A model generated the notes under the pieces. It did no database searches and was not told where the DNA came from. It saw only the letters and a program-made list of their open reading frames with translations. Positions 1 to 64,000 of a DNA stretch of 64,000 bases are shown here, in pieces. Position numbers and translations under genes: made by a program. How positions within the stretch are numbered: the first letter of the stretch is position 1; every line of letters begins with the position of its first letter. The DNA is taken from contig JAUHXA010000001.1 in the NCBI GenBank assembly GCA_030427245.1, positions 155,899 through 219,898 on the forward strand. The letters are read 5' to 3'. This DNA is from Bacteroidia bacterium. Its GTDB lineage: Bacteria > Bacteroidota > Bacteroidia > Chitinophagales > UBA2359.

Positions 1-69
1 AGCTTGTACGGAGCTAAATCCCAATACGACAAGCACAAATAGGCTAAAAAGTAATGTTATTTTTTTCAT
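1..69 (-). CDS. N-terminus of an exported protein (partial)
   Basis: The reverse strand has an ATG at 69 opening a frame that stays open to the window edge (23 codons). It begins MKKITLLFSLFVLVVLGF and continues SSVQA: a lysine-rich n-region, a hydrophobic core and an AxA-like cleavage region, i.e. a Sec signal peptide. Nothing of the mature protein is visible, so no function can be given. The frame is too short to appear in ordinary ORF lists. A gene is likely because start, charge and hydrophobic core fit together. Confidence 0.6.
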   Translation of the reverse strand, partial: MKKITLLFSLFVLVVLGFSSVQA

Positions 70-297
70 TTTTAACTATATTAAAGGGTCAAAAAAATAT
101 TACTATTTTCTGCAAAAAACAGATGAACATTAGACTCCTTATTGGATTTTGGTCACGCTTTTTTTGAAGAAAAATCAAGTCCATAACCAACTTTTTTTAC
201 CTTCCAAAAAAAGGAATCTTTCTTCCATATTTTCCTCAAACCAAACAATATCCAATGCATTAAAAATCAACCCATTACTTCAATCTCCCTCCGTTCC
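70..297. other. Intergenic region without a recognised gene
   Basis: AT-rich spacer between the start of the edge gene and the stop of the DoxX-like gene, both on the minus strand. It probably contains the promoter of the edge gene. I see no convincing ORF, RNA gene or strong terminator hairpin. Confidence 0.5.
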
Positions 298-651
298 TTA
301 GGTATAACAATATGCCCAAAAAATCAGCACTCCTTGAATGGGTAATCGAAGAAAAGTTGCCTTTACGTGTTTCCCTTTTTCAAGGGCTTTTTGGAAGTGA
401 TACACATTGGCGGGAAAAACGGCAATCAACAAGGCGATGACTGCCCAAGCTGCTATTGAAGTAGTTGCTGGAATGAGCAATAAAACACCCAAAACCACTT
501 CAATCGCACCGACCAACAGATTGACCTTTTCGGGAGCAGGCACAAAAGGAGGGGTGATTTTTAAGAAGAAACGGGGATGTCGAAAATGGCTGACTCCTGC
601 ATAAATGTAAAAAGCTGCCATGAGAAGGAGGAACGCAAATGAGAGGGTCAT
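298..651 (-). CDS. DoxX-like small integral membrane protein
   Basis: The 117-residue protein has four hydrophobic segments, at about residues 3-18, 45-62, 64-80 and 102-116. The loop YAGVSHFRHPRFFLKITPP after the first segment is typical of DoxX-like proteins of Bacteroidota. Members of the family are usually annotated as quinone- or redox-associated membrane proteins, but the reaction is not established for this subgroup. The ATG at 651 gives a complete membrane protein of normal family length. It stands alone, with the Septu-like pair upstream on the same strand ending 17 bp before its start, so read-through is possible. Confidence 0.8.
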   Translation of the reverse strand: MTLSFAFLLLMAAFYIYAGVSHFRHPRFFLKITPPFVPAPEKVNLLVGAIEVVLGVLLLIPATTSIAAWAVIALLIAVFPANVYHFQKALEKGKHVKATFLRLPIQGVLIFWAYCYT

Positions 652-668
652 AGGATTTGAGTAATAAG

Positions 669-1316
669 TTACTTAATGCTGTATTTTTCTAATAATATCT
701 TGAACATCAGAGAAAAAGGATGATCGTTTTGGGCAAATCTTTTCAAGAGGCTTTTTTCAGTTTCGGTCATTGACTTTCTCTCTTCAAGTATTTGCTGCTT
801 CAAAATGAGAATCAAGATATTGGAGAATTTTTGTAGCTCTTTAGCCCGTAATAAATCCAACCTCTCAGCACTCAAACGGTATTTTTGAATAGTTTTGTTG
901 CCTTTTATAGAACCATTTTTAGCAAGAATAATTTCATCTTCAAAACCAAGATGTTCTTGTATCACTTCATCAAAATCACTACATGGGTTCAAGGTTTCGA
1001 TTACAGCAATACTTTTATTTGGTATTTTCCCATTACAATGGTCGCAAGTCAAATACAAATTTTCCCAATTAAATGCCAAATCTTTTCTTTCTGCCACTTC
1101 GATATAATGGTCGACTTCACTCTTTAACCCCCTCAATTTCTGCTCGCAATAAAAGCACTTAGAATGACTCATTACTTTTAATAATTGTCTTATTTTTTTG
1201 TGGGCATATTTTGAGCTATCAGGTCGTTTTTTGCCGCTTTTTATGAATTTATATGTCCATTCCTTTTCCTTCTTCTCCAAATTGTCAGGTTTAGACAAGC
1301 GTTTGATGTATCGCAT
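669..1316 (-). CDS. ptuB: HNH endonuclease, PtuB-like subunit of a Septu defence system
   Basis: The 215-residue protein has a zinc-type HNH nuclease core: CFYC at residues 54-57, VDHYIEV with the catalytic Asp-His at 69-70, the Asn of NWENLYLTC near 83-88, and CDHCN at 91-95. The C-terminal half is helical. The gene starts 3 bp after the stop of the ABC-type ATPase upstream, so the two are surely co-transcribed. An SMC/RecF-like ATPase followed by a small HNH nuclease is the PtuA-PtuB arrangement of Septu, in which the complex degrades DNA during phage infection. No reverse transcriptase is adjacent, so it is not visibly a retron-Septu. GC content is about 25% in sampled stretches, well below the his genes next door, suggesting horizontal transfer. 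Confidence 0.8.
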   Translation of the reverse strand: MRYIKRLSKPDNLEKKEKEWTYKFIKSGKKRPDSSKYAHKKIRQLLKVMSHSKCFYCEQKLRGLKSEVDHYIEVAERKDLAFNWENLYLTCDHCNGKIPNKSIAVIETLNPCSDFDEVIQEHLGFEDEIILAKNGSIKGNKTIQKYRLSAERLDLLRAKELQKFSNILILILKQQILEERKSMTETEKSLLKRFAQNDHPFSLMFKILLEKYSIK

Positions 1317-1319
1317 GGA

Positions 1320-2549
1320 TTAGTTTTTTGCAGTCAGTTGTTCAAGTAAATTATCTACATCAAAGTAAGCAAAGTATTGAGGATTGATGCGTTGCAGTTG
1401 ATTTTCAATATTTTTTCTCAATAAATAATTTCCTGCTTCAATGGCTTTTTTGCGTTTATTTAGAAGATTGGTGATAGGCTCATTGAAGGGCAAAGTCTCT
1501 CCAAACAAGGGCGACAAAAGAATTTCTTCAATAGGTTTGCTGGCGTATTCTTCTGTAGCATCTTCAATTATACAATGGTCATGCCTTGCCTCACACACGA
1601 AAACTTTGGCATTTTCAACTGAAGAAACGATAAAAGGAGAATGTGTTGTTAGAATGATTTGAAGGTTTGGGAAAATTTCTAAGATATTGCAGATAAAGGT
1701 TTTCTGCCATTTGGGGTGAAGGTGGTTTTCTGCTTCATCGATAAGTAGAAGTCCTCGTGTTTCGCAAAGTGATTCAATAGGTAAATTGTTTAACCTATTG
1801 ACAGCGTGCATTTGTCCCAAAAGTGCAACCATTCGTTGGATAAGATACAAATTACCGCTGCTTAGTTTGTCTAATGTGATTTCTTTTCCATTTTGCTCAA
1901 TAATGGGCATTAAATCAGAACGAGAGACATACGCCAACTTGCCGTTGTTCAAGCTAAGCTTTATGATTGCCTTCAATTTTTGATACAAAAATTCGCCCAA
2001 TCTTTTTTCGGTTTTTGCTTCACTTCCCCTCAAATAGTCGAAATAGCAAATTAATTGGGTAACGGAAATATTTTTATGATGCCCACTTAAAGCGCCTGTC
2101 AAATACGTTTTGATATCAGGTGCAACAATATTCTTTATGTCAAAACTATCTGTCGCCAAATTTGAAAGCCAATAATTAACTACTACATTTATAAATGGAG
2201 CTTTATTATCACCGAAACTTTGATTTAGTTTTTGGGCAGTTGTAAAAAATCGGTTATCCCTATTATGAGAATGTATTCCTGTAAAACTAACTTGTTCTTC
2301 TTGATTATCAATAGCAATTTTGGACGATAGTATAATTTCTTCTCCATTAAAAATATCTCTACCCACATATTGATAAGCTCCAAACAAAAGCCCCCGAATC
2401 GCATCCAAAACAATGGTTTTCCCTGTTCCGTTTTCTCCCGTAATAATCACTACGGGAGGTTTATCTTGACTGTCTTCTTCACCAATAAATTGTAGGTACT
2501 CTTCCTTAAAAGGACCAATACCTTTCATTTTCAAATCAAATATTCGCAT
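1320..2549 (-). CDS. ptuA: AAA/ABC-type ATPase, PtuA-like subunit of a Septu defence system
   Basis: The 409-residue protein has the full RecF/SMC-like ATPase set: Walker A GENGTGKT at residues 38-45, ABC signature LSSGN at 229-233, Walker B LLLIDEAEN starting at 267, and an H-loop TTHSPF at 301-306. The middle part (about 80-220) is family-specific. It lies 3 bp upstream of an HNH nuclease gene, which points to Septu PtuA rather than a general OLD or RecF protein. In Septu the ATPase oligomer carries the nuclease and controls its activity. The gene is AT-rich compared with hisF. An alternative is another ATPase-HNH defence type of the same overall layout. Confidence 0.8.
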   Translation of the reverse strand: MRIFDLKMKGIGPFKEEYLQFIGEEDSQDKPPVVIITGENGTGKTIVLDAIRGLLFGAYQYVGRDIFNGEEIILSSKIAIDNQEEQVSFTGIHSHNRDNRFFTTAQKLNQSFGDNKAPFINVVVNYWLSNLATDSFDIKNIVAPDIKTYLTGALSGHHKNISVTQLICYFDYLRGSEAKTEKRLGEFLYQKLKAIIKLSLNNGKLAYVSRSDLMPIIEQNGKEITLDKLSSGNLYLIQRMVALLGQMHAVNRLNNLPIESLCETRGLLLIDEAENHLHPKWQKTFICNILEIFPNLQIILTTHSPFIVSSVENAKVFVCEARHDHCIIEDATEEYASKPIEEILLSPLFGETLPFNEPITNLLNKRKKAIEAGNYLLRKNIENQLQRINPQYFAYFDVDNLLEQLTAKN

Positions 2550-2662
2550 CCTTCAAAATATTTAGCTTCTTCCAAAGATACATTCTTTTGAAGAAACGCC
2601 CAACCCAAAAGAAACAATAAGTCTTAATCAGAAAGTAAAATAAAATCTGTTTACTATTAAAG

Positions 2663-3418
2663 CTACAGCCTAACCGCCACTCCCCTCTCCTTCAAATATT
2701 CTTTCAAATCCAAAATCGGAATTTCTCGAAAGTGAAAAATACTGGCTGCCAATGCTGCATCGGCTTTTCCAGTAGTGAAAGTATCATAAAAATGCTCTTT
2801 CGTACCTGCTCCGCCTGATGCAATGATGGGAATAGATAGGTTTTCGGATAACATCCGCAAGGCATCATTGGCAAAACCTTGTTTGGTGCCATCGTGATTC
2901 ATGGAGGTAAACAAGATTTCACCTGCTCCTCGACTTTCGGCTTCTTTCGCCCAATCCAGCAGTTTTTTGTCGGTTGCCACTCTCCCACCACTCAAATGCA
3001 CTGTCCATTCTTCCTCCAACTCTTTTGCATCAATGGCTACTACTATACACTGACTTCCAAAGTTCTTCGCCAAGTCATCAATCAAATCGGGATTGCGGAC
3101 AGCCGCCGAATTGACCGAAATTTTGTCGGCTCCTACCGCTAAAAGTGCCTCCACATCTTCGACTGAACGGATGCCTCCTCCAATGGTAAAGGGAATATTG
3201 AGATGTTGGGCAATGGATTTGGCTAAAGCTGCGAGGGTTTTGCGTTTTTCATGGGTAGCGGTGATGTCCAAGAACACCAATTCGTCTGCACCTTCTTCGC
3301 TATACCTTTGCCCCAACTCCACAGGATCGCCTGCATCTCGCAAGTTCACAAAGTTAACTCCTTTGACAGTTCTGCCGTCTTTGATGTCGAGGCAGGGGAT
3401 GATTCTTTTTGCAAGCAT
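2663..3418 (-). CDS. hisF: Imidazole glycerol phosphate synthase subunit HisF
   Basis: This is the cyclase subunit of the HisFH complex of histidine synthesis. It closes the imidazole ring to give imidazole glycerol phosphate and AICAR using ammonia from HisH. The 251 residues match the usual HisF length. Visible motifs are [17 protein letters not shown] at the N-terminus with the catalytic Asp, the half-barrel GGGIRS phosphate loop, and [13 protein letters not shown] with the second catalytic Asp, then ASGGAG. hisA lies 80 bp upstream on the same strand, so the two probably belong to one histidine operon, although hisH and the other his genes are not in this window. Confidence 0.97.
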
Positions 3419-3498
3419 TTTTCTATGGATTCTTTTGGTTCTTGATAGATGCTATTGATTCTTGGTGGATACTTTTGTTTACTTTGTGCATTTGTAGG

Positions 3499-4191
3499 TC
3501 AAATATCCACTTTTCCCTCATAAATCGCCTTTCCGACAATTACCCCATACAAATCCATTTCCTCCAATCGTCTAATGTCCTCATTATTGGAAACTCCTCC
3601 ACTCGCTATCAGCTTCAATGAAGGGAATTGAGTTAGAATCTGTCCATATAATTCAAAAGCAGGTCCTTGCATCATTCCATCTTTGCTGATGTCGGTACAA
3701 ATCACATATTGAATTCCTTTACCGACAAAAAATTGAAGAAAATCAAACAAATCTAGACTCGTTTGTTCTTGCCATCCACCTACTGCAATTTGAGCATTGC
3801 GAACATCCGCCCCTAAGATAATTTTTTCGCTGCCATATTCCTCCAGCCACTCCAAAAACATTTCTCGATTTTTGACCGCAACCGTTCCTCCTGTGATTTG
3901 ACTCGCCCCACTATCAAAGGCTATTCGCACATCCTCATGGCTTTTCAGCCCGCCTCCAAAGTCAATTTGCAGTCCAGTATGCGTAGCGATTTTTTCTAAA
4001 ACCTTATGATTGACAATATGTTTTGCCTTTGCTCCGTCCAAGTCCACTAAATGCAAACGTGTTACACCTGCCGCTTCAAATTGTTGGGCAACTTCTAAGG
4101 GATTAGCATTGTAAACCTTTTTTTGGTCATAATCACCTTGTGTCAGTCTAACGCATTGACCATTGATGATGTCTATTGCAGGGATAATCAT
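3499..4191 (-). CDS. hisA: ProFAR isomerase HisA
   Basis: 1-(5-phosphoribosyl)-5-[(5-phosphoribosylamino)methylideneamino]imidazole-4-carboxamide isomerase, the histidine-pathway step before HisF. The 230-residue half-barrel-duplicated TIM barrel begins IIPAIDIINGQCVRLTQGD (catalytic Asp in AID). It has GGGLKSHED as one phosphate loop, CTDISKDGMMQGP carrying the second catalytic Asp, and ASGGVSNNED as the other phosphate loop. It is shorter than average but has all the catalytic parts. It precedes hisF in the direction of transcription. Adjacent hisA-hisF is the common order in bacteria, and function is secure. Confidence 0.96.
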   Translation of the reverse strand: MIIPAIDIINGQCVRLTQGDYDQKKVYNANPLEVAQQFEAAGVTRLHLVDLDGAKAKHIVNHKVLEKIATHTGLQIDFGGGLKSHEDVRIAFDSGASQITGGTVAVKNREMFLEWLEEYGSEKIILGADVRNAQIAVGGWQEQTSLDLFDFLQFFVGKGIQYVICTDISKDGMMQGPAFELYGQILTQFPSLKLIASGGVSNNEDIRRLEEMDLYGVIVGKAIYEGKVDI

Positions 4192-4328
4192 GATTGAATG
4201 GTTATATTGTTTCGCTTTGCTAATGGTTTCTCCTTCGGTTGACTCTTAAATGGTTAAACTGCTGTTCACTTGGGATTGTTTATATGTATAGCCATCCAGC
4301 AATATAACAATTCAACCATAAAACAATC

Positions 4329-5336
4329 TCACAACTCCATCACCGCCATTTCCTTCGCCACTTTGAAGCCCAAGTCCGATACCCGATGATAGGCTTCACT
4401 GCTTTCGTCCAAAACAGGGTTGGTGTGATTGAAGTGAATAAAATGCACCTTTGCTTTTTCCTTTGCAGGTAAATCAGCGAACAAAGTTAGGCTTTCTTCG
4501 ATAAAGGGATGGGGAATTTCACTCATATCTCTCCCTGCAATTTCACCATTTGCATAAAAAGTGGCATCCAAAAAGGCATAATCCACTTTTTTGATTTCCT
4601 TCAATATATCTCGATTCCACAAATGCCATTTGTCAATATCAGGAATAAACAAGGCTGATTTTGAAGTCCCTTCAATTTTAAACCCTACCGTTTCAGAAAA
4701 TTCATCCCGATGTGGAACGAGGTAAGGCGTAACCTTCAATCGCTCATTTAATACTACTGTTTCTTCATTTTCCAAAGGCTGCAAAGCGATGTTCTGTAAA
4801 ATAAGTAGCTGACTCCAAGGGGCATTGTTGGTCAAAAAACTGCTCATTCGAGGCATGGCATATACTTTGACCTCCTTAGTCCCCATCACCTCTCTACCCA
4901 AGTGCATCAAACCTGTATAATGTCCAATGTGCGCATGGGTCAAGAAAATGCCTGACAAGTATTCTTCTTTTACTCCCACTTGCAAACTATCCAATCGCTG
5001 CAATTGCTCTCGGAAATCGGGCGTTGCATCCAACAACCACCTTTGCTGACTAATCGGGTCAATCAATGCCAAACAAGACACCAAACGTTTACTTTCGGGC
5101 TGTTCGACGGTTCGTTTGCAGCAGGCTTTTTGACACGCTGCTTGTGGGAAACCTGCATCCTGTGCGATTCCTAAGACGGCGATATAGGGAGTTTTGGGAG
5201 TCATTGGTATTTTTGAAGTGGGTATAGAGTTCTCATTGGGAAGTTGAACCGTTGTATCTATTTCGGAGTTTTTGTGGATGACAAAAGGAGTTAACAGCAT
5301 CAACAATAAAAAGAAAAGAAGGAAGCGGTAGAACAT
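4329..5336 (-). CDS. PqqB-like MBL-fold metallo-hydrolase
   Basis: The 335-residue protein has an N-terminal hydrophobic anchor or signal (residues 3-20) followed by a metallo-beta-lactamase fold. PqqB-like features are VLGIAQDAGFPQ, a CxxxCC segment just after it, THAHIGHYTG (the HxHxDH site with Gly for Asp) and HFIHFNHTNP near the end. PqqB proper is a cytoplasmic PQQ-maturation hydroxylase. No other pqq gene is nearby and this copy has an export signal, so it is better called a PqqB-like hydrolase of unknown substrate. It is transcribed alone behind a 137-bp gap after hisA. Confidence 0.8.
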   Translation of the reverse strand: MFYRFLLFFLLLMLLTPFVIHKNSEIDTTVQLPNENSIPTSKIPMTPKTPYIAVLGIAQDAGFPQAACQKACCKRTVEQPESKRLVSCLALIDPISQQRWLLDATPDFREQLQRLDSLQVGVKEEYLSGIFLTHAHIGHYTGLMHLGREVMGTKEVKVYAMPRMSSFLTNNAPWSQLLILQNIALQPLENEETVVLNERLKVTPYLVPHRDEFSETVGFKIEGTSKSALFIPDIDKWHLWNRDILKEIKKVDYAFLDATFYANGEIAGRDMSEIPHPFIEESLTLFADLPAKEKAKVHFIHFNHTNPVLDESSEAYHRVSDLGFKVAKEMAVMEL

Positions 5337-5426
5337 GCCGGATCGTTTTGGTTTGCATTGACAGGATTTGCGATAGATGATTTTTGAAGTTTGATTTGAG
5401 GTTTGTGATTTTGAAAAATCAGCACA

Positions 5427-6071
5427 TCACTTCGTACATGGTCCATTCACCCATCTTGTCAAACCTGCCTTGTCTGCCAAACATTTATTGGGGTAGGTCT
5501 TGCCATCGCAACCACAAACAGGGCGGTACTCTTTGGTGCAAGGGCGGTTTTTGTCAATTTTGGAGGGGTCAATACATTTTTTGGTGGCAGCTTCTTCCTT
5601 CTCTTTTTGCCCACATTCGCCCTCTGTCCAAGACAATACACCAGCTCTTGTTGCCATACAAGTGTTGGAGTAAGTTTTTTCATCACAGCCACAAACTGGG
5701 CGGTATTCTTTGGTGCAGGGGACATTCTTTTGTATTTTGGATTCGTCAATACAGTCGCTCGTTTGGGGGCTGCCACATTCCCCTTTTGTCCAAGAAGTCA
5801 CGCCCGATGTTTCGGCGACACAGGCATTGGAGTAAGTTTTTTGGTCACAACCACAGACGGGATTGTAGTCCATTGTGCACATCGCATCTTTATTAATTTT
5901 GGAGGCATCAATGCAGTCTTTGTCTTTTGTAGTTGCCGTATTATCCGTTTCTGTTTGTTCGGTTTTGGTTGTATTCTTGGAGTCTTCTGCATCTCGATTG
6001 GCATTGCAGCCTTCGGAGGCGTTGAGTATCCACAGTGTAAGACAGGTTAGAAGAAGAGAGAAAAATTTCAT
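5427..6071 (-). CDS. Secreted triple Kazal-domain protease inhibitor
   Basis: The 214-residue protein starts with a signal peptide (about residues 1-20) and a cysteine soon after (SEGC, a poor lipobox), then a low-complexity Asp/Thr linker. Three Kazal-type repeats of about 50 residues follow. Each has the pattern CIDxSKIxKxxxCTxxYxPVCGCDxKTYxNxCxAxxxGVxxWxxG(E/P)C with six cysteines. Kazal domains inhibit serine proteases by presenting a loop to the active site. Here they would act at the cell surface or outside, for self-protection against own or foreign proteases. The near-identity of the repeats points to recent duplication. The target cannot be read from the sequence. Confidence 0.85.
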   Translation of the reverse strand: MKFFSLLLTCLTLWILNASEGCNANRDAEDSKNTTKTEQTETDNTATTKDKDCIDASKINKDAMCTMDYNPVCGCDQKTYSNACVAETSGVTSWTKGECGSPQTSDCIDESKIQKNVPCTKEYRPVCGCDEKTYSNTCMATRAGVLSWTEGECGQKEKEEAATKKCIDPSKIDKNRPCTKEYRPVCGCDGKTYPNKCLADKAGLTRWVNGPCTK

Positions 6072-6399
6072 GCTTTTGTTGGTTTTATGATAAATAGAAG
6101 CTAAAACAGGACTTGATATTATTATTTGACAAATTTAAACAAATTATAGGGTGAATAGAAGTCTATCACAGATTTCGCAGGTATTTCAGATGTCGCAGAT
6201 AAAATATTGAAACCCAAAAATATAACTTTTTGTTTATCAAAATTTTATGTTTAGAACTCCGAAATGTAGGGGCTATATGAAATACAATAAATTTCGAGGT
6301 AAACGTTTTTTTCTTTAATATTACATTCCTCTTTTGATTAGTCCAAGGCCTATATCATCCAAAACAAAACTACCAAACAGCTTTTACTTTGCTACCATC
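6072..6399. repeat. Intergenic region with a short CAGAT(T/G)TCGCAG-type repeat
   Basis: This spacer between two divergent genes (Kazal gene on minus, small orphan on plus) holds an imperfect tandem of ATTTC/TCGCAGAT-like units at about 6168-6200. Such short 'cagatttcgcag' tandems resemble extragenic filler repeats seen in other Bacteroidota. Apart from presumed promoters nothing else is recognised. Confidence 0.35.
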
Positions 6400-6741
6400 A
6401 TGACTATCAAAAATATACAAGCAAAATGCGCTCATCCAGATATTTCCCCCAATGACCTATACGTCGAAATCTCACGAATTCGAGATGGTGCGAAAATTTA
6501 CAACAGTTCCACAGGTTATCTTGGTGATTACCAACGCATAGGTAGGGCTTCTTGGACTGAACGTCTTCCCAAAAAAGTACACAATGAAGATGCTTACCTT
6601 CTTCTTTGTCTCAACAAACAGGATTTTACCTCGATGAAATATATTTCTTTTTCTCCAGATGATTTTGAAGTAGAAAAACCAGATAGTTTGAATTTTGAAG
6701 TGGATATGTTTGAAATCATGATGGAGGTCGATTGGGAGTAA
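6400..6741 (+). CDS. Hypothetical protein, 113 residues
   Basis: The ATG at 6400 gives MTIKNIQAKCAHPDISPND and a soluble protein with a strongly acidic C-terminus ending in VDMFEIMMEVDWE. An upstream TTG (6334) would add 22 unlikely residues, so the ATG is preferred. There is no signal peptide, membrane segment or motif I recognise. Codon use and the absence of overlap with another gene support a real gene, isolated between a divergent Kazal gene and the convergent tRNA. The function is unknown. Confidence 0.6.
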   Translation: MTIKNIQAKCAHPDISPNDLYVEISRIRDGAKIYNSSTGYLGDYQRIGRASWTERLPKKVHNEDAYLLLCLNKQDFTSMKYISFSPDDFEVEKPDSLNFEVDMFEIMMEVDWE

Positions 6742-6834
6742 AATCGGCTAAGACTTTGGAGAATCAAACATCGCATATCATTGTCAATGAATAGTTTGAG
6801 TTAAAATAGCGGATTGCAGGAATTGCCCAAAAGG

Positions 6835-6880
6835 CAAAAAAAAATCCCCAAATCGCTTATTGAAAAACAATTTGGGGATG
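6835..6880 (-). terminator. Rho-independent terminator of the tRNA gene
   Basis: A perfect 10-bp inverted repeat (ATCCCCAAAT at 6844-6853 and its complement at 6870-6879) is followed, reading the minus strand, by an uninterrupted T-run at 6843-6836. It lies 15 bp beyond the 3' end of the tRNA and fits an intrinsic terminator for it. Confidence 0.85.
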
Positions 6881-6894
6881 TACTCATTTCTGAG

Positions 6895-6968
6895 TGGGCC
6901 CACAAGGGCTCGAACCTTGGACCCTCTGATTATGAGTCAGATGCTCTAACCAACTGAGCTATGGGCCC
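6895..6968 (-). tRNA. tRNA with CAU anticodon (tRNA-Ile2 or elongator tRNA-Met)
   Basis: The 74-nt cloverleaf reads on the minus strand: a 7-bp acceptor stem GGGCCCA/TGGGCCC, a D-arm with TAGCTCAGTTGGTTAGAGC, an anticodon arm CTGACTCATAATCAG with CAT at 6934-6932, and a T-arm with GGTTCGAGCC. No CCA is encoded. The CAU anticodon is used by Met tRNAs and by the lysidine-modified Ile2 tRNA. The strong G-C acceptor end and the GACTCATAATC loop favour Ile2, but sequence alone does not settle it. It is not an initiator tRNA, because the three consecutive G-C pairs at the base of the anticodon stem are absent. Confidence 0.93.
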
Positions 6969-7106
6969 AACTGTAAAGCACGAGTTTATGATAAACTCTA
7001 TATTTCTAACAGTTGAAAGAACTATCACAAAGATATATCCTTGCTGGCAATACTACAATGTTTGAGTAAAGAAAGTTCAAAAAAAAGCGCAATATTCGCC
7101 TTCTAA

Positions 7107-8168
7107 ATGAAAAAAACCATGTGGCAACGCTTCAAAAACTCTGTATTCTTCATTCGTTGGTCGAGCTGGGAGTATTACCCTGCTTACTTGACCAACATTC
7201 CTGTTGTCTTTTTTTGGCTCTATTTTTCGGTTAAGGCCCGCTCCTTATTTTTTTTCAGTGCTGCCAATCCTGCTATCGAAACGGGAGGTGTATTAGGAGA
7301 ATCAAAAATCAAAATCATCCAACAGATTCCCGAGAAATTCAAACCCACCACCGTTTTTGTACCGAAACAAACTTCCTTTCATCAGATACTTCAATGGTTA
7401 AAAGACGCTCAATTAACCTTCCCAATCATTGCCAAACCCGATATTGGGGAACGTGGTTTTTTGGTAGAGAAATTGTCTTCAATGGAAGAATTGCAGCAAT
7501 ATCACCAACAAAATCAAGTAAATTTCTTGATTCAAGAGTTTGTTAGTTATCCCGTTGAAGCAGCTATTTTGCACTATCGCTATCCACATCAATCGCAAGG
7601 AACGGTGAGTTCGGTTTGTATCAAGGAATTTTTGAGTATTGAAGGGGATGGGGAAAATACGGTATTGCAGCTGATGGAAAAAAAGCCTCGTGCCAAGCTG
7701 CAAATTGAACGATTGTCACCTATTTTAGCCGAAAAAGGCTTATTGAATGTCATTCCTTCAAAGGGAGAAAAGATAGAATTGAGTGCGATTGGGAATCACT
7801 GCAAAGGCGCAAAATTTTTGAACGGAAATGCTTTGATAGACGACCAAATGCGAAAAGTATTTGACCAAATCAGCCTGCAATTGAAGGACATCTACTTTTG
7901 TCGCTACGATTTGAAGTGCCAAAGTATTGCAGATTTGAAGCAAGGGAAAAACTTCAAAATTCTTGAAATCAATGGAGTGGCTGCCGAACCTGCTCACATT
8001 TACGACCCTACTTATTCGGTTTCACAGGCCTACAAAGATTTATTTCAGCAGTGGAAAGTTATCTATGAGATTAGCTATTATCAATACCGAAATGGAGTGG
8101 AGTATATGACTTTTGGAGAGGCTAAAAAGGCGGTGAAGGAATATTTGGCGTATATGAAGAAGGCATAA
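7107..8168 (+). CDS. ATP-grasp domain protein
   Basis: The 353-residue protein starts at the ATG at 7107. After an N-terminal region with a hydrophobic stretch (about residues 28-42) it carries an ATP-grasp fold. FPIIAKPDIGERGFLVEKL has the ATP-binding lysine, FLIQEFVSYPVEA and IKEFLSIEGDGENTVLQLM form the central nucleotide site, and FKILEINGVAAEPAHIYD gives the metal-binding Glu/Asn. Such enzymes join a carboxylate to an amine or thiol through an acyl phosphate. The D-Ala-D-Ala ligase-like superfamily is the closest general match, but the substrate is unknown. It is a single gene closed by a clear terminator. Confidence 0.75.
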   Translation: MKKTMWQRFKNSVFFIRWSSWEYYPAYLTNIPVVFFWLYFSVKARSLFFFSAANPAIETGGVLGESKIKIIQQIPEKFKPTTVFVPKQTSFHQILQWLKDAQLTFPIIAKPDIGERGFLVEKLSSMEELQQYHQQNQVNFLIQEFVSYPVEAAILHYRYPHQSQGTVSSVCIKEFLSIEGDGENTVLQLMEKKPRAKLQIERLSPILAEKGLLNVIPSKGEKIELSAIGNHCKGAKFLNGNALIDDQMRKVFDQISLQLKDIYFCRYDLKCQSIADLKQGKNFKILEINGVAAEPAHIYDPTYSVSQAYKDLFQQWKVIYEISYYQYRNGVEYMTFGEAKKAVKEYLAYMKKA

Positions 8169-8220
8169 AAAAAGCGGATATATTTTTAAAAAATACATCC
8201 GCTTTCTTATATTTTAACAA
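8166..8220. terminator. Bidirectional rho-independent terminator
   Basis: An AAAGCGGAT(A)TATT-type stem at 8171-8186 pairs with AATACATCCGCTTT at 8192-8205. A-rich sequence precedes it and T-rich sequence follows, so it can stop both the plus-strand ATP-grasp gene and the convergent minus-strand EGF lipoprotein gene. Confidence 0.8.
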
Positions 8221-8233
8221 TCTTTCGATTACT

Positions 8234-8974
8234 TTATTGAGGTATCAAGGTCAAGATATTGTTCAAGGTAGAAAGAACCTGCCCTGTATCTGGATTGATG
8301 TCTTCCACCAAATATTCAATAACTATTCTTCCAGAAGCCTCATTTACAGTTCCCAAACCTACGCCCGTATATCTAACACGATACTGAGTACCATCTAATA
8401 TGTAGTCGCTTGTGTGGCTACCTATTATTTCAAAAGTATTGGCATCTTGGTCAATCGGTCTAACCTTTGCAGTGAACGTAAAACGCTCTGCGGCGGGTAT
8501 AGATAAATCTTCAAAATTGTTGATGAAGAACTGTTCTATATTACTTGGATCTGCTGTCACAGTGACATTCTGAGTAAAATCTGTAAAAGGATCTCCTTCG
8601 GCGTAATCTACTCTTCCTGTGTAAGTTCCCAAGAATTTAGCTCGGATTTCTACATCACAGTTGGCACCTTCGTAGCCCAAATCACACTCACAGAAAGCTT
8701 CACCCGTTACAGAGTCTATCATACAAGTTGAATTGAGAGGGCATACATCACCCGCACAAGGATCGTCTACATCCTCACATGTAGGGCCACTGAATCCAGG
8801 ATCACAGTTACAAAAAGGGTCTCCCGTAGCACTCACCAAACAATCACCGTTGATACAATTGACTGTTTCGCAGGGATCTGAACCTGTAGTCTCACAGGCA
8901 TTGAAGAACATCGCCAAACTCATGATGAGTATAAAGGCGGAAAATATTTGAAAACGTTTGAAGATTGTTGACAT
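8234..8974 (-). CDS. Lipoprotein with two EGF-like domains
   Basis: The 246-residue protein has a lipoprotein signal ending in FFNAC (Cys near 27). Two EGF-like modules follow, each with six cysteines: CETVNCINGDCLVS...CNCDPGFSGPTCE, then CAGDVCPLNSTCMID...CECDLGYEGANCD. The remaining ~135 residues look like a beta-rich domain without a motif I know. EGF modules bind or space extracellular partners and are rather common in marine Bacteroidota. The protein is probably anchored on the outer membrane. It is a single gene, converging on the ATP-grasp gene at a shared terminator. Confidence 0.8.
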   Translation of the reverse strand: MSTIFKRFQIFSAFILIMSLAMFFNACETTGSDPCETVNCINGDCLVSATGDPFCNCDPGFSGPTCEDVDDPCAGDVCPLNSTCMIDSVTGEAFCECDLGYEGANCDVEIRAKFLGTYTGRVDYAEGDPFTDFTQNVTVTADPSNIEQFFINNFEDLSIPAAERFTFTAKVRPIDQDANTFEIIGSHTSDYILDGTQYRVRYTGVGLGTVNEASGRIVIEYLVEDINPDTGQVLSTLNNILTLIPQ

Positions 8975-9144
8975 ATTCCAAAGGTTTTGGTTATTGATTA
9001 TTTAAAATTTTACTATTGCTAATTGTTTTTTTAGACTCAATGAGATTGCAACTGGTTTAACTACTTTTTATCAAATTGTCATTAAAAAGTCACAATACTT
9101 TAAGGCCACCATTTATTTTATACCACACTGAATAAAGTCTTTTT

Positions 9145-9933
9145 TTAGTACAAAAGTTTAAAACCTTTGTCAAAATCTACTCGAAATAGTAGCCAATCGT
9201 CCATTTTTGACAACTGTCCACTTACTTCAATAGGACTCGCCACATAATCCAACACCTTTTCATTGATACTTTCTCCTTTACTTCCCAATAGTAAGCAGTA
9301 ATTGGTGTTGCCTTCGGCATCTTGTATCTTCAACACAGGCGGAATTCCTCCCGAAATACAGCGAATGGCACAAGAACGGTGTATTTTTCCTTCACCTGGC
9401 TTCATCACGCCAAAGTAACATTTAGGATCTATAATTTCTCCCTTCAAAGTTGCTTCGCCGAACTTCTCCTCTTGAGACTTCCTAATCTGCTCGCCTTCTT
9501 TGACCTCTAATAAAGCGTCTTTTCCATCGGTCAATTCCAATAAGGTTTTACCATCTCCATATATTAACGTCCCTTTCAGTCGGACAAGTTGCCCCTCCAA
9601 GTCACCTTTTTCTTGTTCCATTTTCACAATGTCTCCTTTTGCCCCTCTTTTTCCAAATGCTACCAACAAAATATTTTGATAGATAACTTTTCCGTCTGCT
9701 GTTGTTCCTCCTTCTAGCTTCAACATAGGAACAGGCTTTTTGACCAAGACACCCTCTACTTCGGTGCTTTTCCCAAACTCAAAATTGGCAGCCGAAAATT
9801 CGTTTTGACTGCTGACCAACAAAAAAGCAGAAAGGGGTACAATTACCAACAACGCACCAATAAGCAACTTCATTGCATGACTGTAGGATTTAGGAGATTG
9901 GGGTTGCCAACCTATGTAGAAATCGTCTTTCAT
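9145..9933 (-). CDS. Membrane-anchored protein of unknown function with a Cys-rich GGIPP motif
   Basis: The 262-residue protein has one transmembrane helix (about residues 21-41) after a short cytoplasmic tail, then an exported part with two likely beta domains. The notable segment is GEIIDPKCYFGVMKPG followed by a HRSCAIRCISGGIPPV stretch: three cysteines and a histidine that could bind a metal or a cofactor. I do not recognise a named family. The gene lies 18 bp downstream of the sugar isomerase gene on the same strand, so the two are probably co-transcribed. Topology is N-in, C-out by charge. Confidence 0.6.
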   Translation of the reverse strand: MKDDFYIGWQPQSPKSYSHAMKLLIGALLVIVPLSAFLLVSSQNEFSAANFEFGKSTEVEGVLVKKPVPMLKLEGGTTADGKVIYQNILLVAFGKRGAKGDIVKMEQEKGDLEGQLVRLKGTLIYGDGKTLLELTDGKDALLEVKEGEQIRKSQEEKFGEATLKGEIIDPKCYFGVMKPGEGKIHRSCAIRCISGGIPPVLKIQDAEGNTNYCLLLGSKGESINEKVLDYVASPIEVSGQLSKMDDWLLFRVDFDKGFKLLY

Positions 9934-9951
9934 CGGCTTATTTTTCGTTTT

Positions 9952-11004
9952 TTAAAGGCCCAAAATCCGCTTGTTCATTGCTTCGTCAGTCCCTGTTCCT
10001 GCAAAATCATCGAAAGCTTTTTCAGTTACTTTAATGATATGGTCTTCAATGAATATAGCTCCTTCTCTTGCGCCATCTTCGGGATGTTTCAAACAACATT
10101 CCCATTCCATAACCGCCCATCCCTCAAAATCATATTGCGTCAACTTGCTGAAAATTCCTACAAAATCCACCTGCCCATCTCCCAATGACCGAAACCGTCC
10201 GGGGCGATTTATCCAACTTTCGTAGCCTCCATATACACCTGCCCGACCTGTGGGGTTGAACTCAGCATCTTTGACATGAAACATTTTAATGAATTCTTGG
10301 TAAATATCTATAAATGCCAAATAATCCAATTGCTGCAAAAGAAAGTGACTCGGATCATACAAAATATTGACACGAGGATGATTGTCGGTTACTTCCAAAA
10401 ATCGCTCAAAGGTAATTCCATCGTGCAGGTCTTCACCTGGATGCAGTTCATAACACACATCTACTCCTGCTTCGTCAAAGGCATTGAGAATGGGAATCCA
10501 ACGTTTTGCTAGTTCTTTGAAGCCTGTTTCGACTAATCCAGCGGGGCGTTGAGGCCAAGGATACATCGTATGCCATAGTAAAGCCCCAGAAAAAGTAGCA
10601 TGGGCGTTTAATCCCAAATTTTGGCTCGCCTTTGCAGCCCATTTAAGTTGTTGTGTTGCCCACTGAGTACGAGCTTTGGGATTGTTTCGAACAGAAGCAT
10701 CTGCAAAGCCATCAAACATTTCATTGTAAGCAGGATGAACGCCTATAAGTTGCCCTTGAAGGTGAGTAGATAGCTCGGTGATTTCCAAGCCATGTTCTGC
10801 AATTTTTCCTTTCAATTCATCACAGTAGTTTTTGCTTTCAGCCGCCAATTGCAGGTCAATTAGGTGTTTTTCCCAAGTAGGAATTTGAATCCCTTTGAAT
10901 CCCAATTTCGATGCCCATTGACACATTCCATCCAATGTGTCAAAAGGAGCTTTGTCGCCAACAAATTGAGCTAGAAAAATGGCAGGGCCTTTGATTGTCT
11001 TCAT
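9952..11004 (-). CDS. Sugar phosphate isomerase/epimerase (xylose isomerase-like TIM barrel)
   Basis: The 350-residue protein fits the AP-endonuclease-2/xylose isomerase-like barrel. Likely metal ligands are in CYELHPGEDLHDG (Glu/His), NILYDPSHFLLQ (Asp/His), FHVKDAEF (His/Asp) and VMEWECC (Glu). Members of this family isomerise or epimerise free or phosphorylated sugars and related cyclitols, and the exact substrate cannot be told. It is intracellular (no signal peptide). The membrane-anchored unknown gene follows after 18 bp. Confidence 0.85.
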   Translation of the reverse strand: MKTIKGPAIFLAQFVGDKAPFDTLDGMCQWASKLGFKGIQIPTWEKHLIDLQLAAESKNYCDELKGKIAEHGLEITELSTHLQGQLIGVHPAYNEMFDGFADASVRNNPKARTQWATQQLKWAAKASQNLGLNAHATFSGALLWHTMYPWPQRPAGLVETGFKELAKRWIPILNAFDEAGVDVCYELHPGEDLHDGITFERFLEVTDNHPRVNILYDPSHFLLQQLDYLAFIDIYQEFIKMFHVKDAEFNPTGRAGVYGGYESWINRPGRFRSLGDGQVDFVGIFSKLTQYDFEGWAVMEWECCLKHPEDGAREGAIFIEDHIIKVTEKAFDDFAGTGTDEAMNKRILGL

Positions 11005-11151
11005 ACGAGTTGTACTTAAGTTTACTGAGCATTATTCAATTTTGAAGCTTTCACTCGTAAATATATGCAATTTGACCTGTGAAATGATAAGATAAGGAAG
11101 GAATATATGGGAAATTTGAGTAGAAATGGTGTTTTTTTCTATTATGAGTTC

Positions 11152-11832
11152 TTATAACTCAAATTTGTACCCAATACCTTTGATGGTTTTGATGTACTTA
11201 TTGCCGATTTTTTCTCTTAGTTTTCGGATGTGAACATCAATCGTACGGTCGTTCACAATCACATCTGTTCCCCAAACATCGCTCAGGATTTTTTCGCGAG
11301 TAAAAACCTTCCCTGGCTTAGAGGCGAGTAAATAAATGAGTTTAAACTCTTTGCGGGGGAGTTCTATGATTTTATCTCCTTTTTTGATGGTGAAAGCATC
11401 TTGATTGATTTCCAAATTACTCACTCGAATCACATCTTCCACCTCTTGTTTGGAATAACGACGCAAAAGAGATTTGACTTTACTGATCAATAAACGAGGT
11501 TTGACGGGTTTTGTGATGTAGTCGTCTGCACCAATTTCCAGTCCCATCACTTGTGTAAATTCTTCACTACGTGCCGTCAAAAAAGTGATCAAAGTGTCTT
11601 GAAGTTCTGGGATAGCTCGCAATTCCTTGCAAGCCTGCAATCCATCCATTTCGGGCATCATAATGTCTAATACGACCAAATGTGGAATTTCTTTTTTGGC
11701 AATCTTAATCGCTTCAATGCCATCCGGTGCAATGAATACTTGAAAGCCCTCTTTTTTCAGATTGTAGCGCATAAACTCCAATACATCCGCCTCGTCATCT
11801 ACAATCAGAATCTTTACTTTTTTTGGGTTCAT
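11152..11832 (-). CDS. Two-component response regulator, OmpR/PhoB family
   Basis: The 226-residue protein has a receiver domain with the acidic pair D12-D13, phospho-acceptor D56 in VLDIMMPEMDG, T86 and K108 in DDYITKPVKP. A winged-helix DNA-binding domain at about 130-226 includes DRTIDVHIRKLREKIG and ends IKGIGYKFEL. No histidine kinase gene is adjacent, so it is an orphan here. PhoB-type regulators bind direct repeats spaced by 11 bp. Candidates of that form occur upstream of the TonB receptor and beta-helix lipoprotein in this window, but a link is only conjecture. It is preceded by a hairpin repeat and the Nfu gene on the same strand. Confidence 0.93.
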   Translation of the reverse strand: MNPKKVKILIVDDEADVLEFMRYNLKKEGFQVFIAPDGIEAIKIAKKEIPHLVVLDIMMPEMDGLQACKELRAIPELQDTLITFLTARSEEFTQVMGLEIGADDYITKPVKPRLLISKVKSLLRRYSKQEVEDVIRVSNLEINQDAFTIKKGDKIIELPRKEFKLIYLLASKPGKVFTREKILSDVWGTDVIVNDRTIDVHIRKLREKIGNKYIKTIKGIGYKFEL

Positions 11833-11861
11833 ATTTTTTTCATAGTGAAATTTGAGTAAGT

Positions 11862-11957
11862 TAGAAGCGGGATGTGAGAAATAGGATTTTATTTTTAAAT
11901 AGATTCAATCCGGCATTTTCGTATAATTTCACATCCCTATTCTCGCTTCTCTTATCC
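11862..11957. repeat. GAAGCGAGA-family intergenic hairpin repeat, copy A
   Basis: A purine-rich arm (AGAAGCGGGATGTGAGAAAT, from 11863) faces a pyrimidine-rich arm (TTTCACATCCC...TCTCGCTTCTC, 11927-11951), making an imperfect long hairpin. It begins about 12 bp after the Nfu stop codon, reading the minus strand. Related copies lie at 36411-36510, 40346-40450, 42999-43086 and a half copy at 49170-49188. Confidence 0.6.
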
Positions 11958-11968
11958 AAAAATTTACA

Positions 11969-12580
11969 TTACATCATCTCTGCTTCCACAGATTTGATTT
12001 CAGGAATCATACGTTTCATCAGTCCTTCAATACCTGCTTTGAGCGTTACCGTTGAAGAAGGGCAGCCACTGCAAGATCCTTGCATTCCTAAATAAACAAT
12101 GCCTTCGTCGTACGAGCGAAAGACGATACTTCCTCCGTCCATTTCTACGGCAGGCTGTACATACGTCTTAATCAATTCTTTGATTTTCGCTTCGATTTCA
12201 GAATCATCTGCGTTGACTTCGTTGGGATCTCCACCTGGTTTGTCTGCTAATTTTTGACGTAGTACCTCCTCATTGATGATTTCGCCTTCATTTTCCACAT
12301 ATTCTCGAATAAACTCGCGAATATCAGGAACGACTTCAAACCATTCTGTAGTAGGAGTTTTGGTAACCGTTACAAAGTTGTTCATAACAAACACCCCTTT
12401 GACATAAGGAAACTCGTCAAACAAGCTAATGGCTAACTTAGAAGCCCCTTCTGCATCCTCACGAGTAGGAAAATCCGCACTATTTTGAGCATACAACATT
12501 TTATTCAACACGAATTTCATTGTTTCTGGATTCGGCGTTGCTTCCGTATATATACTTACTACTCTTTTTGTACCTATCAT
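11969..12580 (-). CDS. Nfu-type iron-sulphur cluster carrier protein
   Basis: The 203-residue protein has an N-terminal Nfu_N domain (about 8-95; YTEATPNPETMKFVLNK is characteristic) and a C-terminal NifU-like domain (about 128-200). In the latter, MQGSCSGCPSS carries the cluster-binding pair C170 and C173. It accepts an Fe-S cluster from the assembly scaffold and hands it to client enzymes. The CoxS and NifU-dependent proteins in the cell would be clients, but no special link to the neighbouring cox genes is implied. Length and domain order are as in Bacteroidota relatives. Confidence 0.93.
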   Translation of the reverse strand: MIGTKRVVSIYTEATPNPETMKFVLNKMLYAQNSADFPTREDAEGASKLAISLFDEFPYVKGVFVMNNFVTVTKTPTTEWFEVVPDIREFIREYVENEGEIINEEVLRQKLADKPGGDPNEVNADDSEIEAKIKELIKTYVQPAVEMDGGSIVFRSYDEGIVYLGMQGSCSGCPSSTVTLKAGIEGLMKRMIPEIKSVEAEMM

Positions 12581-12838
12581 TGTATTTTTTTTTTTTTGTC
12601 AGATATACAACATGGGATAAACAACTAATTATCCTTTTTAGTTTGCAAAGGTAGAGAATTTGAGTTTCTTAATGCAATTTGCATCATTTCTAAAAATCAA
12701 TCTCATGACTTTACAATTTCTTCAAAATAAAGCAATTGAAAAACCGATTATCTATAGATAGTAATTTTTCAAAAAAAACGTTTACTTTTTCAACTTCAAA
12801 CCAATAGCTTAGTCAAAATCTTGAAACAATAAAGCGAA

Positions 12839-14578
12839 ATGAAATTAATACACCTTGTACTGACCCTAAATTTGTTCTTTTTATTACCTTTTTTCCAAGC
12901 ATCTGCCGATACAGACTTAAAAACCAAATACCCCCAAGATTACTTTCGTTCTCCATTGGGTATTCCGTTGGTTTTGGCAGGAACATTTGGCGAACTCCGC
13001 AACAATCACTTTCATGGTGGAATTGACTGCAAAACCAACAAACAAGAGAACCTCAATATATATAGCGTGGCGGAAGGCTATGTGTCAAGGGTGAAAATTC
13101 AAGCAGGTGGCTATGGTTATGCCTTGTATATTGACCATCCAAATGGCTATACGAGTGTTTATGCTCACCTCAATGGTTTTACGGGTAATATTGGCCGGTT
13201 TGTAAAGGAACGACAATATGAACAACAGAGCTTTACCGTTGATTTGATTGTTCCACCAGGAATGTTGCAGGTCGAAAAAGGGCAGATTGTAGCAAAGTCG
13301 GGTAATACAGGCAGTTCTACTGCACCACATCTACATTTTGAAATCCGAGATACGGCCACTGAAGTTCCTATCAATCCTTTGGCTTTTGGTTACAGTGTGC
13401 CAGATACCCGTCATCCATTTTTTTCGGGAGCTGCCATCTATCCTTTTGACAACAATTACCGCTACGATACTCCTAAAATGTATAAGGTGGTGAAAAAATC
13501 CAATGGTGTGTATTCTCTCGAAGCCAATACGATAAAAGTGAATACACCCAAGATTGGATTGGGCGCAAAGGCCTATGACAAGCTAAACGGAGCAGACAAC
13601 ATGAATGGTATCTACAGCATTGAAGTATATAAAGATGGACAAAAATATTTTTACTTCGATGTTGAGCGCATTTCCTTTGACGAAACCCGCTACATCAATT
13701 GCTATTTGGATTACGAAGGTAAAAAATCGGGTCGTGGCAATATGCAGAAGTTGTTTATTGACCCAGGAAATTATCTCAGTGCCTACGAAAATGTGGTGAA
13801 TCGTGGGGTGATTGACCTTTCGGATGGAGAATCCCATCAAATTGCTATTACAGCGAGAGATATTGCAGGAAATACTTCAACGCTTTCTTACCGAGTCCAA
13901 TGGGATAAAAATCAACCGATTGCAGCGATTCCATTTGACAGCAATGCCATCACAACTTTCAGTTATGCGACCGACAATCGCTACGAAAACGATTTGATTA
14001 GATTGTATTTCCCAACCAATTCTTTTTATACAGATATCGGCTTCAACTACGAAATCATTGAAGCCAACAGCAGCAGCGTCTATTCTCAATACCATCAAGT
14101 ACATACAGGGAAAACGCCTGTCCACAAATATTTCGATATTTCTATCAAACCTAACAATTTGCCTTATCCACTTTACGACAAAGCCTACATTGCTTACTAC
14201 GATGTGGGAGGAAGAAAACGCTCCATTGATGGAGAGTGGGAGGGTAATTTTTTGAAGGGTAAGTCGAAGGAATTTGGCAAATATTTTATTGCAGTCGACT
14301 CGATTCCTCCAACGATTAAGCCTTATAACATTTCGCCCAACAAGGTGATGTCTAAAAATACTTATATCGGCTTCACCATTTCAGACCGAGAGACGGGCAT
14401 CAAGTCTTACGATATGTATATTGATGGTCAATGGGTTTTGACGACTTTTGATGCAAAAACAGGTGGGGCAAGGTATTATTTTGATGAACGTCTTGCAAGT
14501 GGAGAGCATGAAGTGACTTTTATTGTGAAGGATAGAGTAGGAAATTCAGAGAGCTATACGACGAGGTTTAGTCGGTGA
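12839..14578 (+). CDS. Secreted M23 (LytM-type) metallopeptidase
   Basis: The 579-residue protein has a signal peptide (about residues 1-23). The peptidase domain (about 40-190) has the zinc site HFHGGIDCKT (first His/Asp) and STAPHLHFEIRD (HxH motif). M23 enzymes cut glycine- or peptide-cross-links in peptidoglycan. The long C-terminal part (about 200-579) looks like several Ig-like beta sandwiches, the last with DRETGIKSYDMYIDGQW and ending DRVGNSESYTTRFSR. Such proteins act in the periplasm on own cell wall, or outside as lysins. The gene overlaps the convergent XdhC gene by 11 bp at the 3' ends. Confidence 0.92.
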   Translation: MKLIHLVLTLNLFFLLPFFQASADTDLKTKYPQDYFRSPLGIPLVLAGTFGELRNNHFHGGIDCKTNKQENLNIYSVAEGYVSRVKIQAGGYGYALYIDHPNGYTSVYAHLNGFTGNIGRFVKERQYEQQSFTVDLIVPPGMLQVEKGQIVAKSGNTGSSTAPHLHFEIRDTATEVPINPLAFGYSVPDTRHPFFSGAAIYPFDNNYRYDTPKMYKVVKKSNGVYSLEANTIKVNTPKIGLGAKAYDKLNGADNMNGIYSIEVYKDGQKYFYFDVERISFDETRYINCYLDYEGKKSGRGNMQKLFIDPGNYLSAYENVVNRGVIDLSDGESHQIAITARDIAGNTSTLSYRVQWDKNQPIAAIPFDSNAITTFSYATDNRYENDLIRLYFPTNSFYTDIGFNYEIIEANSSSVYSQYHQVHTGKTPVHKYFDISIKPNNLPYPLYDKAYIAYYDVGGRKRSIDGEWEGNFLKGKSKEFGKYFIAVDSIPPTIKPYNISPNKVMSKNTYIGFTISDRETGIKSYDMYIDGQWVLTTFDAKTGGARYYFDERLASGEHEVTFIVKDRVGNSESYTTRFSR

Positions 14579-15530
14579 TTTCATACTTCTCTGGCTCTCG
14601 CTCAAATGCCACCTTACACCCATCACAACAAAAATAGTAGTCCTTCTCTTTGAAGTTGATTATGTGTTTTGCACTGCTTTTCTGAACAGGCACATTGCAG
14701 ACAGGATTGATAAACAAGTCGGAAGAAGCATCTGTTTTAGTAGTAAGAATTTCCACTTTTTCCTCTCGAATAAACTGTACAATTTCCGCTAAAATACTGA
14801 TAGCCACTTCTTCGGGTAGTTTGGCATGAATATCCAATCCCGCAGGAGATTTGACCCGCTTCAATTGCTCATTGGTAATGCCTCTTTGTCGTAAGGTGTG
14901 AAAAATAGCGGCTGCTTTTCTTCGGCTTGCTACAAAAGCTACATATTCGGCTTTGGACTGCAATGCCTGCTCTAAAGCATCTTCGTCATTTTCACCTTGC
15001 GTACAAACCACAATACAGGTATTGGCCGTCACATCCGATGCCTGCAAATTTCCTTCAATGATGCGATTCACTCCTTCAAAACCTTCACTATCCACCGATT
15101 TTGCTGCTACAACAACGGGGTAGTCCATGCCTTTTCCCAATCGAGCCAAAGCCATTGCCACATTCGATTTGCCCATGATAAGCAGTTGAGGTTTTGGCAA
15201 AACAGGTTCGATGTAGAGTTCAACCGCCCCTCCACTATGACAAACCATTGGGTAACACATCACCCCAGGCTTGGATTCTACCTTACCATCTGGACTGATT
15301 TTGACCAATCGAGGTTTGCCGTCTTTAATCGCATCCAATGCTTCCTTCAAAACAATTCCTTTGGTACACCCTCCTCCAATCCAACCTGTTATGGTTCCAT
15401 CTTTGGTAATCACCGCCTTATCTCCAGGCTTGCCTGAAGATGGCACTTCCCGATTGACGACAAATACTATCGCAAAGGGTTCTTTGTTTTGATACAGTTT
15501 TTGGGTCGTATCTATAAATTGGTGGAACAT
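14568..15530 (-). CDS. XdhC/CoxF-family molybdenum cofactor insertion protein fused to a YHS domain
   Basis: The 320-residue protein has an XdhC_CoxI domain at the N-terminus (GDKAVITKDGTITGWIGGGC) and a Rossmann-like XdhC_C domain (LLIMGKSNVAMALARLGKGM) up to about residue 260. XdhC proteins bind the molybdenum cofactor and sulphurate and insert it into hydroxylases such as CO dehydrogenase. The last ~50 residues are a YHS/TRASH-like metal-binding domain with C278, C301, C302 and C305. It lies at the downstream end of the cox cluster. The extra metal site is unusual and may concern the copper of the Mo-Cu centre (inference). Its stop overlaps the end of the M23 gene. Confidence 0.88.
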   Translation of the reverse strand: MFHQFIDTTQKLYQNKEPFAIVFVVNREVPSSGKPGDKAVITKDGTITGWIGGGCTKGIVLKEALDAIKDGKPRLVKISPDGKVESKPGVMCYPMVCHSGGAVELYIEPVLPKPQLLIMGKSNVAMALARLGKGMDYPVVVAAKSVDSEGFEGVNRIIEGNLQASDVTANTCIVVCTQGENDEDALEQALQSKAEYVAFVASRRKAAAIFHTLRQRGITNEQLKRVKSPAGLDIHAKLPEEVAISILAEIVQFIREEKVEILTTKTDASSDLFINPVCNVPVQKSSAKHIINFKEKDYYFCCDGCKVAFEREPEKYEITD

Positions 15531-15663
15531 GATTTCAGATTTTAATAGTTTCTAATAAGCATTGTTTTACTACTGTACAATATGATTTTGAACCACAAAA
15601 GTATCAAAAGGGCACAAAATCAGATTTAATCTCCTAACCAAACTTCTTTTATTTTATATTCAA

Positions 15664-16806
15664 TCAAACCGACAACAACAACTCCTCCAATTGTAAAATG
15701 CTGTCTAAATTATGTGCCGACCGAAAAACATCCACATTCGGCAAAGCAGCACTCATGCCTTTTTGAATCGGTTCATAGCCCTTCATACCCTTCAATGGAT
15801 TCAACCAAATTAGTCGCCGAGTCCGCAATTTTATCTTTTTCAGTTCCGTTTCCAAAACTTCGGGTTTGCCCGTATCCAAACCATCACTCAACACAATGGT
15901 TGTTGATTGTCCATTCAAAACCTGTTTGGCAAATCGCTCATTGAAATCCTTGAAGCACTCACCAATCTTGGTGCCGCTCGACCAATTGTCCGCCTTTGCA
16001 GATAAAACAGCTAAGGTCAACACTAAGTTTTTGGCGTGTAAATAATCGGTGATGCGAATGAGGTGTGTGCTAAAAATAAAGGCCTCAATACTTTCAAAAT
16101 GAGTACGCAAGGCACAAATAAATCTCAATAGAAAAAAGCTGTATTTGTCCATCGAACCACTCACATCCAACAACACAATCAAGCGTTGTTTGCGAGGCGC
16201 ACGTTTTTTTCGCTTCAATTCGATGGGTTCACCACCATGAGAAATACTGCTCCGAATCGTTCGCCGCAAATCCAAGCGTCCTTTGTTCGTCGAAAATTTC
16301 ATTTTTCGCTTCAATCGCAGACTCATTTGCTGCCACAACTTAATCGCCAACTCCTCCAAAAATTCACTATCTATTTCTTCAATTTTGGAAAAATCCGTTT
16401 TGCGGAGTCGAGCGATTCGATTTGCGCCCGACACGTTTTTACTCTCCTCTCCTTCGTCCTTGCTTTCTCCTTTGCCCATCATCACCACCGAAGCCACCGA
16501 TTTTTTTTGCAGATTGGAGCGGTTTTTATACGTTGTCTTGCTTTTCAATCCGCCCTTTTTGTAGCCCCAAAACCAATCATATATTTTGTCAAACACTTCA
16601 ATGTCCTCCTTTGAAGCGCAGAAAATGGATTTCAGTGCAAATCGAAAAGCCTTTTTTTCACCAATCACTCCCAACTTTGCCGCCTCCAACGCATCTATGG
16701 TTTCTTGCACGCCAACGTTCAAACCATTGAAGCGAGCGAGTTGTCCGAATGCAAGAATCGCTTCGGGAATATTGGAGTAGTCGGTATGGTGGGGATTTTG
16801 GGTCAA
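15664..16806 (-). CDS. coxE: CoxE-like von Willebrand factor A domain protein
   Basis: The 380-residue protein has a basic linker at about 110-205 and a CoxE-type VWA domain in the C-terminal half with the MIDAS motif LLDVSGSMDK (DxSxS), plus LSDGLDTGKP. CoxE works with the MoxR ATPase CoxD in maturation of the [CuSMoO2] centre of CO dehydrogenase. It follows coxD by 40 bp on the same strand, as expected for a VWA-MoxR pair. There is no signal peptide, so it is cytoplasmic. Confidence 0.9.
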   Translation of the reverse strand: MTQNPHHTDYSNIPEAILAFGQLARFNGLNVGVQETIDALEAAKLGVIGEKKAFRFALKSIFCASKEDIEVFDKIYDWFWGYKKGGLKSKTTYKNRSNLQKKSVASVVMMGKGESKDEGEESKNVSGANRIARLRKTDFSKIEEIDSEFLEELAIKLWQQMSLRLKRKMKFSTNKGRLDLRRTIRSSISHGGEPIELKRKKRAPRKQRLIVLLDVSGSMDKYSFFLLRFICALRTHFESIEAFIFSTHLIRITDYLHAKNLVLTLAVLSAKADNWSSGTKIGECFKDFNERFAKQVLNGQSTTIVLSDGLDTGKPEVLETELKKIKLRTRRLIWLNPLKGMKGYEPIQKGMSAALPNVDVFRSAHNLDSILQLEELLLSV

Positions 16807-16846
16807 TTTTTTATGTATTCATCAGTGTTATTTGTATTTCTGCGAT

Positions 16847-17716
16847 TTAAAATTCCCCGCTCATTACTGCTGCTTTCACCACTTCAATATCATTCGCCGA
16901 CTTCAATACGCAGCCCAAACTTTGGGTAATCGCCTCCACGGACAACTCTTTATATCCCAAAGCCAGCAAACCTCTCGCCCAGTCCAACGTTTCGGCAATA
17001 CCTGGCGTTTTGTCCAGTTTTTGCAGCCGCAATTTTTGGACAGCGTTGACCAACTGCATCGCCAATTGAGGTTCAATATCAGGTAGATGTTTTTCGATAA
17101 TTTTGATTTCTTTCTCCAAATCGGGATAGTTCACCCAATGATACAAACACCTCCTTTTCAGCGCATCGCTGAGTTCACGGGTACGATTGGAGGTAAGGAT
17201 AACATAGGGGCGGTGAACGGCTTTGATAGTACCCATTTCGGGAATACTGATTTGGAAGGCAGACAACAATTCCAACAAAAAAGCTTCAAATTCCTCATCG
17301 GCTCGGTCTATTTCGTCAATCAACAAAACGGGAGCTTTGGGGGCGGTAATCGCTTTGAGTAGCGGACGCTTCAACAAAAACTCTTCTCCAAAAATGTGTT
17401 CTTCTTTTTCTACATCCGACTTCTCGCTTGCCTCTTGAATTTTGATGGATAAGAGTTGTTTTTGGTAATTCCATTCATACACCGCCGTACTGACATCCAA
17501 ACCTTCATAACATTGCAGCCGAATCAATTCGGTGTCCAACATTGCGGCCAAAACATTCGCTATCTCCGTTTTTCCAACGCCTGGATTCCCTTCTAACAAC
17601 AAAGGTTTTTCGAGCTTCAATAGCAGAAATAGAATCGTTGCCAACTCTTTGTCTAAGACGTAATTGAGTTGGTCGAAACCGTTGATTATTTGTTCAATAT
17701 CTTTTGGTAATATCAT
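16847..17716 (-). CDS. coxD: CoxD-like MoxR-family AAA+ ATPase
   Basis: The 289-residue protein has Walker A EGNPGVGKT (residues 42-50), Walker B VLLIDEIDRADEEFEAF, and sensor/arginine finger LTSNRTRELSDALKRRC. In CO-oxidising bacteria CoxD is a AAA+ chaperone that helps build the bimetallic centre of CoxL together with CoxE. The start codon overlaps the coxG stop by 4 bp, showing translational coupling. Length is that of the family. Confidence 0.92.
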   Translation of the reverse strand: MILPKDIEQIINGFDQLNYVLDKELATILFLLLKLEKPLLLEGNPGVGKTEIANVLAAMLDTELIRLQCYEGLDVSTAVYEWNYQKQLLSIKIQEASEKSDVEKEEHIFGEEFLLKRPLLKAITAPKAPVLLIDEIDRADEEFEAFLLELLSAFQISIPEMGTIKAVHRPYVILTSNRTRELSDALKRRCLYHWVNYPDLEKEIKIIEKHLPDIEPQLAMQLVNAVQKLRLQKLDKTPGIAETLDWARGLLALGYKELSVEAITQSLGCVLKSANDIEVVKAAVMSGEF

Positions 17717-18423
17717 TTCCCTCCACCAAACATGCGACTAAAAAACCCTTTCACAATCGCCCAAGTCAGCGCCAGTACATTCACCGAATTGTCCACTTTG
17801 GTTTCCGTCTTAGCTTCTGTTTTAGGTATTGAAGAAGTCATTTTTTTAGAGGCAGTATTTACCGCCGCTTGTTCACCAGAATCCATATTTGTGTTTGCGT
17901 CAACCACTTCTGGGGCTGTTTCTACAACTTTTTCTACAAGAGGCTCAGCCACTACAGTAGCCGCTGTATCTTCTGCCAATTTCGCTTTGAAGTTGTTCAC
18001 AAATTGGTCAAAGAGTTGGTCTGTGACATCATTCACCAAGCGAGAACCAAACTGCGCTAATTTGCCAACAACAGTGATTTGCATACTGCTCTCAACAGTC
18101 GTTCCACCACCATTTTTTTCAGTTAGCTTGGTTTTCATCAACATGTCGGCACTTCCTTTACCTTTTGAATCCAAACCCTTGCCGTTTAGAGTCATGCTGT
18201 GATTGGCTGCGTCCATGTCTTCAAAAGCTATTTCCCCCGCATACTTGGCTTTTACAGGTCCAAACTTCAAAGAAACTTGGCCTTTGAAATTGCGGTCGTC
18301 TATTATCTCAGTCAATGAAGCACCTGGAACACACACAACAATTTTGGTGGGGTCAGTCAGATAACTCCAAACTTTTTCGACAGGCTCATCAACTTCAAAT
18401 GTTTTACTGATGGTTGTATTCAT
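17713..18423 (-). CDS. coxG: CoxG-like SRPBCC family protein
   Basis: The 236-residue protein has an SRPBCC/CoxG fold at about residues 1-150 (KTFEVDEPVEKVWSYLTDP at the N-terminus, PGASLTEIIDDRNFKG after it). A low-complexity acidic linker follows, then a C-terminal hydrophobic helix (ALTWAIVKGFFSRMFGGGK). CoxG is known to recruit CO dehydrogenase to the membrane so that its electrons reach the respiratory chain, and the C-terminal helix would be the anchor. The gene overlaps coxD by 4 bp. It is separated from coxL by 322 bp, so it may start a second transcript. Confidence 0.9.
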   Translation of the reverse strand: MNTTISKTFEVDEPVEKVWSYLTDPTKIVVCVPGASLTEIIDDRNFKGQVSLKFGPVKAKYAGEIAFEDMDAANHSMTLNGKGLDSKGKGSADMLMKTKLTEKNGGGTTVESSMQITVVGKLAQFGSRLVNDVTDQLFDQFVNNFKAKLAEDTAATVVAEPLVEKVVETAPEVVDANTNMDSGEQAAVNTASKKMTSSIPKTEAKTETKVDNSVNVLALTWAIVKGFFSRMFGGGK

Positions 18424-18745
18424 GTTTTTTGATTATCGTTTTATTGTTAAATGGTTTTATGGTCGAGTTGTTATTATCGTTTGTATGAAAAACGAAATTT
18501 TGTAAAGAAAACCCGCAAGGCTTACTCCAATAACTGGAGATTTCCTTCCAACAGGACACGACTCATTTTACCCCATTGAAAGTACCTTGCAAGTTTATAC
18601 TACATAATGTTTTTAGATTCTACTCTCGGTAAGAAAATCGTTTTATGGTCAAATCATTGGCTAAGGTTCTATACTTCAATTGAAGCCAAAACCATACAAA
18701 AAGATAACCATTTCGCAATTCTACCATCTTACCATTATTCTAAAA
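18424..18745. other. Gap between coxL and coxG
   Basis: Contains no gene I can support. A 5-bp stem CTCCA/TGGAG at 18525-18539 is too small to be a terminator. The space may hold a promoter for coxG-D-E. Confidence 0.4.
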
Positions 18746-21109
18746 TTATCCCTTCAATTCCTGCAATACCTTCCAAACCTTATAAGGCGTAATCGGAATG
18801 TCCAAATGACGCACACCCAGATGCGAAAGGGCATCCACAATGGCGTTAGCGATGGCAGGAGGTGCGCCAACAGTGGGCGATTCTCCCACCCCTTTTGCGC
18901 CAATCGGATGATGAGGTGAAGGCGTAACCGTATGTCCTGTTTCCCAACTTGGAGATTCAATAGCAGTTGGTACCAAATAGTCCATCAGTGTACCGTTCAA
19001 GATGTTACCCGCATCGTCGTAAATCAATTCTTCATACATTGCAGGGGCAATACCTTGTGTCAAACCACCATGCACTTGCCCTTGAACAATCATCGGATTG
19101 ATGATGTTTCCGCAATCGTCAATCGCCACAAAACGACGCACTTTGATTTCGATAGTTTCGGGGTCAATGTCCACCACACATATATACGCTCCACTCGGGA
19201 AAGTCAAGTTTGGAGGGTCGTAATAATGGGTCGCTTCAAAACCTGCCTCCATGCCTTGTGGGTGATTGGTGTAAGATGCAAACACGATTTCTTGAATGGT
19301 CTTCACCTTTTCGGGTGCGCCTTTCACAAAGAATTTGCCCGGTTCCCACTCCAAATCGTCTTCACTAACTTCCAATAAGTAAGCCGCAATTTTTTTGGCT
19401 TTGGCTCTCAGTTTTCGGGCAGCCATTGCAGCAGCAGCGCCAGCCGTCGGCGTACTTCTACTCGCATACGTACCCAAACCATAAGGAGCCGTATCCGTGT
19501 CACCTTCTTCAATTTGAATGTTTTCGGCAGGAATACCCAATTCTTCCGCAATGATTTGAGCGTAAGTCGTTTCGTGGCCTTGCCCTTGCGATTTTGTACC
19601 AAAACGGGCAATGGCTTTGCCTGTGGGATGCACTCGGATTTCGGCACTGTCAAACATTTTGATGCCCAGGATGTCGAAGTCTTTTGAAGGCCCTGCACCT
19701 ACAATTTCGGTGAAAGTCGAAATCCCTATGCCCATCAATTTGCCTTGTGCTTTTTTCTCTTTTTGTTCCTCTCTCAGCTTCCAATAGTCCACCGTTTTCA
19801 TTGCCAACTTCAATCCTGCATGGTAATCTCCACTGTCGTATTCCCAACCGGTGGGCGACTTCCACGGAAAATCCTCTTTTTTGATGAAGTTTTGCATCCG
19901 TAAATCGGCGGGATCTATGCCTACTTCAAAGGCAAATCGGTCGGTGATGCGTTCAATGGCATGAACGGCTTCGGTGACTCGGAACGAACAGCGGTAGGCA
20001 ACTCCCCCAGGAGGTTTGTTGGTATAAACTGCATCAGCCTCCATATAAGCAGTATTGTAATTATAAGAACCTGTGCCAATGGAAAACAAGCCTGTCGGGA
20101 ATTTGGAAGGATTGGCGGAAGCGTCTGTGTAACCGTGGTCTGCCAAAACTTTGAAGCGAGTCGCCAAAATTTTGCCTTCTTTTGTTCCTGCCATTTCTAC
20201 GTTGATGTGGTAATCCCTTGCGAAAGAATCCGCTTGAAGGTTTTCGGTGCGGTCTTCAATCCATTTGATAGGCGCACCCGTCAAGAACGAAACGGCAATC
20301 GCTATCACATAACCTGGATAGACTGGCACTTTGCCGCCAAAACCACCTCCAATATCTGGAGAAATGACCCGAATTTTTTCTTCGGTCAAGCCTACATGAC
20401 CTGCGACCAAAGCAATCACTGTGCGAATAGCGTGTGGTGCTTGTGTAGTCATATACATGGTGAGGTGGTTATTGACCTTGCTGTAATCCGCCACACAACC
20501 ACACGTTTCGATAGAAACTACATGGATGCGAGGAATATACATATCTTGTGATACGACTACTTCTGCTTCATTGAATACTTTTTCGGTGGCTTCCTTATCG
20601 CCCGCTTCCCAATGCCAAATATGGTTGTCCGTTTTGCCTTCTTTGTCTGTCCGCAAAACGGGTGCATCTGCATCAAGGGCTTTTTTGGCATTCATCAAGG
20701 GTTTCATCGGTTCGTATTCTACGACTACTGCTTCTTTCCCATCCCTTGCTGTATAACGGTCGGTCGCAATGACAGCAGCGACTTCTTGTGCTTGATACAT
20801 GACTGTATCAGTTGGCAAAACCATTTGGGTGTCAGACATCAAGGTGGGCATCCAATGCAAGTTGTACTGCTCCAAATCTTTGCCTGTCACGACTGCAATG
20901 ACCCCTGGAATGGCGAGTGCAGCAGAAGTGTCAATGCTTTTGATTTTGGCATAAGCATACGGACTGCGTACGATGTCCATGTGCAACATGCCTGGTAATT
21001 TTATATCATCTACATAGTTTCCTTTGCCTTGCAGAAATCGAGCGTCTTCTTTTCGCTTCATCGAATGACCCATTCCGCTGATGGCTTTGGATGTTTTACA
21101 TTTTATCAT
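18746..21109 (-). CDS. coxL: Form I aerobic CO dehydrogenase large subunit (molybdenum-copper)
   Basis: The 787-residue protein belongs to the molybdopterin hydroxylase large subunits. Its active-site loop reads VAYRCSFR with Cys374, matching AYxCSFR, the signature of form I CoxL in which that Cys binds copper; form II proteins have AYRGAGR. Other sites are PDIGGGFGGKVPVYPG (cofactor loop), GQGHETTYAQI and the catalytic glutamate in KGVGESPTVGAPP near the end. It oxidises CO to CO2 and passes electrons through CoxS and CoxM to quinone. I start at the ATG at 21109 (MIKCKTSKAISGMGHSMKR). An upstream ATG at 21298 would overlap coxS by about 160 bp and add unrelated residues. Confidence 0.95.
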   Translation of the reverse strand: MIKCKTSKAISGMGHSMKRKEDARFLQGKGNYVDDIKLPGMLHMDIVRSPYAYAKIKSIDTSAALAIPGVIAVVTGKDLEQYNLHWMPTLMSDTQMVLPTDTVMYQAQEVAAVIATDRYTARDGKEAVVVEYEPMKPLMNAKKALDADAPVLRTDKEGKTDNHIWHWEAGDKEATEKVFNEAEVVVSQDMYIPRIHVVSIETCGCVADYSKVNNHLTMYMTTQAPHAIRTVIALVAGHVGLTEEKIRVISPDIGGGFGGKVPVYPGYVIAIAVSFLTGAPIKWIEDRTENLQADSFARDYHINVEMAGTKEGKILATRFKVLADHGYTDASANPSKFPTGLFSIGTGSYNYNTAYMEADAVYTNKPPGGVAYRCSFRVTEAVHAIERITDRFAFEVGIDPADLRMQNFIKKEDFPWKSPTGWEYDSGDYHAGLKLAMKTVDYWKLREEQKEKKAQGKLMGIGISTFTEIVGAGPSKDFDILGIKMFDSAEIRVHPTGKAIARFGTKSQGQGHETTYAQIIAEELGIPAENIQIEEGDTDTAPYGLGTYASRSTPTAGAAAAMAARKLRAKAKKIAAYLLEVSEDDLEWEPGKFFVKGAPEKVKTIQEIVFASYTNHPQGMEAGFEATHYYDPPNLTFPSGAYICVVDIDPETIEIKVRRFVAIDDCGNIINPMIVQGQVHGGLTQGIAPAMYEELIYDDAGNILNGTLMDYLVPTAIESPSWETGHTVTPSPHHPIGAKGVGESPTVGAPPAIANAIVDALSHLGVRHLDIPITPYKVWKVLQELKG

Positions 21110-21134
21110 TGTTTTGTTTGTTTTGAAGGTTTTT

Positions 21135-21641
21135 TTAAGACACAAATTCAGGTTCTGTGGAAGGAGTTTCTTCGCCTCGCATTTTCGCACTTGCCCACTG
21201 AATGGCTTTGACGATGTTGTTGTAGCCTGTGCATCTACACAAATTACCCGAAATGCCCCAGCGAATTTCCTCTTCTGTGGGATTGGGATTGTCTTCAAGA
21301 AGTTCGACCGAACGCATCAACATTCCTGGAGTGCAAAAACCGCAGTGCAAACCGTGGTTTTCTTTGAAGCCTTCTTGAAGGGGGTGCATTTCACCAGGAG
21401 CAGCCAATCCTTCAACGGTTTGAATTTCTTTGCCGTTGGCTTGAACTGCCAAAATGGTGCAGGATTTGACGGATTTGCCATTCAGTAAGATGGTACAAGC
21501 TCCACAATTGCTGGTATCGCAGCCAATGTGTGTGCCTGTTAAGTTTATTTTTTCTCGTATAAGATGTACCAACAATAGCCGATTTTCTACTTCAAGGGTA
21601 TGTGGTGTGCCATTGACGGTGACTGTTATTTCTCTTGCCAT
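21135..21641 (-). CDS. coxS: CO dehydrogenase small (iron-sulphur) subunit
   Basis: The 168-residue protein holds two [2Fe-2S] clusters. The plant-ferredoxin-type one has [21 protein letters not shown] and the helical one HCGFCTPGM and [12 protein letters not shown]. It relays electrons from the Mo-Cu site to FAD. I start at the ATG at 21641 ([20 protein letters not shown]). The longer frame from 21722 would add 27 residues with no counterpart in the family. It lies between coxM and coxL with 25 bp to coxL. The M-S-L order is that of known cox operons. Confidence 0.95.
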
Positions 21642-21759
21642 TTTTTGTTTGTTTTTTGTAGTTTTTAGATTGTGTGATTGAAGGAGTAGTGTGACGGTAT
21701 GATTGAAGAACGGTAATAACAATTACACAATTCTTCAATTTTACCATTTCACAATCTTC

Positions 21760-22629
21760 TTAGGATAAAGCTCTTTCTGCCGCTTTTTGAATCATTCTTT
21801 TGACCAAAATTCCGACCATTGCTCGTTTGTAGGCAATATCTCCGCGAAGGTCAGCAGAGGGATTGCAGTCTTCGGAAGCGTATTGAGCAGCTTCTGCAAT
21901 GGTTTCGTCAGTCAATTTTTTGCCTTTCAATGCTTGTTCAGAACGGCTTGCTCGGAGAGGCGTTGGATTGACATTGGTTAAGCCAATACCTGCATTTGTC
22001 ACCACTCCATCGCTGTCCAAAGTGAGTTGAACGGCAGCACCTGCGGTGGCATAGTCACCTACTTTTCGTTCGAGTTTGTGGTAGGCATTGCCTGTTCCGT
22101 TTGATGGAATGGGAACATGGATAGCTGTCAAAATTTCGTTTTCCTCGACGGCAGTTGAGTAAAAACCAAAGAAAAATTCGTCAATAGGTACTGTGCGTTT
22201 TCCAGCTTTGCCCGTAATTTCTACGGTGGCATTGAGGGCGATTAATACGGCAGGATGGTCATTGGCTGCGTCACCGTGTGCTATGTTACCGCCAATTGTT
22301 CCCATGTTGCGAACTTGTGGGTCAGCGATAAGCTTGGAGGCATCAGTGAAAATGGGGTACTTGGAGTGAATCAAATCGGAGTGTTCCAATTCGGCTTCTC
22401 GGGTCAATGCACCGATTTTTAGGTAGCCGTTTTCTTCCTTGATGTAGGCGAGTCCAGGAATGTTGTTGATATCAATCAAAAATTCTGGTTCGGCAAACCT
22501 AAGTTTCATCATCGGAATCAAACTGTGACCACCTGCTAAAATTTTGGCATCATCACCGTGCTTTTCGAGCAGGTCGAGTGCTTCGTCCAAGGTGGTAGGA
22601 GCTTCATACTCAAAGGAGGCAGGAATCAT
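21760..22629 (-). CDS. coxM: CO dehydrogenase medium (FAD-binding) subunit
   Basis: The 289-residue protein has the two FAD-binding motifs of the family, AGGHSLIPMMKLRFAEPE near residue 32 and TIGGNIAHGDAANDHPA near 110, and a C-terminal CO_deh_flav_C domain (RKVGDYATAGAAVQL onward). It takes electrons from CoxS and reduces quinone. The AGGHS and TIGG motifs agree with form I medium subunits. It is first in the M-S-L set. The 118-bp gap to coxS may contain a small regulatory site, but I see none. Confidence 0.95.
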   Translation of the reverse strand: MIPASFEYEAPTTLDEALDLLEKHGDDAKILAGGHSLIPMMKLRFAEPEFLIDINNIPGLAYIKEENGYLKIGALTREAELEHSDLIHSKYPIFTDASKLIADPQVRNMGTIGGNIAHGDAANDHPAVLIALNATVEITGKAGKRTVPIDEFFFGFYSTAVEENEILTAIHVPIPSNGTGNAYHKLERKVGDYATAGAAVQLTLDSDGVVTNAGIGLTNVNPTPLRASRSEQALKGKKLTDETIAEAAQYASEDCNPSADLRGDIAYKRAMVGILVKRMIQKAAERALS

Positions 22630-22902
22630 AGGGTATTGTTTGTTTTGGTTATAAAGATTCTATCATTATTCGCTTGATTGTCGACATACATCAACCACCA
22701 AAGCTATGTTTGCAGTCTTAAAATGGTGAGGTTCTATATGGAATTGAAGTGAGGTCTTATTTTCAAAAAAAATCTGATATAGAAGTTATGGGTTTCGACT
22801 ATATTAGGTGGAACTTTCTTATTGTTGTAAGTAGCTTTGAAGGATTCAAATATAAGTAATTCACCATTAATTTCCAAGTCTCCTACAAAACTATCTGAAA
22901 AT
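22630..22902. other. Gap between XdhC and coxM with a possible degenerate reading frame
   Basis: The minus frame from about 22919 to 22734 reads FMSGHKFSDSFVGDLEINGE and on through KATYNNKKVPPNIVETH to a stop. It looks protein-like but overlaps the XdhC end and has no own start. It may be a decayed gene end or chance. No terminator is evident, and the coxM promoter could lie here. Confidence 0.3.
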
Positions 22903-24015
22903 TTATGTCCGCTCATGAATTGCTCCGTGCCGCTTTCGCAAATATCCCCCCTCTCTATTTCTAAAAACGGCAATGATTTCGGCCGCAATGGACAAGGCGA
23001 TTTCTTCTGGGCTTTCTGCTCCAATGTCCAAACCGACAGGTGCATAAAGGTTGGAGGTGTTTTCTAAGTCTATTGGGTTTCCATTGTCTGCCAATTCGTT
23101 TTGCATTTTGACCATGCGCTTTTTGGGGCCTAAAAGTCCGATATAAGGCACATCTAAGGTGAGATATTTTTGAAGGAGGGTGAAATCGGTTTTGTAGTCG
23201 TGTGACATTAAGATTATGGCTGTATAATCATCTACTTCAATGTCTTTGGCATCTTCAATGGAATAGACTTTTTTGGCGTGTTTGTAAATGCTTTTACCGA
23301 GTTTGCGGGCTTTTCCTGCTACATGGATTTCCCAACCCAATTCGGTCGCAATGCCTATAAAAGCGTTGATATCATAATTGTCGCCAATGCAAACGAGTTT
23401 GATTTTGGGGCGAATCAACTCAAAAAGGATTTCACATTTGTCGCCTGATTCATTGGAGAATGTAAATACTTGGGATTTTCGTTTTTGGTAAACAATTGTC
23501 GTTTTTTCTTCAATGGCTGACAAGGGAATTTCCAAGTCATTTGCCAATTGAAGAAGGTTGTCGGAAGTATAAAAATGTCCGCGTTTGTTGCTTTCCTTGC
23601 CTTCTATGCTAAGGATTTGCAGCAAAATAGTGGCATTTCTTTGGTCGGTAATGCCTTTCAGAAATTCAATTTGGTTGTTGGTGTTGGTTTCTTCAATTGG
23701 AGTAAGCAGCACTTCAATGCGTCCATTGCAGCCCAAGCCTACACCAATTTGGTGAGGGTCGTCTTCGGTTGTGTCATAGACCACGATGGAGCTTTTGTTT
23801 TTCATGATGGCTATTTGCGCTCGCTTCAAAGCATCACCCTCCAAACATCCGCCACTAATTCCGCCTACCCATTGTCCATTATTGCTGACAAACATTCGTG
23901 CGCCAATTCTTCGGTAAGCCGAACCTTCGACTTTCACGACTGTACCCAAGGCTACCTTTTCTTGTGTCCAGTCAATGCTTTGGTATCTTTCTATTATTTT
24001 TTCGATTTCTTTCAT
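22903..24015 (-). CDS. XdhC-family molybdenum cofactor insertion protein
   Basis: The 370-residue protein has an N-terminal XdhC_CoxI domain (VVKVEGSAYRRIGARMFV and GGISGGCLEGDALKRAQ) and a C-terminal XdhC_C domain (CIGDNYDINAFIGIATELG, then YIGLLGPKKRM), ending with GLDIGAESPEEIALSIAAEI. It prepares sulphurated Mo-cofactor for CO dehydrogenase or a related hydroxylase. The ATG at 24015 (MKEIEKIIERYQSIDWTQEK) is chosen because the longer frame from 24099 runs into the upstream gene. It is the first gene of the cox group, and a second XdhC with a YHS domain closes it. Confidence 0.92.
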   Translation of the reverse strand: MKEIEKIIERYQSIDWTQEKVALGTVVKVEGSAYRRIGARMFVSNNGQWVGGISGGCLEGDALKRAQIAIMKNKSSIVVYDTTEDDPHQIGVGLGCNGRIEVLLTPIEETNTNNQIEFLKGITDQRNATILLQILSIEGKESNKRGHFYTSDNLLQLANDLEIPLSAIEEKTTIVYQKRKSQVFTFSNESGDKCEILFELIRPKIKLVCIGDNYDINAFIGIATELGWEIHVAGKARKLGKSIYKHAKKVYSIEDAKDIEVDDYTAIILMSHDYKTDFTLLQKYLTLDVPYIGLLGPKKRMVKMQNELADNGNPIDLENTSNLYAPVGLDIGAESPEEIALSIAAEIIAVFRNREGGYLRKRHGAIHERT

Positions 24016-24077
24016 GCTTGTAAGTTGTTGTTTGGCTTGGTGCGAAATTTCGTTTTTTTTAGGGGGATTTCCAAATT

Positions 24078-25511
24078 TTACAAACTTTCTGACAGCCAAA
24101 TCACGGGCAAATAATTTCCTGCATAACCATTTTCCTCAATGAATATAGTTGTGTCAACTTTCAACTTCTCTAAATCCGCTATTTTCTTCAATGGCACTTC
24201 CGTTTTTGCTTTGGCATATCGCAATAAAAACTTCACCACTGTTTCGTAGTCCACATCAATTTCATGTTTTTCGTGGTAACGATACATCTTCAAAAAATTG
24301 TGACATTCCCGCATAGCGGCCTCTTCGTCTTCTGATTGACAATAGGCAATGATTTGCACCAATCGAAAATAGTAGTATTGAGCATCAGGTCGTTGCTGGA
24401 TATTTGGAGGAATACAATCTATTGCTTTTTCGGTTTCTTTTAGGAAAATATGACACATGGCTTTGAGGCACAAAAAACGGTAATGGACTTTTTCATTGAC
24501 CTCTATTGCTGCTTGATTGTCTTCAAATAATTCAATGGCTTTGGCGTATTTTTGCAATTTGATGCAATTGCTGAAATAGTTGAAAATGACCGTCAGTTGA
24601 AGTTTTTGTTTGCTTGATTCTGCAAGTTTTAGGGTTTGAAGGTAATAGTCATCAGCAGCTTGGTGATTGCCCATTAGATAATATTCCAAGGCAATGGTCG
24701 CCAATAAAAAGAACTTGCGGTTTTCGGCTTGCATTTCTGGCTGATGACATTGTTCGATAAAACCCAATGCCTTTTGTAGGAGTATGATTTTTTCCATGCC
24801 TGTTTTTTGAAAAGACAAGGCATACAAATACAAGTAGTTGGAATAGTAGTCATTTACCGACTCTTCCTTCAAATCAACAGTTTGAATCAAGTCAGAATAA
24901 GGAAAATCAGGATTGGTCACTTTAAGGGTTCGCTCTGCAAAGGCTTTCATAACCTCCGAAGCTCGTATTTTTCGTACTGCGTCTTTTTGTATCCAATTTA
25001 TTTTTTGAAGATAGCCCGCATGAATCGTGTTTTGGTACAAGTCTTCGGTAATTTCTTGGTTGGTGATAAGATAGCGTAAATAAAGCGTCGTCATTTTGTC
25101 GAGGATTTCATACTGCAAATCGTCGCTTGCTTTGGCAATCATTTTCTTGAAGGCAGCTTCAAATTCTTGGTATAATTCTCTTTCTTTCAATGCCCTCAAT
25201 AACCACAGGTTGTATAAATGAACGTTTTCTTTGAAAGTTTTTTCTAACTGCTTTTGCACCAAAAAGTCTTCCAATTCATCGTTCAACAATCGAAGTTCAT
25301 TGCGAATTAAATAGTCCTTTGAAGGTTCATATTTTCTAGCAAATACCGCTTTGTAGAGACTTGCTTTTGAAGATTCATTGGTTCTGTTTAATTGCTTTTT
25401 CAGAAAAAAATACAGATTTTTCAAGCTGTTTCTTTTGTGTGTTTTTATCACAGCTTCAAACTCTTTTTTTTCCCTTCCTTGCAGGCTGTTGAGTAGGTCA
25501 GTTGTTTTCAT
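24078..25511 (-). CDS. Large helical protein of unknown function
   Basis: The 477-residue protein begins MKTTDLLNSLQGREKKEFEA (ATG at 25511; a frame from 25556 would add 15 residues). It is entirely alpha-helical in appearance, with TPR-like pairs in the second half (AADDYYLQTLKLAESSKQKL, YAKAIELFEDNQAAIEV). No signal peptide or enzymatic motif is visible. It is likely a TPR-like scaffold. It precedes the cox group on the same strand by 62 bp, but I see no functional reason to tie it to CO oxidation. Confidence 0.7.
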   Translation of the reverse strand: MKTTDLLNSLQGREKKEFEAVIKTHKRNSLKNLYFFLKKQLNRTNESSKASLYKAVFARKYEPSKDYLIRNELRLLNDELEDFLVQKQLEKTFKENVHLYNLWLLRALKERELYQEFEAAFKKMIAKASDDLQYEILDKMTTLYLRYLITNQEITEDLYQNTIHAGYLQKINWIQKDAVRKIRASEVMKAFAERTLKVTNPDFPYSDLIQTVDLKEESVNDYYSNYLYLYALSFQKTGMEKIILLQKALGFIEQCHQPEMQAENRKFFLLATIALEYYLMGNHQAADDYYLQTLKLAESSKQKLQLTVIFNYFSNCIKLQKYAKAIELFEDNQAAIEVNEKVHYRFLCLKAMCHIFLKETEKAIDCIPPNIQQRPDAQYYYFRLVQIIAYCQSEDEEAAMRECHNFLKMYRYHEKHEIDVDYETVVKFLLRYAKAKTEVPLKKIADLEKLKVDTTIFIEENGYAGNYLPVIWLSESL

Positions 25512-25795
25512 AGTGAGTGATTGGTCATTAAAAATCAACAACTTGAAGGTAATCATTTTTGAAAAAAAGTCAAAGCCTCGCTATCTATCTTTTACTCCAA
25601 TTGTCTTTGTTTTTACGATTCTATTTTATCACAAGCCTTTTGGATTGTATTTTTTTGGTTACAAAAACTGTTTTAGTTTTGAAGGGAATTCAATATGCAA
25701 CCTCCCGCCTTTTATCAAAAAACCAAACTCAAAATACAAGTTCAAACTCAAGAATTTGTTGGTTGGAAATTCCTCAACTTAAACCTTTTAATCTC

Positions 25796-26371
25796 ATGAA
25801 ATCATTTTCCTATTATTTGACCTTATCCCTATTATTAGTGTTTTTCGGAGCCTGCTTTCAGAACGTTCAAGCTCAACGTACCAACCACCGTAAAGACCAA
25901 AATAAGGAAGTCGTAAAGAAAAGAAAACCTGTCACTACCTACCCTGGCAAATGTCCTGACGGTGATGAAAGAAAAGAAACCACGTCTCAGAAAGGAGCTT
26001 GGAAATTTACAGGTATGGCTTTTATCATCACAGGCACAGATGAAGATATTGACACTTTTGATATTGTAAAACAAATTGACTTGGCGCTGAATGGTAACTA
26101 CGATGGCGATTTAAGTCCTGCCATTATTTATGGTCAATCTATTATCTCGACCTACTTCAATGTTTATTTTTTCTATGAAAGAGAGGTGAAGGAAAGCACC
26201 AAAACGTGGCTTTGTATAGACAACGCTTGGGTATTTCAAGGAACAACTGTGAAAACCAAAACAGAAAAAGATAATGCACTTTTTGGTAAGTTTGTTTGGA
26301 CAGACATCAATCCCGTTAAATTGAGGAAAATGTTGGAACAGGCAAATGTAAAAATGACTGCGGACAACTAA
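25796..26371 (+). CDS. Exported protein of unknown function
   Basis: The 191-residue protein from the ATG at 25796 has a clear signal peptide (MKSFSYYLTLSLLLVFFGAC, then FQNVQAQ as cleavage region). The frame is open further upstream, to 25559, but that stretch does not look like a protein start. The mature part is hydrophilic and then beta-rich, with CPDGDERKETTSQKGAWKFT and a long C-terminal alpha/beta portion. I recognise no family. It is the first of five exported proteins in a row on the plus strand. Confidence 0.65.
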   Translation: MKSFSYYLTLSLLLVFFGACFQNVQAQRTNHRKDQNKEVVKKRKPVTTYPGKCPDGDERKETTSQKGAWKFTGMAFIITGTDEDIDTFDIVKQIDLALNGNYDGDLSPAIIYGQSIISTYFNVYFFYEREVKESTKTWLCIDNAWVFQGTTVKTKTEKDNALFGKFVWTDINPVKLRKMLEQANVKMTADN

Positions 26372-26460
26372 TTTTATTTCAATTGCAATCCCTCCCTCTT
26401 TCCTATAAAACTAAATTTCAAATCAGTATTTTCTAATACATTTAAACTCTCCCAAACCTC

Positions 26461-26937
26461 ATGAACATTTTCAAAATTTTCCTTTGTTGTTTTAGTATTG
26501 TATTTTTCTCCAATGCCTCTATATTGGCACAGACAACTCCTCAAGGTATGTTGAACGATATCAACAAGCAAATTGAAGACTGCAAAGCCAATATTGATAA
26601 AACCCAAAATCGAATAGCTGAAATTCAATCAACCGATCCTGTCACTATCTACTTAGAGAACTTAGTCGAAGAATGGGCAGCATTAGAAAAGGAACTGGAG
26701 GAACACCAAAAATGCTTGAAAAAAGCTGAAGACGATTTGGATTGGCTCAAAAAATGGTATCCTTCTTTGTTTAACAACCCCAGTGTGGTCTTACCTGAAA
26801 AAGACAAAAATCCAGACAAAGCAAAGCCTGACCCTGCGCTGAAAAAACTTGCCGAAAAAGTCCAAAGTGCTTTTGATAGCGCCAACGAACTACTCCAAAA
26901 ATTACTTAAGCAGTTGGCAGAATTGAAAAACAAATAA
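26461..26937 (+). CDS. Exported coiled-coil protein
   Basis: The 158-residue protein has a signal peptide ending at SNASILAQ (about residue 24). Two coiled-coil segments follow, roughly 28-95 (INKQIEDCKANIDKTQNRIA; ALEKELEEHQKCLKKAEDDL) and 125-158 (LAEKVQSAFDSANELLQKLL). They flank a proline-rich linker with repeated DKNPDKAKPDPA. It is periplasmic or secreted, perhaps an assembly spacer. The cause of its position upstream of a vWA protein is unknown. Confidence 0.65.
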   Translation: MNIFKIFLCCFSIVFFSNASILAQTTPQGMLNDINKQIEDCKANIDKTQNRIAEIQSTDPVTIYLENLVEEWAALEKELEEHQKCLKKAEDDLDWLKKWYPSLFNNPSVVLPEKDKNPDKAKPDPALKKLAEKVQSAFDSANELLQKLLKQLAELKNK

Positions 26938-27059
26938 AACAACTGCAATCACTCACTTATTTTTTTGCTTACTTTTAAAAATAAAATATTTTCGACCCCT
27001 TAGAAAACAAAACCTGTAAACTGTTTGAAGTTTCTTATTAAAAAACATTAACACAACAA

Positions 27060-28655
27060 ATGAAAATCAACCCTTTATCCTGTTTTATAACACTTCTTAT
27101 TACACTCCTTTTCTCCTTCAATGCTCAAGCACAGAGCACCAACCCTCAATCCAAAAGAGGCATTTACATCATCTTTGATGCTTCGGGTTCGATGTGGGGT
27201 AAACTCGCAGATAATTCCTTCAAAATCCACGTAGCCAAACAGGTCTTGCAGGATTTTGTCCAAACAGATCTGGGCGAAGTCGAATTGGCTTTTCGGGCTT
27301 ATGGGCACAACCGCAAAGGGGATTGCAGAGACTCCGAATTGCTCGTTCCATTTGGAGAACCCAATCAAGTTGTTTCAGCCCTTCAAAGTAAAATCACAGG
27401 CATCAACCCTGTTGGTAAAACACCGATTACCTACAGTTTTAAAGAGGCATTGAAGGATTTTGACGGGCGAGAAGGAGATATTATTTTGATAAGTGATGGC
27501 ATCGAAACCTGCGATGAAGACCCTTGTGAATTGGTCAAGATGTGGAACAAAACCAATGTCAATATCAAAGTTCATGTCGTTGGTTTGGGATTGGACGAAG
27601 TATCCAAACCTGCCATGCAGTGCATTGCAGATGCTTCAGGAACGGACTTTCACGGTGCCGAAAGTGCTTCGGATTTGGCGGAAGGATTGAAGAAAATCCA
27701 AGAACAAACAAACAATCCTGCTTTAATTATTGAAGGTTTGGATGCTAACAACGAAAAAATTCCTGTAGAAGGGGTTTTATTTCAAAAAGGACAAGAAATC
27801 TATGAGGTGAGTAGCCACCAAAGAAATCAAGTTGCTGCGGGCGATTACTTACTGATGCTTGGTGTTCGCACTCAAAATGGCAACCTTTACCGCCCTGTTC
27901 GCTTAGAAGTCAATGTTTCCGATACGGAAGATACCAAGGTCAGTGTGAAAGTTATCACGCCTCCTTCGGTCAAAGCCAAATTTATAGAAGATGGACAAGA
28001 ACAAAGAGGCGCATTGATTTATGCTTTTCAGAATGGAGAAGAAGTTTTTCGATTTCGTTGGATGGATGAAGTGTTTGTGGACGAAGGTACTTACGAATTT
28101 CGCACACAACCCAATGCAGACAACGCTTTGACAATGACTGAAAATTTTGCAGCAGGAGACCATAAAGAATTGGTTTTTAAAATGGTCGAAACCGTCCATG
28201 TTTACTTCAAAATGTTGGCTACTCAATCGGGAATCCCATTGTCAGGCAATTATCGCTTGCTGCAAAACGGTGAGGTCAAATACAAAGTCCATAGAGTCAA
28301 TGGAAGTGATATACTGCCTGGCATTTACGATGTCGAGCTTGTAAACGATGCACAGCCTTTTATTCAAAAAAATGTCCAAATCACGACCGCAGACGACCAA
28401 AAAACTTTCACCTTTGAAGTACCGGTAGGTCATGTCACTTTTCGCTACCAAAATGCAGATGGTTCACCTGCCAAAGACAAGCGTTGTTTTGCAGGGCGTG
28501 ACGGAGAAAGCAGAAGTTATCATAACAGTGGCAAAAAATACCCTTACCGACCTGGTATTTATCAAGTTGAAGGGTGGAAAGGGAATTACGATTTGGTCAC
28601 TTTTGAAGTGAAGGTCGGAGAAGATATAGAAGTCGTTCTTAGGGAGAAACAGTAA
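27060..28655 (+). CDS. Secreted von Willebrand factor A protein with beta-rich repeats
   Basis: The 531-residue protein has a signal peptide (about 1-24, AQAQS). A vWA domain follows at roughly 32-222 with the MIDAS motif IIFDASGSMWGK (DxSxS), the Thr of GKTPITYS and the Asp of ILISDGIETC. The remaining 300 residues are repeated beta domains of about 90 residues. vWA domains bind partners through a metal ion, and here the protein is exported and likely surface or periplasmic. It follows a coiled-coil gene by 122 bp. Confidence 0.85.
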   Translation: MKINPLSCFITLLITLLFSFNAQAQSTNPQSKRGIYIIFDASGSMWGKLADNSFKIHVAKQVLQDFVQTDLGEVELAFRAYGHNRKGDCRDSELLVPFGEPNQVVSALQSKITGINPVGKTPITYSFKEALKDFDGREGDIILISDGIETCDEDPCELVKMWNKTNVNIKVHVVGLGLDEVSKPAMQCIADASGTDFHGAESASDLAEGLKKIQEQTNNPALIIEGLDANNEKIPVEGVLFQKGQEIYEVSSHQRNQVAAGDYLLMLGVRTQNGNLYRPVRLEVNVSDTEDTKVSVKVITPPSVKAKFIEDGQEQRGALIYAFQNGEEVFRFRWMDEVFVDEGTYEFRTQPNADNALTMTENFAAGDHKELVFKMVETVHVYFKMLATQSGIPLSGNYRLLQNGEVKYKVHRVNGSDILPGIYDVELVNDAQPFIQKNVQITTADDQKTFTFEVPVGHVTFRYQNADGSPAKDKRCFAGRDGESRSYHNSGKKYPYRPGIYQVEGWKGNYDLVTFEVKVGEDIEVVLREKQ

Positions 28656-28800
28656 AAAGGAAGTCTAAACTCAACACTTAGTCAAGCTATTGAAGATAAT
28701 TACTCAACTACTTCCATATCTCTTCAAAAAATAGTATATTTAAAAGCCCTTACATTTTCAATCTGCAATTTTTATTTTCTCAACATCACAAACCAAAATC

Positions 28801-29655
28801 ATGAAATCCAACACCTTTTACCTCTTCATTTTGATAGCTTGTGCCCTTGCTTTTACTGCCTGCAATAAAAAACCCAAAACAAGCAATAACGACTCTAATA
28901 AGACGGAATTGACTTCCAACGAGGATACCAATAATTCCTCTAATGATAGTAGCGACAAGGACAATGGCGATGGCTACAAACGTTATGAAATCAAATCGGG
29001 CATTGTAGAAACCGAAACAACAGGTACAATGAATTCGGGTACAGAAACCATTTACTTCGATGATTACGGACGTAGAGAAGCCAAGTACACCAAAACTACG
29101 GTAAGTGTGCCAGGAGTAAACATCAAACAGACCTCGAATCAATTGACTATTATGGACGGTGATTGGATGTATAGCATTGACCTCGACAAAAAGACAGGCT
29201 ACAAAATGAAGCCCGAAATGCTCGAAGATATGGCGAAAAATCAAGGCACAAAAGATTTGGGCAAAGTCGGTAAGGAAATGTTGGAGCAAATGGGGGGCAA
29301 AAAAGTGGGAGAAGAAAAGGTGTTGGGTAAAAATGCAGATGTGTGGGAAATGTCGAATATGGGAACCAAGATATGGGTTTGGAAAGGAATCACCCTCAAA
29401 ACGGAAACCAATATGATGGGAATGAAAATCAACCAAACTGCCACCAAATTAGAAATCAATGTGTCTGTTCCAGATGAAAAATTTGAAGTTCCTGAAGATG
29501 TGTCGATTTCTGAAGAAAATCCAATGGATAAATTAAAGGAATTGAACGGAGGGCTGGACAATTTGAAGGATTTGGATTTAGATAAATTGAAGGATATTGA
29601 CATGAGCAAACTCAAAGAAGCACAGGAAGCATTGAAGAAAATGCAAGGAAATTAA
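28801..29655 (+). CDS. DUF4412-like lipoprotein
   Basis: The 284-residue lipoprotein has a lipobox FTAC (Cys21) followed by a long Asn/Asp/Ser/Thr-rich linker. A beta domain with YKRYEIKSGIVETETTGTMN and YFDDYGRREAKYTK resembles DUF4412-type domains. The C-terminus has a short repetitive Leu/Lys/Asp tail (NLKDLDLDKLKDIDMSKLKE). Function is unknown. It is exported and attached to the membrane. Confidence 0.7.
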   Translation: MKSNTFYLFILIACALAFTACNKKPKTSNNDSNKTELTSNEDTNNSSNDSSDKDNGDGYKRYEIKSGIVETETTGTMNSGTETIYFDDYGRREAKYTKTTVSVPGVNIKQTSNQLTIMDGDWMYSIDLDKKTGYKMKPEMLEDMAKNQGTKDLGKVGKEMLEQMGGKKVGEEKVLGKNADVWEMSNMGTKIWVWKGITLKTETNMMGMKINQTATKLEINVSVPDEKFEVPEDVSISEENPMDKLKELNGGLDNLKDLDLDKLKDIDMSKLKEAQEALKKMQGN

Positions 29656-29896
29656 GTTTCTAATCCAAGAGAAAGGCTTCCAAAACTCTCTCTTTTGAAG
29701 GAAGAATGTGAAACAAAAATACTTCTTATTAAAAATATTAACACCAGAAGTAATTACCTCATCATGGTTTTTTAATTATCAAAAAAAAATATTTAACTTT
29801 TTACAAAACCGAACCCGCTAGCTACTTCGTATATAAAATTGTCAAATTACCCTTTTGATGATTTATTCTTAATTGCATACGAACCCTAACCCTACT

Positions 29897-30595
29897 ATGA
29901 GAAACTTTCCACTGTTCCTGACTGCTTTAGCTATGTTTTGTTTGTTAACTTGTTCGTCCAATCAAGTTTTTGCACAACAATCCCTCAGCCAAACCATAGA
30001 AAGTTCTATTCTCCCTTCGCTCATGATCCACGAGCAAGGTTATACAACGGCCTATTCCTCCAATACAGTTTTTGCGAATCTTTCGATGATAGGAAAAATA
30101 CAAATGCACACCGTTCACTATGATTTGTTGCTGTTGAAAGGCAAATGTTTTTCTTTTAGTGGCAATTTAGGTTTAGGTTTGCTGAATGGCGTAGAAGAAG
30201 CAAACACCTCAAAATCAGATCTGGACTTTGCAGTTCCCGTGGCGATAAACTTTTTTTGGGGTAAAACCAATCATCACATCGAATTCGGCCTTGGCACTTC
30301 CCTCTTATTTGGCATGGAAGAAACTCCCGAAAGCTTTACTCATGAAACCAAATCAGGTATGCAGGTAGCCCAATACCAACCTGCCAAAGAATACACTTCC
30401 ATGTTGATGAATGCAAGTATTGGTTATCGCTACCAAAACCTGATAGAGGGTGGGCTATTTTTCAGAGCTTCTCTTATCCCTGCAATAACTTCTTATACGA
30501 TAGACCGAGTCAAAAATGAACGGCACTTGGGCTTCAATGTAGGAATCGGCTATACCTTCAAAAACTCTTCTGTTGAGAGTTTGCCGTATAACTAA
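29897..30595 (+). CDS. Exported protein resembling a small outer-membrane beta-barrel
   Basis: The 232-residue protein from the ATG at 29897 (MRNFPLFLTALAMFCLLTC) has a signal peptide to about residue 27 (SNQVFAQ). It then has alternating hydrophobic/polar strands such as GNLGLGLLNGVEEA, NHHIEFGLGTSLLFGME and FNVGIGYTFKN near the C-terminal end. This is an outer-membrane protein pattern. An alternative TTG start lies 24 bp upstream. I do not recognise a family. Confidence 0.6.
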   Translation: MRNFPLFLTALAMFCLLTCSSNQVFAQQSLSQTIESSILPSLMIHEQGYTTAYSSNTVFANLSMIGKIQMHTVHYDLLLLKGKCFSFSGNLGLGLLNGVEEANTSKSDLDFAVPVAINFFWGKTNHHIEFGLGTSLLFGMEETPESFTHETKSGMQVAQYQPAKEYTSMLMNASIGYRYQNLIEGGLFFRASLIPAITSYTIDRVKNERHLGFNVGIGYTFKNSSVESLPYN

Positions 30596-31237
30596 GAGGG
30601 AACATAACAACAAAAAAATTATTTCTTCGATCGAGACTTTTGGAAATTTCCTTACTGTCCTTCGTAAATGTTTTAGCTATGCCCCTTCCTATACAAATTT
30701 TGGAATGGGCATAGTTGTTTTTTCTACTCGCTTGCTATTGCTCTTGCAATGGACTTTCCTTAGATTGTTATCATCCACACTTTATCCACATTCTTAATGT
30801 GGATATGTTAACAACCTTTAGGGATTTACTAAAAAAATAAGTATTTCTTTGATTACAAGAAAGTACATTTATAGCTAAAAAATAATGAGTTAAGTCCTCA
30901 ATCCAAGACTGTGCCAAAGGTTACGGCAAAAGACTAAAAGTTATCCACAATAAGTGGATAAATTATATTGACAACTATTCACAAGAAATTCTACCTTAGC
31001 ACTGTCAAAGATTACAGAGAAGAGCCTATCTATTGATAAAACAATTACATTGTTTGAAGTGCCAAATTATCTCTCTAATTTTCTTTTTTGAAGAGGTAAC
31101 CAGCCGTTAACCATCTACTTCAAAATATTAAAAACGCATTTGCCCATCATTGAAATATTCATTTATTTCTAAGGCCATTTTTATGCACCTTATCAAAACA
31201 TTAAAGTCAAACAAACTCAAAAGAAATACTCCAAATT
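30596..31237. other. Longest gene-free stretch of the window
   Basis: About 640 bp with no supportable ORF or RNA gene, between an exported-protein gene and nrdB on the same strand. It contains AT-rich tracts around 30820-30900 and a cluster of DnaA boxes listed separately. No NrdR-type box was noticed by eye. Confidence 0.6.
30771..30983. promoter_or_regulatory. Cluster of DnaA boxes (candidate oriC or DnaA-controlled nrd promoter region)
   Basis: Two perfect TTATCCACA boxes lie at 30782-30790 (+) and 30941-30949 (+). One-mismatch boxes are at 30771-30779 (+, TCATCCACA), 30798-30806 (-, ATATCCACA) and 30953-30961 (-, TTATCCACT), and a weak one at 30975-30983 (+). They form two face-to-face pairs: TATCCACAT-N5-ATGTGGATA (30783-30805) and TTATCCACA-N3-AGTGGATAA (30941-30961). 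AT-rich sequence lies between them. The cluster is about 250 bp upstream of nrdB, whose E. coli counterpart is DnaA-regulated. It also lies close to a global change in gene direction. Confidence 0.6.
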
Positions 31238-32206
31238 ATGAGCATTGAACCAATATTGCAAGAAAATAAAGACCGATTCGTACTGTTCCCGATCAAGCAC
31301 GATAAGGTCTGGGAAATGTACAAACAACACGAAGCGAGTTTTTGGACAGCGGAAGAAATAGACCTCAGTCAAGACCTCACAGATTGGTCAAATCTAAATA
31401 ATGACGAAAAACATTTTATCAAACACATCTTGGCATTTTTTGCGGCAAGTGATGGGATTGTGAACGAGAATTTGGTCATCAACTTTATGCGGGAAGTACA
31501 AATACCAGAGGCCAGATGTTTTTACGGATTCCAAATCGCCATCGAAAACATTCACGCTGAGACGTATAGCCTACTCATAGATACCTACATCAAAGACCCC
31601 GCCGAACAAAAATATCTCTTCAATGCCCTGGAAACGGTTCCTTGTGTGAAGAAAAAAGCAGATTGGGCATTGCGTTGGATTGAAGATGCTCCCTCTTTTG
31701 CACACCGTTTGATTGCCTTTGCAGCTGTTGAAGGGATTTTCTTTAGTGGCAGTTTCTGCTCTATTTTTTGGTTGAAAAAACGTGGTTTGATGCCTGGTCT
31801 TTCGTTCTCCAATGAGTTGATTTCGAGGGATGAAGGTTTGCATTGCGATTTTGCTTGTTTGCTGTATTCCATGTTGGTCAATAAGTTACCTGAAAGTGAG
31901 GTACAATCTATTATTAGAGAAGCGGTAGATGGCGAAAAAGAATTTGTGGGGGATGCACTGCCTGTTTCCTTGATTGGCATGAACGCCGATATGATGAAAC
32001 AATACATCGAATTTGTAGCAGACCGTTTGTTGGTTGCCTTGGGCTGTGCTAAATTATACAATGCCTCCAATCCTTTTCCTTTTATGGAAATGATTAGTTT
32101 ACAGGGGAAGACCAATTTTTTCGAAAAGCGCGTGAGCGAGTATTCCAAATCTGGAGTTGCAGTAGATTCTGACAAACAATCATTTGCTATGGATGAAGAT
32201 TTTTAA
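31238..32206 (+). CDS. nrdB: Ribonucleoside-diphosphate reductase class I, beta subunit
   Basis: The 322-residue di-iron protein supplies the tyrosyl radical for dNTP synthesis. Iron ligands are visible in the first helix pair ([15 protein letters not shown]), in [13 protein letters not shown] with the E-xx-H-xxx-Y arrangement containing the radical Tyr, and in the later [14 protein letters not shown]. This is class Ia/b-like. It is followed by dinD (19 bp) and nrdA, so the reductase genes are split. An array of DnaA boxes lies upstream. Confidence 0.97.
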
Positions 32207-32225
32207 AGTGTAAAATTATATTTTC

Positions 32226-33065
32226 ATGAAAAAGGAATTAATCGAAGAATTACTTAAAAAATTTGAAGAGGCTTGTCAAGATGTAGAAGGCATTGAATGT
32301 TGGAGTGCAAGAGACATGCAAGTTTTATTGGGTTATACTAAATGGAGTAATTTTAGCAAGGTAGTGGATAAAGCAAAAGAAAGTTGTATAAATTCTGGCG
32401 AAAAAGAAACAGACCATTTTGCTACAGTCGGTAAAATGGTCATTATTGGTTCAGGTGCAGAAAGGGAACTTAAAGACATTGCTTTAACAAGATATGCCTG
32501 CTATTTGGTAGCCCAAAATGGTAATTCTTCAAAGCCAGAAATTGCTTTTGCACAAACTTACTTTGCAGTTCAAACAAGAAAACAAGAAATAATTGAGCAA
32601 CGATTATTAGAAACTGAACGAGTTAATGCAAGAGAAAAACTTTCAGAATCAGAAAAAGTATTATCAGGAATCATTTTTGAGAGAGGCGTAAATAATCGAA
32701 GCTTTGGTAGAATTCGCTCCAAAGGTGACCAAGCTTTGTTTGGGGGATTAACTACCCGTTCTATGAAAGAGCGTTTGAATGTACCTTCAAGAAGACCTCT
32801 TGCAGATTTCTTACCTACTCTTACCATCAAAGCAAAAGATTTTGCCGCAGAATTGACCAGTCATAATGTCATTGAAAAGAATTTACACGGAGACAAGCAT
32901 ATTACAACCGAGCATGTGGATAATAATTCTGCAATACGGACCATTTTACTTCAACGAGGAGTAAAACCAGAAGATTTGCCTCCCGAAGAAGATATAAAAA
33001 AACTGCAAAGGCGTTTTAAAAACGACTCAAAGAAAATTATCAAAGCACTAAAAAGCAGGAAATAA
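32226..33065 (+). CDS. dinD: DNA damage-inducible protein D
   Basis: The 279-residue protein has the DinD/BRO-N-like N-terminal fold (ECWSARDMQVLLGYTKWSNF; ALTRYACYLVAQNGN) and the typical C-terminus with FGGLTTRSMKERLNVP and PLADFLPTLTIKAKDFA. In E. coli DinD is an SOS-induced inhibitor of RecA filaments. It lies 19 bp after nrdB and 92 bp before nrdA. A stretch I counted has about 32% GC against about 43% in nrdA, so it probably inserted between the two reductase genes by transfer. Confidence 0.92.
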   Translation: MKKELIEELLKKFEEACQDVEGIECWSARDMQVLLGYTKWSNFSKVVDKAKESCINSGEKETDHFATVGKMVIIGSGAERELKDIALTRYACYLVAQNGNSSKPEIAFAQTYFAVQTRKQEIIEQRLLETERVNAREKLSESEKVLSGIIFERGVNNRSFGRIRSKGDQALFGGLTTRSMKERLNVPSRRPLADFLPTLTIKAKDFAAELTSHNVIEKNLHGDKHITTEHVDNNSAIRTILLQRGVKPEDLPPEEDIKKLQRRFKNDSKKIIKALKSRK

Positions 33066-33157
33066 AACAATTAAAACACCCAATTTTTATCACCAATCGC
33101 ACCCCAGTCATGAAAACAGCACAAGGAACTGCGATACAAATTTAGACACAAACACTT

Positions 33158-35644
33158 ATGATGCAAGTAATCAAACGAGACGGACGAACCGAACCTGTAA
33201 AATTTGATAAAGTTACCGCTCGTATAGAAAGACTCTCCTATGGTTTAGACCGCCGATACATCGAACCCGTAGAAGTCGCCATGAAAGTCGTACAAGGTAT
33301 TTACAACAATGTGACAACGACAGAATTAGACAATTTAGCCGCAGAAACCTCTGCAAGTATGGCCACCAAACATCCTGATTACGCCATACTTGCAGCTCGT
33401 ATTGCGGTGTCTAATCTGCACAAAAGCACAAAGAAATCCTTTTCCGAAACCATGACCGACCTCTACAACTACATTGACCCTAAAACTGGGGAAGCGGCTG
33501 GTCTTATTTCTGAAACCCTCTTCAATACCATCCAAAAACACCAAGAGCGCATTGATGCCAATGTACTCTACAACCGAGATTATACCTTTGATTATTTTGG
33601 ATTCAAGACCTTGGAGCGTTCTTACCTACTCAAAATGAATGGTGAAATTGTGGAGCGACCACAGCATTTGTTCATGCGTGTAGCATTGGGTATTCACGGA
33701 GAAGATATTGATGCGGCTTTAGAAACCTACGATTTGATGTCGCAAAAGTGGTTTATCCATGCCACTCCTACCCTCTTCAATGCAGGAACAACGAAACCAC
33801 AACTATCAAGTTGTTTTTTGGTGCAGATGCAAGACGATTCCATTGAAGGGATTTACAATACCCTTTCGCAATGCGCCAAAATTTCGCAAGCAGCAGGCGG
33901 TATCGGTTTGAACATTCACAATGTCAGAGCAAAAGGCAGCTACATCAAAGGAACAGGCGGTGTATCGAATGGGCTTGTTCCGATGTTGCAGGTCTATAAT
34001 ATGACTGCTCGCTATGTTGACCAAGGTGGCGGAAAACGAAAAGGGGCATTTGCTATGTACCTCGAACCGTGGCACTCCGACATATTTGATTTCTTGGATT
34101 TGAAGAAAAATCACGGCAAGGAAGAAATGCGGGCAAGAGATTTGTTTTATGCGATGTGGACACCTGATTTGTTCATGAAGCGGGTGATGGATGATGGCGA
34201 ATGGTCGTTGTTTTGTCCAAGTGAAGCACCTGGATTGTATGATGTGTATGGCGATGAATTTGAGGAGCTTTACACACGCTATGAACGAGAAGGCAAAGCA
34301 CGTTCTACGGTGAAAGCACAAGAATTGTGGTTCAAAATTTTGGATTCCCAAATCGAAACAGGCACACCCTACATGCTCTACAAAGACCACGCAAACCGCA
34401 AATCCAACCAAAAGAATTTGGGAACAATTCGGTCGAGCAATTTGTGCTGCGAAATCATGGAATACACTTCAAAGGAGGAAACCGCAGTCTGTAATTTGGC
34501 GAGCATCAATCTCTCTAAATTTGTCGAAAATGGTGAATTCAATCACGACCGCCTTTTTGAAATTACCCAAATCGTGACCCGCAACCTCAATAAGGTCATT
34601 GACATCAACTACTATCCCGTTGAAGAGGCTCGAACTTCCAATATGCGTCACCGCCCGATTGGGATTGGCGTGCAAGGTTTGGCAGATGCTTTCATGCTGT
34701 TGCGAATGCCTTTTGATGGAGAAGAAGCCCGTCAGTTGAACAAAGAAATTTTTGAAACGATTTACTTCGGTGCATTGACCGCCTCCAATAAGTTGGCAGA
34801 GCGAGATGGCGCTTACGAATCCTTTGAAGGTTCTCCTGCAAGTCAAGGCATTTTGCAGTACGATATGTGGAATGTTGAACCGTCTATGCGTTGGGATTGG
34901 TACACTTTGAAGGCTAATATTTTGAAGCACGGTATCCGAAACAGTCTTTTGGTTGCTCCAATGCCAACCGCTTCTACTTCTCAGATTTTGGGCAACAATG
35001 AATGTTTTGAGCCTTATACCTCCAATATTTATACCCGTCGGGTATTGTCTGGTGAGTTTATCATCGTGAACAAGCACTTATTGAAGGACTTAATCAACAG
35101 AGGTTTCTGGAATGATTCTATGAAAAATGCGCTGATAGCGAGCAATGGTTCGATTCAAGGTTTTGAAGGGTTGCCACAAGACATCAAAGATTTATACAAA
35201 ACATCTTGGGAAATCAAACAGAAAGTGGTTTTGGACATGGCAGCGGATAGGGGTGCTTTTATTTGCCAAAGTCAAAGCATGAATGTGTTTTTGGAAAGTG
35301 CCAACTACAAAAAGTTGTCGTCCATGCACTTCTACGCTTGGAAAAAAGGCTTGAAAACAGGTATGTATTATTTACGCACCCGCCCTGCTGTCGACCCGAT
35401 TAAATTCACTGTTGATATGACACAACTTCAACAGTCACAGTCCCAATCCTACAATCAATACAATCCAAGTAGAAATTATCAACAAAATAATTTTAGTAAA
35501 CAGCAACAACAACCGCAAACGGTATCGGCTCTTCCCTCCAATGGCGTAGAGTCTGTTACCGTTACTGCGGATGATATCGCGAAGGTGAATGCTGCCAATG
35601 CTTGTAGTATTGACAATCCTGATTGTGAGGCTTGTGGGTCATAA
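33158..35644 (+). CDS. nrdA: Ribonucleoside-diphosphate reductase class I, alpha subunit
   Basis: The 828-residue catalytic subunit reduces ribonucleotides. It has an N-terminal ATP-cone (about 1-95; [20 protein letters not shown]), a redox Cys in QLSSCFLVQ, the radical Cys in [13 protein letters not shown] and the partner Cys in [11 protein letters not shown]. The C-terminal tail ends in [13 protein letters not shown] with cysteines that re-reduce the active site. The presence of the ATP-cone suggests allosteric activity control. A Gln/Asn/Ser-rich stretch (about 745-785) links body and tail. It ends at a strong terminator and shares an operon with nrdB and dinD. Confidence 0.97.
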
Positions 35645-35696
35645 GGAAAGTTCAAATTCAAATTTCAAACACAAGTTCAAAACTCACTGAATACAA

Positions 35697-35738
35697 AAAC
35701 CGCAAATACTTTTTTGAAGTATTTGCGGTTTTTTTTTC
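35697..35738 (+). terminator. Rho-independent terminator of the nrd operon
   Basis: A perfect 15-bp stem (AAACCGCAAATACTT at 35697-35711 and complement at 35717-35731) with a 5-nt loop is followed by a run of T to 35738. It lies 53 bp after the nrdA stop. Confidence 0.93.
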
Positions 35739-36041
35739 TTAGCTGTTTACATTCTCCTTCTTTCTGCCATTAACCAATAGTAGTATAGCAAAGTTTTAGT
35801 TCAAAAGTCTTTGAGTCACTAACACTCTATTTTCACTAACACCGTATTTTCACTAACATCTAACGACTCAATCCAATAAGAAATCGCTACACGCAATATC
35901 TAAATGTCTCCTTTTCAATAGAAGGGAGGCATTTTTTTTAGGGGGCATAGCTGTCAAGAACTATTCTCTTGGCTATTTCGTTTTAGTCTCTGTAGGCAAT
36001 TGTCTATATTTGAGTCTATAAAAATTTAATACAATAGTCAA
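35739..36041. repeat. Intergenic region with a short direct repeat
   Basis: Three copies of (T)TCACTAACA(C) occur at about 35815-35866, partly separated by CTATT/CGTATT (unit about 17 bp). Elsewhere the stretch holds no gene and probably the promoter of the following operon. Confidence 0.4.
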
Positions 36042-36404
36042 ATGAGTATTTTCAGTTCCAAATTTGTCCATACGCCCCAAAATCGCAAGTTCGATTACTC
36101 ACCTCGTTACTACGATGCAGAAAAGGAAGAACGCAAGGAAAAGTTTGAACAAAATATCAAACTCGAAAGAGGAGCTTTTTTCAAAGGTAGAAATCGCAGC
36201 CGATTGGTTGGGGCTTTCAGCGAGAAAGAATTGGTTTTTCGCAAAAAACACGACCGTTCTCAACAAACCAAACGCACTCTATTGTTGATTGCGATGATGG
36301 CATTGCCTTGTTTGTTTATTGGTGACATGATTCCTTCAGTTGTGGCTATTGTAGGCTTTGCCGTTTTGATGCTTTTGTTCATTCGTAATGTGAACAAGAT
36401 GTAA
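36042..36404 (+). CDS. Small membrane protein upstream of mutL
   Basis: The 120-residue protein is basic in the first 75 residues (KRGRFKK-rich, with RGAFFKGRNRSRLVGAF). Its C-terminal half carries two transmembrane helices (about 78-92 and 98-115). It has no motif I can name. It is on the same strand as mutL, 140 bp upstream, with a hairpin repeat in between. Function is unknown. Confidence 0.65.
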   Translation: MSIFSSKFVHTPQNRKFDYSPRYYDAEKEERKEKFEQNIKLERGAFFKGRNRSRLVGAFSEKELVFRKKHDRSQQTKRTLLLIAMMALPCLFIGDMIPSVVAIVGFAVLMLLFIRNVNKM

Positions 36405-36410
36405 AAATTA

Positions 36411-36510
36411 GACGAGAGAAGCGAGATGAGGGATGAGGGATGAGAGAACAGATACGTCGTTCATTACCACTATTCAAAACCCCACTTCTCACCTCCTTAC
36501 TCTCTCATCC
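36411..36510. repeat. GAAGCGAGA-family intergenic hairpin repeat, copy B
   Basis: The purine arm at 36411-36448 includes GAGAGAAGCGAGATGAGG and a 7-bp tandem (GGATGAG) repeated about three times. The pyrimidine arm lies at 36481-36510. It starts 6 bp after the stop codon of the small membrane protein. Confidence 0.6.
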
Positions 36511-36544
36511 AAAATTTTAATTTTCATTTTAATTTTTTTAGTGA

Positions 36545-38443
36545 ATGTCGGATGTGATAAAACTGCTGCCCGATGCGATTGCCAATCAAATTGCAGCAGG
36601 TGAAGTGATACAAAGACCTGCTTCGGCAGTCAAAGAGATGTTGGAAAATGCGATTGACGCTGGAAGCACGCGTATTCAGTTGATTATCAAAGACGCAGGA
36701 AAAACACTCATTCAAGTCATTGACAATGGTAGCGGTATGTCTGAGACAGATGCTCGAATGAGTTTTGAGCGTCATGCGACCTCCAAAATTACCCAAGCAC
36801 AAGATCTGTTCAGTATTCGTACATTGGGTTTTCGAGGCGAAGCAATGGCTTCTATTGCAGCCGTGACGCATGTAGAAATGAAAACCCGCCCACAAGGCAA
36901 AGAATTAGGCACGCACATCATCATTGAAGGTTCAGTAGTCACACTTCAAGAACCTTGTCAATGCCCTGTTGGAACTTCTCTTTCTATCAAAAACCTATTC
37001 TTCAATATTCCTGCTCGCCGCAACTTCCTGAAATCCAACCCTGTAGAAATGCGACACATTGTGGAAGAATTTCAACGAGTCGCATTGGCGAATCCCAAAA
37101 TATTCTTTTCGCTTCACAACAATGACATCGAAATTTTCCGCCTGCCTTCTGCCAATATGCGAAAGCGAATCGTAGGAATTTTTGGAGCTTCCTTCAATGA
37201 GCGATTGGTGCCTGTTGAAGAACAAACCGATTTTTTGCGGATTTATGGATTTGTGGGCAAGCCCGAATTTGCACGTAAAACTCGTGGAGAACAGTACTTT
37301 TTTGTGAATGAGCGTTTTATTAAAAGTTCCTATTTGCACCATGCTGTATTGAATGCCTACAACGATATTCTGCCTTCCAAGAGCCATCCTTTGTATGTCG
37401 TGTTTATTGACATTGACCCTGCTCGAATTGACGTGAATGTGCATCCAACCAAACAGGAAATCAAATTTGACGACGAAAAGGTGGTTTATACTTTCGTCAA
37501 TACGGCGGTCAAACGAGCTTTGGGTACTTACAATATCACTCCTACGCTGGACTTCGATCGAGATACACAGTTAATTTTTTCTTCGAGTCCTCAAAAGAAA
37601 AATCCAAGAAGGAGTAGTGATAGTCGTTCTGACAAGTCCTTCAATATCCCTTCAAATCTAAGTTCTAAAACAAGTAACTCCAAACTCGAAGCCTCCAATT
37701 TGAATTTTCAAACTCGCACCTCTAAGGCTTCAAGTTCAAAGCCTTCTGGAGATTGGCAGGAACTCTACAAAACGGAAGAAATTGAAGTGCCTGACGAACA
37801 GCAAACCCTCACCTTTCAGAGTGATGCCAACAAACAAGCGACATTGCCGATGGAGGGAAAGACAACTTTGGAGAAAAATCCCTATCAAGTTCACCGAAGG
37901 TATATTTTAACACAAATTAAGTCGGGTTTTATCTTAATTGACCAAAAGGCGGCACATGAGCGCATTTTGTATGAACAGTGTTTGGCACACATGAACAACA
38001 AAAAAGCGGAAACCCAAAAACAATTGTTTCCCGAAACGATTGATTTACCTGCGGCCGATGCGACTTTATTGAAGCAAATTCTACCCGACATAAATGTTTT
38101 GGGCTATGATATTCAAGAGTTTGGACAAACAACTTTTGTGATTCACGGTGTTCCTTCCGATTTGAAAGGAGGAAATGAGCAAGCGACAATCGAACAATTA
38201 CTGGAACAGTACAAATACAATGCAGACAAATTGAAGCTCAACAAGCGAGAGAATTTGGCACGAAGCATCGCCCGAAATGCGGCTATCAAAATCGGACAGA
38301 AAATGACCATTGAGGAAATGCAAAACCTTGTGGATAAACTATTTGCCTGTCAAACGCCATTTGTTGCCCCCAATGGTAAGCCAACCTTTGTGAAGTATCG
38401 TATTGAAGAGATAGAGAAACAATTTGACAAAAAAAACGGTTAG
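36545..38443 (+). CDS. mutL: DNA mismatch repair protein MutL
   Basis: The 632-residue protein has the GHKL ATPase domain in the N-terminal third (NQIAAGEVIQRPASAVKEML, DNGSGM, RTLGFRGEAMASIA). A Ser/Lys-rich linker spans about 350-430, and the C-terminal dimerisation/endonuclease domain about 440-632. The metal-binding motif of endonuclease MutL, DQHA-xx-E-xxxx-E, is DQKAAHERILYE here (Lys for His), and APNGKPT stands for the usual CPHGRP. Whether it nicks DNA is uncertain. It couples MutS mismatch recognition to repair. It is probably transcribed with the rhomboid genes downstream (24 bp to the first). Confidence 0.96.
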   Translation: MSDVIKLLPDAIANQIAAGEVIQRPASAVKEMLENAIDAGSTRIQLIIKDAGKTLIQVIDNGSGMSETDARMSFERHATSKITQAQDLFSIRTLGFRGEAMASIAAVTHVEMKTRPQGKELGTHIIIEGSVVTLQEPCQCPVGTSLSIKNLFFNIPARRNFLKSNPVEMRHIVEEFQRVALANPKIFFSLHNNDIEIFRLPSANMRKRIVGIFGASFNERLVPVEEQTDFLRIYGFVGKPEFARKTRGEQYFFVNERFIKSSYLHHAVLNAYNDILPSKSHPLYVVFIDIDPARIDVNVHPTKQEIKFDDEKVVYTFVNTAVKRALGTYNITPTLDFDRDTQLIFSSSPQKKNPRRSSDSRSDKSFNIPSNLSSKTSNSKLEASNLNFQTRTSKASSSKPSGDWQELYKTEEIEVPDEQQTLTFQSDANKQATLPMEGKTTLEKNPYQVHRRYILTQIKSGFILIDQKAAHERILYEQCLAHMNNKKAETQKQLFPETIDLPAADATLLKQILPDINVLGYDIQEFGQTTFVIHGVPSDLKGGNEQATIEQLLEQYKYNADKLKLNKRENLARSIARNAAIKIGQKMTIEEMQNLVDKLFACQTPFVAPNGKPTFVKYRIEEIEKQFDKKNG

Positions 38444-38467
38444 TTTATTTAAAGTACAATATTGAAT

Positions 38468-39328
38468 ATGAGACAAGGATTTGGCGGTTTTCAACTGACT
38501 CCTGCGGTCAAAAATCTCTTGATTATAAATGGCTTGATGTATTTCGCAACGATTTCGTTGGCAAATGTGGTGGACTTTAATCGTCTATTTGCTTTACATC
38601 TGTGGTTTGCTTCTGATTTTTACCCGCATCAGTTCATCACCCACATATTTATGCACGGCAGTACAATGCACTTGTTTATGAATATGTTTACGCTCTGGAT
38701 GTTTGGGACTATGCTAGAGCAGGTCTGGGGGACGAAGCGTTTTTTGATTTACTATATGCTGACGGGGATTGGGGCAGCCTTCATGTATTATGGAGTGGAT
38801 TACTGGGAAATAAAAAACATGTATATTCCGTTTGACAATGCAATTGCGAATCCTACGATAGAGAATATCCGAGCTTTTGTTGGCTATTGTGGAGGATTGG
38901 ACGGAATTCAACGTTATATGGATTTTGAGATGATGGATGCCTATCGTAGTTTTCGAGAAACGTATGGCAATATCATACAAAATCCCGATGCAGTCAGTGC
39001 TATTTCATTGCAGTCGGCAGGGCTTTTTGCTGCAAAGGTAAAGGCTTCAGTTGCCAATTTACACATCATGTTGGGAGCTTCTGGTGCTGTTTTCGGTATA
39101 TTATTGGCGTTTGGGATGCTATTTCCCGATATGAAAATTATGCTTTTGATTCCGCCTATCCCAATGAAAGCCAAATATTTGGTCATGTTCTTTGCGGTCT
39201 TTGAATTGTATCGAGGAATGGCCAACTCGCCTGACGACAATGTAGCGCACTTTGCCCACTTAGGCGGTATGGTGGTTGGTTACATCATCCTGCGTTATTG
39301 GCGGTCAATGGGAGTAAAAGATAGATGA
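38468..39328 (+). CDS. Rhomboid family intramembrane serine protease 1
   Basis: The 286-residue membrane protein has catalytic Ser in GASGAVFGILLAFG, catalytic His in HFAHLGGMVVG and the HLFMNMFTLWMFG motif of the second transmembrane segment. It is longer than a minimal rhomboid because of an insert of about 90 residues (FDNAIANPTIENIRAF...). It cuts transmembrane substrates. The ATG at 38468 was preferred to the TTG two codons upstream. A second rhomboid follows after 62 bp, so the pair arose by duplication or was recruited together. Confidence 0.92.
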   Translation: MRQGFGGFQLTPAVKNLLIINGLMYFATISLANVVDFNRLFALHLWFASDFYPHQFITHIFMHGSTMHLFMNMFTLWMFGTMLEQVWGTKRFLIYYMLTGIGAAFMYYGVDYWEIKNMYIPFDNAIANPTIENIRAFVGYCGGLDGIQRYMDFEMMDAYRSFRETYGNIIQNPDAVSAISLQSAGLFAAKVKASVANLHIMLGASGAVFGILLAFGMLFPDMKIMLLIPPIPMKAKYLVMFFAVFELYRGMANSPDDNVAHFAHLGGMVVGYIILRYWRSMGVKDR

Positions 39329-39390
39329 TATAGGCATCCGATACTTTTTATTCAATGCTTTAATTTTTAAAAAATAAATTCAATTTTTAT

Positions 39391-40341
39391 ATGTCAACTT
39401 ATGGCAACAGTTCGATTATTGACGACATCCGACATCAGTTTCGGTACGGCAATGTTGTCAACAAACTTATTTTAATCAACATTGCAGTTTTTCTTGCCAT
39501 ACGAATGCTACACTTGGTGATGTATTTGGGTGCAGGTATTTCTTTGGAAGTATTCGAGAATGACTATGTTACTTGGCTGATGTTCCCATCGAGCTTCAAA
39601 GATTTTCTGTGGCAACCATGGACGCTGATCAGTTATATGTTTCTGCACACAAGCTTTATGCACATCCTGATGAACATGATTGTCTTGTATATTTTTGGCA
39701 AACTGCTGCTGGGCTTTTTAGGAGATAGGCAGGTTTTGCCCATTTACGTTTTAGGAGGCATTGCAGGAGCAGTATTATACATGCTCATTTTCAACATTTC
39801 CCCTGCTTTTCAAAACATTTCGAGTTCACACATGCTGGGTGCTTCGGCAGGTGTTATGGCGGTCATGTTGGCGATGTGTACTATGCAGCCCAATTATCAA
39901 ATCATGCTTTTTTTCATCGGGGCAGTACAAGTAAAATACATTGCAGCCGTTTTTATATTAATAGACCTACTGAAAATTTTTCAAGAAAACCCAGGCGGGC
40001 ATATTGCCCACTTAGGCGGCGCATTGTTCGGATTTATTTACATCAAGCAACTGCAAAAAGGCAATGATTTGGGGAATGGACTCAATAACTTGATAGATTT
40101 TTTGGTGACGGTCTTCAAGCCCGGTCCAAAGAAGCCCAAAGTGGTCTATCGAAACGAGAAAAAACAGGCGGAAACAAGGGCTGCAAACAATGGTAAGGTG
40201 CGCAAACCCAACAAAACAGCTATGGAGCCTCAAATACAGGCGAAAATAGATGCTATCTTGGATAAAATTAGTGAATCGGGCTACAATAGTTTGACAAAGG
40301 AAGAAAAGGATTTTCTCTTCAAAACCAAAGACCATAATTAA
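39391..40341 (+). CDS. Rhomboid family intramembrane serine protease 2
   Basis: The 316-residue protein has catalytic Ser in GASAGVMAVMLA, His in HIAHLGGALFGF, and the FMHILMNMIVLYIFGKLLLG segment. A hydrophilic C-terminal tail (about 240-316) ends with EKDFLFKTKDHN and is a feature of Bacteroidota rhomboids. It is intramembrane, six transmembrane segments predicted. It stands behind the other rhomboid and ahead of a hairpin repeat and an EEP-family gene. Confidence 0.92.
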   Translation: MSTYGNSSIIDDIRHQFRYGNVVNKLILINIAVFLAIRMLHLVMYLGAGISLEVFENDYVTWLMFPSSFKDFLWQPWTLISYMFLHTSFMHILMNMIVLYIFGKLLLGFLGDRQVLPIYVLGGIAGAVLYMLIFNISPAFQNISSSHMLGASAGVMAVMLAMCTMQPNYQIMLFFIGAVQVKYIAAVFILIDLLKIFQENPGGHIAHLGGALFGFIYIKQLQKGNDLGNGLNNLIDFLVTVFKPGPKKPKVVYRNEKKQAETRAANNGKVRKPNKTAMEPQIQAKIDAILDKISESGYNSLTKEEKDFLFKTKDHN

Positions 40342-40345
40342 GAAT

Positions 40346-40450
40346 ACGGAAGTAAGAAGAGAGAAGCAAGACTTCAATGCATTGTTTGAGAGGTAAGATT
40401 AAAACATGATAAAAAAAATCCCATTTCTTGCGTCTCACCTCTTCCTTCTA
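40346..40450. repeat. GAAGCGAGA-family intergenic hairpin repeat, copy C
   Basis: The purine arm (GGAAGTAAGAAGAGAGAAGC, from 40348) faces a pyrimidine arm (TTGCGTCTCACCTCTTCC, 40428-40445). It starts 4 bp after the second rhomboid stop. The copy is more diverged than copies B and D. Confidence 0.5.
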
Positions 40451-40482
40451 AAGTTCAAATTGCTCATTTTCATTGAAGCCAG

Positions 40483-41664
40483 ATGGAAAAACCCAAAAAA
40501 CTATCTTTCCTAAGCAATATTGTTTTCAAACTCAACATGGTTGCCGCACTTGCCTTGTTGCTTACCTATCCTGTGCCTTTTATCAACCCTTCTACCTTTT
40601 GGCTAGCTGCGCTTTGGGGTCTGACCTATCCTTTTTTACTGTTTATCAATATCGGCTTTTTGTTGTATTGGCTACTCAAAAGACATTGGCAAGTATTTTT
40701 ATCGTTGATTGTCATTCTATTAGGTTGGAATTTGTTGACCAAAACGATTGCTTTTCATTTGGTAGAGCACAAGAGCGAAATCACGACTATGACAAAAGAT
40801 GATGTGGATGAAAATCTCGAAAAAGATGCTACGGATGTAAAAATCATGACCTACAATGTCCAAAATTTTGACCTCTACAATTGGACCGAAAACGTGGAGT
40901 CTCGCAATAAAATGATTGAACTTATCCAAAGCGAAAAACCCGATATCATCAATTTTCAAGAGTTTTATACAGACGATAACGACGACAGCCAGTTTCACAA
41001 TGTCAAGTTGCTTGTCAATGAATTGGGTTACAAACACTATTCTTTCGAGAAAACACTGACCTTGCGAACGACTAATCATTGGGGTTTGGCGACGTTCTCC
41101 AAATTTCCGATTGTTGACAAAGGCAGAATCACCTTTCCCGAAACACAAAACAATATCGTTGCCTATTCAGACATCAATATCAAAGGGGATACGGTTCGTC
41201 TCTTCAACCTTCACCTTCAATCCATACACCTAGGACGACAAGATTTGAAGTATTTAAAGCAGTTGGGTTTGGGCGAAAACGATGGCAAAAAAGACGAGAA
41301 AACCGAACATTGGAAATCGTTTAGTTCAATTGTTAGCAAACTAAAGGCGGCCTATGTCAAACGTGGCAATCAAGCCCGAACTTTGGACAGTCACATTGAA
41401 GATTCTCCCTATCGAGTCATTGTCTGTGGCGACTTCAATGACACTCCGACCTCCTACACCTACGAAACCATCTCCTGTAAACTCCAAGATGCCTTCCTTA
41501 AAACAGGTTTAGGCTTAGGTGGTACTTATGCTGGTCCTCTCCCCTCTTTTCGTATTGATTATGTACTGCTTGACCCTTCTTTTGAAGCAAGGGCGACAGA
41601 AGTGATTCGCAAGAAATATTCCGACCATTATCCAATGACTTGTGAGTTTAGAATTTGGAAATAA
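40483..41664 (+). CDS. Endonuclease/exonuclease/phosphatase (EEP) family membrane protein
   Basis: The 393-residue protein has three N-terminal transmembrane segments (about 15-30, 35-60, 66-85). An EEP domain follows at about 110-393 with KIMTYNVQNF, the Glu of INFQEFYTD, NHWGLATFSKFPI, the catalytic GDFNDTPTSY and the terminal SDHYPMTCEF. EEP enzymes hydrolyse phosphodiesters in nucleic acids, phospholipids or sugar phosphates. The substrate here is unknown. The catalytic domain faces the periplasm if the anchor topology follows the positive-inside rule. Confidence 0.88.
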   Translation: MEKPKKLSFLSNIVFKLNMVAALALLLTYPVPFINPSTFWLAALWGLTYPFLLFINIGFLLYWLLKRHWQVFLSLIVILLGWNLLTKTIAFHLVEHKSEITTMTKDDVDENLEKDATDVKIMTYNVQNFDLYNWTENVESRNKMIELIQSEKPDIINFQEFYTDDNDDSQFHNVKLLVNELGYKHYSFEKTLTLRTTNHWGLATFSKFPIVDKGRITFPETQNNIVAYSDINIKGDTVRLFNLHLQSIHLGRQDLKYLKQLGLGENDGKKDEKTEHWKSFSSIVSKLKAAYVKRGNQARTLDSHIEDSPYRVIVCGDFNDTPTSYTYETISCKLQDAFLKTGLGLGGTYAGPLPSFRIDYVLLDPSFEARATEVIRKKYSDHYPMTCEFRIWK

Positions 41665-41743
41665 AAACAGCTCAATAATTCTGAACCGAGGCTTCAATAG
41701 TCTCAAACCACAGATTTTATCAATGAACTAAAATAAACTCCAA

Positions 41744-41785
41744 TAAAAAAGGCTTCCAAACAAACTGCTCGGAAGCCTTATAAAA
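41744..41785 (-). terminator. Rho-independent terminator downstream of the repeat-protein gene
   Basis: A 9-bp stem AAGGCTTCC (41749-41757)/GGAAGCCTT (41771-41779) is followed by TTTTTTATT on the minus strand. It closes the minus-strand gene ending at 41814 and perhaps also the convergent EEP gene. Confidence 0.8.
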
Positions 41786-41813
41786 CTTAAATATACATCA
41801 ACTAACAATCATA

Positions 41814-42953
41814 TTATTTTATCAAGTATTGAAGAGAAGGATTCGGACGACCTACAAAACAAGATTGAGTGAAACCGTATTTTTTGATGATTTGGAAAGC
41901 CTGTTTTGCTTCTGTGTAATTCGTTCCAAAATCAAACATCCAATGGCTTCCGTCCACAATTTTCCAACTATTGTTCACTTTCTTCAAAGAAATTGTATTG
42001 GGATTGAAACTGATACAATCATCACCACTTACATTTCCAGATGGCGCTTTACCGTTTACGAGAAGGTAAGTGAAAGAAGGATTCGGGCGACCCACAAAGC
42101 AAGATTGATTGATACCATAGTGTTGGATGAGCTTCATAGCTTGATAAGCCTCTGTTTTGCTTGGGAAAGCCTTCAAAGAATGACTACCATCAACCAAAAG
42201 ATATTGACTACCAGAAGGTTTGATGCTTAGGTTTTTAGGGTTGAAGCTTACACAATCTTCTTTGAGAGTAGGTCGAGGGGCAGCTTTCTTTTCCATAAAG
42301 ATGTTACCAGTTTGCATTCCATTGCAGGTCACGACAAAAAATCCTCTGCCGGTTGTATAGGTTTCATAACTTCGGTGAGTCGCTGTCACTTTGTAGCGTC
42401 CTTGCGGCAATTCAATTTTGTAAGTACCTGCATTGGTAGAAGTAATGGTTTGGGATAAACTGCCATCTTCGCTTGTAAATTTGATAACTGCCCCTGCAAT
42501 TTTGCTGCCTTGAAGACCACCTTCTGCAACGATTCCTTGAAATCCTCCACAAGTTTGTCGGACAAAATATTCGCTGTGTTTTTGGGCGGCTCTTCCGTCT
42601 GTGTAAGTTGTAGCAGTTTGTAGATACAATTTGCCAGAGTTCTGTTCGTAAAATCTCAAAGTTCTTTTCGCAAATCCTTGATCGTATTGTGCGACATATT
42701 CTCTTCCTATTCTGGTATTACCTCGATAAGTAAGCGCAGTTCTACCCCAATCACAGTCGGTCGGGCTACAAGAACCAAATACTTGAACAGTATTGTTACC
42801 TGTAATGACAACTTTGGTAATGTGACGACTGTTAGAGTCTTCGTTTTCCCAAGTTCCATTGATGCCAGCTTGAGCATTGAAGGTAAAGGAAAATAGGCTT
42901 AATGTAATAAGAGTGATGATTGCTTTTGCTGTTGAAATTAAGGAAGTTCTCAT
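41814..42953 (-). CDS. Secreted protein with a Cna-B/CarboxypepD-like domain and two SCFVGRP repeats
   Basis: The 379-residue protein has a signal peptide to about residue 30 (NAQA). Residues about 30-133 form an N-terminal beta domain (GTWENEDSNSRHITKVVI), and a carboxypeptidase-regulatory-like domain covers about 135-230. Two tandem repeats of about 70 residues are each marked by (E/D)DC(V/I)SFNP, VDGSH and YG(I/F)xQSCFVGRPNPS. These repeats occur in other secreted proteins, and I do not know their ligand. The neighbour 43094-43999 is also secreted and repeated, and both may work outside the cell. Confidence 0.75.
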   Translation of the reverse strand: MRTSLISTAKAIITLITLSLFSFTFNAQAGINGTWENEDSNSRHITKVVITGNNTVQVFGSCSPTDCDWGRTALTYRGNTRIGREYVAQYDQGFAKRTLRFYEQNSGKLYLQTATTYTDGRAAQKHSEYFVRQTCGGFQGIVAEGGLQGSKIAGAVIKFTSEDGSLSQTITSTNAGTYKIELPQGRYKVTATHRSYETYTTGRGFFVVTCNGMQTGNIFMEKKAAPRPTLKEDCVSFNPKNLSIKPSGSQYLLVDGSHSLKAFPSKTEAYQAMKLIQHYGINQSCFVGRPNPSFTYLLVNGKAPSGNVSGDDCISFNPNTISLKKVNNSWKIVDGSHWMFDFGTNYTEAKQAFQIIKKYGFTQSCFVGRPNPSLQYLIK

Positions 42954-42998
42954 GATTATTATTTTTTTAAAGGTTTGAGGTTTAATGTTTTTTTATTG

Positions 42999-43086
42999 AG
43001 GAAGTGAGATGTGGGAAGTCAGACCGTTGTACTGTGAGATTTGAGATTGTTTTGCATCTTGCCTCTCGCTTCCCTCTTCTCGCTTC
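42999..43086. repeat. GAAGCGAGA-family intergenic hairpin repeat, copy D
   Basis: The purine arm (GAGGAAGTGAGATGTGGGAA, 42999-43018) faces a pyrimidine arm (43054-43086) whose complement reads GAAGCGAGAAGAGGGAAGCG. Reading the minus strand it starts 7 bp after the stop of the secreted protein gene at 43094. Confidence 0.6.
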
Positions 43087-43093
43087 AAAAAAT

Positions 43094-43999
43094 TTATCTG
43101 TTTTTGATTTTAAAGTTGTTGTTGGTTCGTGTTTTAATGTCTTTATTGATTTTTGAAGAGCCTGTAGAAGGAATCGTAAATTTTGGATTCTCCACTACTT
43201 CAAAAACAGGTACATCATCTGCTTGACGTACAAAGTAGCTACCATATTGTTTGCCATTCCAAACGGTGTACCCACTCATATAATTGATATTCCAAGTGTG
43301 TAAGTACAATCCTCCAATCGTTTTTGTATGACGACCATCAGCACTGCGCAAGGTCACACTTCTCATTGCGTGAGGGCGTGCATCATCAACTGAGAGTCCA
43401 TTGGTTTGAGCGGTAAAGGTTACATTTCTATCTAAGTCCACCAGCGTATAAGCTACCTTACCAGCAGGCGTTCTTTCGATTTTTAGTTTTGCATTTCGTC
43501 CATCAATATGTCCTTTGTAGTTGCCATAAAACTGAGTAACGTTCTGAAATCTAACAACTCTTGGAGAGTCTGGAGCAACCAATTTATTGGCATTCCCTTT
43601 GGCGAAAACAGAACCGTAGTTATCATCAGTAAATGCAGTCATATAGTTGGTATTCCAAGTATGCAGCATCATTTTTGCAAATTTCTTTTGGGTTCTTTTA
43701 TCAGCAGTTTGAAGCGTTACATTGTTGAGGATGTGGTCACCGCCTTGTGACAAACGAGGCTCTACGGCATATCCTGTCATAACTACATTTCTATCCAAAT
43801 CGGTCAAAGTCACTGTCCATTCTGCGAAAGCCTGATTGTATGCCAAGTATTCAAATTTGAGTTTAGCATTGCGTCCATCTAATTTACCATAGTATGTGCC
43901 TCCAAATTGGCTGACACTTGTGAAGTTTTGTGCGTGAGCTGCAAAAGTGAAAAGGAAAGTAAAAAGGATTGTTGTGATGATGTTACTGAAAGTTCTCAT
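43094..43999 (-). CDS. Secreted protein with two tandem beta-domain repeats
   Basis: The 301-residue protein has a signal peptide to about residue 23 (FAAHAQN). It has two homologous repeats of ~110 residues, each with F(G/Y)G(T/N)Y(Y/K)G(K/H)xDGRNAKLK, a DLDRNV motif and LHTWN(T/I)NYM; the second ends YGSYFVRQ. The C-terminal tail is basic. It has no known fold by motif. It is upstream of the SCFVGRP-repeat gene on the same strand and separated from it by hairpin repeat D. Confidence 0.65.
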   Translation of the reverse strand: MRTFSNIITTILFTFLFTFAAHAQNFTSVSQFGGTYYGKLDGRNAKLKFEYLAYNQAFAEWTVTLTDLDRNVVMTGYAVEPRLSQGGDHILNNVTLQTADKRTQKKFAKMMLHTWNTNYMTAFTDDNYGSVFAKGNANKLVAPDSPRVVRFQNVTQFYGNYKGHIDGRNAKLKIERTPAGKVAYTLVDLDRNVTFTAQTNGLSVDDARPHAMRSVTLRSADGRHTKTIGGLYLHTWNINYMSGYTVWNGKQYGSYFVRQADDVPVFEVVENPKFTIPSTGSSKINKDIKTRTNNNFKIKNR

Positions 44000-44520
44000 T
44001 TTGATTGTTTTGAGATTGTTAATGTTTTTAAATTTCTTGTAATCACTATTGATGTTGTTTCCGTTTGATTACACCACAAAGATAAGGGTAGGTGAAGGGT
44101 CTTGAAAGCCACATTTTTGTTAAAAATAGGAGTCTGGAATAATAAATTGGCAATTATCAATTGATAATAAAGCAATTGAATTATTTTTTAAATAATTTAA
44201 GGCCTTTTTACAGTTAAGGAAAGACAACTCATTATGAAACTGTTGAAAAAATAATCCTTCTTGGGTTGGAGTAGGGTGTATTTAGAGAATTTGAAGGAAA
44301 GGGTAAACAACAAGCCTCTTCCTCCCTGCAATTGGACTTGGGCTGTGCCGAAAACGGATGATAATAAGAGGAGAAGAGGTGGAAAATGTTGCCTCCTTTT
44401 TACGCTTTGCCACACAGGAGGTTTCCGATTGAAGTACACTCAACCACACAATGTTATTCAAATCTCATGGAATATTCAAGTGGATACCCTATTTTTGAAG
44501 CTCATTTTAATATTTAAGTT
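44000..44520. other. Intergenic region between divergent genes
   Basis: About 520 bp between a minus-strand secreted-protein gene and the plus-strand phosphofructokinase gene. It includes an AT-rich tract with near-palindromes around 44155-44200. A GC-richer part around 44330-44430 has no supported ORF. No RNA gene or terminator recognised. Confidence 0.4.
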
Positions 44521-45963
44521 ATGAGTGTTCATAGAGAAGACATACATATAGACGGGAAGCCCTTAGTCATTGAAAAACACATATTGATGACTTATGCAGA
44601 GCGAAAGGAAGCTTTCCCATCGGTTGTTCAAAAACTCGAAAAACCTGAAGGGGATGACTATTATCCAAATCCCCGAAAAGAAAAAGCCATTGGTTTTTAT
44701 CGAGATGACAACTCAAAGATATTGGCTACGGCTGATTTCACCATTTTAAGTAAATTTCAAGAGGCAGAGTTGCCAGTGCCTGTTTTTTTGGAAGCAGGCC
44801 CTCGGGCAAAACTGTATCATTCGCCTTCTGAAATCAATGTAGCTATTGTAACTACAGGAGGATTAGCTCCTGGTATCAATGCAGTTGTTCATGCCATCGT
44901 AAAACGACACTGCAACACTTATGGAATGAGTATGCAGGGCAATATTTGGGGCATTAGAGACGGCTTCAAGGGTTTATTGGACATTCCTGGAAATAAGGTT
45001 GTGCTGAATGACAACATAACAGGGGAATGGCTCAATGAAGGAGGCTCTCAATTGGGAAATGTGCGCTATGCACATAAGCCCGGTTTAGAAGACTTGGTTC
45101 AGAAAATTAGCGATAATTTGGACAGTAATCGAATCCGCATCTTGTATGTCATTGGTGGAGATGGCTCACAAGAGGTCGCCCATGCACTAGCCGAATACAA
45201 TGAAAGAGTCAGCGTGATTGGCGTACCGAAAACAATGGACAACGATGTACTGTGGGCCAATCCTTCGTTTGGCTTCAATACCGCAGTGGGCAAAGCCAGT
45301 CACATCATTGATGACCTACACACCGAAGCCAAATCTACTCGTAGAATTGGTATTATTCAGTTTTTTGGAGCAGAATCGGGTTTTGTGGCGGCCTTTGCTT
45401 CCTTAGCAAACGGACAGGTCAATACGGCTTTGATACCAGAAGCTTTTGCGCCTTTGAGTAAAAAAGCCTTGCAGAGATATTGGGACGATTTGATTGAGGA
45501 TCTTCGCTTCAAAGTAACCGACCGTTCGCCAGAAGACCATGCATTGATTGTTGTAGCAGAAGGTGTAGCAAAGATACTGGAGGCAAAAGGGTTTAAAATT
45601 TTAGGAGAAAAGGTAAGCCATGAAAAGGGCAATTTTATTGATTTGTTTCAGAAAGAAATCAGTGAAAAGGTCAAAAATTCTAAGAGTGAAAAAATGAGTG
45701 TATTTACCAATGAACCTCGCCACAATATTCGTTCTGTTCCACCGGATGCTTTTGATCAAATTCATTGTGAATTGTTGGGTTCTATGGCTGTAGATGCTGC
45801 TTTGGCGGGTTTTACAGATTGTATGCCCTCCAAATGGTTGGATCAATATGTGCTCGTTCCTTTAGAGTTGGTAATCGGTCGCCAAAAGGGCATTGACGTG
45901 AAAGGGCTTTTGTGGAAAACACTGGTGAACAGTATTGCACAGCCGCATCCAATCGGAGAATGA
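44521..45963 (+). CDS. 6-phosphofructokinase, plant/trypanosomatid-like (PFK family)
   Basis: The 480-residue protein has the PFK motifs TTGGLAPGINAVVHAIV, GGDGSQ, PKTMDNDV (Asp catalytic) and GRQKGIDVKG in the C-terminal part. GGDG (Gly at the ATP/PPi switch position) together with Lys in PKT occurs in ATP-dependent PFKs of plants and trypanosomatids, whereas PPi-PFK has GGDD. I therefore expect ATP as phosphoryl donor although the protein resembles the PPi-PFK lineage. An N-terminal extension of about 90 residues precedes the catalytic core. It catalyses fructose 6-phosphate to fructose 1,6-bisphosphate in glycolysis. Confidence 0.9.
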   Translation: MSVHREDIHIDGKPLVIEKHILMTYAERKEAFPSVVQKLEKPEGDDYYPNPRKEKAIGFYRDDNSKILATADFTILSKFQEAELPVPVFLEAGPRAKLYHSPSEINVAIVTTGGLAPGINAVVHAIVKRHCNTYGMSMQGNIWGIRDGFKGLLDIPGNKVVLNDNITGEWLNEGGSQLGNVRYAHKPGLEDLVQKISDNLDSNRIRILYVIGGDGSQEVAHALAEYNERVSVIGVPKTMDNDVLWANPSFGFNTAVGKASHIIDDLHTEAKSTRRIGIIQFFGAESGFVAAFASLANGQVNTALIPEAFAPLSKKALQRYWDDLIEDLRFKVTDRSPEDHALIVVAEGVAKILEAKGFKILGEKVSHEKGNFIDLFQKEISEKVKNSKSEKMSVFTNEPRHNIRSVPPDAFDQIHCELLGSMAVDAALAGFTDCMPSKWLDQYVLVPLELVIGRQKGIDVKGLLWKTLVNSIAQPHPIGE

Positions 45964-46361
45964 CCGCTCAACTTCAAGTCTAAAATCTAACTTCAACACC
46001 TATTTTGCCTTTTATCGAAAGGTAAAAATGGATAAAACCTTATAGGCTTACATCTTGAAAGTTTATAGAGTTTTGTTGATAAGGCGAATTTACGTAAAGA
46101 AAAACCTATAAGGTTTAGATTCTGAATCATAAAGCGTTTTGCCCTCTACTGAGCCCCAAAATACAGATGGGTTTCTTAACTCTATCTGTGCATTAACTTT
46201 ACAATAACATAATAAAGGCATAACTTTCGTATCACAACTTTTAGGTTATTTTGCATGTCTTAAAGAGTGAATAGTTCTAAACAAACAAATTATTCACGAC
46301 CAAAACAATCGCTTAAATGTCGATTATTTTTAAGCATTTATTTATGCAAAATAAACAAAAC
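45964..46361. repeat. Intergenic region with a 12-bp inverted repeat and Pho-box-like half-sites
   Basis: AAACCTTATAGG at 46035-46046 and its exact complement CCTATAAGGTTT at 46105-46116 bracket 58 bp of unique sequence, like a small extragenic element. TTAACT (46193) and ATAACA (46204), spaced 11 bp, form a Pho-box-like direct repeat upstream of the TonB receptor. No gene is supported. Confidence 0.5.
46193..46209 (+). promoter_or_regulatory. Candidate Pho-box-like direct repeat upstream of the TonB receptor
   Basis: TTAACT at 46193-46198 and ATAACA at 46204-46209 start 11 bp apart. The B. subtilis PhoP box is TTAACA repeats with ~11-bp period, and PhoB-type regulators in general bind direct repeats of this period. 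A further TTAACT is at 46176 but off period. The signal is weak alone, stronger with the array upstream of the next gene. Confidence 0.25.
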
Positions 46362-49169
46362 ATGAATTTTTCAAAAAGGCTGATAATAGTCTTAGCAGTA
46401 TTCTTAATAAGCGTTTCTTGCTTTGCACAAAAAGCCACTATCACAGGAAAAGTAACCGAAAAAGCTGCAAGTGGCGATCAGGCTATTCCTTTCGCTACGG
46501 TCTCTATTGCAGGAACTACAATCGGTAGTACGACTGATTTTGATGGTATTTACACCATTGAAGTAGAAGCTGGAAACCACCAAGTTGTTTTCAGCTTTGT
46601 AGGTTTTGAGCCAGATACACTAAATGTGAGCCTTTCAGCAGGACAAAACCTCATTCTCAATCACACGCTGTCACAAGGCGATATTCAAATCGAAACGGTG
46701 ACGGTCAAAGAGAAAGCCAATCGTGAAAGTCAAGCGATGAACTTAATTGACCGAAAAAATGCGACTGCTTTGACCCAAAATATTGGCGCAAAGGAACTCA
46801 GCAAAAAAGGCGTATCAAATGTGGTAGAAGGATTGAAGAAAGTGGCAGGTATTTCAGTCGTTGGCAACAAGTATTTTTTGGTGCGAGGTATGGGCGACCG
46901 CTACAACAATGCGCTTCTAAATGGGCTTCCGATTGCTTCTCCCGACCCCGACAAAAAAGTGATTCCTCTCGATATTTTTCCTACTGATATAGTCGAAAAC
47001 CTATCTATCTTCAAATCATATTCGCCTCAATACTACGGCGATGTGTCGGGTGGAACGGTTGCGATTAAAACCAAAGAATATCCGACTACCAAGACCTTGA
47101 AGATAGGTATTGGAACAGGCTTCAATTCCGTAACGACTGGCAAAAACTTTTTGAGTTCGCCAAGCATTGATGGTAGTTATTTAGGTTTTAGCAAACAAGG
47201 TCGCCAATATCCTACTTCAATTGGAGAAATTGCTTCTTTTGACAGTCGAAGAGATGGATTGGCATTTGACAACAGCAGCAATTCGGTTCGCAAAAACGCA
47301 CCTTTGAATAATAGCGTTGATGTGTTGTTTGGTAATTTCTTTTCGACAGGTGAAAATTCGGGCTTGGGAGTTTTGTTCTCCGCAGCTTATGACAACGATT
47401 ACAGCACCAAAGAAGGAGTGTATCGTTTAGTGAACCGTCAAGGAGCAGTTCGTATTGACTATGATTATATTAATTACAGTTTTTCGACCAATACTTCGGC
47501 TTTGGCGAGCATGACCTATAAGTTTAGCGACCGCCACAAAATCAGCCTCAATGGAATTTTGGTCAATAGTTCTTCAGACGAAACAAGAGATGCTTATGGC
47601 GAGCACTTCGATTATTCGAGTCCTCTATTCAGTCGCCGATTCACCTACAATCAAAATACTTTGATGACAGGTCAGTTGGGGGGAACACATGATTTATTGA
47701 AGGGAAATAGATTGAAGCTGAATTGGGCGCAGACGTACAGCATTGCGAAAGCGGAAGAACCCGACAGACGACAGTTTGTATTTTTGGATACAGAAGATAA
47801 AGGGCGATTGTTCAACGATATTGACGTGAACGAAAACCACCGTTTTTACAGCGATTTGGAAGAAACCGAAATGGCGAGCAAAGTCGAAGCAGTGTATGAT
47901 GTGATTCGATACGAAGGTGGTGACAAAGCAAAATTGCAGGTGACAGTAGGGGGAAACCTCAAATCTAAAGAGCGAGACTTTGACTACCGACAGTTCAACT
48001 ACAACCTCAAAAACTTCGATCAAGGAAATTTGAATGTGGATGAAATTGACACTTATTTGACCCCAACAAATCACAGCGATGGCACTTTCTATTTGGACGA
48101 AAGAGACGACCCCGCTTCTGCCAACACTTCAAAACTGGATGTTTGGGCAGCTTACTTTTTAGGAGATTACGATTTGATTCCCAACCGATTGAAGTTGTTG
48201 GCGGGCGCACGATATGAAAGCGCAGAACAAAGCATTGAATTCAAAAACCAACAGCAACCGAGCATTACCGAAAAACCAACCTTGGAAGAAGCTTATTTGC
48301 TGCCTTCTGTGAGTTTCAAATTCACACCGAGCGAAAAACAAGTTTGGTGGCTTACTGCAAGTCAAACGATTTCACGACCAGGCTTCAAGGAGTTGGCACC
48401 GTTTGAGTATGTAGAGTTTTTTGCAGGAGAGCGCACGATTGGTAATCCGCTTTTGCAGAATGGTAAAAACTACAATTTTGACCTTCGATATGAATTGTAT
48501 CCGAATCGTGGTGAATTGGTGTCCGTTTCTGCTTTCGGCAAGTACCTTCAAGACCCCATTGAGCGATTGAACATTGCTGCATCGAGTGGTAGATTGCAGT
48601 CCTTTACCAACATCGAAAGTGCTACTCTGGCGGGTGTAGAATTGGAGTTGAACAAAAAACTGGATTTTTTGAGCAGTGAAGATTTTACGAATACATGGAC
48701 GGCGGGCTTGAATGCTACCTATTTGTATTCTCAGATTAGCATTGACGAAGCCAATAAGTTGTTGCTTCCACAAGGAGAAGTGAGTGTGGTGGTTACGAAT
48801 CCAGATAGAGCATTGCAGGGAGCGTCTCCTTACTTGATTAACTTCGACTTGAACTACCAAAAACGCAGTGAGAAATGGAACACCAATGCGAGTTTGGTTT
48901 ACAACGTTTTCGGCAAACGGATTCATTCGGTAGGAGTGAAAGCTCCAAATGCAGATGGAGGATTGGGAGATATTTACGAATTGCCTGTTCATAGATTGGA
49001 TTTAGTGGTCAAAAACGAAATCAATAACCACTTTGGTTTGGACTTGAGTGTGAAAAATTTATTAAACCCAAGTAGCCGATTGGAACAAGATACGGATGCA
49101 GGAACAATCGAGTTGGAGAACTACAAGAGAGGTATCTCGGCTGGCTTGAAATTGTCTTATAGCTTTTGA
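46362..49169 (+). CDS. TonB-dependent outer-membrane receptor with CarboxypepD-like N-terminal domain
   Basis: Starting at the ATG at 46362 the protein has a 22-residue signal peptide (MNFSKRLIIVLAVFLISVSC, then FAQ). The frame is also open to an ATG at 46317. It has a carboxypeptidase-regulatory-like domain (ATITGKVTEKAASGDQAIPF), a plug with LVRGMGDRYNNALLNGLPIA, and a 22-strand barrel ending with the aromatic LSYSF. Such receptors import large ligands across the outer membrane using TonB. A beta-helix lipoprotein follows on the same strand, so the two probably form a substrate-uptake pair. The ligand is not evident, though the Pho-box-like repeats upstream suggest phosphorus compounds. Confidence 0.93.
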   Translation: MNFSKRLIIVLAVFLISVSCFAQKATITGKVTEKAASGDQAIPFATVSIAGTTIGSTTDFDGIYTIEVEAGNHQVVFSFVGFEPDTLNVSLSAGQNLILNHTLSQGDIQIETVTVKEKANRESQAMNLIDRKNATALTQNIGAKELSKKGVSNVVEGLKKVAGISVVGNKYFLVRGMGDRYNNALLNGLPIASPDPDKKVIPLDIFPTDIVENLSIFKSYSPQYYGDVSGGTVAIKTKEYPTTKTLKIGIGTGFNSVTTGKNFLSSPSIDGSYLGFSKQGRQYPTSIGEIASFDSRRDGLAFDNSSNSVRKNAPLNNSVDVLFGNFFSTGENSGLGVLFSAAYDNDYSTKEGVYRLVNRQGAVRIDYDYINYSFSTNTSALASMTYKFSDRHKISLNGILVNSSSDETRDAYGEHFDYSSPLFSRRFTYNQNTLMTGQLGGTHDLLKGNRLKLNWAQTYSIAKAEEPDRRQFVFLDTEDKGRLFNDIDVNENHRFYSDLEETEMASKVEAVYDVIRYEGGDKAKLQVTVGGNLKSKERDFDYRQFNYNLKNFDQGNLNVDEIDTYLTPTNHSDGTFYLDERDDPASANTSKLDVWAAYFLGDYDLIPNRLKLLAGARYESAEQSIEFKNQQQPSITEKPTLEEAYLLPSVSFKFTPSEKQVWWLTASQTISRPGFKELAPFEYVEFFAGERTIGNPLLQNGKNYNFDLRYELYPNRGELVSVSAFGKYLQDPIERLNIAASSGRLQSFTNIESATLAGVELELNKKLDFLSSEDFTNTWTAGLNATYLYSQISIDEANKLLLPQGEVSVVVTNPDRALQGASPYLINFDLNYQKRSEKWNTNASLVYNVFGKRIHSVGVKAPNADGGLGDIYELPVHRLDLVVKNEINNHFGLDLSVKNLLNPSSRLEQDTDAGTIELENYKRGISAGLKLSYSF

Positions 49170-49188
49170 AGCGAGTAGCGAGAAGCAA
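49170..49188. repeat. GAAGCGAGA half-element
   Basis: GAAGCGAGTAGCGAGAAGC follows the TonB receptor stop codon directly. It matches the purine arm of the hairpin repeats elsewhere in the window but has no complementary arm here. Confidence 0.4.
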
Positions 49189-49190
49189 TA

Positions 49191-49257
49191 ATTAAAGCTT
49201 TGTAACAAAAAATTAACATTCACTTAACACTGAAAAAAGCATTTGAGTGTTAAGTGA
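49191..49257 (+). promoter_or_regulatory. Candidate Pho-box-like repeat array and overlapping 12-bp hairpin
   Basis: GTAACA at 49202, TTAACA at 49213 and TTAACA at 49224 follow with an exact 11-bp period; a weaker ATTAAA precedes at 49191. The last unit also lies in a 12-bp perfect inverted repeat (TCACTTAACACT at 49220-49231 and its complement at 49246-49257). The array has the form of a PhoB/PhoP-type operator and lies about 100 bp before the lipoprotein start. The hairpin could be an alternative operator or a weak attenuator. Confidence 0.4.
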
Positions 49258-49330
49258 GTGTAATTATACTAAACACGAAATCAATAATTTAAAACATATT
49301 ATTTTTTAACCCAATTAAATTTTAAATTGA

Positions 49331-50860
49331 ATGTTTACAAACAACAACTTTGTAACCAAATGGTCAGGCGTATTCTTATTTTTGACTTTTTTAGCAGTTG
49401 GTTTTTCTTCTTGTGAAAAGGAGGACGATACGCCAATGGGTATTAGCGTCAATTGTCCTGCTGATGTAGTAAGTGCAAGCAGCAATGTCACTGTTCCAAT
49501 TCCTACGGTTTCAGGCGCATCCGGTAACTTTACGATTACCAACAATATAACGAACACAAGCGATGCAAGTGGTTCTTATGCAACTGGCGCAACAACTGTC
49601 ACCTATACGGTAACAGATGATACAACAGGCGAAACAGCTACTTGTAGTTTTGATGTGATTGTTGATAATGGATTGACTTTCTCACAAGAAACAATTGGAG
49701 CGACTACCTACCAAAAAGTGGAAGGTACGCTAACTGGAGATTTCACCTTTGCAGCTACTGAAAACTGGTTGATTTCTGGTGGCATTTTTGTCAATAATGG
49801 GGCAACTTTGAACATTGAAGCAGGGACTACTATCTATGCAGCTGATGATGGAACGACTCCTTTTATTGCGATTCAAAGAGGCGGTAAAATCATGGCAAAT
49901 GGTACGAGTACTGCACCTATTGTATTGACTTCTATCAAAGAGTTGGATGGTATTGCAGGTCCTGGTGAATGGGGTGGTATCGTCATAAATGGTTATGCGA
50001 CAACGAACATCGGCGAAGGTGTTGGTGAAGGTGGTACGGGTACTTATGGTTGTGATGGCTCAAACTGTGATGATGCTGACAACTCAGGTACTATCCGTTA
50101 TGTACGTGTAGAGTATGCTGGTAAAATCTTGGGTACAGACAATGAATTGAACGGATTTTCCTTCAATGGTGTAGGTAGTGGTACAACTGTAGAGTATGTT
50201 CAAGCGTATAGAGGTTCTGATGATGGATTTGAATTTTTTGGAGGTACTGTAAATGTAAAATATGCAGTTTCTACGGGAAGTGAAGATGATTCTTTTGACT
50301 GGACTTTTGGCTGGAGCGGTAAAGGTCAGTTTTGGGTAGCGAACCAATTGGGTGTAGCTGGTGATAGAGGAATTGAAGCGGACAACAATGGTGATGACAA
50401 TACTGCAAGTCCTTTTTCTAACCCATTGATTTCTAACGTTACTCTTGTAGGTTTTGACGATGGTGATGGTTCTAACACAGGTATGCGATTGCGTGAAGGT
50501 ACAAAAGGTAAGATTTACAATGCTATCGTTACGGGATTCCCCAACAATGGTATTCGTGTTTCTAACTCTGAGGACAATGCTGCAAGTACGGTGACGACTG
50601 ACAACATGAACAATGGTGAATTGGTGGTTGCCAACTCTGTTTCGGCAGGTAATGGTACTCCGTGGAAGGATGCCCCTGTTTTTGAAAATGACCCAACGAA
50701 TACTACCTTAGCAGGTATGGGTGGTTTGAGTGGTTATGTAGGTACGATTTCTGAAAATGCCAAAGATCCTGGTACTTTAGATGGCTGGTTTTCTCCTGGT
50801 ACTTATATTGGTGCGGTGAGAAGCACACAAGATTGGACTGCGGGTTGGACGAAGCAGTAA
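49331..50860 (+). CDS. Lipoprotein with an HYR-like domain and right-handed beta-helix
   Basis: The 509-residue protein has a lipobox FSSC (Cys near 28) and an HYR-like beta domain at about 35-115 (ISVNCPADVVSASSNVTVPI; TYTVTDDTTGETATCSF). A long Gly/Asn/Thr-rich beta-helix (about 150-480) follows with repeated GNG, NNG and Asp-rich loops such as DDGFEFFGGTVNVKYAVSTG. The Gly/Asp-rich turns resemble Ca-binding outer-surface proteins. It follows the TonB receptor gene directly. I infer a surface-exposed partner of that receptor. A terminator closes the unit. Confidence 0.75.
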   Translation: MFTNNNFVTKWSGVFLFLTFLAVGFSSCEKEDDTPMGISVNCPADVVSASSNVTVPIPTVSGASGNFTITNNITNTSDASGSYATGATTVTYTVTDDTTGETATCSFDVIVDNGLTFSQETIGATTYQKVEGTLTGDFTFAATENWLISGGIFVNNGATLNIEAGTTIYAADDGTTPFIAIQRGGKIMANGTSTAPIVLTSIKELDGIAGPGEWGGIVINGYATTNIGEGVGEGGTGTYGCDGSNCDDADNSGTIRYVRVEYAGKILGTDNELNGFSFNGVGSGTTVEYVQAYRGSDDGFEFFGGTVNVKYAVSTGSEDDSFDWTFGWSGKGQFWVANQLGVAGDRGIEADNNGDDNTASPFSNPLISNVTLVGFDDGDGSNTGMRLREGTKGKIYNAIVTGFPNNGIRVSNSEDNAASTVTTDNMNNGELVVANSVSAGNGTPWKDAPVFENDPTNTTLAGMGGLSGYVGTISENAKDPGTLDGWFSPGTYIGAVRSTQDWTAGWTKQ

Positions 50861-50934
50861 TACAGAGCAAATTTAACTTCACTTCCTCAACTTAGGTTGA
50901 AAGAAGAAAAAAGTACTTTCATTAACCCCAACAC

Positions 50935-50977
50935 AAATGCGAGTTACCTTTGATTAGGTGGCTCGCATTTTTTTTTG
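50935..50977 (+). terminator. Rho-independent terminator after the beta-helix lipoprotein gene
   Basis: A stem of 15 nt (AAATGCGAGTTACCT at 50935-50949 and GGTGGCTCGCATTT nearly complementary, to 50969, with one mismatch) ends in nine T. It follows the stop by 75 bp. Confidence 0.9.
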
Positions 50978-51122
50978 TTCTCTTGTGTAGCTCAGTTTTC
51001 AAACAAATCATCCATGATTAATACATTGTCTATCAAGCCCAAGCTATGCTGATTGTGCCGAAAACCAAAAGTGGTAATCAGCACCCAAAATTATGGCGAG
51101 CAATAATTTGATTTCCTTTCGT

Positions 51123-53084
51123 TCAAACGCCAATATCTGCTTTGAAGTAAGGATTTGGCATCTTCAATTCTATCAACTGAGTTGTCCAATCGGGAAACTG
51201 AATGGCTTTGGGGCGATACAGTCTTCTCGTTCCTATTGTTTCTTCGGGAACAGAAGTAGGCGGTGTCGGCAAACTCGTTTGTTGGAAGACATCTATATTA
51301 AAACTGTGGGTGCTGACCAAAAGCATCAAATAGTGGGTTTCTGCTTCCCAATTGTAGTCGATAATGAAAGGGGATTGTTTGTCGTACAGAAACTGACCGC
51401 CATAAGAATACACACTTTTGTGTGGAAGTATTTCCTTCACCTTTTCCTCCAAAAAATCGGGATAGATGCCAAAATCTTGTGATAGATAGAGCAATGCACA
51501 GTAGTAAGGTTTGTCAGTAGGATTGCTGATTTGGACGCGAAGCTCTACAAAAGGAGGGTTTTTCAAGTCTTTTTCGGGAGGAACGACCGTGTGTTTGAGT
51601 ATCAACTGCTTGCCTTTTATCTTCACTTCTTGAATCTCCTTGGCAGCGTTTTTGACATAGACCTGCATCTTCAAAGGTGGATTGGGCTGTATATTGGTGC
51701 TTGGGTTCTCCAACCTTCTGACAAACAGCCAACGAGCTATTTGATTCAAATAATCCATTAATTGGCGCACACTGTTTTTTTCGTAGGCTTCAATGTGGTC
51801 GGTTACGGGGAGGTTGTTGGCGGGCAATAGAATGGAATAGCGTTGATTTTCTGCGTGTACAATATAGTCTGCGGTGCTTAAATCTTTGCTTAGGTGGATA
51901 AAATTGGCATTTTTGCCCATTTCCTGCCATTGCTGCTTGAACAACTGAACACCTGCTTCTTCGCCCGAACAATGCACCCTCAAAACGCTTATCATCAAGC
52001 CGCTGATGCGAACCTTGTAGGTTCGTTGGGTATCTAAAGACGCATCTGTGCCGAATTGAAGGATGGAATAGTTGGGCAATACACTGAAATTCTCTGCTTT
52101 GGTCAGCACCTTGTCTTCTTCGTCCAATAATTCGATGGAGAGGTGAGGATTGTTTTGACTGATGCCGTGCAAAGCGCCCATATCCAAGAACCAAGCCTTT
52201 TCATGCTGATTGTAAATCAGGTTGGCTTGTTGTTTTTGGTGCTGGGTAATGCCTCCTAAAAAAGCACGAAAAGGCAGTTCTTTTGCTCCAAAGGAATAAA
52301 GCTGTGGTCTTTGTTTGTAGCTGCCTTGTAGCTTCAAAGCCAAAATATTGATTAGATTCCGATAGCTGATTTCCCCTTTGGTTTGCTTCAATAAGGCAAT
52401 CAAGTTGCTCGTAAAAATACCTTCTCCATTTACTTCATAGGCACTTTCTTTGTCTTCGCAAGCTGCCAAATGCAGGAATTTGCCCTGCGGCAATACGTCC
52501 TCTAAGGCAGTAGCTTTCTGAACAGCTTCGGCAGTGATTTCTCCTCCAAAAATAAAATCCTCCCATTTACGTCCTTCTGCATCATCCATCAATCGGCGAG
52601 GTGTGAGGAGTGCATTTTTAGCATTACCGCCCGAATGACAGCAATCAAAAATGGTGGTGATTTGGGCTTTGGTTTTTTGGTACAATTGGTGAATCAAATA
52701 CCGCAATTCTTTGTCTGCCAAAAAACTGCCTTGCCGCTTCAAACGACTGTCGTAACACGCCAATACCTCCAATTTGCCATCAGATTCGTGCTTTTCAAAG
52801 GCGGGGTGCGCTTCTTCTTGTCCGCCATGTCCCGAAAAGTAAAACACACAAATATCCTCCTCCGTAGCTTGTCCTAAGTGTTCGGCAAAGGCTTCTACGA
52901 TATTGGCTTTGGTGGCTTCTTGGTCGTAGAGTTCTTTGCTAACCAACTCTTTGTTTTGGGCTTGAGCGGCTTGGATTAGGTAGTTTTGGAGATTGTTGGC
53001 ATCGTTGATGCAGCCGTGTAAGGGGCGGATGTAGGGGTAACGATTGATGGCGGTGAGGAGGAGGTAGGTTTTTAGTTTTGGCAT
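51123..53084 (-). CDS. Caspase-like (metacaspase) protease, family C14
   Basis: The 653-residue protein has a caspase fold at about 1-250 with the catalytic His in FYFSGHGGQ (H86) and catalytic Cys in FDCCHSGG (C149). Unlike most caspases it has a long C-terminal part (about 290-653) with beta-rich segments. No signal peptide or membrane helix is seen. It is the last gene of a three-gene caspase cluster on the minus strand, 63 bp after the 240-residue orphan. I infer a cytoplasmic effector or regulator in a proteolytic cascade. The substrate is unknown. Confidence 0.85.
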   Translation of the reverse strand: MPKLKTYLLLTAINRYPYIRPLHGCINDANNLQNYLIQAAQAQNKELVSKELYDQEATKANIVEAFAEHLGQATEEDICVFYFSGHGGQEEAHPAFEKHESDGKLEVLACYDSRLKRQGSFLADKELRYLIHQLYQKTKAQITTIFDCCHSGGNAKNALLTPRRLMDDAEGRKWEDFIFGGEITAEAVQKATALEDVLPQGKFLHLAACEDKESAYEVNGEGIFTSNLIALLKQTKGEISYRNLINILALKLQGSYKQRPQLYSFGAKELPFRAFLGGITQHQKQQANLIYNQHEKAWFLDMGALHGISQNNPHLSIELLDEEDKVLTKAENFSVLPNYSILQFGTDASLDTQRTYKVRISGLMISVLRVHCSGEEAGVQLFKQQWQEMGKNANFIHLSKDLSTADYIVHAENQRYSILLPANNLPVTDHIEAYEKNSVRQLMDYLNQIARWLFVRRLENPSTNIQPNPPLKMQVYVKNAAKEIQEVKIKGKQLILKHTVVPPEKDLKNPPFVELRVQISNPTDKPYYCALLYLSQDFGIYPDFLEEKVKEILPHKSVYSYGGQFLYDKQSPFIIDYNWEAETHYLMLLVSTHSFNIDVFQQTSLPTPPTSVPEETIGTRRLYRPKAIQFPDWTTQLIELKMPNPYFKADIGV

Positions 53085-53147
53085 AATGGCTTTGGTTTAA
53101 GTTGATGATGTATAGAATTTTATGATTTTTTAGAGAATAATCACTAT

Positions 53148-53870
53148 TTATTCAATAAACTCGATTCCTTGAATGATAATTTCGCTGGACGGATTCCTTG
53201 TATTTGATAAATGAATAGTGTCTTGGACAGTTGTAAGGTTTCCCTTTCTGTGTATTCGATAAGAAGTTATTTCAACAGGCAATTTATTATCTATTAAACT
53301 GCCTATTTTGATTTCGGCTTTTGAGCCCTTGATATGGTTAGTAATGTTTGGAGATACTTGCTTAATTGTAATTTTATTTTTGTTGAAACCATATTGAACT
53401 TTTTGTTTTTGAGTATAGTTTTGAGTAAACTTCTCTGATAGTTCAAGAGTTTGAGCAAAAACAATTACACGAGCCACATACCTTAAATTATGTTTTACTA
53501 TTATGTTTTCGTTTTGACTATATTGCCTTTCTTTAGTGAAACGTCCATTGGGTAATACAGCCCTAATGCCAAGACCAAAATCTACTTTTTTAATGAGACC
53601 ATCTTGTATTAACCTATTAAGACCATTTTGAATTTCAAAAGGGAGTTGATTCATTTTAGAAGGATTGTGTCCATTATTAACAGCTTCTAAAATTTCCCCA
53701 CACTTTCCTCTACTGTCCCTACAATACCTATCTTTTCCCTGCGGTGTAAGTTCCGTGGCTATACAATTATCTTCTTTAAAGTTTCTTCTATATAATTCCA
53801 TTTTTGAGCAAGAACTTGAAGCTGGATTTTGGTTGCATTCCTTACAACAATCTTTAAATGTTTCACACAT
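53148..53870 (-). CDS. Cysteine-rich orphan protein between two caspase genes
   Basis: The 240-residue protein has eight cysteines in its first 57 residues (C2, C8, C9, C12, C21, C36, C50, C57), arranged as MCETFKDCCKEC and so on. This could be a zinc-binding module. It is followed by a helical stretch (about 58-95) and a mixed beta-rich domain to the end. I recognise no family. The start lies only 14 bp after the stop of the caspase-NTPase gene, so it is co-transcribed. Its base composition is very AT-rich, like the 3' part of that gene. Confidence 0.7.
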   Translation of the reverse strand: MCETFKDCCKECNQNPASSSCSKMELYRRNFKEDNCIATELTPQGKDRYCRDSRGKCGEILEAVNNGHNPSKMNQLPFEIQNGLNRLIQDGLIKKVDFGLGIRAVLPNGRFTKERQYSQNENIIVKHNLRYVARVIVFAQTLELSEKFTQNYTQKQKVQYGFNKNKITIKQVSPNITNHIKGSKAEIKIGSLIDNKLPVEITSYRIHRKGNLTTVQDTIHLSNTRNPSSEIIIQGIEFIE

Positions 53871-53884
53871 ATTATAATTATTAT

Positions 53885-56800
53885 TTAATATTCAAGAATA
53901 TTTATAACTTTATCATTGCTTTCATATAAATTCCATATTTGAATGTATAGTTGATTTTTAGGAATTGTAGCAATTCTTTTTTCATTAAAAAAATATGCAT
54001 ATATTATATCTGATTGATACTTGTTTTCATATTTACCACTCCATATAGAAGCTGGTCCATATTTAGAAGCAATAAAAAACACTCTGTTATTTGATGATAT
54101 ATATTGATATTCTTTTGGAGAGAAAGTGAACGGCGTAGGGTCCTTTTCTAAGAAAAGAGGTTCTGAATAGTCTTTCTCATTAAAAAAACCAAGTATAGTT
54201 TGAGCTCTAGGGATATCAAATCTTTTAATATTGTATATTTTATCCGATTCATAATGTTCTACGTTTAAGTAATTGGTCTTACTATCCCAAAAATCTGTTT
54301 GTTTTAGATTGATATTCTTAAAAAAATTATCATTGATTTTAAATAAGTATAAAGCATTATTATTTTTAACAACAATTTCATTGTTACTATAAAATATATT
54401 GTCGTTCACTATATAAAACTCTCCTACAATAGTATTTTTAATCGTATTTGAATTAGGATCTATTAAATATCCTATACAATCTTGGCTTCCAAAAAAATAA
54501 TTCCCATTTGGCGAAAAAGAAGTCAAGTGAATTGGTTTAGAATCACCAAACTTCCCTATACCTATTTTTGCGCCTATTATTTGTCCGTTTTGGTCAGAGG
54601 TATCTATCGAAGTAAAAAACAATTCTCCTTTTTTAGTTCCCGTAGCAATTTTATTCATCTTAGGTGAAAATTCAGCACTTGTTACACCATGCTTGTGAAA
54701 AATCGTATCTATAGGTTTAGGCTGTTGTATATTTGCCAAATTCCAAATAATAACCAATCCTTCATCATCTGCACTCAATAAATATTTGTCATTGGGAGAA
54801 ATAGCAATATCGTTTATCAAGTTCCCTCCATGGTCTAAACTGACAATGTATCCATTGTTTTTCAAAGTATTAAAGACATCTAAGCCAACCCCTTTCTCAA
54901 TTGTATTTGTTTTTTCGTCTTTCTCTCTCCACCAAAACCAAAAGTCATCTATTTCGTGAATAGCTGAATCCATTTTAGCCAAAGCATTTTCCACGTTGTA
55001 GTTGGCTTTTAGTTCGTTGTTGGCTTCGGCTACCAATCTTCGAGCATCGGTTTCTTGTTGCTTTTGAAGTGAAAAAATTAGTGCGCTGACTAGTCCAATG
55101 ACAAAGATTGCAGCAACTAACACAGCAATTCTCTGCCCTTTTATTCGTTTCTGTAAACTTTTCTTCACAAACTCATCCTCTACCTTATTCAATAAGGTAT
55201 CGGTATTTGTCTTTCTTCGTTTGATATTTACTAAGTCCTTAATTAGCTGCCATGCAGCCCCCGATTTCAAACGCCTAAGCCTTTCCTGTTCATTGCCTGT
55301 TCTAAAGACCATGGCATATTCCCTTTCCTCATTTACTATATCTAAGGAAGGGTTTTTATCCCATAACTTGCTTTTTTTGTTAGAGGTGGTGTTTTCTACC
55401 TTATTTGCTTCTATGTCTTCTCTCAATCGTTGAAAAACACCGAAGCCCATTGTAGCTGTTATATTCTTAATCCATTCTTGCAACCGACTCCACCTTATTA
55501 AAGCATCGTGAGCAGGAGTTATGTATTCTTGATTTGTTTGTTTATCTAAGCCTTTTACAATCAATCTTTTTCCTAATAATTGATTGATGACAATTTCCCT
55601 TCTGACATTCTCTTCTCTACGTCCATATTCCAACTCCTTCAAAAATACCCTGCGCCCTGTATAATCGCTACCTTCTTGTGCAACCATGCGAAGCATCATT
55701 TTCTTCATGGTTTTTTGGCATTGTTTGGCTTCTGTGCATAAATCACTTCCGTTCCTTGCGATTACATGAAAACTTTCATAAACTTCATTCGCCTGCCTAT
55801 GCAAAATGTTGGACACCCCTCCTACTTCTTCATAATCCTCCTTACCAATCATCCGATTCCCTCCTTGCACGCACTTCTCATACAAAGTACTCAAAGCAAA
55901 AGAAAGCAAAGGCATTGCCCCAACTTGATTATAGACCTCACTAGCTATCGTATCAACCAAACCCTCTTCAAAATCCACATTGTATTGAGCAGCGGGAAGA
56001 GTAATGATTTGTTTTAGCTCACTCAATCCAAAAGGTTTTGCAATAAAGCGGTGCTTGTTTGTCCAATAAGACTCCAATGTTCCTTCCTTAAAACTACCTT
56101 CAAAATCGGAGCGAATTGTAATGATTACCTTGAAGTTGCGGATATTGGCATCCAAATACTTCAACAGTTGTTCCTCAAAAGCTTTGCGTTTTTCGGGAGA
56201 AGATTGGGTGATAAGGTATTCGTATTGGTCAATGACCAAAATCGTATTTTGAAGCTTACTTTCTATGCCCTGTTTACTTAATTCTTCTTTTTCCTTCGCT
56301 ATTTTTTTCTTCAATTCCTCCTCACTCAACTCCTCTTTATTAGACACTTGCTCTTTCAGAACTTTTTCTTTTGCATAAGCAAATTGAAGAGATTCGGGTA
56401 ATGTACCGGCTTCCAAAGGATGAATGACCAACCTGTGTTCATATCTTTTTGACTCCATCAATTTTGGCAAAACACCTGCCTGAACCAAAGAAGACTTACC
56501 ACTGCCCGACATTCCTGTAACGATTGTAAATGGATTGCCTTCAATTTGTTGATGAAAACTTTGCAGCACCTCTGCTTTATTTTCTTCAAAATCAGTACTT
56601 ACAGTAATAAAATCATTTTTATTCCAATACTCTTTTAGCAAGTTTTGCGGATAGGTAGCTTCAAAATTTGTGCTGACCGTCAAGGCAACTTTGAAGGTAG
56701 GAACTTGAGGTCTTAGCCATTTTAGGAGTTGTTTTTCGAGCGAAAGACATTGCCTATCACTCCATTTATCGTATTGTAGAACAAACAAAACGGTATTTTT

Positions 56801-57982
56801 CAGTTTGCTTTCCAAATCTACCACATAAGAATTGGTCGGTAAACCTATGTTCTTCAAGGTTTCCAATACATTACCCGATGGTTCAAGGATATGAAAATCA
56901 GGATAGGTACTTATTTTCTTCAATTCTTCTGCAATCGTTTGGTGCATGTCAGAAGAATCTTTAGGCGAAGGAATTTGGATGAATGTCAAAGGATTGCCCT
57001 CTACCAGGTGTATTACCTCTGTAATGGATTCTTCCCTACCATAAAAATAATCGGCATCTTCTAAAGTATAAGAAGCCAATCCTTTGTATGGATTTTGGTT
57101 GGGTCTATCCAACAAATTGGTTTTTCGGAAATCTTGGGTTAAGAAAATATACTCTCCCCTATCATCTTGCGGAAGCGAAAAAATACTGGGTGTCTGTCGG
57201 TACTTATTGCTGTGCTTGCCGAGCCGAATAGACATTGGAGTGACTTTCTGCCTCAAATATAGGTGCAACTCCTTTGCGGTAATAATGCCATCTTTTTCTT
57301 TGGGAATAATGTCGGCTTCTCCTTCTATACCTTTGAACAAGGCATAAGCAAAAGGGGAATGGTCTGTATTTTCCTCTGCAAGACCATGAGCACCATAACC
57401 TCTGACTGTATCCAATGCCGTTTCGTTGTAAGAAGCAGAAGTAATTACTTCCCAAGCTCTATCTGAAACATATTGGTCAAAAAGTTCTTTGTAAATTCGT
57501 TTGGGTACAATTTGAAGTTTTCGAGAACTTCCTGCCCATTTGAAAGCTCCTGAAAAACAACAATCTAAAACCAATAGTAGATGCCTGCAAGGCAAAGTAT
57601 CAAGGGCTGCATAGAGTTCATTCATAGAGATGAATGTGTTCGCTATGTTGTTTTCGTCTGCATCAGCGGGAAGTAAATATCCTTGTGGCAAATCTTCTTC
57701 ATTGTCCATTGCCACCCCATGTCCTGCAAAATAGAACAAGACTCTATCGTTTTCTCCTACTATTGCAGGTAATTCACCCAACAAGGTTCTTAATTCATGG
57801 GCTTTAGCATTTGGGTAGGTTGATGTTCTATAGCTATGAATTTCTTGATTTAATACTTCTGCCAATTTTTGGGCATCATTGACAGCCGTTTGAAGTGGCG
57901 TAACGTATTTGTAGTCGTTGATACCGATGATGAAAGCATGGGAGGTGGTGAAGTTGGGCATTGGTGGTAGTTTTTTTCGCAT
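53885..57982 (-). CDS. Caspase / STAND NTPase / transmembrane / WD40-like fusion protein
   Basis: The 1365-residue protein has an N-terminal caspase domain (about 8-270; His88 in VLFYFAGHGVA, Cys142 in LDCCFSGAF). A STAND-type region begins with NPYKGLASYTLEDADYFYGR at about residue 297. A first NTPase lobe (300-470) lacks a P-loop. A second has a real Walker A GMSGSGKSS at 490-498 and Walker B ILVIDQYE at 581-588. A transmembrane helix (about 950-972) and a C-terminal WD40-like beta-propeller (about 1040-1365) follow. STAND proteins assemble on ligand binding and would activate the caspase. I read it as a membrane-bound sensor-switch-protease. An internal ATG at 57961 is an alternative start. 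Confidence 0.88.
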   Translation of the reverse strand: MRKKLPPMPNFTTSHAFIIGINDYKYVTPLQTAVNDAQKLAEVLNQEIHSYRTSTYPNAKAHELRTLLGELPAIVGENDRVLFYFAGHGVAMDNEEDLPQGYLLPADADENNIANTFISMNELYAALDTLPCRHLLLVLDCCFSGAFKWAGSSRKLQIVPKRIYKELFDQYVSDRAWEVITSASYNETALDTVRGYGAHGLAEENTDHSPFAYALFKGIEGEADIIPKEKDGIITAKELHLYLRQKVTPMSIRLGKHSNKYRQTPSIFSLPQDDRGEYIFLTQDFRKTNLLDRPNQNPYKGLASYTLEDADYFYGREESITEVIHLVEGNPLTFIQIPSPKDSSDMHQTIAEELKKISTYPDFHILEPSGNVLETLKNIGLPTNSYVVDLESKLKNTVLFVLQYDKWSDRQCLSLEKQLLKWLRPQVPTFKVALTVSTNFEATYPQNLLKEYWNKNDFITVSTDFEENKAEVLQSFHQQIEGNPFTIVTGMSGSGKSSLVQAGVLPKLMESKRYEHRLVIHPLEAGTLPESLQFAYAKEKVLKEQVSNKEELSEEELKKKIAKEKEELSKQGIESKLQNTILVIDQYEYLITQSSPEKRKAFEEQLLKYLDANIRNFKVIITIRSDFEGSFKEGTLESYWTNKHRFIAKPFGLSELKQIITLPAAQYNVDFEEGLVDTIASEVYNQVGAMPLLSFALSTLYEKCVQGGNRMIGKEDYEEVGGVSNILHRQANEVYESFHVIARNGSDLCTEAKQCQKTMKKMMLRMVAQEGSDYTGRRVFLKELEYGRREENVRREIVINQLLGKRLIVKGLDKQTNQEYITPAHDALIRWSRLQEWIKNITATMGFGVFQRLREDIEANKVENTTSNKKSKLWDKNPSLDIVNEEREYAMVFRTGNEQERLRRLKSGAAWQLIKDLVNIKRRKTNTDTLLNKVEDEFVKKSLQKRIKGQRIAVLVAAIFVIGLVSALIFSLQKQQETDARRLVAEANNELKANYNVENALAKMDSAIHEIDDFWFWWREKDEKTNTIEKGVGLDVFNTLKNNGYIVSLDHGGNLINDIAISPNDKYLLSADDEGLVIIWNLANIQQPKPIDTIFHKHGVTSAEFSPKMNKIATGTKKGELFFTSIDTSDQNGQIIGAKIGIGKFGDSKPIHLTSFSPNGNYFFGSQDCIGYLIDPNSNTIKNTIVGEFYIVNDNIFYSNNEIVVKNNNALYLFKINDNFFKNINLKQTDFWDSKTNYLNVEHYESDKIYNIKRFDIPRAQTILGFFNEKDYSEPLFLEKDPTPFTFSPKEYQYISSNNRVFFIASKYGPASIWSGKYENKYQSDIIYAYFFNEKRIATIPKNQLYIQIWNLYESNDKVINILEY
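55715..55768 (-). repeat. Palindromic repeat element inserted in frame in the STAND NTPase
   Basis: The segment encodes HVIARNGSDLCTEAKQCQ between ANEVYESF and KTMKKMMLRMV. Related STAND proteins run straight from ANEVYESF to the KTMKKMMLRM helix. The DNA resembles the dispersed palindrome whose translations give VIARNxxTKQ- or CEERSDE-type strings in many bacteria. So an extragenic palindrome appears to have entered this gene without breaking the frame, adding roughly 15 residues in a loop. Confidence 0.5.
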
Positions 57983-58251
57983 TTGAAGATAGATGTCGCC
58001 GAACCTTGCAGGTGTCGGCGAATCTTTGGGGTTATTATTCGATGAGCAATTTTATCGCAGAGTAGGGTTTGAATCCTATCCTGCGATAAGTGAGCTATAA
58101 AAGAGAGACAAAAAACACTGAAAACAAATCACTTAACTTTTACTACTATTGAGTGGTAAATACTGTTGAGCCTTGAAGATTCGGTACAATCGAAAAGTCA
58201 AAAACTTACTTGTATAGATTAAACTAATTGTATTAAGTGCTCCTCGATTTC
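57983..58251. other. Gap between the caspase-NTPase and subtilisin-amidase genes
   Basis: 269 bp, AT-rich, without a supported gene. It probably holds the promoter of the caspase operon on the minus strand. Confidence 0.35.
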
Positions 58252-60900
58252 TTATTGTTCATTATGTTCATGGTCCCAACAAGTACCTTTAAATGTACTT
58301 TCATCTACCTCAATATCCTTTGCAGAAGGCACACGCTTGCGTATATTCTCCTCCGATGGCAAGTCAATAAGTCCGCCTCTTGTTGTCACCACTTCTCCTG
58401 TCAAGACCAAGGTGATAAATTTTTCCCAGGGAAACTTAATCCCTGGGTCTGTTCTTCGAGAAGGGTCTAAAGCCGCATGAGAAACGATGTGTTTCAAATT
58501 GGGGTATTTTGCCCAGCAATAGCGGGCTATTTGGGCGGTTATTCTTAATTGCCAATCAGAGAATGAGTCGACATCATCTTGTAAATTGACTATTTCGACT
58601 CCCAAAGAAACATCGTTTAAAAGCCCTTTCCCATCGTTGACTTGTGGATGTGTCGCTTTGTTTTGGACATGCCAAGCCCGTTTCTTTTCGCTTGCACATG
58701 CCCAAACCAACTCTTCATGTCCATATTCTTCTTCGGCTGGCACCAACCAATGAAAACTAGCAGGGTTCTCCTCTCTTTTCATCACCGAAATCGCCCCAGA
58801 AGAAGATGCACCTACAGTAGCGTGAATTACCAAAGTCGTAATGTGGTCGAGGGATTCAGAAGTTCTTTCGTTGGTACAATGATGCCAATAATCTTTAATA
58901 TCGGGATACCAAACTTCAGGTAGCTGAATACTGTTTAAATCAGGTCGTCCTTCTTGTGGCAGTTCAAAAAGGTAATCTTTTGGGTCAAGATTGTGTTCAT
59001 CAATACCGCTCTCTACCTTCAAATACTTACCATATACGTATTCTGGTGCCAATTGATACCAATTCCCTTTCTTTGGGAGCATTACCTTTACTCTATTTCC
59101 CTTTTTCAAAGTACGACTTATCGTATCACTTGAAGCAGATTTGGGTTCCCATCGCACATTCAATGAGCCATTTTCTCTTATACCTATTACTGTTGCCATC
59201 TTGAAATCACCTTCTTCTGGCATAGGATTCGGAATAGGTATAGGGGCATCTTTTGGTTTTTCTTTTTCAGCCATTTGAACAGCTTTTAGAGCATTAACCC
59301 GACCATATCCAAATCTTATGGAATGTCCATTGATATAACCATTGGGGTCGTTAACAGTATCTTGAATTTTATCTGCTGTTTTTTGGAGGATGTCTTTTAC
59401 CCGTTTGGCAGTCAATCCTTTATTGGCTGTTAAAATCAAACCGCAAATGCCTGCTACTAAGGGGCAAGCACTCGAAGTACCTCCAAAGGAAGCGGTGTAA
59501 GGGTTTCCGTTGTCCATAAAAATACTTTGTGGCCTCCAAGTATAATTATAGCCTACAGAACAAGTTGTAATAGAGGCCTCTCCACTAGATGAGGCTGCAA
59601 TACTTACTTCCTTTCCCTGAAAAGAATAAGTGGCTACCTTATCTCCACTTGTAGAGGCGGTCACACATATCACATGAGGGTCGGCAGCCAAGCCACTCAC
59701 TTTTGCTGTTCTACTTGGATCTGTATTTCCCGCAGCAAAGCATATAATGCATCCCTTTCCATTTCTTCCTTTTGTCGTAATTTCCTGCAACTTATTTTTC
59801 AAAGAGCTTCCTATTTCGCTACCTTCCCCTAAGCCCCAACTACAGCTAATAATATCTGCTCCATTATTGGCTGCATGATTGAACCATTTGATTACTTCTT
59901 TCTCATTAACGGTATGTATTGCCTTAATTGGCATTAATCGAGCATTGGGGCATGCACCAACTGTTCCTGTACGATTGTTAGTTGCACCAACAGCTACACC
60001 TGCACAGGCAGTTCCATGAGCTTCATCTCTTTCGTTCACCTGATGCCAAACAGAAAGGTTCTCTGTTTTTAGAGGACGGGGATTGGTACTGTTATCAATA
60101 AAATTATAGGGTGCAACGACTTTTGTTCCATCACCATATAAATCAGGGTGGTCTATATCAAAGCCTGAATCAATAACAGCTACTACTATTTCTTTGTCAC
60201 CTAAAGGAGGTTTGTTTATACTGTGTAAATGTTTCCACGTTGCAACAATTTTGGCATCTGCGCCTTGAGTAAATTTACTAGGAGAAAAGACACCACCACC
60301 TGTACCCCCAACATAGTAGTATCTTGAAGGCCCTTCATTTTCGAGGTGCCATTGATCCCGAAACAATGAATCTGTAGGCGGTTGGAAAGCATATTCCACC
60401 AAATTTCTAAAGAAATCAGGTTCAGCTATTTGAATCGTCGGTTCGTTTTGTAATAATGCTGCTGTTTTTAGTGGATTAGTTGATTTCTGAGTAATTTGTA
60501 CCCAATACTCATTGTCCGAAATTTTCTCAATAATATTTAAATGGTATTTTCTAAATAAAGACAGTATTGTTGTTTTTTCAGCATTTGCAGAAAACACGAC
60601 ATAGAGTGTACCATCAGGAATAAGAGGAACATTTGATTCACCAAAATAAAAAACATGCGTTCCCACACTCACATTAGAATCTTTTCTTGCTTCGTCCAAT
60701 GAAGATTCTAAATCGTTTGATGTGCTTCTTGAAGCGGGTACTTCAATTAGGGTAAAATCACCCATCACTTTGCCTTCGGTGGCTTCCAGTCCACGAGTTG
60801 CGCTTGTCACATCTTGTTTTTTCTTTTTGATGGCATAGGTCGTTGGGCTTTTTTGGAAGGTGATGGTTTTTCCTCCGTAGTTTAAGGTTAGTTCGCTCAT
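58252..60900 (-). CDS. Subtilisin-SH3-N-acetylmuramoyl-L-alanine amidase fusion
   Basis: The 882-residue protein starts with a fervidolysin-like pro/inhibitor part (about 1-210). A subtilisin (S8) domain follows at about 215-555 with Asp in VAVIDSGFDIDHPDL, His in EAHGTACAGVAVG and Ser in FGGTSSACPLVAG. An SH3-like domain (about 590-650; SLNVRWEPKSASSDTI) precedes an amidase_2 domain (about 690-850; TLVIHATVGASSSGAI). No signal peptide is seen at the N-terminus, which is unusual for an enzyme with a peptidoglycan domain. Joining protease and amidase in one chain is rare. It lies 269 bp upstream of the caspase operon. Confidence 0.88.
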   Translation of the reverse strand: MSELTLNYGGKTITFQKSPTTYAIKKKKQDVTSATRGLEATEGKVMGDFTLIEVPASRSTSNDLESSLDEARKDSNVSVGTHVFYFGESNVPLIPDGTLYVVFSANAEKTTILSLFRKYHLNIIEKISDNEYWVQITQKSTNPLKTAALLQNEPTIQIAEPDFFRNLVEYAFQPPTDSLFRDQWHLENEGPSRYYYVGGTGGGVFSPSKFTQGADAKIVATWKHLHSINKPPLGDKEIVVAVIDSGFDIDHPDLYGDGTKVVAPYNFIDNSTNPRPLKTENLSVWHQVNERDEAHGTACAGVAVGATNNRTGTVGACPNARLMPIKAIHTVNEKEVIKWFNHAANNGADIISCSWGLGEGSEIGSSLKNKLQEITTKGRNGKGCIICFAAGNTDPSRTAKVSGLAADPHVICVTASTSGDKVATYSFQGKEVSIAASSSGEASITTCSVGYNYTWRPQSIFMDNGNPYTASFGGTSSACPLVAGICGLILTANKGLTAKRVKDILQKTADKIQDTVNDPNGYINGHSIRFGYGRVNALKAVQMAEKEKPKDAPIPIPNPMPEEGDFKMATVIGIRENGSLNVRWEPKSASSDTISRTLKKGNRVKVMLPKKGNWYQLAPEYVYGKYLKVESGIDEHNLDPKDYLFELPQEGRPDLNSIQLPEVWYPDIKDYWHHCTNERTSESLDHITTLVIHATVGASSSGAISVMKREENPASFHWLVPAEEEYGHEELVWACASEKKRAWHVQNKATHPQVNDGKGLLNDVSLGVEIVNLQDDVDSFSDWQLRITAQIARYCWAKYPNLKHIVSHAALDPSRRTDPGIKFPWEKFITLVLTGEVVTTRGGLIDLPSEENIRKRVPSAKDIEVDESTFKGTCWDHEHNEQ

Positions 60901-60973
60901 GTTTTTGGTTTGTTTAGTGGTTACAATAGTAATAAATTATCCAAATATAAAAAATATTTTTTTTAAAAACAAT

Positions 60974-61069
60974 TTATTCGACCTTCAACATCCTCTTAGT
61001 AATACCTTGATTTTTCATAAACAACTGATAAAAATACACTCCGTTGGGTAAAACTTCCAAATCAAAGGA
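60974..61069 (-). pseudogene. Remnant of a T9SS type A sorting domain
   Basis: The minus-strand frame reads SFDLEVLPNGVYFYQLFMKN and ends QGITKRMLKVE before a TAA at 60974-60976. This is the end of a T9SS C-terminal sorting domain, with the typical LPNGVYFYQL motif. No start or larger open frame precedes it, so it is a gene fragment left in the region upstream of the subtilisin-amidase gene. Confidence 0.7.
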
Positions 61070-61080
61070 TGGGAAATATT

Positions 61081-61161
61081 CACCACAACGCCATGCCCTG
61101 CAAAATAAAACAGAACATGGCAGTCGGGTGTAACTAGTTTAGTAATGCTTACTAACAGATT
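61081..61161 (-). pseudogene. Remnant of a caspase-like gene
   Basis: The frame reads NLLVSITKLVTPDCHVLF followed by YFAGHGVVV, matching the segment around the catalytic His of the caspase proteins nearby (VLFYFAGHGVA). A stop lies just before it and the frame ends in unrelated sequence next to the T9SS remnant in another frame. It is thus a decayed fragment of a further caspase gene. Confidence 0.65.
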
Positions 61162-61197
61162 TTAACACTATGAGTAGTGACCAAACAGAATTTTTAG

Positions 61198-61629
61198 CTA
61201 TCTCATGTTGTTGATAATCCCCATTCTGGTATTGCGGTCTTGTGCATTGTAAGAAGGACTATTGTTTTGATATGGATTCCCTTGATAGTAATTAGCTGGT
61301 TGCTGTTGTTGCTGCATCATGGCTCGGTAGTTGTTCACCACCATTGCACTTTGATAGGGATTGCTTTTTGCCAGAATCAAATTATTGGCTTCGGCAAGCA
61401 CATACATTGGGTTCATTTTGAAGTTGTTGAGAAGATTTTGCTTGATGAAGGCTCTTTCTTGATTGGTCAATGCTACGCCTTTTGCCAAACCCATGAAATG
61501 GTAATAGACATTGACGTGTTGTTGGGTCAATTTGTAGCCATAGACTTGGCTGACGGTTTGAGCCTGTGTTTGTTGAGAGGCGGTTAAGCCAATGAAAAAG
61601 ATAGAAAGAAATAAGACTGTATTTTTCAT
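61198..61629 (-). CDS. Exported protein of unknown function, Gln/Asn-rich C-terminus
   Basis: The 143-residue protein has a signal peptide to about residue 23 (SQQTQAQ). A helical part follows (YGYKLTQQHVNVYYHFMGLA; LLNNFKMNPMYVLAEANNLI), then a Gln/Asn/Tyr/Pro-rich tail (about 104-143). No domain I can name. It lies just downstream (minus strand) of a lipoprotein gene and may be co-transcribed. Confidence 0.6.
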   Translation of the reverse strand: MKNTVLFLSIFFIGLTASQQTQAQTVSQVYGYKLTQQHVNVYYHFMGLAKGVALTNQERAFIKQNLLNNFKMNPMYVLAEANNLILAKSNPYQSAMVVNNYRAMMQQQQQPANYYQGNPYQNNSPSYNAQDRNTRMGIINNMR

Positions 61630-61667
61630 GATGAATGTGTTTTGTGGTTTATAAAATTGTGAATTGC

Positions 61668-62096
61668 CTAAAGTGAGGCATCGACTGTTTCTGAATCAAT
61701 TGTATTCGTCCGCTTGTCATAGGTCAGTTTGTTCCCATTTAGCCAATCCGTAAATCCTGCATCTCCATGTTTCTTTTGTAAATCTCTTGAGCTGACTGCT
61801 GTTCCTTCTACAGTAACTGTGGTAAAGAAAAAGAGGCTTCCGTATCTTACCACTCCGTCTATCAGCAAATCATATTCTGGTCCAGCTATTTCTAAGGCAT
61901 TGTCCATCGCATCTTTAAGATTCCACCCTATACCTAAAAAGTATTTTTTTTCGCCTTTAACTTTTTTTCCTTGGGTTCGGTCAATATCAAGATTGACATT
62001 TTTTGAACTGATAACTGTAAAATCAACAAGTCGAACTGAGCAGCTTGAAAGGGAGAAAGTAATAATTAGTAGAAATACTATATTTTTTATTGTCAT
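61668..62096 (-). CDS. Lipoprotein with a TRL-like domain
   Basis: The 142-residue lipoprotein has lipobox LSSC (Cys19). The mature part reads DFTVISSKNVNLDIDRTQGK, IGWNLKDAMDNALE and VTVEGTAVSSRD, resembling the TRL-like small lipoproteins of bacteria. No partner is evident. It lies between two small exported-protein genes on the same strand. Confidence 0.65.
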   Translation of the reverse strand: MTIKNIVFLLIITFSLSSCSVRLVDFTVISSKNVNLDIDRTQGKKVKGEKKYFLGIGWNLKDAMDNALEIAGPEYDLLIDGVVRYGSLFFFTTVTVEGTAVSSRDLQKKHGDAGFTDWLNGNKLTYDKRTNTIDSETVDASL

Positions 62097-62132
62097 TTTT
62101 TAAAAATTTAATTAATTATTAAATTGGAAATA

Positions 62133-62648
62133 TTATTTTATTCTGTTACATTTGTTTAGCTGATTACTGTCTATGAGCTGATTTAATTCCTGAGCTTCAT
62201 TTTTAAATTGGTTTCTATTACCACAATCACACAATTCAATAATTGGATCTTTATTAATAATCATTTTTTCCATATCCGCCAATTTAGGAGCAGCATCCAA
62301 TTGTGCATAATCTTTATAGCTGATATTGAGGAAAGCAGTATTTTTTCCTATTCCTCGATTATCAAGTAAATATCCTTTATTGAGTTTTGTGGGTATGGCT
62401 AATTCTCCTTTGTAGAAAATATCTTTGGGATGTGGATAACTGATAATTCTCCTTTTGTCATCAGATAAAAGAATAGGAACTTTATCATAATATGCTTCCT
62501 TGGTTTTATACACAATGGTTGGTTCGCCCTTTGAAAATTCAATTTTAACCTCTTTTGGTTTTTCGTTGTTTGAAATTGTATTGCTTTTCGGTAGTGTAGA
62601 ACATGAAAAAAAATACATTGAAATTATGATTGATAGAATATACTTCAT
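62133..62648 (-). CDS. Lipoprotein of unknown function
   Basis: The 171-residue lipoprotein has a lipobox FFSC (Cys16) followed by a Lys/Asn-rich linker. The C-terminal part contains LCDCGNRNQF with two cysteines and KCNRIK at the end. I recognise no domain. Its start lies 2 bp beyond the stop of the T9SS gene, suggesting translational coupling in one operon. The stretch is AT-rich. Confidence 0.6.
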   Translation of the reverse strand: MKYILSIIISMYFFSCSTLPKSNTISNNEKPKEVKIEFSKGEPTIVYKTKEAYYDKVPILLSDDKRRIISYPHPKDIFYKGELAIPTKLNKGYLLDNRGIGKNTAFLNISYKDYAQLDAAPKLADMEKMIINKDPIIELCDCGNRNQFKNEAQELNQLIDSNQLNKCNRIK

Positions 62649-62650
62649 GG

Positions 62651-64000
62651 TTAATTGCTTATTTTAATGAACTTTTTACGTACAATCCCTTTATTGGTCT
62701 TTACAAGAATGATATATGAACCTTCTAACATATTAGATACATCAATAGTAGTTTCATCCTCTTTCTTAAACAACAGTTTACCTGCCGAATCGAACAATGA
62801 AATTTCTTCGATTTGGGAAGCCTCTGATTTCAGACTCAAGTAACTTGTCGTGGGGTTGGGAAATAGGCTAATGTCTGAATTTTTCCAAATGTCGTCTATT
62901 GCAGTTACAACTGTTCTTTGAATTTGTATCTCAAGTAAGTATGTTCCAATTTGACCTTGAAAATATGGGGCAACATGGAAATACACTGTCTTTCCTCCTG
63001 AAACAGTAAGACTACCGTTTATTACATCATCGTATATGTCCGACCAAGAACCACTCGCATTATAGGAAAACAACACATCGTTGGTATAGGATTGTCCATT
63101 TCCACTATCGTAACTATCATGAACACGAGGCGTAAGGGTATAAATATAGCCTGTGGGCAAGGATACTTTGTAATAGTCATAGTCGTTCCCAACATGGTTA
63201 TTAGAATTTGTCGTTTTTAAGTTTGCAGAGTTAGCTGAAAAAGTAGGTGTCAAATTATATGCACTACTTGTTGTATTGTTGTTTTCATAAATATCTGGGG
63301 AGAGTTGCGGTGCTGCAACTGTGATTATGATTGGGTTATTAAAGAATGTTGAACCTACCAAATCCCAATCACCACCATCAGGCTTTTGCCATGTAGCCAA
63401 CAAGTAAGAACCTGGTTCAAGACCCAAATTAGAGGTTGAAAATGTAAGCCCATTTTGGTAATGACAATTGGCACACAACGACTTTTCTGTAAATTCGTCA
63501 AGAGACTCCATCCAGTTGCCTTCTAAATCGTGGACATCAATAGAAAAGTCTCCGAAAAAATCATTAGCCCCATAGTTTGCCACATCTAATGTGAAGCTAG
63601 CCGATTGATTTTGAATTAGGGGGTTGGAAGAAGGCACAATGTCGGCATACAATTCTATGTCGTTCTCATACACTATTTTAATAGGGATGAAATTAGAATA
63701 ATCTCCTTTTCCAACGGCATACCATTCATTGTCTGGTTTTACATAAATCCCAACATAGTAGTCTCCAGGTGCTGCATCTAAACCAGAATTAGTAAAATCC
63801 AAACCTCCCGTATAGTGATAATTTGGTAACAATCCATTACTTACTGTAAAGGTTTTTATATAATCAATAAAATTGCCACTGTCATCAAACAAAGCCGCTG
63901 TAATCTCTCCATAAAAAGTAGTTGTACCATTATTGACAATGTCTGCATTTACTGTAAATTCTTCTCCCCATTGAATCGGATCTGGAGAAACTGTAATGTC
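62651..64000 (-). CDS. T9SS-secreted protein with CARDB-like and PPC-like domains (partial)
   Basis: The frame is open from the window edge through 36 codons before the first TTG-type start at 63892, so the gene continues beyond 64000 and its N-terminus is missing. It has two CARDB-like beta domains with CH(Y)HY(T/N)GL(D/T)F(T/S) motifs and a PPC-like domain (NVGNDYDYYKVSLPTGY). A T9SS type A sorting domain at the end includes DISLFPNPTTSYLSLKSEAS and EGSYIILVKTNKGI. It would be exported by type IX secretion and attached to the surface. The function is unknown. Confidence 0.85.
   Translation of the reverse strand, partial: DITVSPDPIQWGEEFTVNADIVNNGTTTFYGEITAALFDDSGNFIDYIKTFTVSNGLLPNYHYTGGLDFTNSGLDAAPGDYYVGIYVKPDNEWYAVGKGDYSNFIPIKIVYENDIELYADIVPSSNPLIQNQSASFTLDVANYGANDFFGDFSIDVHDLEGNWMESLDEFTEKSLCANCHYQNGLTFSTSNLGLEPGSYLLATWQKPDGGDWDLVGSTFFNNPIIITVAAPQLSPDIYENNNTTSSAYNLTPTFSANSANLKTTNSNNHVGNDYDYYKVSLPTGYIYTLTPRVHDSYDSGNGQSYTNDVLFSYNASGSWSDIYDDVINGSLTVSGGKTVYFHVAPYFQGQIGTYLLEIQIQRTVVTAIDDIWKNSDISLFPNPTTSYLSLKSEASQIEEISLFDSAGKLLFKKEDETTIDVSNMLEGSYIILVKTNKGIVRKKFIKISN

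Follow-up and report, generated by a model that had tools for sequence, protein, structure and literature searches.

CoxF, the product of the gene at 14568-15530 on the minus strand of the window (the whole 64,000-nucleotide stretch of Bacteroidia DNA analyzed here), probably inserts copper into form I CO dehydrogenase as a two-part factor, in which a tethered C-terminal YHS domain would carry Cu(I). The gene is a single open frame of 320 codons encoding 320 amino acids, and the plus strand of the same interval has stops. Two XdhC-family domains were identified in the protein with Pfam, both of which exceed the cut-off: XdhC_CoxI (PF02625) at residues 14-78 (15297-15491; E 3.5e-17, 62.5 bits), which includes the invariant C55, and the Rossmann domain XdhC_C (PF13478) at residues 116-250 (14781-15185; E 3.6e-30, 105.5 bits). 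The motif MVCHSGG (residues 95-101, including C97; 15228-15248) was located by alignment with Oligotropha CoxF. A linker (residues 251-273; 14712-14780) joins this core to a YHS/TRASH-like domain (PF04945) at residues 274-316 (14583-14711), which contains C278-x22-C301-x3-C305 and scores 41.9 bits (E 1e-10) against a curated cut-off of 30.3. The fusion of an XdhC protein to a YHS domain, as reported in the preliminary description, is thus confirmed, and the four cysteines named there (C278, C301, C302 and C305) are found at those positions. The model for the XdhC accessory protein of xanthine dehydrogenase (TIGR02964) gave 44.8 bits, below its curated cut-off of 161.6.

This gene is coxF by position, because it follows coxE at the end of the run coxM-coxS-coxL-coxG-coxD-coxE of a form I cluster, all of it on the minus strand. 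The run comprises coxM for the FAD subunit (21760-22629; glyceraldDH_beta and related models), coxS for the [2Fe-2S] subunit (21135-21722; glyceraldDH_gamma and related models), coxL (18746-21112), coxG (17713-18423; PF06240), coxD for a MoxR-type AAA ATPase (16847-17716; AAA_5, with MadB_ATPase below cut-off) and coxE for a VWA protein (15664-16806; PF05762, E 4.9e-59). CoxL reaches 1233 bits with TIGR02416 against a cut-off of 991 and carries the motif AYRCSFR, and what had been described as a Mo-Cu CO dehydrogenase cluster is genuinely form I. The mechanically called coxL frame (18746-21298) begins at a TTG at 21298 that falls within coxS; a start at the ATG at 21112 is more likely and gives the better family fit. 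Profile searches also identified a second XdhC-family gene, CoxI-like and without YHS, upstream of coxM (22903-24099, minus strand). In a tree of the XdhC core alone (58 chosen rows, IQ-TREE, mixture model; the core tree), the window protein groups with Oligotropha CoxF and apart from CoxI, with support of 100/99 for the split from the CoxI-type outgroup. A form II CoxL of the AYRGAGR type, with coxD and coxE nearby, is encoded elsewhere in the window genome (L118; G000 C12:55000-73000), and no XdhC gene was found near it in the 18 kb read.

An AlphaFold2 model of the window protein (46-row alignment) has a mean pLDDT of 92, with both core and YHS domain confident. Confidence is lowest at residues 262-266 of the linker (pLDDT below 50), as expected of a tethered module. 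The core matches the XdhC structures 2we7 (the Rv0376c homologue) and 3on5 (Foldseek E 5.4e-18; profile E 1.4e-38), which share the core fold and in which no C-terminal metal module was matched. Modeled alone, the module gives a pLDDT of 91.7 and adopts the YHS/TRASH fold. Its six best chains are soluble methane and toluene/o-xylene monooxygenase hydroxylases (Z 5.0-5.3), followed by L24e/Rlp24-type ribosomal chains (Z 3.8-4.8), all low values as the domain is small; phenol hydroxylase matches the module in sequence. None of these nearest solved folds, the YHS of diiron monooxygenases and the L24e-type TRASH, is a copper carrier, and the YHS domain of toluene monooxygenase binds no metal according to the available part of PMC4626032.

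Other cox clusters were checked for the same fusion. A plasmid protein search identified YHS-fused CoxF beside the CO dehydrogenase large subunit in Thermomicrobium roseum, Paraburkholderia aromaticivorans, Deinococcus sp. AJ005 and the archaeon Natronorubrum bangense; the CoxF that it identified in Oligotropha carboxidovorans is unfused and has 280 amino acids. When contigs of named genomes were searched with a profile of fused proteins, the fusion was present in 79 of the best 80 of 287 loci, a set biased toward the fusion because the YHS domain contained one of the search patterns. A form I CoxL ([AVS]YRCSFR) was seen in the same locus for 65 of these 79 genes (63 by the first pattern and two with V or S in first place); in the remaining 14, the locus does not extend far enough on one side. 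Among the matches listed, the best named relatives of the window protein are from MAGs of Phaeodactylibacter and Saprospiraceae.

A survey free of that bias was based on loci chosen by form I CoxL (TIGR02416 over cut-off) in five phyla, regardless of YHS. Form I CoxL was detected in 6/296 genomes of Bacteroidota, 42/296 of Actinomycetota, 17/349 of Pseudomonadota, 65/301 of Chloroflexota and 5/196 of the haloarchaeal phylum, corresponding to 139 places over the cut-off (6, 45, 18, 65 and 5, respectively). We read 127 of these places, in 126 loci including the window, and omitted 10 from Chloroflexota and two from Actinomycetota. A CoxF-type protein, defined as an XdhC protein scoring more than 200 bits with a local profile, occurs in 118 of the 126 loci; several of the eight loci without one owe this to contig ends. 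Of the 118 C-termini, 96 carry YHS and five an HMA domain; the 17 others carry no module of either kind and include 14 from Pseudomonadota and one (L161) that is cut by a contig end. By phylum, YHS-fused CoxF accounts for 52/52 in Chloroflexota, 36/38 in Actinomycetota (one of the other two is truncated by a contig end), 4/5 in haloarchaea, 3/17 in Pseudomonadota and 1/6 in Bacteroidota. The phyla were sampled around fusion-bearing genomes, so that phyla without the fusion may be missing from these counts. With Pfam alone (E<=0.01), YHS is seen in 91/118 rather than the 96/118 of the local profile, and it is seen in 89/111 after removal of the window and six loci of the fusion-bearing centre genomes. 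One haloarchaeon (L236) and one actinobacterium (L121) have no YHS, though relatives beside them do. The coxF gene usually follows coxL directly, with a gap of less than 600 bases in 91/118 loci; 25 of 35 long Chloroflexota loci have no coxD or coxE nearby, and yet CoxF-YHS is present. These results dispose of the objection that the fusion might be absent from all other form I clusters. Chance or an annotation artefact is ruled out both by recurrence in loci picked regardless of YHS and by Pfam.

XdhC serves molybdenum enzymes without copper, and YHS was not detected on any XdhC frame other than CoxF, whether in form I loci (0/48) or in 27 form II loci (0/26; 0/74 in total). Similarly, no CoxF-type protein was found in the 27 form II loci (seven Bacteroidota and 20 Actinomycetota), one of which extends into a form I CoxL with its own CoxF truncated away. 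The window protein has a match in 26 of 99 related genomes, in which the sole carrier of form I CoxL and the sole carrier of the fusion are both the window genome itself. A scan of frames of at least 35 amino acids over about 8 kb in all 153 survey loci detected no YHS gene outside CoxF that could stand beside a module-less CoxF, and only two weak HMA matches, in long frames (L113, L172). MHYT membrane domains were considered as the copper module of YHS-less clusters. The MHYT motif is seen in 11 of 18 proteobacterial loci and in none of the other 135 survey loci; the similarity search also matched YHS-bearing proteobacterial loci, probably via the LytTR part, and the available part of PMC11347149 describes the MHYT-LytTR protein CoxC as a CO-responsive transcription regulator. 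MHYT was rejected as a maturation factor because of these matches and the role of CoxC.

C278, C301 and C305 are invariant in all 96 YHS-bearing CoxF proteins, whereas C302 is a cysteine in just 43 of them and is elsewhere S, G, A, N or R. The four-cysteine site of the preliminary description is thus reduced to three, C302 being dropped. The spacing between the equivalents of C278 and C301 is x22 in 90/96 and 18-21 in the rest, and the window protein, with C278-x22-C301-x3-C305, conforms to the TRASH-type metal-site motif, C-x19-22-C-x3-C. Related domains have a further ligand position, which the available part of PMC4626032 gives as C in L24e and as D in the Mycobacterium phlei adenylyl cyclase. 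The corresponding position ahead of the three cysteines of CoxF is D in 92/96, N in 4/96 (N275 in the window protein) and C in none. Since there are three invariant cysteines and no fourth at the first ligand position, Cu(I) fits better than zinc held by four thiolates; a three-thiolate site of this kind would suit Cu(I). Two core cysteines, C55 and C97, are conserved in 118/118 CoxF-type proteins, and C97 aligns with the cysteine of MCPSHGTM, which Pelzmann et al. proposed as a copper site in Oligotropha CoxF. By eye, CoxI-type proteins likewise have a cysteine there, so C97 is not special to CoxF. One CoxF, that of Deinococcus sp. AJ005 (L025, 9001-10062), keeps a YHS-like domain in which C278 is replaced by D and C301 by T.

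In place of YHS, five Bacteroidota CoxF proteins (L108-L112, at 13024-14022, 3786-4784 on the minus strand, 13117-14115, 13137-14135 and 13849-14844, respectively) have a terminal HMA domain of 60 residues that includes a CxxC motif. All five genes lie beside coxD, coxE and a form I CoxL. In the three proteins scanned singly, the HMA domain (PF00403) scores above the Pfam cut-off with E-values of 2.8e-10 to 6.4e-10. In a search of 146 genomes of the same class, full-length HMA-CoxF was detected in seven genomes, two of them beyond L108-L112. The closest solved chains of the HMA piece are copper ATPase domains and CopZ, and its closest NCBIfam models are likewise copper-binding and CopZ models, although below their whole-protein cut-offs. 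The core tree unites the window protein, four other Bacteroidota YHS proteins and the five HMA proteins in one clade (support 98/92), in agreement with a wider quick tree of 157 rows (support 94), from which L161 and repeat loci were omitted. Since the HMA proteins are sisters of the window YHS protein, the same place appears to have been refitted with another metal module. HMA and YHS are unrelated families, HMA is absent from the window protein, and the occurrence of two unrelated small metal modules at the same end is the strongest hint that this end binds a metal; the HMA type, which is that of CopZ copper chaperones, points to copper. On the trees, YHS is the commonest state, HMA occupies one lineage and the Oligotropha-type lineage has no module, with the direction of change unproven. 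The HMA-CoxF group is small (seven genomes, three family codes) and may reflect one event, and in most lineages shared ancestry may be all that keeps the core and its module together.

A copper role for CoxF has an experimental basis in Oligotropha. In the available part of Pelzmann et al. 2014 (PMC4240915), coxE and coxF mutants contain apo-enzyme with some sulfurated Mo and no copper; the coxF mutant still forms Mo-SH and Mo-SSH. CoxF was proposed there as the copper supplier because its mutants make copper-free enzyme, it is said to act on the folded apo-enzyme, and histidine acid phytase and RGD motifs are proposed for it. The term Mo-cofactor chaperone in the preliminary description is thus a family name only. 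The CoxF of Oligotropha (Afipia) carboxidovorans OM5 (pHCG3; WP_013913733.1) shares with the window protein both XdhC domains (39% identity), the location of its gene behind coxE in a form I cluster and the proposed copper-site cysteine, but it stops before the YHS position and has neither YHS nor HMA. Because this protein and 14/17 Pseudomonadota CoxF-type proteins are without a module, the core can work without one.

Following sulfuration of the Mo site, the XdhC core would dock on the folded apo-enzyme. The YHS domain, on its flexible linker, would carry one Cu(I) on the three thiolates of C278, C301 and C305 and pass it by ligand exchange to the site formed by Mo-S and the CoxL cysteine, perhaps via C97 of the core. 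Oligotropha-type CoxF would have to rely on its core by itself or on another donor. Copper as the metal, its Cu(I) state, the path through C97 and the docking are what we infer, and copper binding itself is likewise predicted. We are evenly divided on a broader reading, which makes CoxF a modular metallochaperone for copper with an XdhC core and an interchangeable C-terminal module as dedicated copper donor of the Mo-Cu enzyme: YHS would serve in most lineages and probably be ancestral, a CopZ-like HMA would serve in some Bacteroidota, and Oligotropha, the model organism by which the field was shaped, would be an exception that lost the module.

The YHS domain could instead be structural, holding Zn(II) or no metal, and aid CoxF folding or its binding to CoxE, CoxD or CoxL without carrying copper. 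That diiron monooxygenases contain YHS folds with no role in copper handling, and that the Deinococcus CoxF does without two of the three cysteines, is consistent with such a function. However, the invariance of the three cysteines in 96/96 proteins with no fourth at the first ligand position suits Cu(I) better, and a swap for a copper-chaperone-type HMA in sister proteins is hardly expected of a purely structural domain, so that we regard this explanation as unlikely. HMA domains are metal carriers, which also argues against a role in which what the cysteines relay to the Mo site is sulfur, as persulfide, and not copper. Such a relay would resemble the protection and insertion of sulfurated cofactor by XdhC, and XdhC proteins are said to work with a cysteine desulfurase in the introduction of PMC4240915; the absence of YHS from all 74 other XdhC frames and the presence of Mo-SH and Mo-SSH, yet no copper, in the coxF mutant described in the same partial source make it very improbable.

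Copper could also be sensed rather than delivered, the YHS domain switching CoxF or a CoxE/CoxD complex on without handing over the ion. Switching of this kind is known from the M. phlei adenylyl cyclase, where, in the available part of PMC4626032, a C-terminal YHS module with cysteines matching C278, C301 and C305 acts specifically with copper. That module regulates cAMP synthesis and is not part of a metalloenzyme maturation factor, whereas CoxF has no signaling partner domain and its module in the HMA lineage is of the copper-ferry type. Sensing had been offered in the preliminary description beside delivery, but nothing found points to it in particular, and we consider it quite unlikely. 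The metal module on a maturation protein, in contrast, stands, and copper delivery by the tethered YHS domain is the best reading of the sequences given the fusion in 96/118 proteins and the HMA swap.

Copper delivery by CoxF is not the new idea it had been taken for, since it was already proposed by Pelzmann et al. in the part of PMC4240915 available; a YHS domain acting with copper is likewise published. What looks new is the YHS module on CoxF, its spread and its replacement by HMA. A literature search, with subscription journals mostly outside its scope, found nothing that joins XdhC, CoxF or CO dehydrogenase with a YHS domain, and nothing on accessory proteins was found in the available part of PMC6794299. 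Mo-Cu CO dehydrogenase is the enzyme that removes atmospheric CO, and the copper route into its Mo-Cu site now rests on one mutant set from one species whose CoxF has no module. Should a defined copper module be present in most CoxF proteins, the donor, the ligands and the transfer would be open to direct tests, and a CoxF with YHS or HMA may help to produce active CO dehydrogenase in heterologous hosts.

Further variation was observed among the YHS-bearing proteins. In a haloarchaeal CoxF (L026, 8956-10095), YHS is preceded by a long linker in which a CCGGG stretch is perhaps a further metal site. The genome of Paraburkholderia xenovorans LB400 (G384) contains two form I clusters on two contigs (L166 and L169), each with CoxF-YHS. 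Finally, a CoxF from an Anaerolineae MAG has two tandem YHS domains by Pfam (L040, 9998-11152, and L207, 6906-8030, which are the same gene).

Follow-up and report, generated by a model that had tools for sequence, protein, structure and literature searches.

In Escherichia coli, the nrdAB promoter carries DnaA boxes (PMC8203912; ChIP-seq in PMC11317965), and DnaA activates or represses nrdAB depending on its level and nucleotide state (PMC11317965, PMC8203912). The E. coli protein favors pairs of boxes that are 2 to 3 bp apart (PMC11317965, PMC8203912). In Caulobacter crescentus, nrdAB has been proposed as a member of the DnaA regulon, in which dnaB and dnaQ have predicted boxes (PMC8203912). 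How Bacteroidota match the dNTP supply to replication has been little described so far. The open-access papers searched covered E. coli, Caulobacter, and general reviews, and none was found that describes nrd as controlled by DnaA in Bacteroidota.

Here, we analyzed a stretch of 64,000 nucleotides (the window; G000:C172:155899-219898) from a 7.58-Mb draft genome of 187 contigs, whose closest named relatives are uncultured Bacteroidota labeled Bacteroidetes, Chitinophagales, Sphingobacteriales, or Saprospiraceae. The window contains a cluster of DnaA boxes upstream of the ribonucleotide reductase genes. This cluster probably serves the nrdBA promoter as an operator that would regulate, and probably activate, nrdBA, with DnaA as the most likely binding protein.

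Results

The 642-bp region from 30596 to 31237 is longer than any other gene-free stretch in the window, as had been predicted. It ends at nrdB, which encodes the small subunit of class I ribonucleotide reductase (31238..32206, + strand, 322 amino acids; Pfam PF00268, E value of 8e-120). Farther downstream lies nrdA, encoding the large subunit with an ATP-cone (33158..35644, + strand, 828 amino acids; Pfam PF02867, PF00317, and PF03477). Between the two genes, we found a DinD-like gene at 32226-33065 (+ strand) that matched DNA damage-inducible protein D (NCBIfam PRK11525, E value of 3e-105) and carried a Bro-N domain. At this position, the gene was absent from all relatives among 110 nrdB loci. 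The nrdB-nrdA gap in loci L003 and L020 was filled by other, unrelated genes.

The 9-mer TTATCCACA is the DnaA consensus of E. coli. The original prediction described two perfect and three one-mismatch copies of it ahead of nrdB, and all five were recovered at the same positions, spanning 191 bp. They fall into two groups, 150 bp apart, that differ in their spacings. The distal group consists of a one-mismatch box, TCATCCACA (30771..30779, + strand), a perfect box, TTATCCACA (30782..30790, + strand), and a second one-mismatch box, ATATCCACA (30798..30806, - strand). The other group is a pair, TTATCCACA-ATA-AGTGGATAA (30941-30961), made of a perfect upstream arm, TTATCCACA (30941..30949, + strand), and a one-mismatch promoter-proximal arm, TTATCCACT (30953..30961, - strand). 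Both face-to-face arrangements that had been noted were therefore present, one at 30782(+)/30798(-) with a 7-bp gap and one at 30941(+)/30953(-) with a 3-bp gap. According to a Poisson estimate, the probability that at least five boxes, each with no more than one mismatch, would occur in 191 bp by chance is 5e-9, or about 2e-6 across the window. The locus thus has DnaA-consensus boxes upstream of a ribonucleotide reductase operon, including a closely spaced double box within the 2- to 3-bp range, as found at a DnaA-regulated nrd promoter. However, the double box is face-to-face, whereas the E. coli nrdAB pair is head-to-tail (TTATCCACAaagTTATGCACT), and it stands ahead of a Bacteroidota -33/-7 promoter, unlike that of E. 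coli (see below).

We examined the region upstream of nrdB in a same-family set of 17 genomes from 12 genera. The face-to-face pair TTATCCACA-N1-4-TGTGGATAA, with at least 16 of 18 positions matched and at most 800 bp upstream of nrdB, was found in 16 of the 17 genomes; in Markov shuffles, it was expected in 0.005 of the 17 on average. Exactly one such pair exists in the 249-kb contig. A palindrome whose eight-base arms are perfect and separated by a short gap occurred once each in the genome under study and in two relatives (G005 and G010), always at nrdB. The gap between the arms, 3 bp in the window, ranged from 1 to 4 bp in the relatives. The arrangement of the boxes followed the lineage, being a pair, a single box, or a -/+/- triple (Hymenobacter). 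The Hymenobacter nrdB loci (L080-L131) often had the -/+/- triple or its +/- part, with 6- to 7-bp gaps, upstream of nrdB. Loci of one genus are not independent of each other in these comparisons, and some order-level relatives (e.g., L025 and L070) had weak boxes or none. The upstream neighbors of the boxes, the open reading frames at 28801 and 29873, had no match in the nrdB loci of the relatives, where 1.5 to 3 kb upstream of nrdB was covered, but the box region did. Since the boxes are conserved across relatives and the far-side neighbors are not, the boxes belong to nrdB.

Bacteroidota sigma-A promoters have the element TAnnTTTG at -12 to -5 (PMC9723704). A candidate for this -7 element, TACCTTAG (30992..30999, + strand), starts 30 bp past the end of the pair and predicts a transcript start near 31004. 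A candidate -33 element, TTG (30968..30970, + strand), was picked by eye at the 7th base past the pair, and TTG or TTTG was found at the equivalent position in L004, L005, L008, L009, and L015. These two elements place the pair at about -63 to -43. The distance from the pair to the -7 element was 29 to 30 bp in 12 family genomes and 40 bp in L014, L020, and L021, which corresponds to one extra helical turn. The promoter-proximal arm thus keeps a set distance to the -7 element in the relatives, with the promoter itself predicted from its motif.

The same geometry was seen in a wider sample of 108 nonidentical nrdB upstream regions from Bacteroidota, including Pontibacter, Adhaeribacter, and Rufibacter. 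With boxes of at least 8 of 9 matches, the end of the box was 28 to 30, 39 to 40, 50, or 61 bp from the -7 element, with one case at 63 bp; no box was found at 0 to 27, 31 to 38, or 41 to 49 bp. Relaxing the threshold to 7 of 9 added five weaker matches at 17 to 20 bp and one at 41 bp. After similar spacers were collapsed, 26 cases remained, with a Rayleigh R of 0.77 at a 10.5-bp period (P of about 2e-7); 4 of the 55 scrambled control words that had eight or more cases came to a similar R. The scrambled words averaged 5.9 cases, and none of them reached 26. A composite pattern (GTGGATAA, 28 to 31 bp, TAnnTTWG) had three matches in the genome under study, two of them within reading frames and the sole intergenic one at nrdB, and across 19 genomes nrdB was the only recurring target. 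Other promoters with a phased box were sought genome-wide and rejected as candidates, as the matches lay inside reading frames or before nonrecurrent genes.

Which protein would bind these boxes was considered next. NrdR, usually the regulator of these genes, also acts on E. coli nrdAB, but it was found in none of the 45 genomes searched, including the genome under study; the controls were positive in 9 of 14 genomes. The boxes at the phased position of nrdB occurred as TTATGCACA, TTATACACA, TTTTCCACN, TTCTCCACA, TTATCAACA, and ATATCCACA. This set overlaps that of an origin-like cluster in the genome under study (TTATCAACA, TTTTCCACA, TTCTCCACA, and ATATCCACA; see below). Of the 15 same-family genomes compared, 10 also had a box cluster ahead of dnaB. 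In the genome under study, this cluster lies at G000:C71:12189-12338 (10189-10338 of L048), and the dnaB gene carries an intein. The distances from the dnaB boxes to the -7 element were mixed (39, 50, and 42 bp), so phasing is not claimed for dnaB. Seven DnaA-like boxes, three of them perfect, were located just upstream of recQ at a contig end (C95:20-249; L049). The recQ upstream regions of 18 relatives, which served as a negative control, had no box cluster, and recQ was rejected as a conserved DnaA target because its cluster is confined to the genome under study.

A dedicated dimeric transcription factor other than DnaA could bind the palindrome, the half-site being equal to a DnaA box by coincidence. 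The pair is a palindrome found nowhere else in the genome; closely spaced and face-to-face, it resembles the sites of dimeric repressors or activators, whereas the double boxes of E. coli are head-to-tail. Its position and phasing would also be compatible with any regulator. However, the gap between the arms varies, single boxes or triples with another spacing take the place of the pair in other lineages, the box variants match those of the origin-like cluster, and dnaB has the same 9-mer in other arrangements. Because the arrangements vary by lineage, recognition of a single 9-mer suits the data better than an obligate dimer, and we regard such a factor as unlikely.

It is highly improbable that the boxes serve to titrate or reactivate DnaA, as a datA or DARS site does, and lie beside nrdB by accident. 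The two groups with their different spacings would suit such a site, and DARS1 of E. coli is associated with uvrB (PMC11317965). However, the distance to the nrdB promoter is fixed and helically phased in many genomes, and several relatives have promoter-proximal boxes only.

The main reading in the original prediction made the cluster a candidate for the chromosomal origin (oriC); both forks would then depart from it. Like an oriC, the five boxes lie in an AT-rich, gene-free stretch, close to a local change in gene direction, and a shallow minimum in the cumulative GC skew of the contig is not far off. The change in gene direction had been called global. Genes are indeed minus-rich before 25.5 kb and plus-rich from 25.6 to 50.9 kb, but between 51 and 63 kb they return to the minus strand; the plus-strand block at the boxes is local, about 25 kb, and the direction flips several times along the whole 249-kb contig. 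GC skew was near zero at the boxes, and the cumulative skew of this draft contig had a double minimum, shallow at both places, near 24 kb and near 74 kb in window coordinates, the latter past the window end. Shallow local minima, a weak signal in a draft of 187 contigs, were found on C172 and on another contig, C45, alike, and the skew sampled in two Cytophagales chromosomes was too weak for an exact placing of the minimum. The verdict on the origin does not lean on skew, for which the evidence is weak on all sides.

The genome has 126 perfect TTATCCACA sites. Among the first 100 of them, the densest cluster was not the one at nrdB but one on C45 (99557-100496; L045/L046), with six perfect and seven one-mismatch boxes. 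It sits in a long intergenic stretch where the local GC skew changes sign, going from -0.15 to +0.04, and it is likely the true oriC of this genome. This cluster does not adjoin dnaA, which is on C106, and no zero-mismatch boxes were found near dnaA. In the relative G001, the densest cluster among the matches listed had 10 perfect boxes (27 at one mismatch) and lay beside an ssb-like gene on C107, a contig without nrdB, which is on C41. No synteny was found between the clusters on C45 and C107, so oriC was assigned by box density and not by neighbors. The complete Hymenobacter qilianensis chromosome has an origin-like cluster (1,534,303-1,534,806) that is 174 kb away from nrdB (about 1,360,468). 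Adhaeribacter aquaticus (the L075 record) had many DnaA boxes spread across about 40 kb (1.192-1.233 Mb), near a GC-skew change, with no single tight cluster. Unlike an oriC, the nrdB cluster has fewer boxes, is tied to one promoter, and is surpassed in density elsewhere in its genome, and its boxes track nrdB and its promoter rather than the locus; an origin at nrdB was therefore rejected as very unlikely.

Discussion

DnaA control of nrd, which the original prediction had offered as the rival of an origin, is strongly favored, as other genera have kept the boxes together with nrdB and its promoter and have not kept the far-side genes. Proteins that contact RNA polymerase typically have sites upstream of the promoter that stay on a single helix face. 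The helical phasing of the boxes upstream of the nrdB promoter therefore favors activation, as far as we can infer. In the mechanism that we propose, the pair at 30941-30961 stands directly upstream of the candidate -33/-7 promoter, on a set helix face relative to RNA polymerase, and DnaA bound to it would contact the polymerase. The availability of DnaA would raise nrdBA transcription, and the dNTP supply would thereby be tied to replication. The three distal boxes may contribute further binding, either cooperative or repressing. DnaA as the binding protein, activation as its effect, and a possible role of ATP- versus ADP-DnaA are our interpretation of the sequence comparisons.

The proposed control resembles that of C. 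crescentus, where replication genes including dnaB and nrd are proposed DnaA targets. It differs in the phylum and the promoter type, and in its basis, which is conservation and phasing here and expression there. What would set it apart from the known DnaA-nrd control is that the boxes, most likely DnaA sites, are face-to-face and helically phased with a Bacteroidota promoter. The results also call for caution before a DnaA-box cluster in a draft genome of Bacteroidota is named an origin.

More tentatively, DnaA may be the principal regulator of ribonucleotide reductase in Bacteroidota that lack NrdR, acting as a phased activator from a box, single or face-to-face, directly upstream of the nrdBA promoter. 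It may also control dnaB, and this small replication regulon would then be older than the sampled genera. An operator that is conserved and so exactly phased with its promoter along the helix predicts an activating role of DnaA at nrdBA.
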